Below, in pieces: positions 1 through 64,000 of a DNA stretch of 64,000 bases (the stretch's first letter is position 1; every line of letters starts with the position of its first letter). Below the pieces are notes generated by a model. That model saw only the letters and a program-made list of their open reading frames with translations, ran no database searches and had not been told where the DNA came from. Both the position numbers and the translations under genes were made by a program. This DNA is from Apostichopus japonicus (lineage: Eukaryota; Echinodermata; Holothuroidea; Aspidochirotida; Stichopodidae). Where the stretch lies: positions 15,801,594 through 15,865,593 of the forward strand of contig NC_092563.1 in assembly GCF_037975245.1 (NCBI RefSeq). Reading direction: 5' to 3'.

Positions 1-1541
1 AAAAGACTAAATAAATTTCAGTCAAATGATATTTTTTGGGTGAAATGTCAAGGAAGGGTATTTTATATATAACCAGCCAATAAATAGATTTGACTAGTTC
101 TTAGTACTGATAAGTGTTTTGGATCATAATTATGGGCTAAAAAGCAAAGCTCTGGAAATCAAACAATTGAAAAGTTCTTTATTATATATCTGAAATTTCT
201 TTTATTGAAGTATAAACAAATTTTTGGTATGAATACATTTTGTACATTACAAATTTGGCCAATACCCGCACATAAAAACACCAATTTATAGTCTTAAGAA
301 GGTGTAATCCAGTGATGAATTATTTGTGACCTGTAGAGATAATTTAATACACTTTAAGCATTTCAGTGAAATAATGCTTTGATTTCTCAAGTGCTATGAT
401 CAAGATGAGATAATACATGATCTTTTGAGTGTTTTGATTCCATCTCTGGCAAAAGTGAACTCAAAGCAAACAGTTGTGATGTCATAGATACATAGCAACA
501 GGAAGTAAAAATGTTAAAAGTTGACATCCAGTTTCCTGCTTAGAGATAAGATGTACCTAGAAATGAAAAATGCTAAATTGATAATATGTTCTTCACATTC
601 CATTTGTAAAAGATGATATCCTACCCAGTCCAGAGTTTAATCGAAAGAGCATAAAAATAAATACCAATTATCTTCTTTGAAGTGCGTAACGATGACATCA
701 CAATTATTCACATTTTAGGTTCTCTTCTGGTAGAAAGAAAATTCTGTGACTACTTCAATGATCAATATTTCAAAATACAACAGTGAATTCAAATTTCACC
801 TGAATGATGTTTCGAATTAAGTTCCCCATTCATCAATAATCAAACCATCTTACTTTTTTATACTCAAAAATGTATTTGTGCAAAAACATTTTATATTAAA
901 AAAAAAATTGCTATAATAGTCACTGAAATTATGACAATCTGTCATACAAAGATTAACGGAATAAAAAGCAAGACACAATTTATACCAATTAATGGCACAA
1001 CATTTTGAGACAGAATTGTTTAAAAATTAAAACTCATTTTGAATGCAGCAACTTCATTTAAAAGAAGTGATCTGAATTTCATATGATTTAAGGTTGACAA
1101 CACCTTGTTATTAAGTTATAGTTATCAAGGGTTTTGTTTCAACCTATTAAGAGAGAATTGGTACATGAAATTAATATGCTGAAACATTCAACTTTGCCCA
1201 AAGGATTCATCAAGCAGTCTTTGTTATGATTCACATAATACATTTCCACAAGCAGTGTCAGAGGCAAATTTGTCAGGCATAGAGGTAGTCTTTGATTGTT
1301 TTCTGATGCTTTGGCCCCCCCCCCCCCAAAAGGAAGTGTTTATCAATACAGTTTACAAATGAATACTTTCGAATTACCACCATTCCTAGCAAGTCACTTT
1401 TCTTTAATGTTGAGTTGTTCCAAGAACTATCCTTACCTGTCTTTGGGGAAAAGTTTTGCAAACTTTTCTAGATTTTCTGTGTCTGGAGACAGATTGCAAT
1501 TACAATTGAAAAAAATGCCTCTTAATAATAACAACTGTTGC
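1..1541. other. AT-rich spacer, no gene recognised
   Basis: No open frame of convincing length or composition and no exon with recognisable protein similarity was found on either strand. The stretch is AT-rich with a C run at about 1315-1327. It could contain the 3' untranslated region of the isomerase gene read leftward, but no clear poly(A) signal position could be chosen. Confidence 0.4.
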
Positions 1542-1752
1542 TTTGATTGATATCTTGTAACTCACTGAGAAGGCTTTCTAGAGCAAGCAATAAAAAATTA
1601 AAAATTGTCCAACTGGGTGAAATTCCTTTCCACTTAGTAATAAACAAATACTGCATTGAGGGTTTGATTGATATCTTGTAATTCACTGGGAAAGCTTTCT
1701 AGAGCAAGCAATAAAAAATAATAATATTTGTCCAACTGGGTGAATTTCCTTG
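1542..1752. repeat. Tandem duplication, about 121-bp period
   Basis: Two diverged copies begin with TTTGATTGATATCTTGTAA at 1542 and 1663. Each continues through a shared block (CTTTCTAGAGCAAGCAATAA, then GTCCAACTGGGTGAA). The second copy is shorter. No coding role is visible. Confidence 0.8.
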
Positions 1753-2778
1753 CACCATTGAAAAAGAAGTTAATCACTCGTAAATTATGACACTTTCTCA
1801 GAAACAATGCGCATAACACTTCACATAACAATTTAACGGTATCCTAATTTTTGGAGACAATTTAATTTATCTGCAGACATGATCTCGTAGATTTTGTATG
1901 AAATACACATAAACTTTAGTGTCAGGCCTATGGCCCAGTCTACCTGACTGGGTAGAAGTAAGAAGTCGCTGTCCGAAGGGCAACTAGAATAAAAAAAATA
2001 ATTAAAAATTTGCCCTGCTAAACTACTAAAAGCAGCAAGTATCAGGTCTTCATTCAATGTAATGGGTAAGAAAAACATGCTATTTATTGTAAGAGGCATG
2101 AAAAAGATTGACAAATATTAAGGAACCCTTTAAATCACATACCATTATCATAAAAAATGGTAAAGCAAATTAAATTTTGGAGGCTACTTTACAGTACTTA
2201 TGTCCTTGGTTGTAATACTTATTCGTGTAAAAAGATCTCAAGGCAAGAAATGCAACCCTGAGTTCAGTTTCTAAATGCTATCACTGGCTGGTCTTAAACT
2301 AAACATCAACATGTTCGATCGACTTTAGATCTTATGAGAAATGTGCATCACATAATCTGAAATCAAACATTGTGACATGCCTGATTCTCACTTAAAAATA
2401 ACTTAAAATAAATTATGTTCTTAAATGAGACATAGTCAAAATCATTCCAGACATGGTAACCAGAAAAAATAGCCATAATTTGTGAGGTATTGATATGTTG
2501 TATGACAAAAGAAATACTCTATTAAAATTCCCATTTCAATATTAGTCATATTTCTCTACATTGCTTTCCAAATATTTGGCTTTAACCCTGTTTAACAGTT
2601 CCAAACCTTAAAGCTTGTTTTTTGGCAAATGCATATGACCATGCAAATGTCACACATATAATCTAAATAAATTAACTTGAGGAATATATCGCTGTTTTGA
2701 GCAAAGCAATTGGTGCTTGACAAATTTTTAAGTAGGTAAGACTTTAATTTGGCGTGCATTAAGTCGTCGAGGAGAAGC

Positions 2779-4007
2779 TTACAACTTTGATTTCCTCATA
2801 AGGAAATTCATGACCCCCTGCATACACTCCTCTGACACCCATAGTACGTTGAGTGTTTTCAGTTCCGAAGTCACAGCTTGATGAAGACGAGCTCTGTCCA
2901 CATCACGGCAGAGTTTCTTTGCCGCCATGAGAGTCTTTTAGAGATTAAAAGAAAAGTATAGCAAAATGTAGAAAAAATGAGACAGAAAATTACAGGAAGT
3001 TTATGTAGAATAGCAGGAAAAAGCATAGCAAATAATAATTATCACCATGTTCGTATATATATATATATTTCAAAATAAAATAAAACTGTTAGTAAACTGC
3101 TTATCCACTAGAGAGCCTGTGTAAGAGAATGTGTAAAAGTAAGTTTGCCTGACGTTTCGATCCTAGCAGGATCTTCTTCAAAGGCTAAATGACAAGTAAC
3201 AGTAACAGAAGGGGAAAAAACAAGCACATATATTACGTCTGATTTTAATTGCAAGGGAGATTTCTTGCGTAGAAGATAGTATCCGTTTAACAATAACAAT
3301 GTAAACTAGAAGTGAAAGAGGTAAAGGAGGGGTCGGGGAATGCGTACAGAAGTGGAGAATGGGGCAAGGAACAGCCACAAGGTTTTTTGAGGAAATAATC
3401 CAAATCCTTCAGGGAAAAAATTGTTTCTTGGGAACATTTTCATTCTCTCCCATTGTAATTTATATTATCGGAGGCTCTCTATTGGTTTTTAATGACATGT
3501 CACACGAGCTAACCCACAAAATAAATGGTTTTGGCATCTCATGAGCCATGGCAGAGAGATGGGTTGATACTAGTAAGGCTAGTAAACACACATACAACAA
3601 CAACAGATACTAGCAACTTGTCTTTAATATGGGCTTTCGTTAATAGAGGTATTAAGTATATTGTTTTTGTTTGGTTCTGTAAAACTGATATAAACAAAAG
3701 CATCTTACCTTTGGAGGAAGCTTTGCATATTCATTCACCCTTCTGTCAACTTCATCCCTGAAAGAACCTGCGGGGAAGACATCTGCTACAAGGCCGCATC
3801 TCTTGGCATCTTGAGCTGTTAACTTTCGGCCAAAATAAAGAACCTCACTTGCCTATTTAAAAAGGTAAAGCATTTGAAGACAGCATTAATTTTTCAGTTA
3901 ACCAGATGATGATCAAAGGGATGGACAAGATAAATCCTTAAAAATTCAGAAGACAGGTGCTAAGGGGCTCCAAAGTTCTGTGTAGAAGGTTTCTTAACGA
4001 AGTGCAG

Positions 4008-4064
<57 letters not shown>

Positions 4065-4081
4065 ATATATATATATATATA

Positions 4082-4117
<36 letters not shown>

Positions 4118-4119
4118 AA

Positions 4120-4160
<41 letters not shown>

Positions 4161-7100
4161 CACAAATTCTGGCCTTACAATTTAGGCTATTTACTGGCTA
4201 AATGACAGTGGATTTTGCTGTTTGCCAAAAGAATGACAACAAAATGGCCAAGCCAAACCCCAGCATTTTCTACATTTTTGATTAATTCAAAGGAATTTTA
4301 TTTGATCAAGTAGATTCTTTATGCACTGGCATATTTTGAATTAGCGAGTAGCTAAAATTGTGAAATTCTAGGCCTGCAAATTATTTCATGGCTCATAAAA
4401 ATATATAGTATATATGTGGTCGATTCCAGAAGCTATTCACAATTAGTGGGTCATCGATATTACTGCATGATAGATATAGAGACATATAGGCTTGGTGGAA
4501 CAGCCGTTTACTAAAAGCAACTACACATGTACCATTTTATCAATGCAAGCGAAACTGCCGACCACCCGAAAGGTTGCACTTTTCTCAATTAGCCTATGTA
4601 TAGATGCCTGTGCATAACTGTCTAGACTACATCACTTTCAAATCCTACAGCCTAATGTTACCTGATAGATCTTTCATTTTAAGGAACGTTAAATGTTTTT
4701 CGATAAACCAGATGGGAACGTACCAAGGATGGACCTATGATCTTTGAGAAGGTGTAAGATGAACAGCCCTCTGCACACTGACCAAGGGTTGTAAATGGCG
4801 TATTGAATGTTGCCTGAAAGGGAGTAAAATAAACACATAAAATTTGTGCAAAAGCTGTTTAACAAATCGGAAGCATTGTTCGAATATATCATAACAAGAT
4901 TGCACACATAGCTTCTTCAGGTTTGAATGTGTTTAAAGGCTATTTTGTTGCAGGCATTTACCTTCTTCATATTACATTTTCTTTGTCCTCCAGTTATTTT
5001 CAGCCTCCCCCCCTCCCCCACCCCACCCTGCTGCAAACTGCTGTGTCACTCTGTATGATACTTACATCACATTATACACAGGTGATAAAGTCATTCTTTG
5101 ATAAGGTTTACTATAATTATACTCATTAACATTTTACCAGAGGTTTGTGATAATGTGTTTTTTATTTTCAACTATAGTGGTACATCAGGTGTGGTATATA
5201 TACAACCAGGACTGAATTCAATTCACCAGTAGGCTTATGGTGCCAACCATTTTAAGATTACTGTTTTCAAATCACCCGTAGGCCTATGGTGCCAAGTATC
5301 ATAACTAAAGACAACATGCAAGGAATATCATGTAAGAATTTAACAGCATGCTACCAGTACCCTTTTGCAACAGCATTTTGGTAATGTTAATAATTACTAA
5401 AATGAGAAACTTACAAACTTATCTAAAAGTTATACTAGTAAGTTACAGAGTACAGTAGCTGCATAGCTGTGATACCTTGTCTGAAGCATAGTAAGTTACA
5501 GAGTACAGTAGCTGCATAGCTGTGATACCTTGTCAGAAGCATAGACCACATCTACCAGACCAAGAGTTGTGACAGCGATACCGACAGCAGGACCGTTCAC
5601 TGCTGCAATTAACTGCTTTGGAAAATCGATGAAAGCACGAACAAAACTTCTGTGGAACAAATTTAATACAGTTGGTCGATTTCCATGCACGCTGTTAATA
5701 CACATTAAAATTCAACCTGAGAAGGCAAGTCTCAAAATTTGACAAAAAAAGGGAATATAACGATGAAGTTTGAGTAGTTAACTGGTTGTAATAACGAACA
5801 AATACCATTCACTAAATTCTCTCAGACCATTCGTCGAAATAACAGATGAACCTTTAATATCTAAGGATACTTTCCATGACCATGTAAATACAATGTGTAT
5901 GCATCAACAGCATTTGGAGTGTTAGCTCAGTGGTTAACACCGTTGCCTTTCAATCATAAGGTCCCCGGTTCGAGTCACTCCCAGATTAATGTATGTCGTC
6001 CAGTAACAGAGTTGTTGACAATTTACAATTCATAATCATGGACGTTAAATATGAATGTAAGAGAATGACTTCGGTCAGCTTGCGGCTTTGATAAGCCAAC
6101 AAGGCTTCTTCGAGAGTTCCTGCTTGCAGGAGGATCTAATATACATACATACACACATACATACATAAATAAGACTTACTCTAATAAGTCAGATCCATAT
6201 TTTAGATTTTCCTCCATACTTCCACCTCTCTCTTGTTGGTCTTGGAAATTGGTTAGGTCATTCCCACTGCAGTAAAAATCACCGGCTCCTGTACGGAATT
6301 ATATAACAATAATGTAAAACAAATCTCACAAAACTTTAATTACTTTACAGTGCACGAAAGTCAAAAATGAAGGTTCATCATATTTTATTGTTCAATTACC
6401 TTGAGAGGAAAAGAAAACCCCATAAATATTCCACTTACAAAACACTACTGTTTATGCAGTGTACATTACCTGTCAGGAGACAGACCACTACATTATCATC
6501 CTTGCTGGCTTGATTCAAGGCATCTGTTATTTCTGCCATCATCTTCACGAGAGAAAGAGAAGAGAGCGAGTCGTCAAGAAAAGTAAATTTATGCCTACAC
6601 AGACCTTGAAACTAGTCTCATAAACTTTAATTATATTAGTGTGATATACTCTAATATCATGTTACTTCACAAGTAAATGCCATTACTGGTATATCATGCA
6701 ATTTGTGATGGTTAGGATATATTCCCTACCACAGGATGCTGCTTACAGATTACAACAGCTGTAATATCCACTGATGCCTCGACATGTAATAAATGCACAC
6801 AATAGATTTGTTAAGGGGGTTACCAGGTGACCATGTCCATCATTAAAAGACAGAATTAGGTTTAACTGCTACTATACCAGTACTACCAATCCGGCAACCT
6901 AAGTTTCAGGTTTACCATATCAATCAGGTAAATAATTAATTGAGCGCCATTTGGAAAACTCGAAATAGGCATTTGCAAAATTTTTATGTTAACTTTTATT
7001 GTTTGAATAACATAACTGTTGTCAGCATTAAGTGGTTTAAAACTTGTAAAATTTTTGTTGTAATTTTTGGGAAGCCATTTATGAAATAATTGTCAAATGT

Positions 7101-7764
7101 ATTCAGGAAAATAACAGCACTCTCATACTCGAGAATTTCTATGAACCTCTTTAGCATAGGGTTACCATATATGTCCAGATTTCTTCAGAAATGTCCTCTT
7201 GTTTCTATCTTACGTACAATAGCACCTGGAGAAAGTCCTGATTTTTTTACTTAGTTCTGACAAAGTTGCCACCGATATAACGGAAACCCTACTTCAATGT
7301 TGTTTTGGGCATCTAACAACTCTACTTTGAGCATAGACATTAAGGCAAAACTGTCCATATTAGCATTCCTTCAACCATTCTGACCTTTACAAAGGCATGT
7401 TGTTTTGTAACTTCAATTCTTGTACCTGCTATTCATGGAGGCACCCCCCCCCCGTAAATCAATGTCTCCCCCACATAGGGAAGGGGAAACCCATGACCAC
7501 AACAACTTGTTCTCCCTTCATTTGAGACATAGTAACCCTACCAAAGCACGCTATAACCATGTTAAGGGGGAGCAATTTATACTGAACCATCTACTGGTGG
7601 TATGACTGTATAGGTTTCAAGAGGAAGTGTCAGTCACATCATGAATATTCAGTAGGACTCACATCAAGCTTGATCGCATTCTTCTTTCTTGGTCTGTTCA
7701 AGGTTATCTTGGCCAATTTGTTCTTCACTTCATAAAGAATGTACTGGTACTGAGGGGTGGCCAT
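2779..7764 (-). CDS. ECI2: Enoyl-CoA delta-isomerase 2-like, peroxisomal
   Basis: This gene should shift 3-cis/trans double bonds to 2-trans enoyl-CoA during beta-oxidation of unsaturated fatty acids in peroxisomes. Coding exons on the minus strand are 7764-7663, 6542-6470, 6288-6180, 5649-5529, 4813-4724, 3852-3709 and 2934-2779. They total 795 nt and give 264 aa; all introns are GT-AG and phases join without a shift. The crotonase fold is clear: NRPRKKNAI near residue 24, CSGNDLTNF at 65-73 (oxyanion loop), NGPAVG at 113-118, and AEGCSSYTF containing the expected catalytic Glu at about residue 150. The C-terminus is SKL, a canonical peroxisomal targeting signal. The start ATG lies 12 nt after an acceptor (exon begins 7776), so at least one upstream 5' exon exists. 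Vertebrate ECI2 has an N-terminal acyl-CoA-binding domain; none was seen here, so this is either a short form or missing 5' coding exons. Confidence 0.93.
3098..3190. repeat. Probable dispersed repeat end in ECI2 intron
   Basis: A block containing GACGTTTCGATCCTAGCAGG next to ATCTTCTTCAAAGGCTAAA resembles conserved terminal sequence of invertebrate retroelements (Penelope-like elements are my best recollection). Only one copy is in the window, so the assignment is weak. Confidence 0.3.
4014..4158. repeat. (TA)n microsatellite
   Basis: Nearly pure alternating TA over about 145 bp, interrupted by TCTATA and GCAAATGCA. It lies in the intron between the fifth and sixth coding exons of the isomerase gene. 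Poly-Tyr/Ile open frames here are artefacts. Confidence 0.95.
5436..5541 (-). repeat. 53-bp tandem duplication copying a splice donor
   Basis: Two copies of a 53-bp unit lie at 5436-5488 and 5489-5541, differing at about one base (TGTCTGAAG versus TGTCAGAAG). On the minus strand each copy contains the end of coding exon 4 (codons for A-S-D-K) and its donor. The true donor is GT at 5528-5527; a duplicate sits at 5475-5474. Confidence 0.9.
5916..6172 (+). mobile_element. tRNA-derived SINE, copy 1
   Basis: The head looks like a tRNA: GGAGTG at the start can pair with CACTCC, with A-box-like TTAGCTCAGTGG and B-box-like GGTTCGAGTCA (the polymerase III promoter). A body block follows with GACTTCGGTCAGCTTGCGGC and a CATA-rich tail from about 6142. 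A second copy lies at 51471. The anticodon arm is irregular (8-nt loop), so this is not a working tRNA gene. It lies in an intron of the isomerase gene. Confidence 0.85.
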
Positions 7765-7776
7765 TTTGTCTGATGT

Positions 7777-10700
7777 CTGCAAAGAAGTTCATAAATATAA
7801 CAGCCTGTTAGGAACAGTACCTTTCCTTTCCAGTATTAGATAACATGTAGATACCTAACTCTTCATTAGTTTCACTCTTGTAACCAAAAGGCAAAGTTAC
7901 ATACGAACATTTTAAAAGCTACCATGCCTTATCATTCAACGAGGTGTAAGTCTGCTGGTAAATTGATTCAACAATGAACGACGAATAAAAACATCAACCC
8001 AATTCTTATATGCAGAGTAGGCTAGCGATATCTATAAATGTAGCAGCACTATAGGCTAAGTTTTGGTAATTAATGGCCACTTTAAAAGAGTTGCCAACTT
8101 ATTTGAGACACTCACAGTTTCTCATGATGTGTGTGATGAAAGCTACTACAATGACAAAAATATGAATGTCGTGTTCACAGGTAATGAACAAAAGAAACAC
8201 AACATTGAAAACGCGATCATCAGCTTTACACCGATGTTTAATTCAGTCACGTTGAGAGACTTACTGTAGGTTTACAAATAAACCAAAAGTCCAAATCCAT
8301 ATGATACATGAAGGCAAACAATTCTCTATATAAGTATACATATTAATATCTCAAGAAAAATGCAGAAGAAACAATGCAATATGAAAAATTAGCCAATTTT
8401 AAGCAACACAGGTTGAGCATAAATCTGTAAGATGACATCCACTGATGTCCCATAATTTACAATATTAGTTCCTAGACTGTTCAAATGCACAAAAAGAGAT
8501 GTCTACTGCACTGTACAAAGGTGTTACAGTCTGTCAAGTAATATCAAATTACTATACCTGTAGTGTGAGCTAACAGCATCACGAAGAATGAAGTTAACCG
8601 ATAGTATGAAAACAGATCAGGTTATCAGTGAGTGTGTACAGACAGTTACTATACCCTAGATGTCCTAATCAAAGGTACAAGGGCTACTGTAAATTCAGAC
8701 TTGGTGAACTTTGTTTACAATGTAAACAAAAGTAACAAGTAGATCTAATATCAACAATTACGATATATATGATATCAAGTACATGAGGTATGGAAACTGT
8801 GTGAAGCAGATTACAACTAGGCCTAATGACAGTTTGTGCAGACTATGCATTGTAATATATCCTTCTTGTAAACAGGACTGGAATACTCGCCAGGTTTTCC
8901 CCAAGCTACAGTACGTATGAAGGCAAATCATTCATTATTGAAACATGTATATTGCTCTGGCCTGACGTATAGAAGAATGTGAATTTGCAATAGAGCAATT
9001 GATTTGGTGTACTGCATTGTGCATGCATGAACCAGAAAACAACATTTGTTTATGTATGTCTTGTCAGGGAGTGCTCACAGATGCACCTTGGCCTTGGAGG
9101 CTCCTTGACCATGGAGTCTTGTTTACCTTGGTGGCCCAAATGCATTTGTCACATCTAGTACCTAATATTGGATAATCTCCATTAGATAATTTAATGTCAC
9201 AGAATTGTTCAATTAAATCTAACCTCAATGAAGTGACAAGGATTCTACTTATTGTGCTTGAAACTTAGTTTCTCACAAACAATTTCTGGTTCTGAACTTC
9301 TGAAAATCTATGACTGAAAGTGCTTTGGATATTTGCAAGGGCAGTCCATAGCCATAACAAAACTAGCTACAATTATTCATGGGGTCACAATAACTTTGTT
9401 TTAATTTTCATTTCATTTATTCATTCCAGTATAAATATAAAATTTATAAAGAGGAGTCATTAAATATGTTAACAGGAAGAATAAGTATTTTAAAATGGAA
9501 AAAAAAAGAAGCAACAATTAAGCGATACATTTTGCCAGAATAGTACCTTCAGTCTCTGCTCAAGGGCACAAACTTTATCCCCCCTTGCACCGCCTATAAA
9601 ATATCAGCAGGGCTCAGCCGCCCCATCCCACTAGCAGACAAAATATTAAAAACTTTAAGCATTTAAATCAATTTGAATATCTCATAACTTCAAATCGATC
9701 TATAAAGAGCTGGAGCACTTTTGCCTTTGAAAACACATGTCCAACAACATTATGACAGATACATATGTACATTGTGCATTCAAAGATACTGTACCATTAG
9801 TAGACTAGGGTCATCTTGAAGTATGTTCTTTAAAGGTATTGGGAATTTATATAAAAATATAAACTTCACTGTAGGTCATCCCTTTTGTTGCCCTTTGGAT
9901 GTCCCTTTCAGAACCTGAGACCATACAAGATTCAATGTCTTAATTACTAATGCAAAGACTTAAGTAGAAAAATAAATATTGTAATGGGAGACAACTCTGT
10001 CAGACAGACAAAATATTTTTTTGAACTCATCTTAATATTACCTACACAGTTACAGCAATTATACTAGCTTAGTTTTAAACATATAAATAAAATCATACAT
10101 AAAATTGTCATCATTCCATCAGGATAATACTTTTGAAACTATTTCAAAGAATGATCAACGGTTCAGGTTGTACATTAGATATTGTTCTGTACACATGTAT
10201 ATATTATACACTAGAAACTTTTTGTTATATAATCTGTCAGGGGAGGTGGGAGTAGAGGGTTGCAAGGGCAAAACCAAATTTATACCTCTAAATGTTACTT
10301 AGCCCTCTCCTGCCCAGAATAATATCGGGGGGGGGGGGGGGAGGGGACTGAGACACAAGGCAAACTATACAGTGTTTTAGGACCTGCGTGGCCCAGGTCA
10401 CAGGTCCCTCACTTTTATAGTATTATGCGTCTCCATATCTTTTGGCAGTAAAACTTTGATATCACAATATGTTAAAATCAGGTACAATAGGTTCTATGAC
10501 AGTCTCAACGAGATATGAACTAAGAACGAGATATTGCCTAAGTTAGGCCTACTTGTAGATGTGTTGATGTGATATAGGCCTATATTCATATTGCCGTAGT
10601 TGACTACACATAGGCCTATACTCCTTACTGTCAAGAAATCCCAAAGTTGCTGTTATGCGCATAAATAGTGCCAACACTGCAGTTACGCATAGCTGCTCCA

Positions 10701-12349
10701 TGAAAATATGATAAGAGATGACTATGCTTCATTGCTTGCGACATCAATTTACCTATCTTTCTTTTCTTTTCTTTTCTTTTTGCGGTTATTGCTGATCAGG
10801 CTAAGTATTGGCATAGCTGCCACTCACGTAGCCTTGCGTAAGATTAATAGGAATATACCTAGCCTAGGCCTAGTTACGCGAAGCCGAAGTGAAAAGTAAA
10901 TAGTGGCACCATTGTTAAAGCAAGGGGTTGTTACCTACCTACAGATAATACTGATAGCTAGCCAAAATTTCAGATGCACTTCTTACATACAAAAACTGAT
11001 GCAGGTTTCATGGACCTCATACAGAAGAGTGCTCAAATACATTCACATACTGTACCTAAATGGAAATGGTTCTGTTGTCGCAGGCTCACGAAAGTTTTAT
11101 TTCAACTGTTCAGCATCAACACCAGGATTGGTAGATATCGTGGCAAGCTTTTCAAGCCAGCCAAATTATCTTGAGCAAAGACCAAATGAAGCCCCAAAAC
11201 GCCAAACTGTCAGACCAAGCAGCTCTTTTTGGATAACAAAAAATGTGAACGATCTTTTGATTTCAGCATAGTAAATAGATGCTGGGCATATGAAACTTGA
11301 AAATATGGCATACGTACTATCAATTTATCATAGGCCTGTTCGAGGGCAGTCCTGGAAAATAGGTGCAAACTTGACATTTTGGGGCAGAAAACGTTTGAGG
11401 GCAGACAAGTCGACTCGAAAGGTCAACTTTGTAGCAAAAACACAAATTATATGTTATAGGCAAACAAGTCTCAAAAACAGCAATTTTTGATATTTTTTTG
11501 GCTCTTTAAAGCAATTATTGACCAGTCGGGCTGCTCAACACCCAATCCCATACTTTTCGCAATCGGACATTCCATCTCGAGCTCCGGCAAGTGCAGGCAT
11601 GGGCTGCGGCGAATATCCAATTAATTAAGGCGAATCCACCGATGAATTAAAGTTATCATCATCCGGCTCTTGAAAACCAGTCTTGAAACCCCTCCCCTTT
11701 GATTATTCAAACTATATAACATTCGTACGGATAAAAGAATACATAAACCACTCGATAACAATCTGACATTATACAGCGACTTTCTACTGTAGATGTTTGC
11801 TTGAAGTTTAACTCGAAGATAAGGACAATAATCAGAATATACAAGATGTAATTATTTACTTCTTCCAATAATTAGACCATGCAGATATACACATAACTGG
11901 TCAAACCCCTCAAACGAAACTCCCAGGAAATAAATATACTGAAATATACAAGTTGTCAAACAAACTGGCCAAAAATGCAAATTACATAGGCCTCGGTCTT
12001 ATCACTGTTATGAATATTACATCAATATTGTATTGTAGCCTACATTACGTAAGGTATGATGCAATAACAGGTATATGATCGTTTTTGTAACAATCGAAGT
12101 TATCTAAACTAGCTCATTAAAGAGTCTTATCTTAAAGTTAACCAAACCTAAAGGGCATATTTCTTATATAAAAGAATACTGCAATTAAATAAAATACAAC
12201 AAACTCCTTGGATTTTTTCACAAATGCTTAAGGACGTTTTTAGGCACTCGAATAATTGCGACACGTTGCAGAATACTGTTTAAAACACTGGCCTCAGTCA
12301 GGATTGTATTTCTATAACACTTAATGTTTGAGAAACTGTGACTCTTGAA
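7777..12349. other. Long spacer, no gene recognised
   Basis: AT-rich DNA with a G run near 10327-10341. An open frame at 10903-11271 (122 codons, plus strand) has no recognisable similarity and no supporting splice or promoter context. One or more 5' untranslated exons of the isomerase gene must lie upstream of 7776 on the minus strand, but could not be located. Confidence 0.4.
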
Positions 12350-12992
12350 CAAGGGCGGCGGAAGCACTTTTAATCTGCGGGGGGGGGGGGGGGCACCGAC
12401 ATCAAAGGGCACTTTGAAGAAATTCGATTGGAATGATGCAGCCTTATAACTACCCTTTATAACTCTTATTGTATTATCTTATTTGCGTATACACATCACT
12501 CCATCAACGCCCCCCCCCCCCCCCTCAAGAAAAATATGCATACTAGCACTGTAATATCCAATGTGCAAATTGGGAAACAAGGAACAAGTTTTCTTTTGAG
12601 ACAAAATGAGGTTAAATCATGTTAGTTTCTAATGTAGGAATCTTCCGAATTATAGGGTTTATTTCTTGTTAATATCTGAACAAATTTTCCCATTCGAAAG
12701 AGCTTTGAGTTTGACCTACAGAAATTCATTAAAAGTCAGGGCGTACAAAGTTGTATGCACGACTATCCGAGCGGAGCGCCACCATCGGTTGGCGCGTAGC
12801 GTACAAGAAACTTTTTGGTTTTACAAACCCCTCAGATGGCCGGAAACGGCCCTTCCCGAGTGTTCATTTTGGTTCCATGGCCTCCTGCTAACTTGAGACA
12901 CCTCAATTTTTATGTAGAAAAAGGGCACATTTTTATCCTGAGGAAAAGTGGGGGGCACGTGCCCCCTGTGCCCCCCGGTTCCGCCGCCCTTG
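12350..12992. mobile_element. hAT-type non-autonomous element, 643 bp
   Basis: Terminal inverted repeats CAAGGGCGGCGGAA (12350) and TTCCGCCGCCCTTG (ending 12992) are perfect over 14 bp. The flanks are CTCTTGAA (left) and CCCTTGAA (right), an 8-bp target duplication with one change, as expected for hAT. Inside are a long G run, a C run, and a GGGGGGCACGTGCCCCC palindrome. Nothing is coded. Confidence 0.8.
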
Positions 12993-13714
12993 CCCTTGAA
13001 ACAGCTGAAGTTCATCAATTGAATTGAATGGACTGTTAGTTTTAACCCGGAGAATACTAGGCCTATAGGTCAGTTACTCAGATATGCAACACTCAACAGT
13101 GAGAGTTGTTGGCCTCAAATTATCGATATCTTTGCAATGTACTACAAGTTTGTAAAGAACAATTAAAGGAAGTTGAATGTCATCTATTAGGGTGTTCTAT
13201 TACTGTTGATATGAACTTAAAAACAAAATATCGAGTCGACTTACATACATGGGTGGAATAACATAACGCGAAGGAAACAAGTTCCCTATCAAGAAAAAAA
13301 AATGACAGGTGTTAACATTACGAATTCATCAAAACGCATGAAGGTTTATTTAAATCTTGTTGTTCTACTTTTTCTTTTGTCACTTGCAAAATATAGGTCA
13401 ACCTTTATATGTTACATTAATTGAGTTTGACCTATACACCAGATATTCAGACCACTCCAACCAAATAAATGTAAGTGGTGTATCGAAAGGTAAACTGACA
13501 AAAGAGTCAGTTTGGTGTATAATTACAACTACACACAATGTTATCGACTGGGAGTACAGACAGTGGGCGGAGTCTCCGGTTAATTAGGATTTTTTTTTAA
13601 AAGGTTGGTAAGGAGGTAGCTAACGTTATGTTTTGTTTCGGAAGCTTTGAGTTTTTGAAGAAAGTAATGTTGTAATTCATTACATTCCATATCTTGTATT
13701 ACATTAGCTAAATA

Positions 13715-13876
13715 TGAACGGGGATATAAAAAGAAAAAAGTATTTCTTTTCCCTTACTTCCTCTCCTCCTTTTCTCCCCCCCCCCTTCTTTTCCCCTCTT
13801 TTCTTCTCTTTTTTTCTCTCCTCTTTTCCTTACCCGGGGGGCGCGCGCCCCCAACGCCCCCCTGGATACGCGCCTG
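13715..13876 (-). mobile_element. Element with CAGGCGCGTATCCAGG end and purine tract
   Basis: Read on the minus strand, it starts CAGGCGCGTATCCAGG at 13876, then a GC-rich block and about 120 nt of almost pure purine. A homologous copy starts at 17658 on the plus strand. Only one terminus is recognisable; the other end (about 13715) is an estimate. Confidence 0.5.
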
Positions 13877-13896
13877 GGTAGGCCGAGTGCCATGCA

Positions 13897-14111
13897 CAGT
13901 GGCGGAGCGTCCATACAGTCAGGGGGCGGATGCCCCCCTGACGGACTCAAATGGACTGCTGGCGCCCTTTTCAGCTTTTTACCACTTTCAAAAATTCAAA
14001 AATTCTGTACGCTCCGCAGCAACCTGAGGTGGCGCTCCGCTTAGATAGTGTCGAAAGGGCCCCTACAGACCATTTTCGCCCCCTTGACCAATACCCCTAG
14101 CTCCGCCACTG
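13897..14111. mobile_element. hAT-type MITE, 215 bp
   Basis: Ends CAGTGGCGGAG and CTCCGCCACTG form an inverted repeat. They are flanked by a perfect 8-bp duplication GCCATGCA (13889-13896 and 14112-14119). This pattern is diagnostic of a hAT insertion. The interior has no coding capacity. Confidence 0.9.
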
Positions 14112-14119
14112 GCCATGCA

Positions 14120-15991
14120 CATATGTTTACTTACTGATGCTAGTATAGACATGAACCACTATGGGAATCAAATATTAAGAAAGGGAGATCATTGGTTGTG
14201 AGGTCCCATGTATAGCTCTATCATCAGGTTCAACGCCAGTTGTGCTATTACTTCAAAAAATTCACCGGCTTAATTAATGCCTCCCCCAGCGAATGATGCC
14301 CCTTTGTATTGCATTTCCTACATGAAATTTATAGTGCTTGGTATTGGAAGTAAGAAGATAAAAACTACTTGTTCTTCCGATTGAAACTGCAATGCATTCC
14401 AATCAGATTTTATTGTGGCTATTAATTCAAGAAACCGACCTCTGTGTGAATGTCTGTTTGTTTGTGAATATATTAAATCCAGTAAGACATGCCCGGTACA
14501 ACAACATAGACTGCCAACCGAGAAGTGACGCAGTCTCCATCTGCATTGATCGAATACAAAGCAAAAGAAATTTCCCGCCTTGTGTACTGTTACTAAATTG
14601 GGGATTCCCCTTGTATGTAATATTGCGCAGCATACATTTTAGGTATACGGAAGCGTATACAACACATAACATTACAGCTAACACGCGGAAAAACGGTAAA
14701 CAATCTGAAAATAACCGTTTCGACTAGATAGTAGATACACTAACCGTGTAAAACGTTAAAAAAAAATTGAAAATCACCGTTTGCACACTTCCTTGATGTA
14801 AAAACGACGAAAACTGAAAATAACTGTTTTAATAAGATGCACTTAAAATTTTCACGTTTTGCAAAAAAACGTTTTTGAATTTTTTATACTATTACACAGT
14901 TATAAAGTGCATCTCGTCTAAAACGCATTTTGAAAATTGCTGACCTTTCTCCAAGATGTTACAAAGTGAACGTAACGACAATTTTAAGATTTTTGACATT
15001 TTTAATTATTTAATCAAATGTGTAAAACGATCATATTCAGACTTACTTTTATTGCAATGTGTAAGTCGTCAATGTAATGTCTTTTCTTTGCTTCCGTAGA
15101 AATACATGACGCAAGAAATGAGATATCCAATTACGAAAGGCAAGACTTTACATGCACATGTCATTGGAAAGTTAGTTGTCAAGAAGGTTGAAGCATCTTG
15201 CTCTTGGTGATGCCGAAAAGCTTCGTAGGATCAAGTCCATTGCTACTTATTGCCTGTATTCTGTGTTACAGACTTCGTGCTGTGTTAACATTTTGTCCAA
15301 TATTCCAAGCATTGGTGAGAATACTAATTGTTATGTTGTCTTTAGTCTCAAGTTCTGGAAATTTCCTCATGCTCAGGCCAGATACATAAATTTCGCGGAT
15401 TAGGCTAGGGCTATAACATAACACTAACATTATATTAATAAAATTACTGGCCTAACAACTGCTAGTTAATGATAGCGTAGGCCTAGACTACTGTATGTTA
15501 TTGTTAATAGCAGGCAAAGTCGTAGCAATATTTGGTAAATGTTCACTCTATTAAGATCAGGGAACTCCCTGGGAGTAGTAGGATAGCCTTCTGCCACTGT
15601 TATCGTTAATTAACCGTATGTGTAACCATGGGCGCATACATGAATCTGGATCCTTTATGTCAATTAAGTGAAGCTAAAAAAAGAAAACCCATTCCAATAA
15701 TGTAGGGCCATATGACATGCTCCCTTATAGCACTCAATCCATACAGTACTCCTTGAATGTGTATGCCATAAGCAACTTATTTTAATATGATCCGGGTAAT
15801 TTCAGAATACACTGCAACTTAGGGCGTTTTGAGAGCGATAATACATTGTTTACTATATGCCTATTGACTTGTGGTCATAATTATAATCTCTGAGATTCAA
15901 GAGTTGTGGGGTTATTTTGCAATTTTGCAAATCATTTCATAGCTAACACATTCCTGGTGGAGCAATATGAACAACGGAATTTAGCAAGTAG
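14120..15991. other. Spacer, no gene recognised
   Basis: AT-rich. The part at about 14690-15010 has many scattered ACGTTTT/AAAACG words but no repeat unit could be fixed. The open frame at 14392-14727 shows no protein similarity. Confidence 0.35.
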
Positions 15992-15993
15992 TA

Positions 15994-16206
15994 CAGTGGT
16001 GTTACGTCGAGGTTGACATTATCGTCTGGGCATTATGGTCGGTAATAGTCGGTTATCGTCTTTATAGTCGGATCGTCGAGCAACACTTTAATCGTCGGGA
16101 ATCTCAAGCAGCACTATTATAGTCATGCAGCGCGAGTATCGCCGGCTTGAAATACACTATAACGTCAGATTATCGTCAGTTAATCTGCAGTATCGTCGGT
16201 AAGGTA
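15994..16206 (+). repeat. Left end of the 9-kb element with TCGTC cluster
   Basis: After the 25-bp inverted repeat, at least six TCGTC words occur in 190 bp, mostly preceded by TA or GA, plus several AGTCGG words. They are candidate transposase-binding sites. The orientation is the same as in the right-end cluster, which is unusual for inverted-repeat elements. Confidence 0.6.
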
Positions 16207-17120
16207 GAAAGCTTAGAGGAAACGAACAATAGGTTGTGGTTTATGCTTCCAGGAGCAACAGCCACGAGGAAGAATGGCTACTAACAATATGTCAGACAGT
16301 AAACTAATTGCAAGATAATTCCTTGCAAGAGGACCGAGGCCATGACCAAACACTACTGTACTGTATATTATCAATGCCAACATACTGTACAAATCTGAAT
16401 ATAGGCCTAACGAAAATATTTCAATTTTGAATGCCTTAGTAAATCATCATTGATTTTACGGATATATAATACATTACACCATATGAACATCAGAAATACA
16501 ATCATACTTCCCAGTATCAAGCACGCTGATACATTCCCTACCGCTGAAATACACCCTATCCATTGGCCGGTCTGACCGGCACATAAACCTTTTAACCCTC
16601 GACTTGTTTGAAATATATATTTTCTTTTCTAAAAGTATTCCACGATCACTAGACAGCCCCCTCCCCCCCCCTAGTATCGCAACAACCCATCACAACAACC
16701 CCTACCTACCCCTACTCCCCCCCCCCCAGTTGCCTAAACTTTGCAATAGACTCGTATATTTACCTTGCAAGGTACAAATATCCAGCAGCAGATAAAATTA
16801 TGATAAATCCAATACGGTCCAGAGTAACAATATGCGAAAATCTAACTCCCGTTCGTATTGCTAAATAAACGTTGGTGTTACGAGAAAGGCTAATAAATGT
16901 CCAGTTGAAATTAATTGTATCCAATGAATTTATCTTGGCGACCTGCCAACTTTTACTTCCACAGCAAATATAACATGAGTACCGCGTAAATGGGTCAACG
17001 AATAACAGGTGGCTCTAAGAAGACCCTTCGTTTCTCAAGCTTTGTCACTGATCTAGATATTAACCGGGTCAGGCATAGGGTTGGGCGATATTTTCTTTTT
17101 ACCGTCACGATAAATAGTTC

Positions 17121-17150
17121 AAAAATTATCGCGATATTGCGATAATTTTT
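17121..17150. repeat. Perfect 12-bp inverted repeat
   Basis: AAAAATTATCGC and GCGATAATTTTT are separated by GATATT. The surrounding GTTGGGCGATA at 17080-17090 resembles the start of a widespread MITE type, but its other end was not found. Confidence 0.7.
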
Positions 17151-17657
17151 CCTCTAACAGAATTAGCGTAAGTGTCGAGCTTTGAGTGGACGGAGAAAGA
17201 GAGATATATGGAGGGGACATTCAAAGAGAATATCTGAAAAACCTTACGATATTTTGCACAAATATTGGTACTTAGATAAGCGCTTCCTCACAATCGAAGA
17301 GCCGCCCCGAACTTCGCTCCGCTTACGTAAAACTTATACATATATATATATAAAACACGTGGAAAAACCGAGTTTTTACACACATAATTCCCAGTGACAT
17401 TGGTCACAAAACAAGTAGGTCATCGACATTCGAACTTGCACAAGTTCATTGCACCATGGGAACAAAACAAGACATTGAACATGATGGTTCATTTTCCCGC
17501 CATCTAGACGCCGAGTGTAAATTTTCGTGTAATATGCAAATTATGAATGGTACTGTTCAGCAAGGTTAAAACTTAACCTAGTTGCGACACATACAACTTT
17601 TGGGAAGTTGTTGCAGCTGTTGTAGAAGTAATTTTTGTATCAAATGTAAAGTACTAT

Positions 17658-17796
17658 CAGGCGCGTATCCAGGGGGTGGGGCGTTGGGCGCGAAAGAAAG
17701 AGAAGAAAAAAGGGGAAAAGGGGGGGGGGAGAGAGAGGAGGAAGGAAAGAAAGGAAAGGGGGAAAAGAAAGAGAAAAAGGAGAATGAAATCCAATA
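17658..17796 (+). mobile_element. Second copy of the CAGGCGCGTATCCAGG element
   Basis: Starts CAGGCGCGTATCCAGGGGG and continues into a long G/A tract, matching the minus-strand copy ending at 13876. It lies inside the 9-kb Tc1-like element, so it inserted later or was carried along. The right end is not defined. Confidence 0.5.
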
Positions 17797-19149
17797 AAGC
17801 CCACGGGCACTGTTCTGTGTCGATATCTAGCGATATCTAGGGATGAAAATCCCAAGATCTTCCCTAAACAAGGCAGATAGAGAATCGAAGCCTTCAGTGT
17901 GTAATGAACTTGAAACTGTGCGTCTTTCGAAATGAAAATAATGTGGGGCAAAGAAGTGAACTCCTATGGACTCGGACCGTACTGAGCCGATGGCCCTGGT
18001 GGAATTATTTTTCTTTTCACTCTGTTGGAAACAACGGTAATTATATATAAAAAATGACACAAGAAACGCTTAAGTAATACTTTATTATTTCTTCAAAATG
18101 TTGCCAACTATCCAAGTAAATTTATTCTCCGTGAAACATAACCTCTACAGCTGTAAAAAAAAAAAAGAGTCGGGGAAAAGAAACACTGAATACTGAACCC
18201 CAATTAACGAAAAAACAGTTAAGTTCTATGCCGGCAAACACTCTACCTGCGTCCTCTGAAATATCGCGTCATGAATTACTATTTAAGAAACGGCTGTTTC
18301 AAACATCTCAGTAATTCTTCGGCGACTTTGATCCCTATTCATTGAGCACAATAGCATTTCATGCGTATAAACTCGTATAGGGATTATACGAGGTGTCAAC
18401 GCGGCATGTATCATTTAATTCCATTTGAAATTATCACAAAAAAAAGATTTTTTGTTGTAATGCATTAGTTCTCTTGTTTGTGTATAATAACACGAACTTC
18501 TTAACCGCCGAGGTGTTAAGGCTATTGGCATTTCACTGTGCTAAGATATACACGCATCTCACACGTTAGTCATATTATTGTCATTATTCAAACTTTTGAT
18601 ATGTCCTTCCTGTACGTTGATTCCCCCCCCCCCCACGCTCCCCACAGTTTATTATTTACTCCTCGTTATTTAATCCTCTCTTTATCCTTCTACAGTTTAT
18701 ATTTTTTCCCTGGCTTATTTTCTTCTCTCCCTCTTTGTTTACTAATCCGTTTACTTCTTTATTTGTGTTCGCTCTGCCCTCTGTATACCTACACTACTGT
18801 AGTACAGTAGTTTGCCTCTTGTATTTCCTGTTACTCGTCTTTGCGTCCGAAGTCCCTACTAGGGTCGAAACTAGACCCCCCCCCCCACTCCTTTTTTTAA
18901 CATAATGACCAGAAATAACAGGGTTTTTCTGTACTTTGACGGGGCGTAAAAAAAACTTAGTTTGTAAATGGCGATTTTTTTTTTCAACTTTATTAGGAAG
19001 CTAGCACCGCCCCTGACATTATAATCCGAAATCAGTGCTCAGGGTAAGTTGTTATCCTGCCCCACCCCCCGGGGGTAATATTCGGTACTAAAAATGAAAG
19101 CCTTAATTTAAATACAAAGGATGAAATACAAGCATGTTTGAGGGAGGAT

Positions 19150-19191
19150 GTTCATCTCTTTCTGGAATATATGGTGGTCCTTAAAAGAACC
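19150..19191 (-). promoter_or_regulatory. Histone-type 3' stem-loop and downstream element
   Basis: On the minus strand, 21 nt after the transposase stop, GGTTCTTTTAAGGACC (19191-19176) can form a 6-bp stem with a TTTA loop. It fits the metazoan histone mRNA pattern GGYYCTTYTNAGRRCC. AAAC precedes it and ACCA follows, as in histone genes. A purine-rich block CCAGAAAGAGATG starts about 10 nt further on (19165-19153), where U7-binding histone downstream elements lie (animal consensus near CAAGAAAGA). Stem-loop, loop length, flanks and spacing all agree. The inferred role is non-polyadenylated 3' end formation of the transposase mRNA. Confidence 0.65.
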
Positions 19192-19212
19192 GTTTTGTTT
19201 GTTACAGACAAC

Positions 19213-20259
19213 TTAATACTGTGTTGCCTCTCCCCGACTTTCGATGACCGCTGGTATTGCCTTCTTCAAGTTGTTGATGTAGGTTCGGCACTTTTGTGGG
19301 GTCACCCGCTCCCTCCAGAACTTAAGAATTCCTTCCACCAGTTCCTCCTTCTTGTGTGGCTTCCATTCTTTCCGTAGGAAAGTCTTCAACTCATGCCACA
19401 CCTTTTCGATCGGATTTAGGTCAGGGCTCTCTGGGGGAGTCTTCCACCATGTAATATTGGTTTCCTCCATGAAACGTCTTGCGTACAGACTGGTGTGTTT
19501 TGGGTCGTTATCTTGCATCAGACGAAAACCTTCTGGGAAATTTTTGCGACCGAAAGGCAGAAGAGCTTCTCGTAAAATTTCCACGAAGAACTCCTGACGC
19601 ATTATCCCATCGAAGATGAAGATGTCAGTAGCCCCCCGCTTCGAAATACCGGCCCACACGTGCAATTTGTATGGGTGCTTCGGTTTTCCTTTAAGTTTAG
19701 GTTTTGTGCCTTTACGGTGAAATACTATCCTGGCATGATGATCTAGCTCGATTGAACATTCGTCAGTAAACACAACGTCATTGTAAGTTTCATTCGTTAG
19801 GGCCAGTTCTCTGATGTGTATCAAACGCTTGATACGGTTTTGCCTTCTGATATTTTGGGCAAACTGAGTCTGCTTAAACACCCACCCAAGTTCAAGCTTC
19901 TTCTTCCTGATAGTGGATGTGGCGAAACTGGTGCCCGTGGCCTTGTGTAATTCTCGGCGAAGATCTGCTGAAGTCAACTCGTCGTTGGTCTCCATCAACC
20001 CATCAATAAGTTTAAGATGCTCTGTAGTCATACTTCGTTGCCGTCCACCCCGCTTGTTGTTTTGCAGGTTACCTCTCGTACGGAATCTCGCTATAATGTT
20101 CTTCACGGTGTTCCGAGATATCAAAACACCAGAATCTTTAAGTTCTCGCCAAATTTGTAAAGGTGGTTTTCTTCCGAGAATTGCCGCACGTACAATATTC
20201 AGTCGTATATGCGTTGGTACTAACTTGCCTGGCATATTGTATTCGAAGGTATAGCTCAA
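19213..20259 (-). CDS. Tc1-family transposase, DD34E, apparently intact
   Basis: Single-exon 348-aa protein that should bind the inverted repeats of its element and cut and paste it into TA sites. The N-terminal part (residues about 10-125) has two helix-turn-helix-like segments (IRLNIVRAAILGRK; SRNTVKNIIARF) joined by a GRPR-type box (KRGGRQR at 69-75). The DDE catalytic core has D166 (VVFTDECSIEL), D250 (LMQDNDPKHTS) and E285 (PDLNPIEKVWHELK). Exactly 34 residues separate D250 from E285, the Tc1 signature. Length is normal for the family and no stop or shift is present, so the copy may be active. A second in-frame Met at residue 9 is an alternative start. The 3' end carries a histone-like stem-loop, and the BEN-domain gene starts 285 bp away in the opposite direction. 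Confidence 0.95.
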   Translation of the reverse strand: MSYTFEYNMPGKLVPTHIRLNIVRAAILGRKPPLQIWRELKDSGVLISRNTVKNIIARFRTRGNLQNNKRGGRQRSMTTEHLKLIDGLMETNDELTSADLRRELHKATGTSFATSTIRKKKLELGWVFKQTQFAQNIRRQNRIKRLIHIRELALTNETYNDVVFTDECSIELDHHARIVFHRKGTKPKLKGKPKHPYKLHVWAGISKRGATDIFIFDGIMRQEFFVEILREALLPFGRKNFPEGFRLMQDNDPKHTSLYARRFMEETNITWWKTPPESPDLNPIEKVWHELKTFLRKEWKPHKKEELVEGILKFWRERVTPQKCRTYINNLKKAIPAVIESRGEATQY

Positions 20260-20544
20260 GGAAAACTGAGTTACAGTATGAAATTACCCTTGCAGAATGA
20301 ATGCATGTAGTGAGCGAACCTGGTTGCGCTATTACGGAACCACATGCTAATCCCCCTATTGATGTTTGATTGCATTATGTTAACAAGATAAAGCACTGCC
20401 TAAAATAGGCAGAAAGTTTATTGGCGGTGTCATTAAAGTAATTACTTTGTATAAAGCAAAGAACTTCGAGATCCCTGCTACCATTCGAATACAGTTTCTG
20501 TAGAAGAGAGCCAATACTGTGTACAGTAGTATTTCAACACCAAC
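20260..20544. promoter_or_regulatory. Divergent promoter of transposase and BEN gene
   Basis: A 285-bp gap separates the two start codons. It has CCAAT at 20511-20515 (plus), ATTGG at 20420-20424 (CCAAT on minus) and an octamer-like ATGCTAAT at 20344-20351. No convincing TATA box was chosen. These motifs are short and could be chance. The compact head-to-head layout suggests shared regulation. Confidence 0.4.
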
Positions 20545-23335
20545 ATGATTTCAGTAAAGACGTCAGTACAAGCAGTGGATCCTGCATGTGGAATCTGGCT
20601 CATCGGAAAAGTTTTGGAGGAGAGAGCCGACGCCTTCAAAATTCGCTGGGCGAACTACAGAGTTACAGATTGGGTTTCTAAAGAAAAAACGAGACTGCCC
20701 GTGCCAAAGCGGCAATGTCGGCTGGAGAGTGAAAATTGGAAAGAAACCCAACCGCAGTTCTATCAGAAAGGTGAAGAAGTTACAATAAAGAAGGCGGACG
20801 GAACTTCTGGGGAGGTTGTAACAGTCGAGGAAAACGACCCTTTTAACTGCGTGGTAAGTACCAAGGATTTACAGTCGCACCCCCCCCCCCATCGCCAATC
20901 GCCCTGAAGAACTGTACACGTAGGCCTCTTTACCATTTCGTTATGATAGTGTAAACTTGCTTTAAGTCTTCCTCTGGTTATTTTTTAATCTCAATACAGT
21001 ATCTCGATAACGATATCACCTTTTATAAAATCTAACGTTAATATCTTGTTAGAAGAAAATTAATGGTTTTTGAACTTATACTTCTTTACTCGTCCAGTGA
21101 AAGTAGGGGGTACAGTAGGCGGTTTACAATATGTAACGCAACGTATAGTGGCGAAGCACCTCGTAATTTCTTATAGAAAGCCCGAGAAACATTGGCTTAG
21201 AATATGTTCCTGTAATTAAGCAAAATAGCAACTACTTTGTATATTCTGCTGCTTAGTTGTCTCGTTCTCAAATATAATTTATTTTTTGTCGCGCACGTTA
21301 GAATTGACCTGATCACCATGTACAGTATATATTGCATCTATTTTTTTTTTTAAACCTTGAGATACGGCCGATTTTTAACGCTTCATTTGAAAACTAAATC
21401 TTAAAGACTTTTTGGGCCTACAGTGTCTGTAGCCTAGAATCGACAATTCAACAACAATTTCTTTCAATTTTTCACCGAAAGCCCGAGGAACATTGTAACT
21501 ACAAATATTCTTCTTGATTGTCTCGTTCTCAAAATGCGTTTTGTTTTTGGCGTTCACCGTATCGACATTATATATATCCTTCCAGATCTATGCCAAAAGC
21601 AGAAAGCTAAAATATGAGTGGCTCATGGAAATGAATCTGGTGGAATCAACGGATCGGAGGCAACCGTTAGTAATGATTGTAAACCAGGGAGAGGGCTCAA
21701 CCAACCGCAGTAGTACTGTTATACATCGGGATGTCGTCAACCACCAAAGGGACCAAGAAAACGAAACCCCGCGAAGGCGCCCCGCACAACCTAAGAGAGC
21801 CACGTCAAGCAAGGCGCCGTCGACGACGAAGAAGACAAGGACGCTGGTGCCCAAAAAGGTACGATGAGCTATCATTTTGGTGGTTACGAAGTAACTTACA
21901 GTAAATCCTTCAATCACACCTTACCATTTAATTCCTTTTGATAACCTGCTCGGACACAGCAAAAAAATTGGAAAGAAGTATTTATATAAATGTGACACTG
22001 TGTGTATACAGCGTACTGTACATTTGTAAAAGAGACGATTTGAAAAGTTGAAGTTGTTAACATACTGTAAAACGCATAATTGAAATTTCTGCGTAAAGAG
22101 TACAGGTTCCAGATAGCATTACCTCTTTCTCCTCATTAACGATCAACATGGCAAAAGAAGATAAATTGATACGATGCTATTCATAGATGTCCTCATTATA
22201 CACAATTGGGTGGAACTTATTCGTTCCTATAAAAAGCTTTGTGGGTTTGAAAAAGCCGATCAGTTACAAAGTTTAAGGTGATTCAATTATAAACAAACAC
22301 CAGTACATAACAAGGACCACAGAGACGGGTGGGGGCGGGGTAGCCTCCTCCATTTTTTCTTGCTATGTAAATTTTGAAATGATCACCTTATTACCGTGGA
22401 CCGTTTTTCCCTAGAAAAAACGAGATTTTTTCGCTGCAGTCCCTGTAAAATGATTCTTTACTCAGTACACCTACAGTAACTGTTAAAGCAGAAAAACACA
22501 CGGAACGTACTTGATTAAACGATGCATACCTAATACAGTAACCTTCATTTTGTTTATTCATTTGTTCTAACAGATTGCAACGAGGATAGCCATTGGGCCA
22601 GCAGCCCCAGGGGATGATGGAGGTCCGCCACAAGCAGAAGGGATGGCATATGGATGCGCAGATGCTGCCACAATGGCGATTCAGTCAGTGGTATCGTCAG
22701 CCACAGCAGAGGGCAATCCCCTACCTTTGCCGGATGAGTGGTCGAGGGCTACTCCAGCCTTTGGTTGTTCAGCAGTGTGCGACGGACGATTTGCTGAATT
22801 AACCATGAAGATTTTAGCGCAGTCCGAAGAGCTTGCAGAGTTGAGGAAGAGAGTGGATGAGATGGAGAGGAAGCAAGGGTCAATACAGCAGGCACCAACA
22901 TCTTCCCCAATGCCTGTACCTGCCACACCGCCACCAATTGAGCTTTCCAGTGCAGTCGGCAATGCGTTACTTACTCTGTCTTCCTCGCCCGCACCCGCAC
23001 CCACACCACTGCAAGAGCAAGATAGCCCCATCCATGTTCTCTTGGCTAAATGTTGCCAGGATCGAAGGCAAATGGCGAAACTGTTGGCTGTGCAATATTT
23101 TACGGCGGAAGAGCGACTACATGGAAATACGTCAGGGAAGCGTGGCAAGACCCAACTTGACCAACACCGCCTACAGAAAATACGACAATCCATCTTCGAT
23201 TTTGCACCGCTACCGACACACCAGGCAGAGGAAGCTGAGTGGGCACGGTTGAAGACAACCATCGATCTCTTCAACAGGCACTATAGGCAGCAACTGCGAG
23301 AGAAGGCTAATAAGACAGTACATAACCTTATCTAG
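20545..23335 (+). CDS. BEN-domain protein carried by the 9-kb transposon
   Basis: Three exons, 20545-20853, 21586-21858 and 22574-23335, with phase-0 GT-AG introns, give 447 aa. Residues about 12-55 (GIWLIGKVL, then IRWANYRVTDWV) look like a small beta-barrel of Tudor/chromo/MBT type; this is tentative. Residues 104-194 are basic and Arg/Lys/Thr-rich, ending in KKTRTLVPKK, likely nuclear localisation. Residues 272-294 form a short charged coiled coil, followed by a Pro/Ser/Ala linker. Residues about 345-435 are a BEN domain: VLLAKCC, then KLLAVQYFTAEERLHGN, LDQHRLQKIRQSIFDF and a final helix with EWARLKTTIDLFNRHY. BEN domains bind DNA and recruit chromatin factors. The start ATG (CACCAACATGA context) is the first in frame. 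The stop codon lies in the first unit of a 21-bp repeat. Possible roles are a DNA-binding partner of the transposase, a silencing antagonist, or a captured host gene. Confidence 0.82.
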
Positions 23336-23452
23336 TTGTAATGTAACCTTATCTAGTTGTAATGTAACCTTATCTAGTTGTAATGTAACCTTATCTAGTT
23401 GTAATGTAACCTTATCTAGTTGTAATGTAACCTTATCTAGTTGTAATGTAAC
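23324..23452 (+). repeat. 21-bp tandem repeat, six units
   Basis: The unit AACCTTATCTAGTTGTAATG plus T repeats six times almost without change. The TAG of the first unit is the stop codon of the BEN-domain gene, so the array forms the start of its 3' UTR. Each unit is open on the minus strand as a heptapeptide, which is not evidence of coding. Confidence 0.95.
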
Positions 23453-23624
23453 AATTTTCTGTGAGTTTAAACTGAACTTGAGCACAAATAATATCTTTTT
23501 AGTTGTCTCCTACAGTACAGGTAGTTGTATGTTACACAAAACAAGATCCATTTTATTCATTCTATATTTAAAGAATGTTGAACAATTTACTATAGATGCT
23601 TCTAAAACATTCCTCAATACGTAA

Positions 23625-23640
23625 AATAAATGAAAATAAA
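23625..23640 (+). terminator. Candidate poly(A) signals of the BEN gene
   Basis: AATAAA occurs at 23625-23630 and 23635-23640, about 290 nt after the stop codon. They are the first such hexamers downstream of the gene on this strand. This is a short motif in AT-rich DNA, so support is modest. Confidence 0.45.
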
Positions 23641-24527
23641 TATAGAAGTTATGAGTGATATAAAGTTTACAAAATATGAAAGGTGTTGCCTCAGTAATGC
23701 GTTTATTTTTTCACTTAAGAATAACATGAGTGTGATTTTTTGTGTGCTATTATTTATACGCTATTTCGTCAAACTTATACATTTTTTTCCTCACTCAGTC
23801 GGATCATATTGGACAAGCTCCGAAATTGTACTGATATAAAGAGTGTACTTACAATGCATTTTAAAATTCGATTTTAAGTTAATCTAAAGTTGCGTAATGT
23901 GCTCTGATGTCAGTCTATTTGGTTCAAAATAAATTTTCAAAAATTAAATCTTCTCTCAATACTTTTCAGTGTCTGTAGTAAAATCAGTTCATATGAAAAT
24001 AACGATGTACGCTTAGGTCTCTGTTTAAGCACGTCACCACCCCCCCCCCCCATCCCTCCACTTTCCCTCAAGCTTTCAAGTCGACCCTTGGATAACGCGC
24101 GTGGGAATTGCTGCGGGTGTGTTTGATATTCCGACCATTTAACTATGTAACATTCAAATGGCGCCGCGGCGTCTGCATTGCATTGTCAGGTCGTAACAAC
24201 AAAATTAAATGGAAGTTTAAATCTATTAATTCACAGTTAACATTCTGGATAACATCGACTTAATTTGTGTTCGGTCTGCAGATGTTTTATTCTTCACCTT
24301 ATGGTGCCTTTATATTGTAAGATATTGCCGGTAAAGAAACAAATCTTTCATCAATACTATATTATCGTTAGTGGATTGCAAACATTAAACACCGTTGCAC
24401 TCGGAAAGGTACACAAGGTAATTATTTTGTTACAGGGAAAGTAGTAAAACATTAGGCTATATATATGTGAGGTGTTACATTGTTTTGCATCGAAGTTCGT
24501 GCATGTTGCGATAATACTGTAGACAAC

Positions 24528-24853
24528 TTAGGCTAGGCCGCCTAGCAATGTACAGTAAGTTTAGAAGCGCATTGTCTTTAGTTCATCAACAGGCTGTAGG
24601 CCTGATATCGTCGGGGCTAACTGACGCTATTGACTATAATTTTAACAATAGCGATCGATTTAATCCTCTCATGAATGGTCGGTCCGCAACTTGGGCTAGG
24701 CCGCTTAGCAGTGTCAGTTCAGTGCAGTAGTTCTCTTTAATTTATCAACTGACTGTAGGCCTGGTATCGTCGGGATTGTTCGACGCTACCGACGGAAAAT
24801 TTAACAATAGCGATCGATTAATCCTTTCATGAATGGTCGGTCTGCATCTTGAA
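24528..24853 (+). repeat. 163-bp tandem duplication near the right end of the 9-kb element
   Basis: Two diverged copies start with TTAGGCTAGGCCG (about 24528) and TTGGGCTAGGCCG (about 24691). Both contain TATCGTCGGG, AACAATAGCGATCGATT and CATGAATGGTCGGT. They enlarge the subterminal TCGTCGG cluster. Confidence 0.88.
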
Positions 24854-25702
24854 TTATCGTCAGGCTAAAACACCTGTACTTTAGCATTATATCGTCCGGT
24901 AGAATTTTTAAAGTCGGATCGTCGAAATTGAAATTTATCGTACGGTATAGTCTGTATAGTCGTGTAGTGTCAACCTCGACGTAACACCACTGTACATGTG
25001 TACTGCAATTTTCAATTCCAAAATTTCTAATTTTGGGAATTTTCTTTCAAACAATCAAACTGAAACTGGCACACACATAGTTTATCAGGACTGTACACAA
25101 TGTATACAGACATGAGAAACAGACGACAGGATTCATTGTTCCTAAGCAACGTTTCTGCATGTAAAAAAGCGTGTAACTTAAATAGAAGTGACCGCCTACC
25201 ACAATCTATAAGACTCTGGCATTAGATGCTCAAATAGCAGCCAGGGTCTGCAGATTGAGCCTTTTGTGAGACAGCAAGTAAATCTAAACATCGTTATCAT
25301 CGAAACCTAAGCAATTATTATCAATTTTACCGCAAATACTTGTTATAGTGGCGTTCCATTGTTTATGAAACATTTATCATATCGAACTGACAAAGGGTTT
25401 AATAATATGTTAGTTGTGCCTGGGAGCATGTCACATGACTCTCCATGGTTGGTACGTTTTCCTGCAATGGATTGAGAGTTCGAGATCATATTAAATTTGA
25501 TGTACGTAGCCTAAATTTATTTGTTAGCCTACAGTAGCATCATGGGTAACACAAGAGTCAAGACCACAGTAATGCAAAAACTGTCAATCAGGAAGAAATA
25601 TATCCTATCCCTTACCACGAGACAAAATTGATTATAATACAGTATATGTATATATAACGTTTCCTGAAATTCTCTTGAGAGGAAAACACAAACACAGCTT
25701 AA

Positions 25703-26058
25703 AGGGTGTGAAGACTCTCACAAAAAGGAACGTCTAATGCCGGTAATCTGACCTAGTTTCGAATGAGGAGTTACAAAAGTGTTAGACACCACCATTGATC
25801 CCAGAAAATACACACACAGCTTGCTACCGTCGGTAATTAGACACTAGTGTACAGTCATTACATACAGCTGCGGTCAATAACCACAGCACAGTGTACAAAC
25901 AATACAGCGATGGACAGCTTCAGCTAAAGATAACAAGGTATCACCTTTCATTACTGTCTGCATTTTGTAGCGACAAGAGAAAAGCTTCTCTGGCAAGCAA
26001 CGGAAAGTTAACTTTTTAAAGATGGCGGCACGCTGTTTGGGGCGAGTATTCAATGCCT
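25703..26058. mobile_element. TTAA-flanked MITE, copy A, just upstream of the kinase gene
   Basis: The 356-bp element begins AGGGTGTGAAGACTC and ends GAGTATTCAATGCCT; these are imperfect inverted repeats. TTAA flanks both sides (25699-25702 and 26059-26062), as for piggyBac or Kolobok type insertions. A homologous 355-bp copy lies at 48100-48454 with its own TTAA flanks. Copy A contains AAGATGGCGG (26019-26028), a YY1-like promoter word, about 230 bp before the kinase start codon. Confidence 0.8.
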
Positions 26059-26256
26059 TTAATTAACGTTGGATTTTTCAAGATAAAATTGCAAAAGCAG
26101 CTGACTGGTAGTCGAACACCCAAAACAATTAACCAAATATTCAATGCCATATATAAACCAAGAAAATGACACACTAATCATCATAATTTTCTATCTTCTT
26201 GTTCTTCAGAACAATGTGAAGGATGTATCAGGTTAAGCTGGTGCCTTCTTGTCAAC

Positions 26257-29200
26257 ATGAGTTCCAAGCCAGGGGTAGATGATGAAGATGTTGTGACTAT
26301 TACTAACTGCAATTCATCTGCTAGTAATAGCAGTGGAGGTACTTACAAAATAGAACAGAAACTGTTTGCTAGGAAAAGTAAAATGACTTTTGTGTAATGT
26401 ATGAAATGACGTAAACATTTTAACCTATAATTCTATTTATAATATATACAGTAATACTTCAAATATTTTTAAATGAACAACATGATTTCTGTTATATTAA
26501 ATACTGGAGAAAGTATTAATGTTAACAAAGTTTGATTGAGGACTTGAATATGGGTACAGAGAGTTTCAATTTATACACAGTATTAAATAGCATTGTAAAG
26601 TTTTAATATTCCTGACAAGAGGACGTTGGCTCAGCTGATGTGAAAACCCTTCTTCATCATATATATTTTAAGTGTGTACATTACTGCCATAGTTTTGTAC
26701 TATAGTTTACAAATGAAATTGGAATGTCATGAAATGGAGAATGGATCAGTCTTTGTTAAAGTTTGTTATGACATAAACATGTAGCTATTTTGACAATTGT
26801 TTTCCTGCAGACAAATCGAACGAAAATGAAACATCGAAAGAATTAAGTCGAAGATTACCTCCCATTAAAGCCCAGGCACTTAATGGATTTGACGGTATGT
26901 TTCCAACATGACCAGTGTTTTTCTAAAGTTAAACACTTTAAAACATGAGGATATTTTAGTATACTGTACCTTGGAGTTTTATGTCTGAAGTCAGTTTAAT
27001 AATTACATGAAATGGTATTTTATCCTAAAATTGGCCAAAATGATCAATTTTGTTTTGACTTGATTAAATTTTCAATTTGTAGGGGGGATGGTTGCAGGAG
27101 GTTTGGTGACCAATGAATCCTGATTTTATGATTTTAACAGCCCACATTCTGCACATATGTATCACTTGAACTACAAGAAATCTATTGTGTGGTGCTCACA
27201 TGGATTCATTTTAGGCAGGTTTGGGGTTGGACACAAACCATCTCAGACTATGTGGGCATTGTTCTGCTGTTGCTTTGTCTGAGAAGATTTTAAAGGTGGT
27301 CACTTCCAGGAGAGTATTTTTGCTTTTTGAGCACACTAAAAATTAGGATCACATCTCAAGAGGAGAAAAGTAACAAATTACATTTGTCTCTGTGGCAAGG
27401 TTCTTTGATACTGCTGAAAGGTCACCATGTCAGGATTTCTCCAAACATGTCCACTTCTTCAAAGTGAGCATCAGGGTTGAGTTTAAGAACTTAAAAATAT
27501 GCCCGGACTTGAGGAAAAAATTGTCTTCTATTTTGGCTACTTCTGACAAAGTTGTAGAAGTATTTGGAAAAAAAGGAATTATTCTTTTTTACAGAGTCTT
27601 CTAGATTGTACCTTTTAATTTAAAATCTGGTACCATTTTAATGTAGGTTCCTTTCAAAGTCAATTTTTTTACTCATGAAGGGAAGAGGCAATCCCTCAAA
27701 TTAGACCCCACCCGGCCACCCCACGGATCACCGCACAATTATCCTCTTATCCTCAGCTAACATTATTGGTAACCTCATTAAAAAAAAAAATTCCAATGAT
27801 TTGGGAGTTTATGATTAAGAGGGAAGTAACATAATTGGATTTGTTTTTCACATTTGCTAACCTATGGTTGATGATTAAGCCAGAAAACCCAGAGGCCTGA
27901 GATATGCTTCAGTTCTTTCCTGTGGAAGATCTAATCCCTGTAATACTCTGCTCGCAAAATAAACTCCTGGAAAAGACCACATTAGTTATTGGGATTGCTC
28001 TTTTTATATCTTCCCTTGGTATAATCTCACAGTCAGCTTTGTGTTATTTATTAGTTACTTATATGTGTGTAATGCTTTGTTCGTCATTCGTTCCACACCC
28101 AGACTCTGACTTCCTCCTGGATTCACCCCCAGAGGGCCTCTCTGCGGGTGACATCCGTTGGTTGTACAATTCATCGAAGGGAACTTTCAACGTCTTCTCT
28201 AAGATGGTTGAGAAGAAGAAGAGATATGAGGTGAGTCTTGTAACCGTGGTAATGAACAATTTATTCTAAATTGATCTCTAAATGTAGCCCATCTCAGACA
28301 CAAACTGTTTCATCTTTCACCCAACCACGTCGATAGTCATTTCTCAACGCATAAAACCCTTAAACCTGAACATTATTTGTGATTGTGATGACCTTTTTCA
28401 TTCAGATGAAAAAGGGGGGGGGGGGGAAACAGCAATGAAAGATCCTGTTAGTCACTTCTCATGTCCAGTGTTTTAGAGTCAAACAAACAAAAACAATTTA
28501 TCTTTAACAATAGGAACTGTGGAAATGCCCTGCAAAATTACGTATTAACAAAATTGTGGCGTTGTATAATGCTTTTCAATATCTGGAAGCTAGTACAAAT
28601 GACCATGGTCTGTATTCAAAATTTTCTTCATTCTCACAGCAACAAATTGTTCTGCCTGTTCACCAAAGTATACATAACAGTGATGAGTCAGTTGGCTTAC
28701 AACTACATAGAAATATATTTAGCCAAGCCTTTCAAAACTTGGTAAGTCTACTCTTGATGTTGACACATGAAGGAGTACTTGTATTCCTGTCTGGTATTTC
28801 CTGCCTGTTTAGTAGGTTTTTTACCATGACAAAGCATAAACAGATGACTTTAGGCAGAATTTAAGATTTCCATTTGTACCAGTCCAAGAAAAATGAAAAA
28901 CGAAAGTATTTGAGCACTACTATAAAGGTATCTTATCACTATTCTGGTTTTCAAGATATGCTTCTTTAAAGGTAATGTTTTAATCTCTGGAATGCTCCTT
29001 TAAGGCTTACTTGTTAAAGACATCGGCCATCAGTGCAGGCCTTTAATGTAAATATTAATCTATTGTTTTATTAATTCAAGCATCTCGACCAAACCATGTT
29101 CTTTCGACTTCCTATGGCCAACCTAGCACCATCAGATGACATTCGACACCATTTGCTCTAATATTTACATATTTTTAGGCCATGGTCATTTGAGACCATA

Positions 29201-32200
29201 AATGTCTTATATTTTTTGATTGAGTTTAATGTTGAATCTGAGGTGCTGAAAGTAAGGAGTGAGCCCTCATTCATTCAAATGAAAAGGTGGATGGTTGATT
29301 GAGAGCAGATCACAAGATAAATAGTTTTGTTGACTGGGTGCCATTGTATGCATGCTTTTCACCAACAACAGTTTTGGTTCAAATGAAAACAGCATGTGCA
29401 ACCAGGGGTGAATAGAGGAATTTGCCAAGGGAGGGGGGAAGTCTTCTAGACAAACTATCTAAGCGTAGGGCCACGATGTGTTGGCGCTTAGTGTACAAGA
29501 AATTTTGGCCAAAAATGACTCCCAGATTGCTGGCACATCCCAGGCCTTGTTAGTTGCATCTAAGCACTTTTATTTTGAAATTACTAGAGATATCATAATA
29601 AAATACAAAAAATATGCTCAAGGGGGGGGCTGTCGCCCCCTCCGCCCCCCCCCCCCCCATCGGCTAAGTGCCTGTGTGCAACCAATACAGAGCTTTGTCT
29701 ATTTAGCCAGAACAGCAATTAAGACACTCTTCCATAAACCATATGAATTCACAAAGTGCAATTGTATATGAAGTGACAGCCAATTGATTTGGTCAGCTTT
29801 CAGTGCAGTGTTACAGAATGCAATGCAATTTCAAAATCTTGTTTGTTGAGTCGACTTGTTAAATTCGTTTACTCGATGACCTATTTTGCAGACCATCAAC
29901 AGAAGCCTTCCTCTAACATCATCTCACACCGCTTATCTTTCAAATAATGAGAAAGTTTACCTCCACGATGGTCGTTACAAAAGTGAATTCGATGAAATAA
30001 GGCTCATCGGCAAAGGGGGCTTTGCTAAAGTCACAGAGGTTTGTATGAGTAGAGAATCCATTTCCCTAACCGTGGCTCAAAAAATGTACACTGCAGTTTG
30101 AATTAATTAATTTTCTGAACGACAAGTATTAAAATCCATTTCCCTAACAGTGCCTTAAAAAGTGACACTGCAGTTTTGATTTAATTTATATTCTGAACAA
30201 GGAGTATTAAGATTGTAACAATTCAAGTAGAGTAGATTCCCCACCTACTTTGCATATCTCTAAGAGTTACAGTCAATCATAAGGGGCTGTTACATTTTTT
30301 TTTCTGGGAAAGGAGTCGAAGGTCAACATTACAGACACAATTTGCATACATATAATCACCTTTCCAAAAAAAAATTCTCAGTGGGTACAGAAAGTTTTAT
30401 GTTTGTTTTTCGGAAAAAGACGAAGAATCCTCGCGGAATAAGTTGATTTGTTTCATTTCACGCAGGTTCTCCATAAAGTAGACAAACAGCATTATGCTGT
30501 TAAGAGAGTAACCGTGAAGTCACCAGGCAGCATCACATTGGAAAAGGTTAGTATTTTGTCTCTTAGTTTTGAGAAATTCAGGAATTAAATCAATCCAAGA
30601 AAACTGACTGCAAGATTAATAATTAAATTTGAAAAAGTCCTGCTAAGAAAAAAAATTTGTTTTGGCTGTAAGAGGATTCTAAGTAGTACCCTAAGAGTAA
30701 TAGCTCTGTGCTGTACCAACTGAGTTATACATCCCTTATAAATTGGTGGCAATCTCCCCAAATAAACATTTTTCTCTGCTCGAATGGCCAATCAAAAACC
30801 CACACATACTGTAACTGGGGATAGAACCACAAGTTCATTGAATACAACCCAACATGCAAGAGAGTGGCAAATTGAAGAGAAAATTCTGCCTTATTTATAA
30901 TGTAAATTAGTAAATTAACATTACAAACTGACTGGGAAATGATAAACAAAATCCCAGAAAGGGGAGAGAAATCTTTCTCTTAAAGTTTAAAAAAGGAATT
31001 TGATTGTCACTTTCAACTATTTTGAAGGTCACAGCAATAATGTGTCATTCCTTTCTTGGACAAGCTTGTTCCATCATAGGCTAGAATGTACCACACTTTT
31101 TGTAAACCTGATCTGTATAGCCCAAGAATCTGCTAGAAAGAGCACAATTGGTCACTTATGATCATACTTTTAGATTTCTTTTATTGCCCCATCTCAAAAC
31201 ATTTTTGATTGGTTAGGATATAATTTTCTTTTCTTGAACTTCCTCGGTATCAGAAAATAGTTTTGATCATTAGCAGACTGGGGTTCGACAAGCTGCATCA
31301 TAATACAATAGTTAGCAGACATCTAACATATTCAGTACCTTTGTTAGTAAATCTATGTACCTTTGTACAATTAGATAGTGTTGTTTTTCAAAATTTGCTA
31401 AAAATATCATCTTCAAGTGTCTATTTACGTTTCAACTTTATCTGCTTGTACATTTCCAACAGCTTTCGCAAGAAGTCACCATCCTGGCCAAGCTTACGAA
31501 GACACCCTGTCACAGGATCGTTCGTTATCACGCCGCCTGGCTGGAAGAGGAACATGCCTCGGGGAGCGATGCAGGGTCTAGTTCAAAGAAGGAAGATGAA
31601 AAGGTCCCATCCCTCGCATCGTCATCTTCCTCATCTTCTGAGTCCTCTAGTTCCAGCTCGGAAGAAGACAACCCAGAGCATTCTGATGCTTCAATCGTCT
31701 TCGAGGCGAGCAAAGAGACATCGTTCGACAGATCCAAGACAACGACGGTCAACGGGTCCAAGACGGGCCAGGTGTCCTCCGTCATTTCATCGAGCAGTGT
31801 ATCGAGCGTGAAGGAAACTTCTGTGTCCCAAGCGGGAATTTATTTCTACGAGAAGGAGGAAGAGATCGTCCAGACGGATCAATATACCTATAAGTCCTTG
31901 GAGACTAGGAATCAGAAAGGTGTCATGGACAGAGAAACATTTAAAAGAGAAATAGTGGATGCTGCCACCTTACGGCGACCACGAAGACGCCATTCTTCAA
32001 AGCCTCTGACCAAATACGTTCTTTACATTCAGATGGAATTGTGCGGTAAAACCTTATCAGAATGGTTGCTGGACCGAAATGATAGTTTGCTGTCAGGTGG
32101 TAAGGATGAGTACTTTTAAAAATAATAATAATTATGATAATAATAATTTACATTTATATAATGCTTAATACAGCGTTTCAAAGCGCTTTAAAAAGTAGGA

Positions 32201-35200
32201 AAGAGACAAAGGAAACCAAGGATTAAAAGAAACTAGGAATCAAACAGAAATGGTTTAAGTTGTCTCTTGAAAATACAAAGGGAGGGAGAGTCAGGAACGT
32301 GAAATGGGAGTTCTTTCCAAAGGGAAGGAGGCGCAGTGACAGAAAAGGCACGTCGCCATAACGAGTGCGGTTACGGGTACAGGTTTACTTTTAATTACAT
32401 AACATCTAACAACTCGCCATGTGATAGCTACAATTCATCATTGTGTGTAGTGGTTGATTCCCTACCAGTATTTATCCAATGATTTCACACAATCCTTTGA
32501 ATTACAAGAATTTCGCTATTGTCATTTATGATCGATCGATTTCAACCTTTTAATCGTCTCTTGCATAGGTGCGTTCAGCTGTGTGAACTATGGACAAAAT
32601 ATCCACATCCTGAAACAGATTCTAGAGGGTGTCCACTTTGTACACGAACAAGATATATTGCATCGAGACCTCAAGGTAGGAAATACTCTCGTAAAACCAG
32701 CCAGACTTTTAAAGAATTTTTTCATTTATTTTTTTGGAAAGAGAAGCTCTTTTGATGTCCTTGTAAGGAGAAGGAGCAGAAAGAAAAGAAAAGAAAAGAT
32801 TAAAAACTGGAGAAATGATAATGCGGTTTGTTTGGGTTTTGTTTGGTTAGTTGATTAACCTGGTGAGGTAGAGTATAGGAATTGAAGAAACGGGATGGCC
32901 ATCTTTAAGTTTTCATGCCCCTGTAGGAGACCATGATTTGATGAACATGCACAGTGTCCCTTGAAATCTCAGCTAAATTAATTCACAACTTATATACAAC
33001 TACTGTCAATGGACGTTTTATTTGAAGAATTGAAGCGCTTGCAAAAATATCACTGGGATAAAAAATATATATACGGACAGCACATTTTCATAGAGTAGGA
33101 ATTTATTTTCTTACAGCAGTGTTTGCATTGTTTCTTGTGGGTTTTTTTTATACACAATATGCCATCATAGTAACAGTTGCATGATTTTTAGAAGCTGTAA
33201 AGTCTTCAGCAATGAATTTAAATGGTTGATGCTTTGTCAACATGATAACTGATTCCTGGTACGGTTCTTTATATGTTGCCGCATCAGTCAATAGATAATC
33301 CTCTTCATTTTGGTGTGCACAAGTTCATGTATATAAACATGTATGGCTTACCACACTATGAATATGTTTAGACATGGTAACCACTAAACGTTTTCGATTT
33401 CTGGTTCTCTTTCCCTCTCCTTATTTGTTCTTCTCGTGGGTCTACCATCAAAGCCCCTGAATGTCTTTCTGACTGAACCTCAACTAGAAGTCAAGATAGG
33501 TGACTTTGGCCTGGCAAGAGAAGTCCTATGTCAGGAGGAAGAACACGTGGAAGCCGTCAACCCAAGGACTGTTGGTAAGCTTTAGAGTTATACAATGTCT
33601 ATTAACTAACTTGATGTGCATACAGTAATAATACTGAAGGCACCAGTTGCAGGGAAACAAGCATTCGGTAGTGATGCTGAAGGCACCAGTCATATGGACA
33701 TAACCATACAGTAATGATATTGAAGGCACCAGTCGTATAGACAAGCATACAGTAATGATACTGAAGGCACCAGTCGTATAGACATAACCATACAGTAATG
33801 ATGCTGAAGGCACCAGTTGTATGGACAAAACCATACAGTAATAATACTGAAGGCACCAGTCACAGGGATCTCTTACTTGATTTAATTCTCCTAAATAATC
33901 CCAACCATCATATAGCCATTTGTAACAAAGATGTAGGTGAGTGTAGTATGCCCCCCCCCCCCCCCCTCTCAAACAGTTTTTGCAATAACTTCTTTTCATT
34001 TGTTTTGGAGTTTATTAAACATCAATTGGATGTACCTTCATGGGCAAAAAAATAATGACATCACATTTGTGAAATTGAAAAGGACACCAAAAGCTATGAT
34101 TGTGATATCACATCATGGGACCAAAATGGCAACCCCCTTCAAAACTTGACTAAACTTGAGAGGTGTTATAAATCTAAGACATGAAGTCATTTTTTTCTTT
34201 TGTCCTTCCTTTGTGGGTGGCATGTGCCCCATTCTAAGCAATTGTTGTCACATTCGGTTGATCCTTGGGTCTATATCTCCCTTAAAATGTTAAATTGGTG
34301 AATGATAATAATGATAATAATTGTCATGACAGGCAACATTGTTTTCCTGTTATACACAGATTGTTTGTCGTGTACCCATCTTATCTTCTTCATGCGTCCA
34401 TCTTCATCTCCCCCCCCCCTTTTCCCCACAGGGAGACAACTCTCCACTGATATCGGGACTTCCCCTTACATCGCACCAGAACAACAACGTGGCGGTGATT
34501 ATGACAGTAAGGTAAAGTACCGGCACTCAGTCCTCATTCTGATCGTAAAATTACAAATAAATGCCCCTCCCCCTGTAATCGTGAATATTCATATGCATTT
34601 CCTCACTGATATGTGAGATTTGTTTGGAACCTGTCGGATGGCACATTGTTTATCAGAGGAAAGTCGAACGGATTCGATAATGCAAGTGGCTTTTCCTATT
34701 TCAGTATCTGTACAAAAGTCAAAGTGAGAAAGGGTTGTTTTAAAAAATAGAAATGAAATAAAAATAGTAACTTTTCTGCAAAAATGCTTCAATTCATAGC
34801 TGCTAAAGTGAAAGTCACTCCAATAGGAAACTTCTCTCCAAAGCTTACATGTAATTCATTTTCGAATCTTCTTTGTGTATTTTTGTTATTTTGTTCTTAT
34901 TTTATTGATTTGTTCTTGAAATAAGCATTTGTGATTATTTTGTTAATATATGTTCAGCTGAGTTTTAAGGAAACTTCAAATTGAGGGTTACAATATAGTA
35001 TGAATAGAGGACTGGATGTGCATGTTGTTAAATAATAACCAAGATTATATTAGTTTGTAAATGAATGATTTGCAGGACTGTGTTTGTTGTTGTTTGAAAA
35101 AAAAAAGTAATACCAAATTCTATTTTCTGCCTAAAATTAAGAATTCACAACTTTCTACACACTGATTCATACCTCTTTCATTTCCTGTCTATATTCACCC

Positions 35201-36998
35201 AAAGGCCGATACTACAGCTCAGGATTTAAATTCAGCCAATCAGAAACAAGTATTCAGTACTTTCTGCAAGTCACAAATTGTACACACTAATTTATACCTC
35301 CTTCATTTTCCTGTCCATGTTCACCCAAAGGCCGATATGTACAGCTTCGGTATCATCAAATATGAGATGTTTCATCCGTTCAGGACTGGGATGGAGAGAA
35401 GCATTTGCATCAAGATGCTGAGAGAAGGGGGAGACATTCCAGAAAAACTGAGATCATGTTGGCCAGAAGCGGTAATCATCACATTTGTGTTAGACAGATC
35501 GAAATTGTACTTCTTTGCATTTAGGAAAACTGTTCTGTGGACCTAGCTATGGTTATTTAAATTATTATATACACCAGTCGATGACCTGGGTGGAATGTGG
35601 AATGTCGCAGATGAACTCTTTTCGTCATGAAGAGGCCAGAATTCTCAAGATCAAACACTGATTGAAGTCTGATTCTTAGATGTCCCTTGTTAGAAGTCCA
35701 ACCTTCTCTTAGAGTTAACCATCGGAAATGGGTTTTTATTGACACAGAAATTCCTCCATGTGTTTAGGGCTGGTGGTTTTGTTTCATGTTCGACAATTCA
35801 TGAAAGGAAATTGATTTTATCATGCAAATCATCCATAATTTATTTGAGATTGTTCTTCAGAGAGTTCACACCCTGTTCCACTGCCTCATGCTAAGATAAG
35901 GAGAAGTAGTCACAAGGGTGAACTACAGACAGGGTGAACTACAGACAGGGTGAACTACATACGTTAGATAACGGTTGCGTTTGCACTTCCAGAACCCTTT
36001 CCAATAGCTGTTTTGATTATCGTTAAAATTATCCATTAAAGATGATGGACTTATTTATTTCTTGCATTTTCTTGGACATCTTTTCAGAAGCTTGCTCACT
36101 TTTTCTCATTGCATTTGGATGCCACATAATATAACAGTCTCTTTGTCTGCCCCACAGGCAAACTTGATTGAGTCGTTGACCAACAAGGATAAAATGCTCC
36201 GCCCCAGTGCATCAGACGTCCTTAAGTGTTGGGCCTACTGTGACCATAATCAGCAGGTAAGCGTTAGTTTGTTGTTAATTTATGTTCAGTCACTAATTAA
36301 TTAAGTTAAGTTCCTAATATGTGTGACCTGTACTGTGTAATGACCTCTTACCTAAAGTGACGCAATAATCATGAAAGCACTGAGGGGCTGCCAAACATGC
36401 CTGATGAACATATTGTACTCAGTGGCTGGATGAGTACAATAAGACTACTTTAATGGTTCGCATTGCTACAGTTTTGCAGAACTAAAGCCGTGCTTTAGAA
36501 AAGACAAGGTTTAGGTGCTTAAAACATCTACCCTGACTTTAAACTTGGACAATACGATTCAAAAGATCCTCTGAAATTGTGTTCGCTATTAGTGATCAGC
36601 TCATGATACCTTTATGATCTGTAGTGATAGACTGCAGCTAGTCAAGTTTTGTAGTACTAGATAAGACAGATATGACACTGCCCTCTCTATTTTTTTATTG
36701 GGGTGAGGGGGTGGGGGAGGGACGGGGGGAGGGGCTAGAGAGCCTAATTTTTGGGCACATCATTTGTTTTTCTGCGCAGGCACAGGAAGCCTTGCAGACA
36801 CAGCTGAGTCAGAGAGACAGCCTCATCACAGAGAAGGACAAAGAACTGGAAAAAGTGAAAGAGGAGAAGGACAAAGAACTGGAAAAAGTGAAAGAGGAGA
36901 GGGACCAACAGAGAGAAGAGAATGAAAAGAAGGAGAAAAGAATAAAGGAATTAGAAGAACAATTGAAAGCCTTGCAAATGAAAGATAAGAATAGCTAA
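26257..36998 (+). CDS. EIF2AK1: Heme-regulated-type eIF2-alpha kinase (HRI-like)
   Basis: This kinase should phosphorylate eIF2-alpha under stress and slow translation initiation (integrated stress response, cytosol). Thirteen coding exons: 26257-26338, 26811-26894, 28103-28230, 28514-28741, 29892-30038, 30466-30546, 31463-32096, 32569-32675, 33454-33574, 34432-34511, 35331-35471, 36158-36256 and 36780-36998. The total is 2151 nt, 716 aa, all phases consistent. Residues 99-174 match the HRI N-terminal regulatory region (INKIVALYNAFQYLE, LQLHRNIF). Kinase parts: glycine loop GKGGFAKV 214-221, AVK Lys236, YHAAWLE near 272-278, a Ser/Glu-rich insert of about 150 residues (about 281-433), HRDLK 493-497, DFG with Asp514, APE 552-554. 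The last exon is a charged coiled coil (645-716), as in HRI. ATG is in context CAACATGA; the exon starts after a possible acceptor at 26209. The exon 7 donor could also be 3 nt later (32099). PEK/PERK is less likely because no signal or membrane segment is present. Confidence 0.92.
29403..29674. mobile_element. hAT-type MITE in kinase intron
   Basis: A 272-bp block starting CAGGGG and ending GTGCCTG is flanked by a perfect 8-bp duplication TGTGCAAC (29395-29402 and 29675-29682). Inverted repeats are weak. The interior shares text with other MITEs here (GTGTACAAGAAA; CCCAGATTGCTGGCA) and a C run at about 29643-29658. Confidence 0.75.
30055..30213 (+). repeat. Tandem duplication, about 78 bp
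   Basis: AATCCATTTCCCTAAC opens both copies (30055 and 30133). Both continue through ACACTGCAGTTT and TTCTGAAC. It lies in the intron right after the glycine-loop exon of the kinase gene. Confidence 0.8.
32120..32368 (-). mobile_element. LINE 3' end (CR1/L2-like reverse transcriptase tail)
   Basis: On the minus strand a decayed frame reads RRAFSVTAP, SLWKELPFHVP and FKRQLKPFLF. This is the conserved C-terminus of CR1/L2/Jockey-type reverse transcriptases. It is followed by a tail with AAGCGCTTTGA, TATATAA and an ATT-rich microsatellite. It is a truncated, dead copy in the intron after the large kinase exon. Confidence 0.75.
33621..33868. repeat. GAAGGCACCAGT minisatellite in kinase intron
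   Basis: About six units of roughly 40 bp carry GAAGGCACCAGT, then GGACATAACCATACAGTAAT. The same family occurs at 37050-37735 just after the kinase gene. Open frames through it are artefacts of the stop-poor unit. Confidence 0.9.
35157..35350 (+). repeat. 126-bp tandem duplication copying a splice acceptor
   Basis: The end of the intron and the start of coding exon 11 are present twice. TTCACCCAAAGGCCGATA occurs at 35194-35211 and 35320-35337. The upstream acceptor AG is at 35203-35204 and the normal one at 35329-35330. The sequence between them is open in the kinase frame for 42 codons. Confidence 0.88.
36696..36736 (+). repeat. G-rich tract before the last kinase exon
   Basis: Several G runs separated by one to three bases (GGGGTGAGGGGGTGGGGGAG and onward) end about 43 nt before the exon 13 acceptor. 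This is a quadruplex-prone sequence on the coding strand; its effect on splicing is unknown. Confidence 0.7.
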
Positions 36999-37049
36999 GA
37001 TACAGCTGTCATATCTATAGTGCAAGAAGGACAAACAGTAGCAGTTTAA

Positions 37050-37735
37050 TGATATTGCTGAATGCACCAGTTGCATGGAGATATCAATCTGGTAATTTTG
37101 CTGAAGGCACCAGTTGCAGGGACATAACAATTTGGTGATGTTGCTGAAGGCACCAGTTGCATGGAGATAACCATGTAATGATGTTACTGAGGGTAAACTG
37201 GTAGCATGAACATACAAGATGATGTTGAAGTCACCAGACGTAACATTGTGGTGATGTTGATAAAGGCAATAGCCACATGATCATAACAATATTATAAAGT
37301 AACCAAAGGCACCAGTTGCAGGGACATAACCATAAAGTGATGTTGCTGAAGGCACCAGTTGCATGGATATAACAATGTAATGATGTTACTGAGGGTAAAA
37401 TGGTAGCATGAACATACAAGATGATGTTGAAGTCACCAGATGTAACATTGTGGTGATGTTGATAAAAGCAATAGTCACATGATCATAACAAGATTATAAA
37501 GTAACTGAAGGCACTGGTTGCAGGAAGTAACCATAAGGTAATGTTGCTGAAGGCACCAGTCGTGTGGACATAACCATACAGTAATGATGCCGAAGGCACC
37601 AGTTGCAGAGACATAACCATAAGATGATGTTGCTGAAGGCACCAGTTGTATGGACATAACCATACAGTAATGATGCTGAAGGCACCAGTTGTATGGACAT
37701 AACCATGCAGTAATGATGCTGAAGGCACCAGTTAC
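37050..37735. repeat. GAAGGCACCAGT minisatellite 3' of the kinase gene
   Basis: More than ten variable units of about 40 bp containing GCACCAGT and GACATAACCAT. A 202-bp higher-order repeat is visible (GATGTTACTGAGGGTAAA at about 37180 and 37382). It starts about 50 nt after the kinase stop codon, so it may be transcribed as 3' UTR. Confidence 0.92.
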
Positions 37736-40609
37736 AGTGGCAAACTGATGATGAGATGCGTGGATGATATGGTGATGAAGCTGAAGACAGCAGTTGCATG
37801 ACCTCAGTAACTGTGCCAATGGAGCTTTCATATCAGTAAATCTGAACTGACGGTACCAGTCAATGCTTTGTCTTCCTGACGCAGCTGCAGATACCAGGGA
37901 AATAAGTCACACTACTCGTGACGTGACATGACTAAAGGCACCAGTCTGATAGTCATAGCAGTACCAAGTATGTTTTGGATTTACCAGTAAGATAGACGTA
38001 CCAATTCCATGGAGTAGCTGTAGATAGGAGCAGTGGAGGCTATGGGTAAAATACCTCAAAGGTGGTATCCCTTTTCATATTAACAAAAAAGTACTCTGTT
38101 TCCATTTTGGTAATTTCAAAATGTGCACTATTGCTATTTATAAAGTACTCTTTCAAAAACGAAAGACATTCCAATAACTGAAGTATGTGGTAGAGATCGC
38201 ACAGAGGGTCCATGGTATCTTACGTACAAGAATGTCACATCTCCAATCAGTCTATTTCAGCAGTTCTGTTTAATTTTGCTACTAGGGCCCCAGAATTATA
38301 CCGGTTGGATGGAGGCTTGGCACTAAGGGGCCCATTGGCACTAAAGGGACCAGACTTTATCAGAGTCTCAGTTTACTTCGATAGATCAACGGGCAGGGTG
38401 GGCCGATTGGGTTATCATTTCAAAGGACTTCAGGGCCCGCATAAATCCAGATACGTGCAAGATAGTAGGCTGTTTTTTTTGGGGGGGGGGGGGGGAATTG
38501 TTGTCATAGGCCGGATAGAAATCTGCTTATTAAAAACCTGTTGGCTATGTGCTAGTTAAGTTTAAAAAATGATACATTTATTTTTTGTCTTATTATCAAT
38601 TTTTTTTGTTAATGTAATACAAAAATTGATATTGGACTGTACCAGTATAAGGGGAGCCCTCACTAACATTCCATAGAATTTATTGTTCAAGAAAAGAGTG
38701 TATATCATTTCAAACAAGCTCAGAGGAGTAAGAATTTCATGCGTCTTTTCTCCTCACCACTTCACTGGTCATTATCCATTGATGTCCAATCTAACACCTC
38801 TTAGTTGGTCACAATTTAAAAAAAGAAAAATTATCTTATATTCTGATGACAATTTTGATTTTTTTATTGGTAACCCTTAACTTTGGCACTTCCTGCTTTT
38901 ACAACTTGGTTTTGGGTGTTTCTTTTTCAATTTCATGAAAACAGGTGGTGGATTGTATGGACATTTTTTTTTTCTGTTTCTAATGATAAGTTGACTTAAA
39001 ATGTGCTTGTCTGATACGCTTTGATCCAATGATGCAATGGTTTGTGGTGCTGTAATATGAATGATATACTATAATTTGTTTAATTATGTCTTCGTATTAA
39101 ATGGTGATGACTATTTTCTCCATCCCATACCCATTCGCGTAATTTGATGGCTGACAAAGTGATGTTTGCTGTGGCAGATCTAGGACTTAGTAGAGGGAGG
39201 TGGAGGGGGGAGGGCGGAGGGGTGAGTGCCAATGAGGTAGTTGAAACCAATTCCCATGTATGAAAGGGAGTCCTTCCTCAAAAAACACAAAAACATGTTA
39301 GACATGAAGAGGTGTGGAGGGGGGGGGGGGTTGAGGCATAGTTAGGCTAAATTTATTGTGTTAAGAACCATTTTTGTGTGGTTGAAGAGGGGGTGTAATC
39401 ATTCCCCCCCCACCACCACCACCACCAACATTGACTCCCAGATTTGCACCTGGTATGGATTGCATGCAGGTTCATTTAATCAGATAGGGGTGGATCACCC
39501 TCAGACTAGCAGTCTCCCAAACTATGTGACACAATCCCAAATCGTAGAAACTTGTTAGAGTTGGTTTTAACATTGAATATGTGGGTTTTACATTACATGT
39601 GTGGGCTTTACATAAAATCTCTAAGTAGGGAAAGTGGTATCAGTTAAAAGAAGGACCTGTGAAGTCAGTAAAATCATAAATTTCCAGTGGATTTATATTG
39701 TTAGTGTTTGCTGTGAAAATTATTTTAAGCTAAGTGCAATGTGTAGGTGACAAGCATAGGTTTGCCTTTAAGAGGCCGTGCAATCTTTATCGTAAACAGC
39801 TTTGTCAAAAGTATTCAATATGATGAGTCCACTTTCTGCCTGTGCTTTTCCCTCCCTCCCCCTCCCCGTCCCCTATTTTGTTTTCATTTCCTTTAGGAGA
39901 AAGAGATGGTGTTTGTAGTCTGAAATAAAAAATATCCATTTGAAAAGAAAGATTGGTTTCTTTTGATGGAGTGATCGGATAATAGAGGGAGGGGTGGGGG
40001 AGAAGGGGTGTTAAAGAGAATATGTACCAGGTAATTAAGTCTTAAAATTTATACATTTTGCATTCTCAATTGCCCTGCTATCCAGTGAGGAATCTGTATG
40101 GTTTTATTATGTGTGTGCAAAACTTCATTCCTTTGTCAACATAGGTTGGTTGTTTGTTTCTTTTCGAGTTAACCAATCTATGTTGAATAGCTTATAAATG
40201 TATTGATAATTGTTATAACTGATAAACGTCATTCAAAACTATGAATGAAATATATATATATATATATATATATGAAGACAAGAAAGAATGGTTGCTTGAT
40301 AAATGTCGTCTTTTATCTTTTCGAAATGTTATTCTAAATGTTCTGCATTCTGATTGGAAACATAACTACATGTTGTGATGACAGTATGTTGCAGAGGTTA
40401 ACAGTCGCTCCGCAATCTCCACAGGTGTAGGGACGGTGGACAAAGGATGGTTGGGGGGTTAGGGGTGGGGGTTACTTCCCTCCACTTTTGTCATTGAGAG
40501 AAGTAGTACCTTCTCACCGAACTTTCATAACTACGGATGCACTTCGGCGTTGCTGGATCATCCTTCTGTTGTGTCGTTTGTATTAAAAACAAAATCATTG
40601 ATCGATTTA
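37736..40609. other. Kinase 3' flank, no further gene recognised
   Basis: Low-complexity and G-rich stretches (38481-38494, 39314-39330). AATAAA at 39925-39930 could end a long 3' UTR of the kinase gene, but this is weak. A (TA)n run lies at about 40249-40272. No coding similarity was seen. Confidence 0.4.
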
Positions 40610-40615
40610 CACATG

Positions 40616-40904
40616 CAGGGATGTGCTCAGGAATATTTGAGTGCCGGGCAGATTGTGCGGTAGTGTGATCCACACCCTGGGAGAGGGATCTCATGGGTGG
40701 GGTACCCCCTCCCCAATGGACAAAATTTGCACATGAAGTATGCTTGGGTGGTTCTATTTTTCCTATTCTGTGCCATGTATTCTCACAGATTTTGGTTATG
40801 GTAACATTTGTTAAATTATCATCAAAAAAGTGTTTAAAATACTGTTTGTGCTGGGCGGCATTCAGAACTGCTGGGCGCAGCCGCCCAGTGTGAGCACATC
40901 CCTG
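40616..40904. mobile_element. MITE with CAGGGATGTGCTCA ends, 289 bp
   Basis: Perfect 14-bp inverted repeats CAGGGATGTGCTCA and TGAGCACATCCCTG, with CACATG directly outside both ends (40610-40615 and 40905-40910). The termini are hAT-like, although the visible duplication is 6 bp rather than 8. Confidence 0.8.
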
Positions 40905-40910
40905 CACATG

Positions 40911-42864
40911 AAATAGCTCTATTGAAAAGTATGACAAATCGGCTAACATTATCTGCTTATAGCTCCTCATGAGTAGTATGGTTCAATAGGGATAATTGGA
41001 ACTACAGCAAATATAGTAATAAGATAAATTATTTCCTGGGCTACTCTTGAATGCCTAAATTTCTCCATTTTTCGCAACACTCGTGTTCTTCTACTTGTGC
41101 ACAAACGAAAGTCCTGTTTCATGAAATCACAAAAAAAGAAGAAGATGTACACGGTTGCAGTTTCGGTACTTTTCGTGAAGGACGGGCGTATTGATATAGA
41201 CGCTCTGTAATATGTCAGTAGAGAGAGAAATCGTTCATCTGCCTAAGACAGTGGTATATCGAAATAGCGCCATGCTTTGTTCTTCCAACACTGATGGTTC
41301 TTGAACTTCTTGGCATATTAAAACAAGTTCTCTTGACACCATAAAGTGTGATATTGCTTATTATAATCCTTGCACAATGTCCGATGGAACTGTATCGTCT
41401 CTGTCACCCTAGGTATCACAGTACAGTACAATACAGAGGGGGAGGTATGGGGGGGGGCGTGGTGGAGATCGACCTGAAAGATCAAACAGCATACGTAATA
41501 AATGTCAACCAATAAACATCAAAATAATGTGTAAAACATTGTATAAGTAGAGTAGAAACACTGAGAAAGTGCCTGGAAAAGTTGACAGGAGAAATTTGGA
41601 AAATGGCACAGAGGGTGTAGTGGCTAGAACGGGATGGAAAGTACTACTAGTGACCTATATTTCTGTGCAGCATCATGAACCGGTGAAACTATTAAGCTCT
41701 TCATACAAACCAGGGACGACACAGTAGCAAAGAGGTTTACAATAATCGCAGGAGAAAGGGGCTTAAACGTGGCAGGCAGAAATATGACTTTTCTTGGGTG
41801 GGGTGGGGTGGGGGGCAGTAAATGAACTTATTCTATGTGCATCCCGTACCACAAATTCCAGCATTTTGGATGGTTTTGAAGAACCTTGTAATTTTAAATT
41901 ACACTTTAATTTTCCCACAAAAGGGCACTGTTTTCTTACAGTAGGGTTAGAGGGTTTACATCCCCGAAAAATATGGGATACAGAATAACCTGTTTCACAT
42001 TTTCATGAAAATCATAAAGTCACAAACGGGGGGGAATTGGACCTAATTGCCCAAGGGGCCCAGACCTGCACTCGACGCCTCCGCATATAGGCCTATAACT
42101 GAAAAAGATTGACATAGCCTCATGCCTCATATATAAACATCAAATATATTTTACCCTCGTTAATGGTAAATATTGCGATAATTCATATCTTTGGTGTTTT
42201 CTATATTGACGTAACTGTGTAAAACCGATAATTTGTTAGCTGATTAAAACAATCTATGCAGGGGCGTGAATCATGGGGGAGGGGAGGGAAGAAGCCCCCC
42301 CCCCCACTTTCTGAAGGATGGTAGACACAATATCAAATGTCGGATGTCCCACCCCTTCCCCTTCCCCAGGTTCAGTGACTGACTCGTGTAGGGGTTTACC
42401 TATTACGCTCATAATGAATTGCGTGTCTCATAAAAGGAGCTCAAATATTGTGGTATACATGAGATTAGTAGTTACTATTGTTTTTATTCTCATCTGCCCA
42501 ACCCCCCCCCCCCCCCGATGAAAAGTAAAACTTTTCAACTGGGTTGGAATAAGAAATCCGTTTCATTTATAGTGTAAATTAGATGAGGAACCGTGCCCAT
42601 ACATCGCAGAGGCTATCTGCTAAGCCACCAGATAATGAAAGCCCGCATCATTCTCTAAACTCCTTTCCAGTATATCATTTTTTATATTTTATAGTATGTA
42701 AATACTAAATACAATATGTAAATTATATTGTGCACTCAGTTTGGTTAGCAATGTAACTCATGATAGCTTTTTAAGTGTTCTTGAGATAATTATATATTTC
42801 ATAGGAGTTTTGAAACCGTAGTTACATATTTGTATTGTGCTAAGTTGCTATAGTCATGTTGTTG
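40911..42864. other. Spacer, no gene recognised
   Basis: AT-rich with G or C runs near 41448, 41805, 42295 and 42501. No exon-like segment or repeat with definable ends was found. Confidence 0.35.
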
Positions 42865-42872
42865 CTAGAACT

Positions 42873-43259
42873 CAGGGTTGTCCAACCTACGGCCCGCGGG
42901 CCACAGTCCGGCCCGCCGCAGGGTTGCGTCCGGCCCGCCAGAGATGCTCTACTGTGCGAAATTTTAGTGAGCAGATTTATTGATTTATATAATCAGTCAT
43001 TCGAACCTTCTGGGTCCAAAAAACTGCATACAGGTCAGTTTGTGTGACACTCTCTCAGTGGAGGGGGGGGGGGGGCGGCTGAACTTTATTCATCTGTTTT
43101 ATCAGGAAAATAAATCAGTGCGCTCCGCGCGCGTGCTCACATTTTGTTGCCTTGGGCTTCGGGCAAAAAATCGAAAATCGCGCGTAGGGTTCATGCGGCC
43201 CCCTCCTTCATCATAATCATTCCATGTGGCCCTCCTCTGCAAAAGGTTGGACAACCCTG
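42873..43259. mobile_element. hAT-type MITE, 387 bp
   Basis: Inverted repeats CAGGGTTGTCCAACCT and AGGTTGGACAACCCTG are perfect over 16 bp. The 8-bp flanks CTAGAACT and CTATAACT differ at one base. GGCCCGCGGGCC near the left end is a perfect palindrome. The end sequence resembles widespread Charlie/hAT elements of animals. Confidence 0.9.
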
Positions 43260-44372
43260 CTATAACTATACCTCAAGTTCTAGTTTATTAGTTATCTACA
43301 TGTATTCATAAAATCTTTTATTTGTGATTAAATTAACTGATGCCAAGTACAGAGTCGTTGACTAGGGTGGGGGGGGGGCAAGTGCAGCTGGCCCCTGAGA
43401 TTCCTACTTCCTAAATAAAATTAGGCCTACGATAATGTGAATGCCTGGATAGTATGAGCTATTTCAGGTAGGTTTAGCGAAATGTTCATATCATTTCTGC
43501 TGATTTCATTAGTCAGTAGTGTGTAACCTCAAGATTCTAGGCACGTATTGTAGGAATGGCGTTCCAAACATGCACAAGGTTTAGTTAAACCGCTCAACAC
43601 GAATATCTATATGTACGATCGCGGGTGTTATGACCGTGCGTTTAGAATAACAATAAACGTAGAGAGCTCTTACGATTTAACCTGCGTGAACAGTGTTGCA
43701 GTCTAATGTGAAACTACGGTTCAAAAATATATTTATTACGTCTATATGTTTTATATATCAGTTCCATTGTAAACCTTTATATCAGTTGCCCAGTGTTGTA
43801 GCTATGAATACTGAGGTACAATGCCCCTATACGGCCACCCACTCAGCTCATTTTGACCCCCGGTAGGTCCCTTTTTGACATGTAAAACAAATAATGATAA
43901 CAAAAACCTAACAATTAATTTACACCTAGATTCCCCATATGGGCTTCCCCTCAACATATATAGGCTACGGCTACCATTTAGAATGCCCTAGCGTGCTTTC
44001 ATATCTTCGATTACATGTTGTAAAACAATGAATAAAACGGAGCTTTCTAAAATAACATGAAGTCCTAGTTTTCACCTACAAAGTGATTTTACCGAATAAA
44101 ATGTTTCTACTTGACTTTTTTTTTGTGTTGTTAGAAGTGTAAATTTCTAAAACATGAGATCTCAAAATAAGGAATGTTTAGATGCAACTTACAAGGCCTG
44201 GGAAGTGCCATTTCCGGCAATCTGGGAGACATTTTTTGGCAAATAATTTCTTACTACGCTACGCGCCAAGTGATGGTGGCGCTCCTCTTATATAGTGTCC
44301 AGAGCCGTATATAGAGAGAGTTTGGCCAACTGGCGATTTGTGACGTCACACGCAAACCATGGGCATCAAAAT

Positions 44373-45586
44373 TAGTGTTTGCACGGGTTATCCGGGTACC
44401 CGGGTACCCGCCCGACGTGATACTACCCGGTTCCTAATTTATTACCCGAATCCTAAGCAAAGTGTGATTTAAAAAAAAAAAAAAATTGGCAAAGCGACGG
44501 TTAGGCACATTTCCCATTGACTTAGTGTGGTGTTAGGCTACAATGTGGTAGAAGATAACAGCAATAACGAATGGGCCCGTTCGACGCGATACTACCCGGT
44601 TCCTAATTTATTACCCGAATCATAGGCCTACGCAAAGTGTGATTGTTTAAAAAAAAAAATTGCAAACCGATTGTTAGGCTGATTTCCCATAGACTTAGTG
44701 TGTTGTTAAGCTACCATGTGTTCGAAGATAACAGCAATAACGAAAACTTTCCATAGATATCTTATAACTGCGTCACAATTTCAGCTAATAAACAGATGGC
44801 TAGGCTAGACTGCCCCCATTGACTTAGTGTGGTGTTAGGCAACCATGTGGTCGAACGTAACAGCAATTACGAAAGTATTCCATGGATGTCTTATAACTGC
44901 GTCACATCTCCAGCAAATAAACAGATGGTTAGGCTTAGCTAGATTTCTCATTGACTTAGTGTGGTGTTAGGCTACCATGTGGAAGAAATTATTATTTATT
45001 CATTCGTTTATTTCAAAGAAGGAAAGGCTGACAAGGAATTTTACGCGATGTTTATGGATTATAGACGGGATAACTAAAAAATAGTAATCGCAAGTGGCTT
45101 TTTACTAATCGTTTATTCCAAATGTGATCAAATTGCGCGAATCGCGCAATCTTGCGGCTAATAAGAACCCTGGGCCTGCATAATAGATAGTAGTAGTATT
45201 AAACACTGTTTAAGAGCTAAATTGGATATCTATATGGTTTGATCCAATAGACTTGCACGAGCTAGCATAAGCAGCGGCGGCAGTGCGATGTTAGTAGTAA
45301 TGCTAATTATTATTAAATAATTTATTTATTAACAAGTTAATGAAAGAAACAGAAGCAAATAAAAATTATTGAGGGAGGTTTTATACCTTATCTTACACCT
45401 ACGTATTTGAACATGAAAACATTGTCAGTAGAGAATATAATGCATTTATTACAGCATCCAATATGTAATTTCTTGAAAATCGTGATACACGAGGGTAAAC
45501 AATTTTTTTTTTCGGGTACCCGGATACCCGACGGGTAACGGCCCTCGGGTACCCGGTTCCCGAATTTTGGACCCGTGTAAACACTA
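44373..45586. mobile_element. 1.2-kb hAT-like element nested in the 5.7-kb element
   Basis: Ends TAGTGTTTGCACGGGT and ACCCGTGTAAACACTA are near-perfect inverted repeats. Flanks are a perfect 8-bp duplication ATCAAAAT (44365-44372 and 45587-45594). Both subterminal zones are rich in GGGTACCCG palindromes. The middle consists of diverged tandem copies with GACTTAGTGTGGTGTTAGGC (about 44520-44990). No transposase frame was found. Confidence 0.88.
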
Positions 45587-45699
45587 ATCAAAATAGGTCC
45601 AGTTGTCGTTACCAGTTGCGCGAAACACGAAAAACACCACACACAATATATAGCAGCTTTGCACTCTGTGCTCGTTGCGAACAAACGAAGCGACTCAGA

Positions 45700-45743
45700 A
45701 TGTCAGATTTTGACAGGCATACGAGGAACAAAATGGATATCAG
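45700..45743 (+). other. Possible first coding exon inside the 5.7-kb element
   Basis: ATG TCA GAT TTT opens a 44-nt segment (reads MSDFDRHTRNKMDI) ending in CAG followed by GTAATG, a usable donor. It lies shortly inside the left end, where an element's own transposase gene could start. No matching downstream exon was recognised, so this may be chance. Confidence 0.25.
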
Positions 45744-46029
45744 GTAATGAATTAGAGTATGCGTTAGTTAATGATATTTACGTTTTATCTTCACACCTGA
45801 AATGCATAGAAAACTAGCTGAAAACCTGTTATTACACTTGTTTTATTTTACGCCTCATACTACTAGTCCTACTTTAGTCATACAAACGAAAAGCACACAT
45901 CACAGTACTGGCTAGGCTAGATTACAGACGCACAACTATAGCATCAGGCCTACATTAATAGATCCTTCAATTAAATAAAGTAGGCCTACACAAAAAATGA
46001 CAATTTATGCTTCACTGATCTTTTCAGGT

Positions 46030-46345
46030 TTGCCAAAAAGTAGTTGTACCAGAGGTCATTGTATTAAACTCCAGAAGTTACATAGTAGGATTAATATTCG
46101 GCATAACTTTTTCTCTAAAGTCTAATACAACTTATACAAGGGTTGTGAATGAATGGAATGGTATGCCTGAGAAGGTTGAATTGCAAGTAGTGAATGGGTT
46201 TAAAAATACTTTGGATGAGTACATTAAGCATTGTAAGTGGGTATGACATTTGATGTCCTCGGTTTTATTCCTCTCATATAGCCTTAGGGTCCTTAATGGG
46301 GACTTGAATGTCTCTCCTGGTTTTTTTTCTACTAAACTAAACTAT
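46030..46345 (+). mobile_element. LINE 3' fragment, plus strand
   Basis: A decayed frame reads RVVNEWNGMPEKVELQVVNG and then FKNTLDEYIKHCKW before a stop. This resembles the C-terminus of another clade of LINE reverse transcriptases (typical FSxRVVNxWNxLP pattern). A short ACTAA-type tail follows near 46333. It is interrupted upstream by stops. Confidence 0.7.
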
Positions 46346-46671
46346 ATACTTGAGTGTAGGAGTTAGCAATAGTTGGGAGTCTGTGGGCAAACCTAAGACT
46401 GATATTGTGGTGTTAATTTCTCAGGAATGTAGTACTAGGCTATAGTAGGTGCAACAGATTGAATGGGTCTGTCAAGAAAAAAAAAAACCTGCAACAACTG
46501 AATACTGGTGTATGTTGTAGCTTATGTACTTTCCATTAACATATATACTATACGGTCATGTCCTTAATAAGGTTTAATGGATCACACTGACATAGTGTGC
46601 CTACTTGTCAGTGTTGTCAACTGAGCACAGGGCTGATGACATCATTCAGTTTGTTATTATGCAGACAGCAA

Positions 46672-46930
46672 ATAATAATAATAATAATAAGCAAATATTT
46701 ATATAGCGCTTTATGCAAAGGCCTCAAAGCGCTTAAAACAAGTACACAAATATGCAAGACAAATCACTGTAAATTTTGGAATAAATGTGTTTTTAAGAGA
46801 CGCTTAAAACAGTCAACCGATGGTGCATTGCGAATTGAAGATGGTAGATTGTTCCAGAGATGAGGTGCAGCAGAGATGAAGGCTCTTTCTCCATAAAACT
46901 TTGTGTTTGGGGTGTGGCTGGTGGCAAGAA
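46672..46930 (-). mobile_element. LINE 3' end (CR1/L2-like), minus strand
   Basis: The minus-strand frame reads FYGERAFISAAPHLWNNLP, then IRNAPSVDCFKRLLKTHLF and a stop at 46764, the classic C-terminus of CR1/L2-type reverse transcriptase. The 3' UTR has AAGCGCTTTGAGG and GCGCTATATAAATATT, ending in an ATT microsatellite. It is 5'-truncated. Confidence 0.85.
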
Positions 46931-47039
46931 GACACAAATGGCCATAATGATAATTATTAAAATACTTATTCTTCATACTGCCCTTACTGGCTTTACCTGA
47001 ACAGTGATGTATAAAAATGCAAGAAGTCCTTATGCTTTT

Positions 47040-48095
47040 CATTTAAGAATCGTTTCAGCCTGTCCTATTTCAAACATATGATTGGCAGGTTTCCACGTTA
47101 CATAGCTTATCAAAATGGAGCTGTTCTGTAAAGCAAGAAAATCACACATATGCATGCATACAAACACACTCATATAACAATTTCTGAATATCTTTTCAGC
47201 TGCCCAAAGGTACTGGAATGCAAGCTCTGTTGAGTGAATTAAAAAACCCTCATTGTACTCTTTTATTATGGTCAGCGTAGCTGGAACCCGAACCAGCAAT
47301 GATGGTGATGTGGATTTGACAGTACCTAGACAAGAATTCAATAGCTGCTTTGTGTTGAAGTGGGTTCAACTTGCTCAAGGCCATGACAGGATGATGACTA
47401 GACATCAGGATGAATTATCTGTTGCAGAGCTCTATAAACCAGGCAGTTGTTAAAACATCCATTGGGTGACCCTCACAGTCTACCAGGCACTGCATCGCAG
47501 AAGCAAAATGAAGTGTGTGTGATACCTTCATCTTATGAGAGTGGAATGGTATCAGTGTGGCCTCTGTCAATTTGGCTTCAAGTCTTTGTTTTCTTGAAAG
47601 CTGAGAAGATCTTTCAGTGGTTTCACACTGACCTCTGTACTTGACAATTCATGTGTATTTGCCAGCTCAGGAGGAAGCCAGATTTTAATTACATTAACCA
47701 ATGCTGACTTTTTTTTGGACATGTGGTACATCTGCAAGGAGGTGAAGGAAGCAGTTGGAGTTGCATGGATGTGGAATCTTGTTGATAGTCTGGCAGTCTT
47801 ATCCACAGATTATCCCAAAGCTTCTCCACATTGCCACATTCAGAACTTATTACATTGATAAACTTGAAAATTGCAGGAATCTAACGAAGCACCCATCAAG
47901 GGAATTTGTTTGTATAATTATTGAAAGCTTTGACCTTCTGATGTGACAGACTAATGTGAAATAAAGGGCAGTAGATTACCTTGTAAATGAACCTTGTTAT
48001 TGTTTGATTGTATCTAATGTTTGCAAAATTTTAAGTTGCATGCTACCAATTGAAACATAATTCTTTCTCTATTAATGGGATATAAATACTTCTCC
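47040..48095. other. Interior of the 5.7-kb element, unassigned
   Basis: A stretch near 47545-47640 reads CGLCQFGFKSLF in one frame and continues as LKAEKIFQWFHTDLC one base over, suggesting a decayed zinc-finger-like segment. A later frame (about 47690-47850) has FLDMWYICKEVKEAVGVAWM. These could be remnants of the element's transposase, but neither was recognised with confidence. Confidence 0.3.
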
Positions 48096-48099
48096 TTAA

Positions 48100-48454
48100 A
48101 GAGTGTGAAGACTCCCGCACAAAGAAACGTCTCATGCCGGTTATCTGACCTAGTTTCGAATGCGGTGTAACAGAAGTGTTAGACACCACCATTGATCCCA
48201 GAAAATACACACACAGCTTGCTACCATCTGTAAATAGACATTAGTGTACAGTCAATACAAACATCACGGTCAATACCCACAACACAGTGCACATAGCAGC
48301 GTGGACATCTCAGGTCTAGATAAAAGATAACAAGGTATCAGGTTTCATTACTGTCTGCATTTTGTAGCGACACAAAAAAAACTTCACTTGCAAGCCATGG
48401 AAAGTAAACTTTTTCAGAGCGCGGCATGCAGTTTAGGGCGAGTCTTCAATACCT
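48100..48454. mobile_element. TTAA-flanked MITE, copy B
   Basis: Homologous along its whole length to copy A at 25703-26058. Ends AGAGTGTGAAGACTC and GAGTCTTCAATACCT are inverted repeats; TTAA flanks both sides (48096-48099 and 48455-48458). It lies inside the 5.7-kb hAT-like element. Confidence 0.82.
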
Positions 48455-50370
48455 TTAAATATACTGCATCGGTTGTTGTCACTTGATCATTTGCTTGTGT
48501 TTGAGCTAAACAGCTTAAATAATATGTAAAAAAATAATACAAACTTTCAAATTGCCAGATATTTACTTGCTCAAAAGCATTATCCAATCATGATTTGTTG
48601 CTATCCTTGAGTCCATTATTCAGATGATGAGGCAGATTCCCTTCAACTCTCCATGATGAAGGTAAAACCTTATATCTTAACCAACTGCCATTGAGTGTCC
48701 ATTTGAAAGTTTCAAACACACAAGTGCATTGATTAAAACAAAGACTTTATTGCTGTGGTTGCAGGAACTGGATTTCAGTCTAGTAGTCACTCACCAGGTT
48801 AGTCTTTATCACAGTCTGCTAACTGTGGCTTTTTATGTAAGGAGTTTTTCTTCAGAGCACATGTCACCTTTGATTTGTAAACAAGTCCTGAAATTCAGGG
48901 AGTTAAAATTTACTGTCTAAAGATAATTTAAAAAGATTTTTTTTTAACTTCAATCGTCAATGTGGGTGTCAATTAAGGGAATAAGGAGGTACTGATGCAA
49001 CTTTGATAAATGATAGTTGACTGCATCCAAATTAAACCAAGGCCTAGGCTATACTTTTGAAGAAGAAAAAATTAGGCTGAATTTATGTTAGCCTAAAAAG
49101 CTAGGCCAATGCTGACAATAAACACAAACCAAGATCATTTAACCATTTGGGCACTTGTTTATGGCATACTAAAAGGGTCTATATAATTAGGCCTGTATGT
49201 GTACACAACCCACAGGTTGCCAATGAGTATAGACCTAGCCTAACTAGTTTAGGCCTAGGCTACTTTGTTTTCCTTAGGCCTAGTTTAATTGGGCCTTATA
49301 CTGTGCCATATTATGTAATGTGCTATAACAGTTGTAGTAATAGCAAGAATGGTCCAGGTCTAACTAAGCCCAGGCTTAACTTATGCTTCGGGCTTAACTA
49401 AGGATTAGGGCTTTACGTGATGCCTAGAGGCTAGCCCACCCTTTTACATTAAACTAAAAGTGATACTTTTTTAGGCTAGGCATAGCCTAGGCATACAATA
49501 ACTAGGAATTAGGATAACTATATGTGCGACTGAAACTGCCATGCCTATGATTAGGAGAGCTGGCATAATGAAATCGAATTTGTGGATCGTAAAACGAGAG
49601 AGAATAGCCATTACAGAAACATGTCTGAACGTAAAATTCTCGCATTGCTTGTACATTACTCGTATTACACTAGGGCCTATGGCTAGTAGTATGGGCCTAG
49701 GCTACACAGACTTTTTTTCATTAGATCTCCATCTTGTTCTTTCTACTTCCAAAAAATTCCTCTTCTTTTATGGTCAGTCGGAAAATCAAACAACAATATC
49801 CATGTTCTCACCGATTGCAGCATCCCCAGCACCATTTCTTTCATAATTTCGTACTTTTTTCGTTTACACAAACGATAGTCTATACACTGTGAGTATGCGT
49901 GTCGCCTGCTATAAAGTTTTCAAGTGGACCTATTTTACCACCCTGTGTGGGCGTTTTCCCTCTCGACCAATCCAAATCGGTTACATGGTTGGCCAAACTC
50001 TCTCTATATACGGCTCTGATAGTGTCATGATGGTCCCTTTTAGGAAATGGCTGCTTACTACAAATTTCTTAAAGAAGGCCCTAGTATAGACATACATAGC
50101 AGCTCACTATGTAACATTTGGACGATACATAATGTTTTCAATGTTCATATGGTACATTTAATTTACAGGTTTTTTATGTTACCGATAAAGTGAATGTGCC
50201 CAGTGTCGTTCCCAGTGTGCCCAGTCAATGTAGCCAACAGTGCCCTTTTAATGTACTAATGATACCATATGTGTGAATGTTATGAATCTGTATAACAAGA
50301 TGACTTTATTCTTGTATTCAAAGTTTCAGAATGTTTCCTATTCAGTTTCAATTTAATTAATCACGATTAA

Positions 50371-51000
50371 GGGGTGTTACTAAAACGAATGACAATTGCG
50401 TTACACATAACGAATGACAATATGTTTTACACACTAAAAAATTGCGTTGACTAAAACGAATGACAGTAATGACAGCACAGTACAGTGCTTCAACCGGATA
50501 TCACAGTTCAGACTTCGTCGGTATCTAGATCTAGTAAAGTACGGACAAGATAAAAACGCACCTTATAGTAAGCGAAATTGTAAGTCTGATATTAAAAAGT
50601 AAATTTAACGTCATTTTTCCGATATTAATTGTTATAGAAACTAACAATACTATAATCTTGAAACGGCTTCAGTTATCTTTCTATATAAATCTACATAGGT
50701 AAAATGCACAGCACTCAAGCGCATTCTCACACAAAAACTTTCCCTGTGATTTCTATCCGTAAATTACACCAAAACCCTGCAACCACGTAACATGCAATTT
50801 TCCTCAAATCATTTTTGCGCAGAAAACCAATAACCGCATTTACTCTACTCCGTTAATCATTCTATCTCTTCTCAACACTGTCCTTCGTTGTCATTCGTTG
50901 TCATTCGCTGTCATTCGCTGTCATTCGCAAATGATAATTAGCCCTGTACAAAGTCAATTGTCATTCGGTCATTCGCTGTCATTCGTTTTAGTTTGTCCCC
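50371..51000. mobile_element. 630-bp element with CGAATGACA arrays
   Basis: The left end GGGGTGTTACTAAAACGAAT and the reverse complement of the right end (GGGGACAAACTAAAACGAAT) match except for a few bases. GATTAA lies outside both ends (50365-50370 and 51001-51006). The word CGAATGACA occurs three times near the left end. At the right end it recurs, inverted, six or more times in the 50880-50990 region, including a perfect tandem run of 9-11-bp steps. No coding region is present. Confidence 0.75.
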
Positions 51001-51470
51001 GATTAAGGAACTTATTAACACCCGGATGTTGAATTAGATAAGTCTTTCTTAATGTAAGTCAAATCACTTGTCGGATGCGACTTTTGTTAAAACATATTTA
51101 TGACTGACATCGATTTAATGACCAAACAGAAGCAAACTTGAAGAATTATAGATGTAAGCCCGCCCCATGCGCTCCCCTGCCCCCTGTCTCGCCCCTTCCC
51201 CCGGACACTACCCGAATGAGGTTTGCAGTAAGGTGCTCGCCTCCTTCAGTTTTATCAATGATCATTAATTTATGTGCCCCCACTTTTCAAATGACCCCTC
51301 CCCCACTTTTCAATTCAGATCGACGCCCCTGAATTTATGCAATAATTATTAACATTAACAATTGGCCTATTCGATAAAATCAACTAAACAAGGTTGTGTG
51401 AGAACCTTTCCATACATATAACATGTTTGAAAAGACAGAAAATGTACCGAAACCTGCACTTAATGTGCAG

Positions 51471-51725
51471 GGAGTGTTATCTCAGTGGTTAACGCCCGTG
51501 TCTTCCAATCATAAGGTCCAGAGTTCAAATCACTCCAAGAGTAATGTATGTCGTCCAGTTACAGGGTTGTTGAAAAATTGACAATTCATAATCATGGACG
51601 TTAAATATGAATCTACTGACTTCGGTCAGCTTGCGGCTTTGATAAGCCAATGGTGGCTTCTTCGCGAGTTCCTGCTGAGGATCTCAAATACATACATACA
51701 TATACATACAAACACGCATACATGT
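51471..51725 (+). mobile_element. tRNA-derived SINE, copy 2
   Basis: Same family as the copy at 5916: GGAGTGTTATCTCAGTGG head, AATGTATGTCGTCCAGT, GACTTCGGTCAGCTTGCGGC body and CATA-type tail. The B-box is decayed (GAGTTCAAATCACTCC). About 80% or more of the body agrees by eye. Confidence 0.85.
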
Positions 51726-54349
51726 AGGCCTATACATGTGATTGCACTATATATGGTAAATCAATACTAATTCACGCCCTCTATTTCACCATTGAACCAT
51801 TTCTATGATACTACGGCCCCTGTCATACATTGCCTAATTATTCCAGAAAGGAGTAACAGTCAAAGAAATTTATAGCAATATCTTCACCAACAATTACAAT
51901 CCCTTCATCACAATCCATCTTCAAATTGACCTTCAAAATCATCAGGATTATTTATTAGTTGCCTACATGTTCACACTGTGTTTTTTTTCTTCAAATCTTT
52001 TAAAGAAACCATTGTTAGTTTAAGGTCTTATCTACAAACGACTGTAACAAGTTTAGAGGTTGTCAACATCAGATTTTAAGGCTGTTGACAGGTACAGTCT
52101 GGTCACGTCCACCCGATATAATTTTTTTTTTCTCCTGATAAACAAACCATCATACCGTACATATAAATATAGTTGTTTTCAGGAGGTGACTGTACTTAAT
52201 ACGAGATGGTCAGTATATGGTGGTCAGCGGGTGTTGTCTCCAATGACCTTTGGCCCTATCATATTCGTGAATGGTCAACAAGTTGACCTAAACGATTAGG
52301 TAAACAAGTCATAAATTATAATAGCGGTCAGCAGCGTTTATTATGACTTTATCGTATTCTTTATCATTTGTTCTGTAACTTCTCCCTTTCGTCATCTCTT
52401 GTTTCTTTCATCTGGGATGGAAGCAGGGTTGATGGCAAGATGAACATGAACCTCTCTCAGAAAATCGAGAGAGAGGTGGAGAGAGTATAGAGGTGGAGAG
52501 AGAGGTGATGATGTTATTACGAAGACTACATAGTTCAGTTATGCCTTGGTCACACTCCTATAGTTATATACGATGAACCCGCCAGGTGGAACTCGGTATT
52601 ACCAAAGTAAGGTTATGGGCGTGGTGGGTACGATCAATAAGGTTCAAACAGTGTTTGAAATACACGTTGTTTGACGGCCGTAAGTCGATGGGTGGTTGAA
52701 TAATTTCTTCAGAACGATAGCAAAATGATCAATGAATTTGAAAAGAGAAACTAGTACGAGTTTCGAAACAGTGACCGTAGGAAAGCTATAGTCCTCCACT
52801 CTACCGTGGAAATGGATGGAGCTTCATGGCTCTATACCGGCCACTGACCTATCCAGCACTTACTTGATAGGCGATCCAATTATGTTTTAATAATGTTTTA
52901 GAAAAGAAAATGAATGACCCCCGGAAACGTAGATATGAAGCGAACTGTGACTTCTGACTGGTTAGGTTTGACAACTCGAGTGTTAGGCATACAGGATATA
53001 TACGTACGTCCTATAAGGTCATTGATTCGAATCTCCTTGCTTTTTCGTTTTTTTTTCGGGGAAAATTTCATTTTCGCTTTCTATGTTTGTTAATAATTTC
53101 ACAGTCAGGTTTCCTTTGTTTTCTTTATTCATTTATAGACCGGACATGTCACCCTCATTTGTAGAATTAACAAGACTACGTTAAGATAACTGCGTAAAAA
53201 TGTTTTCAAATTTGTTCTTACATTATTTTGTCCATGTTTTTTTATTCGTTGATCATTTACTGACCTTTATAAAACTATAAAGAACAATATCAATTAATCG
53301 AACACATTGACCAATAAATAAGTTATTTATTATCCAGGTCGGATTCCAACGCGTATAGGCTATTAATATATTTACTCTGACCCTATATAGTGGGCATACC
53401 CGCCAACTTTGAGAGCGCCAATTGTTAAAACGTTTCAAAAAGTCCCTTTCCTGGATGTCTGCCCGACATTGTTGAGAGTGAATTCCTCTTGAGGTTGGCG
53501 TTCGAATGATCGCTCAAAGGTGTGAACAGGAATGATCATAAGTGATCTTTTCTTGCATATTTTGGGCCATGCTCGAATAACCTTCAAGGGACAGATCCAT
53601 ATCACAAGCTTACTAATTTGTTTATGCTGTCTCTTGAACAAAACACAAATCGCGTGACGTGGGGAGCGGTCTACTTGCAATAAAAGTTCATTTACTCGAA
53701 CAGAAAGGGGGGGGGGGAATCTTGTAATGCTGATGTCACAGATTGCAAGATCAAAATCGCTTTATTATATCTTAGACTATTTTCTGTTCATTGGATGTTA
53801 ATTAAAATTTGAAATGTCACTATCTCCTCTACGAAATAGTATCTGGCACATCCTGTTTTTTTTTCAGGTTATTTGATATACGTTTCTTGGTAATGGCTAC
53901 TATTAAAATTGCGATTGTATTTCGAATACTTACATTTTATGATCATACAAGCAGCTCTTAAACGCAAGAGAAATTGGCTTATTCTAAAAAAAAGTGTCTT
54001 TTGGCAAATGATTACAAATTCACAAGAAGAAATATTACGGAATGATACAGAACAAATTCAGTAAATTTCTTCTTCTTCTTCTTTATTGAGCGATATCACT
54101 TTTTTTTTAAAGATTCCTCTCCCATGAGCCTCTAAAGTCCCTTTATGGACATAAAGGGAATCTATACAAGTACAGAAAAATATTTCTCGTTTTCGGTGAC
54201 AAAAATAGACAGTTATAAAACTGTGACTTTTTGGTATCCATTATGATTGATCACCAATCAGAATTGAATGTAACAAAGAAGTATCAACATTTATAGTGTT
54301 TTCTTGTGAAAGACCCCCATGTGCACTAGCCCCATAGGAGTTATCGTTA
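51726..54349. other. Spacer, no gene recognised
   Basis: No exon-like segment was found. A purine-rich GAGAGAGGTGGAGAGA run lies at about 52467-52508 and a G run at 53707-53717. Open frames here are short and unlike any family known to me. Confidence 0.35.
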
Positions 54350-54387
54350 CACGTGACATGACGTAACCTCACGTCATCAAAACGTCA
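54350..54387. promoter_or_regulatory. Cluster of E-box and CRE/ATF-like sites
   Basis: CACGTG (54350-54355), TGACGTAA (54359-54366), ACGTCAT (54371-54377) and ACGTCA (54382-54387) fall within 38 bp. The cluster is denser than expected by chance but is not close to a known start site. Confidence 0.3.
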
Positions 54388-54537
54388 CAACATGCTAACG
54401 AAAAGGGTTCTACAGTAATAGTTACTGTTCTGGGAAAAGTTCGCTGTTTGACTTATCATCATATAGAGAAGTAAAAATGTTTGGATACCGTAATTCGTAG
54501 ATAACTGAATGTATAATCATGTAATCGGGTGTGAGGC

Positions 54538-54585
54538 CGGGGGGGTGGGTGGGTGGTGGGGTGGGTGGGTGGTGGTGGGAGGCTG
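54538..54585 (+). repeat. GGGTGGGTGG-type G-rich repeat
   Basis: Eight or more GGG-containing runs separated by T or TGG; strongly quadruplex-prone on the plus strand. Confidence 0.85.
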
Positions 54586-54660
54586 AAACAGGGGGTGACC
54601 CGGGACAAGTGACATGACAAACGAAACAGTTACTGGAAACCAAACAGAGTACGAATGACG

Positions 54661-54774
<114 letters not shown>

Positions 54775-55352
54775 TGGTGTTTCAACAATCTGTGGTCATT
54801 TTCCTCCCACATTTTTATCTTTTTAAACTTTTCTGGAGCCCTCCAGAATATTTTTTAAAATTGATAATTAGAGACAGCATTTACCTATGAAGGAAAGGGC
54901 TTTCAACATGGTTGTAGCATGCTTGCATTGCTTGTTGAAGTTTGTCTATACTATGGGGAGGAGGGGGAGGGGAGAAGAGGAGGGGGAGGGAGTCAGTATT
55001 AATAACGTTTAATTTCAAACTTTGTTAAATATACTAATATATTCCCAGGAGTGTCCCATGACGGGATAGACAAGCAGAAATATCTGAAACAAAGAATAGC
55101 CTATATGTAACTAGAAGCAGAATCATAACTTACCCTCCCTTCCTTCCCTCCCTTCGTCCCTCCCTCCCTCCCCCACCCTCGCCTCCCTCCATTTTCTCCC
55201 TCCCCCTCCACTGACCTATACCTCTATTAACTGCCTCTCTTCCCCCTTATCACCTTCTCCAGTGAGTCTCGCTTATAAATACCTAAGGCTAGACAGACAG
55301 TGAGTGACTAAAGACACATCCCCTCCCCCCTCTGTCCCCCTCCTACCCCTTG

Positions 55353-58300
55353 TTATGCCCCCAAGTCATCTTTGTTATCCGTTAAAGCGCTGAGGAGAGT
55401 TGAAATGATATCTTTCTTCTCAATTTCCAGACGTTCTAAATCTCGCCGTCGTTTGGTTTCCAAAGCGTGCAGTACTCTTATCTCGTGTTGTAATTGACTT
55501 GTAACACCTGCAGGACAAAAGAAGAAAACAACAAATGAAGGTTAAAATGAAGGTTAGGCGTTGTTTAACTATACGTCAAACCAGAGTCGGATTAATATTA
55601 TGTAGGCCCCTGGGCTACAAGTTCTTTGAGTCCCCACTAACATTTTCAAAAGAAAAAAAAACAGTTAAAGAAAAAATTTAAGTTTATTTTAACAAGGCTA
55701 ACAACAGTTAAAATTCAAACATTTGGCTTTGTGTTATTTCTTGGAAACAAATTTCTCCAAAACATTAGAATATGTACGAAGTCTCTTATAGAGTAGCGGC
55801 CAAAAAGTTGCATTGAGGTACTTTTTATAGGCTTACTCGCGCACACATAGCTAGTATATGCCTTATTATGCTAGTGGAGCCCTGCAGAAGCCAAACTACC
55901 GTCGAAGGTATTTTTTGCCGATGTTCTTTGGAATTGTTTGAGACAAAATATGGCCTAGCTGCGTATTAATGATTCTGCGACATGTTTTACTTTGTTCATC
56001 ACTTATACTTTTGGTGGACACAGTTTAAATTCCATAATGTACAGAAATATAATTTTCCAATGTGCAATTAAGCACCATGTATCTGCCTAACCTTGGTTCA
56101 CAGAAAGTATTGATGTTTGCAGATCTGTACTATGGAGACTTGAACAGCTTTCATAGCGGCGAGTGAATTTTGAGCTTTGACTAGAAGAAATTTAGTCACG
56201 GTCGCCAAATGGCGAGTATTTTTGGAAATAACTGTCGAGGCCTGAATTGAACCTTTTTTAAAATAGATAATTAAGAGTACTTATACTTTGATTCAGCATT
56301 CACACATGGAAAAACTTTTCACTTAATCCATGGAGGCCCTCCAGCTGACGGAGGCCTCGTCAAGAAAGGCAAGTTAACCGGTTAAACGTTGTTTTTTTCT
56401 AACGAGAGAGCACACCTTTTTCGCTTCTAGTGCTTTTTTGAGTAATTTGATTTTCCAGGGGAAAAACTATTTACCGGTCAACTGGTTCACAATGAAAAAG
56501 AATAAGCAGGTATGTTAATCGGTTATACACTAAAATTTAACCTGTTAAACCTGTTTTCAACGAGTGAGCGCAGTTTTTATTTTTTTCATTTGTTTATACA
56601 ACTTTGATTTTTTCAGGGGAACCCCCCCTCCCCGCCCCTCATCCCCTCAGACGTGTATCACCCACCATGTCTCACCCAAACAGAAGAATATGTAGCATGT
56701 CGTGTTCCTATATTTACACTATTTTAACCAATATTCTTGTTCACATACACTACGCGTCTGTTTCGATATTTTTGAAGTTGTTCATTGCAAAGAGCTCTAT
56801 ATCACATAAGACAAGGATTATGGCTGGATGTGTTTCTTATTAAGTCAATTTAGAGAATTTTTTTTTTGTCGGACAGAAATCTTTATTCTTTTATCAATAT
56901 TTGATTTACTTTTGAACTGATCCAGTTGCGATTGAAATACGCTCTTCTGTTCCACCATATCGGCACGTTGATAGTCCAAGCGTGTTTTGAAATCCTGCCG
57001 AATTTCCTCTACTTTGCAAACCATTTCAGATCGTAGAATGTCCAACTCCGTCCTAAGTTCTGATATACAACTATGACTTTCCCTTTCCGAATCCAGCACG
57101 CTGTAGCCGCATCCACCGCCACAAAGACTCGACCGAAATTCGCACGTCGACAAATGATTGTTCAAGTGATGTCTTGCAAGAACAAGTGAACAACCCTTGG
57201 AATGGTTAGGACACTGGATCTGTCCTAAACTGCACTGGTTTTCGTGGTAGGATATTTGTTCAAGTGTCTGAACGGTGTCACAACCGTTGTCATGGTTAAT
57301 ACAATGGATCAGGAGACACTGAAGATCATTACGCATGTATCGAAAGATGGGTCGAAGATCAGAATCAGAGAGAGGCTAAAAGATAAAAATTAATAAAAAT
57401 AAATGTAAAATAATGTGAGAAGAGGAATAGAAAAGGAAGATAAATGTAAAACGTCAAGAGATTATATACATATACAGTGGCGGCACCAACCAAGGCAATC
57501 TGGTGGCAATTAGGTGGCAAGGCATATTTTTAGGGGCATTAATTCAATGCATTGGAAGCTGTTTCTAATACAAACAATTAGACTCGTTATACAGTATATA
57601 AGTAGCAGATCAGATTGGGGCGACGGGGGGGGGGAGTGGAAATCATGCCTCCTCCCCCCCCCCGTAGCTCCGTCACTGTATATATATATTACTTGGTAAA
57701 ACACACTGAATGAGGACCAGGAATGAGAAGGAGACTTAATACAGAGAGTATAGGACATCGATATAGTTATAGCCAATCAGTATTTGCCGCAATAACTGGT
57801 ATTGTTATAACATAGCAAAACCATTGTAAAGTTTGCAAAGCTTTGTCCTGGATATTTGTGTTTCTGTAAACCCTTCATTGAAGTCGAGGATTGTTCAACT
57901 GTTCAAACTAGAAAATTAAATATCTGATTGCGGAAAATGTTATCTATGAGGATGGCCGTATAATTTGATTGTTGAATCTAGAACACGAGTATCAATTCAT
58001 TGGACTTTCATGACGTATTTGGTGGTCATAACTGATGACCTTTAACATCTTCTAAAGGATAAAGAGAGAGAGAGATACAAATACCTGCCATGCATTCTAA
58101 ATTTGGGATGCCCTTTGAAATTTTCAAGATACATAGAAATATCTGACATAACGACTACTTCCACACCTAACAGAAGTTGACTTTGACTTTAGGGATTTTT
58201 GACCGCATTACGTGTCCGAAACATTACTTATCCTGCGCATGGCTTGGTCAATATACCCTCGTCAGCTTGACCCATGTTCAACCCAATGGCTGTGCAGTGG

Positions 58301-59722
58301 TCAGTCCTCTTTTGTTAATCTAATTGGGCTGCTCGTGTAGTGTCAGCATTCTTCGTTTCATGACATGAGAGCTTGGCGTAATCTCAACCAGAGAGCCGGG
58401 CTCTGATTTCAACTGTCATGCAGCAGCGCCCTCTTTTTAAAAATGAATAGCGACAAATGCGTTAATAAACTGGTCGACTCAATAAAAGAAAAGGGCAAAA
58501 CAAGACCTTGCGAACTTGACCTATATTTCATTGATCGCATGTGGGTATCGTTTTAACAGTTGTAGGAAGCCGGTTGTACGCCATGCCCGTTGGGCTGAGG
58601 GGCGACGATCTGACTAAACTTGACCTTGGACAGATGGTCAAGCGGTCACTACCCGAGGGTCATTCTATCAGCAGTTACAAAAGGAAGAGCGATCTTAGAA
58701 AAGGAAACCTTTGCCCTATATTTAGAAAAGTTGAAAAAACTTTATAAACAACATGTAAGATATGACAATAACACAAAGGGACATTTTCGAAGGTCACTTG
58801 AGCTTTGTCGAAAGTTGTTTCTTATTTTATTTTATTGATTTCTTTATCATTTTTGTTTCGTTTTTGTCATCTCCTCATCATGGACCACGGTTTAACTACC
58901 TATGCCAAATTTTTCTAATGATGTTCCATTTTCTCGTAAGATTTAAACGTAAGTAAGTGGTAAGTGGTATCTTTCCGATATCTTGAAAACTACTGATGAA
59001 GTACATCTGTTAAGACAAAACCTAGCAAACGTACAGTATATACTCGTCAAATTGATCCAATACCATATATATTGTACACCTCCTTGCTACATAAATCCCA
59101 GAGAGGGGGGGGGGTGAACCAAGAATACAAGGGGAGGTGTGCGTGGTTAGGGGGAACGGTAGGGGAGGAGGTCAAATGGACTGTAGATTCGCTGTTACAT
59201 ATATACGACCATGAATACTGGGGGGGGGGGAGCCTTTCTTAGAATTCGAGCTTAACGGATTATCGCATTCATTATAGGCCTACCTGACATAAGTTTAAGA
59301 CAGGCAGAGGGGATGCGGGTGGGCTTGGTAGGCACCAAAGGGCATGACATAGTGGTTAATTCTACATATCAATTAACGGTTCTTTTTCCAGTAGATGTAA
59401 CGATGATGTATAACTTATTATTTCTTTTTATGACCTGCAGATTGAAAGTTCCTCGTAGAGTGACATGTGTAACGTTTAGCATCAAATTTGAACGAACAAT
59501 ATTACTAAAAATTAACATCACTTTGCAGTATGTTCGTCAAACTGAACCTACCTGTCTGTCCTCTGGACAAAATCTCTCGTGGACGAGCCATCCACGTATA
59601 CAAGTCGAACAGAACGCATGCTCACAAGGTGCTTGTAAGGGATCCTCCAAAACATCGCGACAGATGGAACAAAGCAAGCCGTCTTTGACGGTTCCTTCGA
59701 ATCGGTCCAAATCGATACCCAT
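55353..59722 (-). CDS. RING and TRAF-type zinc finger E3 ligase (RNF41/RNF151-like)
   Basis: Likely cytosolic E3 ubiquitin ligase. Minus-strand coding exons are 59722-59552, 57375-56910 and 55507-55353: 792 nt, 263 aa, phases consistent. The N-terminal MGIDLDRFEG matches the NRDP1/RNF41 opening. The RING has Cys18, Cys21, Cys33, His35, Cys38, Cys41, Cys52 and Asp55, the same unusual final Asp as RNF41. Two TRAF-type fingers with identical spacing follow (Cys82-x6-Cys89-x11-His101-x3-Cys105; Cys112-x6-Cys119-x11-His131-x3-Cys135). A third, irregular one is at 142-160. Residues 161-263 form a charged coiled coil. The RNF41 C-terminal USP8-binding domain and the TRAF MATH domain are absent, so substrate choice cannot be assigned. 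Failure to splice exon 2 would read to a stop at 56845 and give a 233-aa form. The ATG is 1 nt after an acceptor, so the 5' UTR is split. Confidence 0.87.
57475..57678. mobile_element. hAT-type MITE in intron 1 of the RING gene
   Basis: Ends CAGTGGCGG and CCGTCACTG are imperfect inverted repeats of the same type as the element at 13897. Flanks TACATATA and TATATATA differ by one base. The interior has G and C runs. Confidence 0.65.
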
Positions 59723-59995
59723 TCTGCGAAATAAACAAATAAAGATAAACTGGTGAAGTTTAGCATATATCAGCCTGGATCACGCTTGAAGGAATAATAT
59801 GGATGGAGCGATCGATAGAGAAATATTATAGGGGTAGTTTACCTTTCCTGATATATAGTAACAAGCTATTCTTGTTTTAAGCGTTTCTCCAACAAATATT
59901 CCATCGTAATTTGCCTCCATGTGGTTAAAGGCATTACGCCAAAGGCATTGTAACCATTAATCGTTCCATAATGTTAAACTTGCCTACATAGTACA

Positions 59996-60031
59996 ACCAT
60001 GGAGGTAAAAGTCTGTTTTTACCTCCATGGT
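59996..60031. repeat. Perfect 15-bp palindrome
   Basis: ACCATGGAGGTAAAA and TTTTACCTCCATGGT are separated by GTCTGT. It lies upstream of the RING-gene start codon, within its inferred first intron. CATGGAGGTAA recurs at about 62166. Confidence 0.8.
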
Positions 60032-61990
60032 ACAACACAAACTGAAAGCCAATCCCATTTGTTTAACTGTTTTGAGATATTCGATTGCACATTGATACTA
60101 CACATATAGGGTTAATGATGATAATTTGAATGGCATCTGTTTTTATGATATACAAATTAAGTAAAACAAACTTGAGAAATATGTCCACGCCTTCCCAAAA
60201 TTGTGATTCATTAGAGGAATATATAACAGAGATCACATTTATGGGTCATTGGATTCCTGAAATCATGATCTGTGTTCCCGAGAAAATTGCTTCGAGAACC
60301 AGGTCTGTACCTCAGCCCCCCCCCCCCTTCCCATTTTTGGGCTGCACTTTTCGTTATTCCTTAAGTAGGCCTATGTTATAAAAATACGAATGCAACTTTC
60401 TTTATCCAATTTTTCGCCTCGCCCCCTCGGCCTTCACAGTCATATTTTCACGGTCCTCTTATTGCGCCAAGTTCCCCGTGACATTAATTCTGTTCACAAG
60501 CCATAAGTGTAGTATATAGTTACCTGTGTCTTTATAAATGGATTTAGGTTACGTCTATATTTAGCCGTAGTGTCTTTATTTTAAAGTTGATAAGTAGTTC
60601 ATCAGTGTTCAGTTACTCGTACATACACGGCAATTAGTGAGCATATGTCAGCAACTTGCAGCGAAGACAGTTATCTATCATTCTACCTCTCTCTCTCATG
60701 TAAATAAGATACATAAGTGTCTAATCAGCAACCCCGAGGAAAATCACGTGACTTATTGACATGGGGTTTTCAGAAATATGCTTGTTGACATACATGTACA
60801 AGCCTATTACGCAAGTAACATAGCGTTGTTGAATGTACATAGTGGGTTAGTAGTATTCATTTATATGGTATTTTCTGTGTCGAATCACATATCATGCTCG
60901 CTATGTACAGAAAGCTAAGAAATACTATGTATGGTGGTATCTTTCAGTATATAGGAATGGCTACATCGTCATATCTAGTGATCCATTTGGCGTTCCATGA
61001 GATCATTGCGTTTTTTCGGTCTCTTGAGTTGGTTTCAACAATATTTCATACGACAATGATACTCCAGGCATTGATTTATCATTAAAAACTGATTAATTTT
61101 GTTAGATCGGCACCAAAGAAGCGTCGGCTATCGTCGAAGTGCAGAAGGACCGACATAACAGTGACGTACACAGGATGTCAAAGGAAATGGGGGTGGCGCT
61201 GAGGGGAGGCAAAGTCCAACTTGAGTTAGGTAGGAGCATGAACCTTTATAGGCGGGTTGTATGCGGATCGAAAAGTTTGACGAGTGAGAGATGTAACTGT
61301 GGGGTCGTTGAAAGCAAATTCTATGTAGGAGGCCTGTGCCTCCCCCAGAAATAAACAATTTATGTCAAACATCGCAATCTCAGGCATAATTAGAGTATAA
61401 ATTTGATCGATAAGTAAGAATTAACCCGCAAAGGTTGTGTTAATAAATAGCTTAAAATTAAAACAAAATCCGCCGACTGAAGTTATGGAAGTGGGGTGGG
61501 GGGGGGGTTCCACCCCACCCCTTTGTGAACACCACTGAGACATATTCCGACTACCTCTCATTGTGCAAGTTCCGAATACTTTGTATCGTCTGTTTACCCA
61601 TAGGCTATATAACTGGTCACGTTTTCTTTTTCTGCGACGAAGTTTCTGGTTGAGAATTTGTGCTCAGTAACAGTATTTTGTTTTGACTCTACTATATAGG
61701 CCGATTATGCGAATCAACAATCTATCATGAATCAGTCAATTATTGGTTGCATAGAATATAACCATTCTGAACGTATACAGACTGTCCGGCAATTACCATA
61801 CCTTACCCTAACATCTGTCTTACATTGTAAGTAGTCTACAGTACGATACTGTATATCCATAGAGACCAACCACCCCCCCCCCCCACCACCACCACCTCAC
61901 CATTCCCCGTCTCATCCCAATAAATCTAAATACATCTAAAGATTTGACTTCAATTATTCCATAATTTGCAATAACAAATAAACAAATCTT
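60032..61990. other. Inferred 5' intron of the RING gene
   Basis: No coding exon was recognised. Homopolymer G and C runs occur at 60319, 61499 and 61870. Short frames near 60894 and 61139 have no similarity. Confidence 0.35.
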
Positions 61991-62160
61991 ACCTTAAGTA
62001 ATACTCTTCCAAAAATCGTTATCGCCCGTCAGTCGCTTTACTATTCGACAGCAAACGGGAGTCAACACCGTATATGGCTTGTATGCAGCCTATGTATGAT
62101 GTGCTCTGTACCGTAGAATGAAATACCAACAGGCGTGTAGAGACTCCTATATAGTATAGT
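61991..62160 (-). promoter_or_regulatory. Candidate 5' UTR exon and core promoter of the RING gene
   Basis: On the minus strand ACTTAAG ends at 61993 and is followed by GTAAGATT, a strong donor. A TATATAG box lies at 62153-62147, which would place the start site about 62120 and make an exon of roughly 125 nt. The coding exon 1 acceptor at 59725-59724 needs such a partner. This is inference from motifs only. Confidence 0.35.
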
Positions 62161-64000
62161 ATAATCATGGAGGTAATCAACCTCTTTTACGCGACTGGGT
62201 TAGCGTGATTTAAAGCTTTCCTTCGTAGCCTTGCTTCACCGCTTTTATTTTATATCTTGAACGGTCAAACTCGATACTCTCTACGACTTACTAAGGTAGA
62301 AATGCTTTCAACATAAGTTTAAATTCAATACCTACAAATATGCTCAAGTCTTTTCATTTTAACTCTGTTCCTATTTAATTTCAGTCTCAGAAAATCTACT
62401 CCATATTATCTCAGCGCACGCATTACATCAGCGCGTATGGTCTCCCAGTGTGGTTATTAATTTCTCGTTCTGCTGCACACGGATAATGTTTACGTGGACA
62501 TTGACCAAAATGACGTGAAATTGACCGTTCCTTTGAAAGCGGATTATCTCTCACACAATCTAAGGTGGACTCTTCTTTTTTACACTGTTATACAGGTGTA
62601 TATAGCACTGCGTGAGAAATATATATATAGGCCTACAAGGAGACGAAACCGATAAACAACATCGAGAAAGACGTAGAGAGATAGAGCAATTTTAATTTGA
62701 CGTTTACCTTTGTTCATTTACTACAAGAGACCAACCTTATACAGAAGAATGAAACCCGTTTGTTTTTAGAGTCTGTTGACATTCTGTGGTTCATTCAATA
62801 TTTGATCACGTGTCACGTGAATTCTCTTTGTATAGGATATAGGCTATATTAATTGTATAGTGTACAGTGTACATATTGTGAAGTTGCTACTTAGAGAAAG
62901 TTCAATAAATTCATGCGAAATTGGGTTGGTTTTTGTGTCATGCAAGTCGCTTAAAGGAATAATGCGGTCGGACTGAAGTTCATTGTTTAACCAAACTGAT
63001 GGATTAGTTTACTATCATCTCTAGATCAAACCCCGCTGATACGAGGTACAATTTCAAATTTTGGTGCAAGTTTATAAATGCATCTGGCAATTGGAGAATT
63101 AGTGGATGCCATCTTTGCAATTTTGCTGACCAAATATTCTTGGTTTTGTTTTCGTTATAATTTTAAAATAAAAATCATTTTTAATTGAAGGAAATAATAT
63201 TCCTTCAACCATATGCAGGTTTAGGGATGAAATTTTATATGCAGAGAACATTGGCAACCGTGAACAATCTTTCTAAACGTAGGCTTTGGCACATTTTAAA
63301 GATAAATCAACTGGAGCAATATTATAATAGGGAAGGTAGTTCTTTTGAAGAGCATCTGTCGTGATGTCATCAAATGTCACCCACCACGATCCCCTCTGTT
63401 ACTCCAGGATTAAAAAAGGTAAACATAGTTATCATATTTAAACAAAACCAGTATCTAGACTTTGAACAAGACATTGAGATGAACTTCTACAAATAACATT
63501 GTGGACTACTTCTTTCTCTTCCATGTAAGTGCAAAATTTCTGCCACAGGAATAACCCTTTAAGTTAGACACATATACACAACCTTGCAAGTATATTCAAG
63601 TAGGAATATATTCTGTGTTCCAATAACAGAAAATTCAAAACACATTAAATTCAATTTGGCTGATCTTAACTGTAATGTTAACACTGTTGTCTGTGATGAT
63701 AAATCTCTCTTATGAACGATACATTCAAAACCTATTCACCGTGAAATTTTCTCCACCCCCCACTCCGAAATTTTCTCCATCCCCACCCTGTCTTCCTCTC
63801 CATTCTCTATTATGCCTATCTGTCTTTCCGCGCCGCGCATGATACGCGTCACAACCGTATCCAGGGAAATACCTTAAAGGGATATTCTGGTAGCGAACAA
63901 TGTAAATGTTATATTAAAGAGAAACATTTTCCACACGTCTGGTTGCCAAATGCCTAGCTCAATAGCATGTCCCTATACCAAGATATGATTGATTGAATGT
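62161..64000. other. Right flank, no gene recognised
   Basis: AT-rich DNA. Two E-boxes CACGTG one base apart lie at 62807-62812 and 62814-62819. No exon-like similarity was found before the window ends. Confidence 0.35.

Follow-up and report, generated by a model that had tools for sequence, protein, structure and literature searches.

The window, the whole 64-kb stretch of Apostichopus japonicus DNA analysed here, harbours an 8,999-bp unit (15994..24992) with perfect 25-bp inverted ends, a TA on each side and two intact genes arranged head to head, one encoding a Tc1-type transposase and the other a BEN-domain protein (Table 1). The initial annotation had read these termini and TA flanks from the letters alone, and both are confirmed, as are the intact DD34E transposase and the intact spliced BEN gene that it had placed between them. 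After the two ends, the third-ranking match to CAGTGGTGTTACGTCGAGGTTGACA in the window has 9 mismatches. Across the 671.6 Mb of the genome the 25-mer finds 90 matches at ≤3 mismatches, with 20 exact copies, compared to 0 matches for a reversed-pattern control. The intergenic stretch between the two genes, common to both, spans about 310 bp.

Table 1. Features of the two-gene unit, in window coordinates.
Feature	Position	Strand	Remarks
TA target-site duplication, left	15992..15993	.	TA adjoining TIR
Left 25-bp terminal inverted repeat (TIR), CAGTGGTGTTACGTCGAGGTTGACA	15994..16018	+	matches right end 25/25
Left subterminal repeats TATCGTC / ATCGTCGG / TAGTCGG	16020..16199	+	motif repeats
Tc1-type DD34E transposase, intact, 340 aa	19213..20235	-	open frame, catalytic triad, Pfam
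BEN-protein gene, exon 1 (N-terminal region, conserved but without recognised domain)	20545..20853	+	
BEN-protein gene, exon 2	21586..21858	+	
BEN-protein gene, exon 3 (predicted long helix, a probable coiled coil, ahead of the BEN domain; includes stop)	22574..23335	+	
21-bp tandem repeat, from the BEN stop onward	23323..23448	+	sister copies shorter here
Right subterminal repeats (left-side motif, direction unchanged relative to left)	24606..24962	+	
Right 25-bp TIR, reverse complement of CAGTGGTGTTACGTCGAGGTTGACA	24968..24992	-	25/25
TA target-site duplication, right	24993..24994	.	TA adjoining TIR

The transposase carries the catalytic triad D158, D242 and E277, with 34 residues separating the last two, and matches Pfam DDE_3 with an E-value of 1.6e-20, while its matches to HTH_32 and PAX fall slightly below the cut-offs. 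Among the matches listed, its closest relative outside A. japonicus is a protein of Holothuria leucospilota (70% identity), for which SB100X is the PDB match. In a tree that places the window protein among 40 of the 93 full-length homologues of a single search, built without named reference families, the two proteins group together with support of 100/99.

The BEN gene comprises three exons with GT-AG introns and encodes a protein of 447 aa that agrees at every residue with one annotated in A. japonicus; among the matches listed, the closest BEN protein outside this species is again from H. leucospilota (38%). A transposase and a BEN protein of H. leucospilota are listed on contigs of equal length (56,655,025 bp). 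Its Pfam BEN score of 21.6 bits lies just below the gathering threshold of 23.2, which the Holothuria relative (25.8) and a relative on contig C16 (25.4) pass. The predicted fold is that of a BEN domain: BEN domains occupy Foldseek ranks 1-15, led by those of BANP (E 6e-3) and BEND3 (E 8e-3), both in BEN-DNA complexes and with probability 1.00, none reaching an E-value below 1e-3. The domain model covers residues 351-440 (block pLDDT 72-92) and is preceded by a predicted long helix (residues 262-295) that is probably a coiled coil. No recognised domain was found in the N-terminal 200 residues, where model pLDDT is about 41, and a Tudor-like N-terminus was dropped from consideration given this low pLDDT and an Agenet match of only E 0.095, below cut-off.

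Further copies of the element and their derivatives

Two further full-length copies lie on other contigs (C23 and C20) at other TA sites, with both genes within. The three copies of this family (family 1) measure 9.0-9.4 kb, differ from each other by 0.99-1.26% and are flanked by TA on both sides in all cases; full-length two-gene copies at different TA sites were what the initial annotation had proposed to look for. The right end of the C20 copy matches the TIR at 23 of 25 positions. The C23 copy breaks up a tandem array, and the unit next to it offers an empty site with a single TA (2/80 mismatches). Of the empty sites that the initial annotation had proposed to look for at orthologous loci, the one found is thus paralogous. 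An older copy on C9 (91.5%) has both genes too, and 84 bp of the 21-bp tandem-repeat region of the window are absent in both sister copies. The two genes travel together within the same TIRs at TA sites.

Segmental duplication was rejected as an alternative to transposition, since no similarity exists among the 1.5-kb stretches to the left of the three full family 1 copies, nor between the flanks of the two family 2 copies described below. In two other cases a left flank is common to a pair of copies, namely L016 and L018, family 1 copies on C17 (96% over 498 bp), and L020 and L021, and therefore neither pair was counted as independent.

The possibility that an ordinary Tc1 element and an unrelated BEN gene came together by chance within a large non-autonomous unit was also considered. 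It draws on the usual form of Tc1 elements, one ORF in about 1.3 kb according to the available text of PMC7325037, and on two weak inverted-repeat pairs (14 nt, 93%; 16 nt, 81%) that enclose the transposase among the 25 of 36 pairs listed for 18000-20700. These pairs are short, none of the listed pairs enclosing the gene starts with CAGT, and we take the two as chance occurrences; the nearer TIR pair that would have spoken against the initial annotation was thus not found among them. In addition, the 9-kb unit recurs whole, a paralogous empty site exists and the same gene pair is present in other families. Chance nesting was consequently rejected and is, in our view, hardly credible.

Short units with family 1 TIRs do exist, as the initial annotation had anticipated for the case that it was wrong, but the DNA they enclose is not unrelated: the six that were fetched are internally deleted derivatives of the 9-kb element. 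All six are without the transposase and five also without a BEN match, and since derivatives lacking BEN moved using the same ends, the BEN gene is not required in cis.

The transposase frame is open in one of the three full family 1 copies and broken in the other two. The BEN gene, in turn, has replacement/silent ratios of 0.19-0.33 among these copies (Fisher p 1e-4 to 7e-3), which points to purifying selection, even with two of the three copies compared carrying a broken transposase. Among the other stop-free frames of at least 120 codons at the C23 and C20 loci, inspection by eye found none resembling a zinc-finger/kinase or recombinase companion.

Related families and genome-wide pairing of the two genes

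A second family is represented by two 13.6-kb copies that differ by 6 substitutions and 11 gap columns. Their homology stops at a TA and a perfect 31-bp TIR, for which the genome holds 320 matches at ≤3 mismatches. The genes are again head to head, with the transposase frame and the last BEN exon open in both copies. The family 2 transposase is 46% identical to that of the window and the BEN domain only 23%, with a Pfam BEN score of 18.2 bits. Families 1 and 2 have both moved recently.

A candidate third family, of 10,565 bp, likewise carries the genes head to head, and its BEN protein has no Pfam BEN match. Its ends match at 20 of 22 positions, which a 50-bp block shuffle reached in 3/300 trials; as this control retains the real terminal blocks, we relied on a binomial estimate (2e-6 to 1e-5) and rate family 3 as a probable two-gene family. 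Both genes stand head to head in all three families whose ends are defined, and the BEN domains of these families are 23-26% identical.

Genome-wide, 15 of 23 BEN loci have a relative of the window transposase within 12 kb, where 0.023 would be expected by chance; in six of the 15 both genes lie on the same strand, rather than head to head. Conversely, 13 of 28 transposase loci are without a BEN match within 12 kb, one of them (C1:11247616) with an open frame. The pairing predates the divergence of families that share only 45-55% transposase identity. Eight BEN loci are without a nearby transposase. Three of these (C16:29425183, C1:6917931 and C22:3574267) lie inside or beside TIRs of the group, and C12:23449595 is a candidate for a related BEN gene at a fixed host locus.

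These solitary BEN loci, together with the movement of derivatives without the BEN gene, could suggest that the gene was acquired from the host and rides along as a passenger, with no role for the element. A passenger would be expected to be lost or replaced, whereas here the pairing is kept across families with BEN domains as divergent as those above, and purifying selection on BEN coincides with recent movement. We regard a passenger as very unlikely.

The ends of the elements also carry repeats. In the window unit, eight of the nine occurrences of TATCGTC fall within 600 bp of one end or the other, against 1.2 expected under a uniform spread. In all three families a CG-containing 7-8-mer, different in each, is concentrated at the ends, these motifs being picked after the fact; the most frequent 7-mer at the family 2 ends consists of A and T alone (ATAAAAA, 7 versus 4 elsewhere).

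Discussion

Taken as a whole, the recurrence of full copies, the linkage at 15 of 23 BEN loci and the existence of a second recently moved family show that these giant Tc1 elements with two genes form a lineage and are not the product of a chance capture. The cargo-bearing Tc1 lineage proposed in the initial annotation is in this way upheld by three full copies at distinct TA sites, the paralogous empty site, older two-gene copies and the second mobile family. What it proposed for the BEN protein, which would assist transposition, target chromatin or counter silencing, stays at the level of inference.

Given that deeply diverged families repeat the pairing, and that two of them were recently mobile, the BEN protein probably helps or controls jumping. 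Our favoured reading, to which we give a little better than an even chance, is that the window unit belongs, as a complete element, to a lineage of giant Tc1-like transposons that encode a BEN protein beside the DD34E transposase, the former being a partner that would bind the CG-containing repeats by each end and thereby aid or regulate transposition. BEN domains bind DNA, as stated in the available text of PMC11472053, and a BEN-like domain (DBD1) of the Tn3-family transposase TnpA reads the terminal inverted repeat of that transposon, according to the accessible part of PMC9579193, even though that domain is part of the transposase itself, bacterial, and belongs to an unrelated transposase. 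In the mechanism that we envisage, the transposase would, like that of other Tc1 elements, make its cuts at the short TIRs, while the BEN protein would oligomerise through its predicted helix, bind the family-specific repeats inside both ends and either hold the widely spaced ends together or mark them for the transposase. CpG methylation might abolish this binding, as it does with BANP and BEND3. A bolder version, in which BEN is the obligate second transposition protein of an old animal lineage, reads the CG-containing subterminal repeats particular to each family, bridges ends that lie 9-14 kb apart and, being sensitive to CpG methylation, ties transposition to the epigenetic state of the element, seems to us possible but doubtful.

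Alternatively, the BEN protein may be a chromatin-facing or anti-silencing factor that keeps the element or its intergenic promoter transcribed in the germ line, with no part in transposition. In line with this notion, the functions of most human BEN proteins relate to chromatin, and the CpG motifs that BANP and BEND3 bind are unmethylated ones (PMC11472053, available text); moreover, the BEN exons stay open and constrained where the transposase is broken, and the intergenic region is common to both genes. The motif concentration that was looked for, however, sits at the ends of the element, and we consider this explanation rather unlikely. Less likely still is that BEN is a self-repressor limiting copy number, comparable to the end-binding repressors of other transposons. 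Some BEN proteins do repress in flies and mammals, and full copies are few (3 in family 1 and 2 in family 2) relative to the 90 and 320 TIR matches, but low numbers of full copies are common among autonomous elements.

Regarding known systems, the window element resembles the Tc1 family (Tc1, Sleeping Beauty and Minos, within IS630-Tc1-mariner) in its DD34E motif, DDE_3 domain, short CAGT-starting TIRs and TA target. The elements described here, at 9-14 kb, depart from the typical size of about 1.3 kb given in the available text of PMC7325037, and differ further in their spliced second gene and long repeat-bearing subterminal regions. With two genes in 9.0-9.4, 13.6 and about 10.6 kb, these do not show the single short ORF typical of Tc1, a trait that is not strictly defining. 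The ciliate TBE and Tec elements likewise join a Tc1/mariner transposase to additional genes, which in TBE evolve with dN/dS of 0.1-0.3 (PMC4724952, available text). Their hosts are ciliates, as opposed to a sea cucumber, and the partners named in the accessible portions of PMC4724952 and PMC7325037, a 22-kD ORF and a 57-kD zinc finger/kinase protein in TBE and a recombinase in Tec, include no BEN protein. With BANP, BEND3 and NACC1 the element protein shares a predicted C-terminal BEN fold preceded by a long helix, and BANP too has a coiled coil N-terminal to its BEN domain (PMC11472053, available text). These three are host genes, and the first 200 residues of the element protein differ in lacking a recognised domain.

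PIF/Harbinger elements also encode a transposase and a separate DNA-binding protein. Their partner is Myb/SANT-like, their transposase differs and their target site is of 3 bp; the window element, in turn, has a Tc1-type DDE_3 transposase and a TA site. Multi-gene relatives of Tc1 are therefore already known, and a BEN partner appears in none of the literature found: judged by title and abstract, no match listed deals with a DNA transposon that contains a BEN gene, in a search whose coverage leaves out most subscription journals.

Tc1/mariner is the textbook minimal transposon, a single short gene flanked by short repeats. The sea cucumber lineage is about 7 to 10 times larger and has kept, across deep divergence, a second gene whose product probably binds DNA. 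These findings raise the question of why certain Tc1 elements might depend on a partner protein. BEN domains occur in host chromatin factors and in viruses of parasitoid wasps, and it may also be asked whether they have lived in mobile DNA as well. The two-gene elements constitute a large Tc1 system that occurs naturally and has open genes.

The element and its movement as a unit

The initial annotation had described a 9-kb Tc1-like unit with perfect 25-bp ends, TA flanks, an intact transposase and an intact spliced BEN gene, and these features are borne out in the window (G000:C3:15801594-15865593, in an assembly of 671.6 Mb). Besides the two terminal inverted repeats (TIRs), no other close match to the 25-bp terminus lies within the 64-kb window, the next-best having 9 mismatches. 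The transposase is an open frame of 340 aa with the DD34E triad D158, D242 and E277. Head to head with it, at about 310 bp, lies the BEN gene, whose three exons, separated by GT-AG introns, encode 447 aa identical to an annotated A. japonicus protein.

Coordinates of the features discussed (contigs of G000, the A. japonicus genome, unless the window is named)
Feature	Position	Strand	Remark
Left TIR of window element, CAGTGGTGTTACGTCGAGGTTGACA	window 15994-16018	+	TA outside
Right TIR of window element, CAGTGGTGTTACGTCGAGGTTGACA inverted	window 24968-24992	-	TA outside
21-bp tandem unit	window 23323-23448		at and past the BEN stop codon
Family 3, single copy	C17:15931082-15941646		10,565 bp, TA on flanks
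Facing family-2 TIRs	C5:13196930-13210765		13.8 kb apart
BEN exon 3 and right TIR	C16:29425183-29427433		
BEN-like match	C12:23449595-23449945		
Sister-subfamily unit L028	C16:8957433-8965027		7.4 kb
Sister-subfamily unit L029	C2:10036059-10039711		
Sister-subfamily unit	C4:350008-353085		
Sister-subfamily unit	C23:666349-669986		
Sister-subfamily TIR and BEN match	C22:3574267-3575875		

The left 207 bp of the element gave 15 matches in the genome, and the surroundings of all 14 others were retrieved. Full-length copies with both genes recur on contigs C23 and C20 besides C3 (3/15), the right TIR of the C20 copy matching at 23/25. These three differ pairwise by 0.99-1.26%, and their left flanks show no similarity to one another. 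The C23 copy interrupts a tandem array. Joined with a single TA, the flanks of this copy differ at 2/80 positions from an uninterrupted unit of the same array, which we read as the empty site. Another array unit has a GTA variant, and a join with two TA differs from it at 8/80. Together, these findings show that the two genes form one mobile unit that moved recently.

Six further matches are bounded by a TIR on either side but have lost much of their interior (L012, one of two in L013, L014, L015, L017 and L019); none has a transposase match, and part of the BEN domain remains in L017 only. L011 has both TIRs around ~6 kb of other DNA without a gene match. Two C17 copies, which have a common flank (96% of 498 bp), retain BEN exons beside a degraded transposase, with no right end found within 19 kb for either. 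L020 and L021 consist of a left end at 73% identity, with no gene match, and likewise have a common flank; the remaining match is a second left end inside L013. A C9 copy (91.5%) has both genes present but degraded, and no TIR at ≤8 mismatches in the 10 kb retrieved. On C16, a 94% BEN exon 3 adjoins an exact right TIR without a transposase match, probably a family-1 copy that was truncated or lost internal DNA.

The copies also differ in length: four of the 21-bp tandem units (84 bp) are missing from the C20 and C23 copies, and at ~23801 the window copy is without 489 bp that alignment shows in those two. A sister subfamily, bearing the TIR CAGTGGTGTTCCGTCGAGGTTGACA / ...GACC, forms units of ~3.0-3.8 kb. 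The two inspected, L028 and L029, gave no transposase or BEN match and have other repeats near their ends; L028 has grown through inserted DNA whose open frame of 755 codons, judged by eye, looks like a hAT-type transposase. On C22, a 45% BEN match ~0.8 kb inward of such a TIR hints at a gene-bearing relative.

Coding state and selection

Among the three full copies, the transposase is open in the window copy only (two stops in C20; a frameshift and one stop in C23), and the BEN exons are stop-free in 3/3. Silent/replacement changes in BEN for the three copy pairs are 16/12, 8/5 and 12/13 (replacement/silent ratios 0.23, 0.19 and 0.33, with p of 1e-4, 0.003 and 0.007 by Fisher's test), showing that BEN is under constraint; the transposase counts (3/4, 3/4, 4/6; one pair tested, p 0.19) are too small to tell. 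Ratios against the C9 copy (BEN 0.36, transposase 0.56) partly reflect decay of that copy. That BEN is conserved in copies whose transposase is dead would suit a protein having its own function, two such copies being too few to weigh.

BEN silent sites (window 20545-23335 versus L009 and L010, the two other full copies) diverge by 2.6-5.2%, against 0.9-1.2% for non-coding DNA of the same copies (p 3e-6, 0.018 and 6e-5 for the three pairs); a CpG-rich coding sequence might account for this.

Recurrence of the pairing

In family 2, stretches on C1 and C17 are 99.875% identical across 13,647 bp, the identity starting and stopping at a TA adjoining a perfect 31-bp inverted repeat, CAGTACTGATTTCGCTTAACTCCCGTTGAAA. 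Alignment of the two elements (13,642 and 13,633 bp) shows 6 substitutions and 11 gap columns; their flanks have no similarity. The transposase is an open frame of 363 codons with 46% identity to that of the window; head to head with it lies an open last BEN exon of 445 codons, the putative exons 1 and 2 being TBLASTN matches. This TIR has 320 genome matches at ≤3 mismatches (control 0); among the first 100 listed, three facing pairs have a spacing of ~4 kb, which shorter derivatives would give. Also among the matches listed, two exact TIRs on C5 face each other at full family-2 size, with no transposase match inside in the genome-wide search.

Family 3, a probable further family, has ends matching at 20/22 (CAGTACCGCTGACGTATAACTC versus CAGTACCGCTCACGTATAACTG) and an open transposase frame head to head with BEN, the latter assigned by TBLASTN matches, alignment and position. 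BEN domain identity is 40% between families 2 and 3 and 23-26% between either and family 1; Pfam BEN matches family 2 weakly (18.2 bits) and family 3 not at all.

Six-frame genome searches found at least 48 transposase and at least 42 BEN stretches; merged at 12 kb, these lower-bound counts gave 28 and 23 loci. The linkage of the two proteins, raised as a question in the initial annotation, holds for 15 BEN loci ≤12 kb from a transposase locus (0.023 expected under uniform placement), which are not independent, six being family 1 (two of these flank duplicates) and two family 2; 8 BEN and 13 transposase loci have no partner in these searches. The BEN query, the family-1 protein, may miss domains as distant as 23%, so the unpaired transposases are not thereby proven BEN-less. 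The head-to-head arrangement holds in nine of the 15 pairs (families 1, 2 and 3), and six are same-strand (two on C16, two on C10, C2 and C22; one pair 9 kb apart); a family-1-type TIR was not found in L031 (C16), the one same-strand locus inspected. The pairing is shown to be recurrent, and it is old.

A BEN-like match on C12 (40% over residues 334-440, within a 683-codon open frame) has no transposase match of this lineage within 12 kb; it may represent a host gene or a different element.

Protein searches covered 5.8 billion sequences; among the ~8,000 candidates scored for each query, a depth at which distant relatives may be missed, BEN relatives beyond the window's own were a further A. 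japonicus model (P0122) and two proteins of Holothuria leucospilota, and the best transposase relative was from H. leucospilota (70%). The contig of that transposase equals in length the one listed for one of the two H. leucospilota BEN proteins.

A possible role for the BEN protein

The top structural matches of the BEN protein are BANP and BEND3 complexes, from which we infer that it would bind DNA. BANP is reported to select unmethylated CGCG only when oligomerised (PMC11472053); in the BEN protein, a helix predicted at low confidence (262-295) may be read as a coiled coil. Near the ends of each of the three families stands a CG-containing repeat, the words having been picked post hoc: within the terminal 600+600 bp lie 8/9 copies of TATCGTC in family 1 (the window element), 4/4 of ATCGATAA in family 2, and 5/6 of TTATACG and 3/3 of CTACGCG in family 3. 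The subterminal repeats of the window element run in the same direction at both ends. In this regard, Tn3 TnpA is described as reading its terminal repeat by a BEN-like domain (PMC9579193).

Among the papers that our literature search listed, none reported a BEN partner in Tc1 or an animal lineage of giant two-gene Tc1 elements; the ciliate TBE and Tec elements are Tc1/mariner elements likewise with extra genes (PMC4724952, PMC7325037). The two-gene Tc1 element is real and recently mobile, and the family-specific CG-containing end repeats are the trace that a co-evolving end-binding protein would leave.
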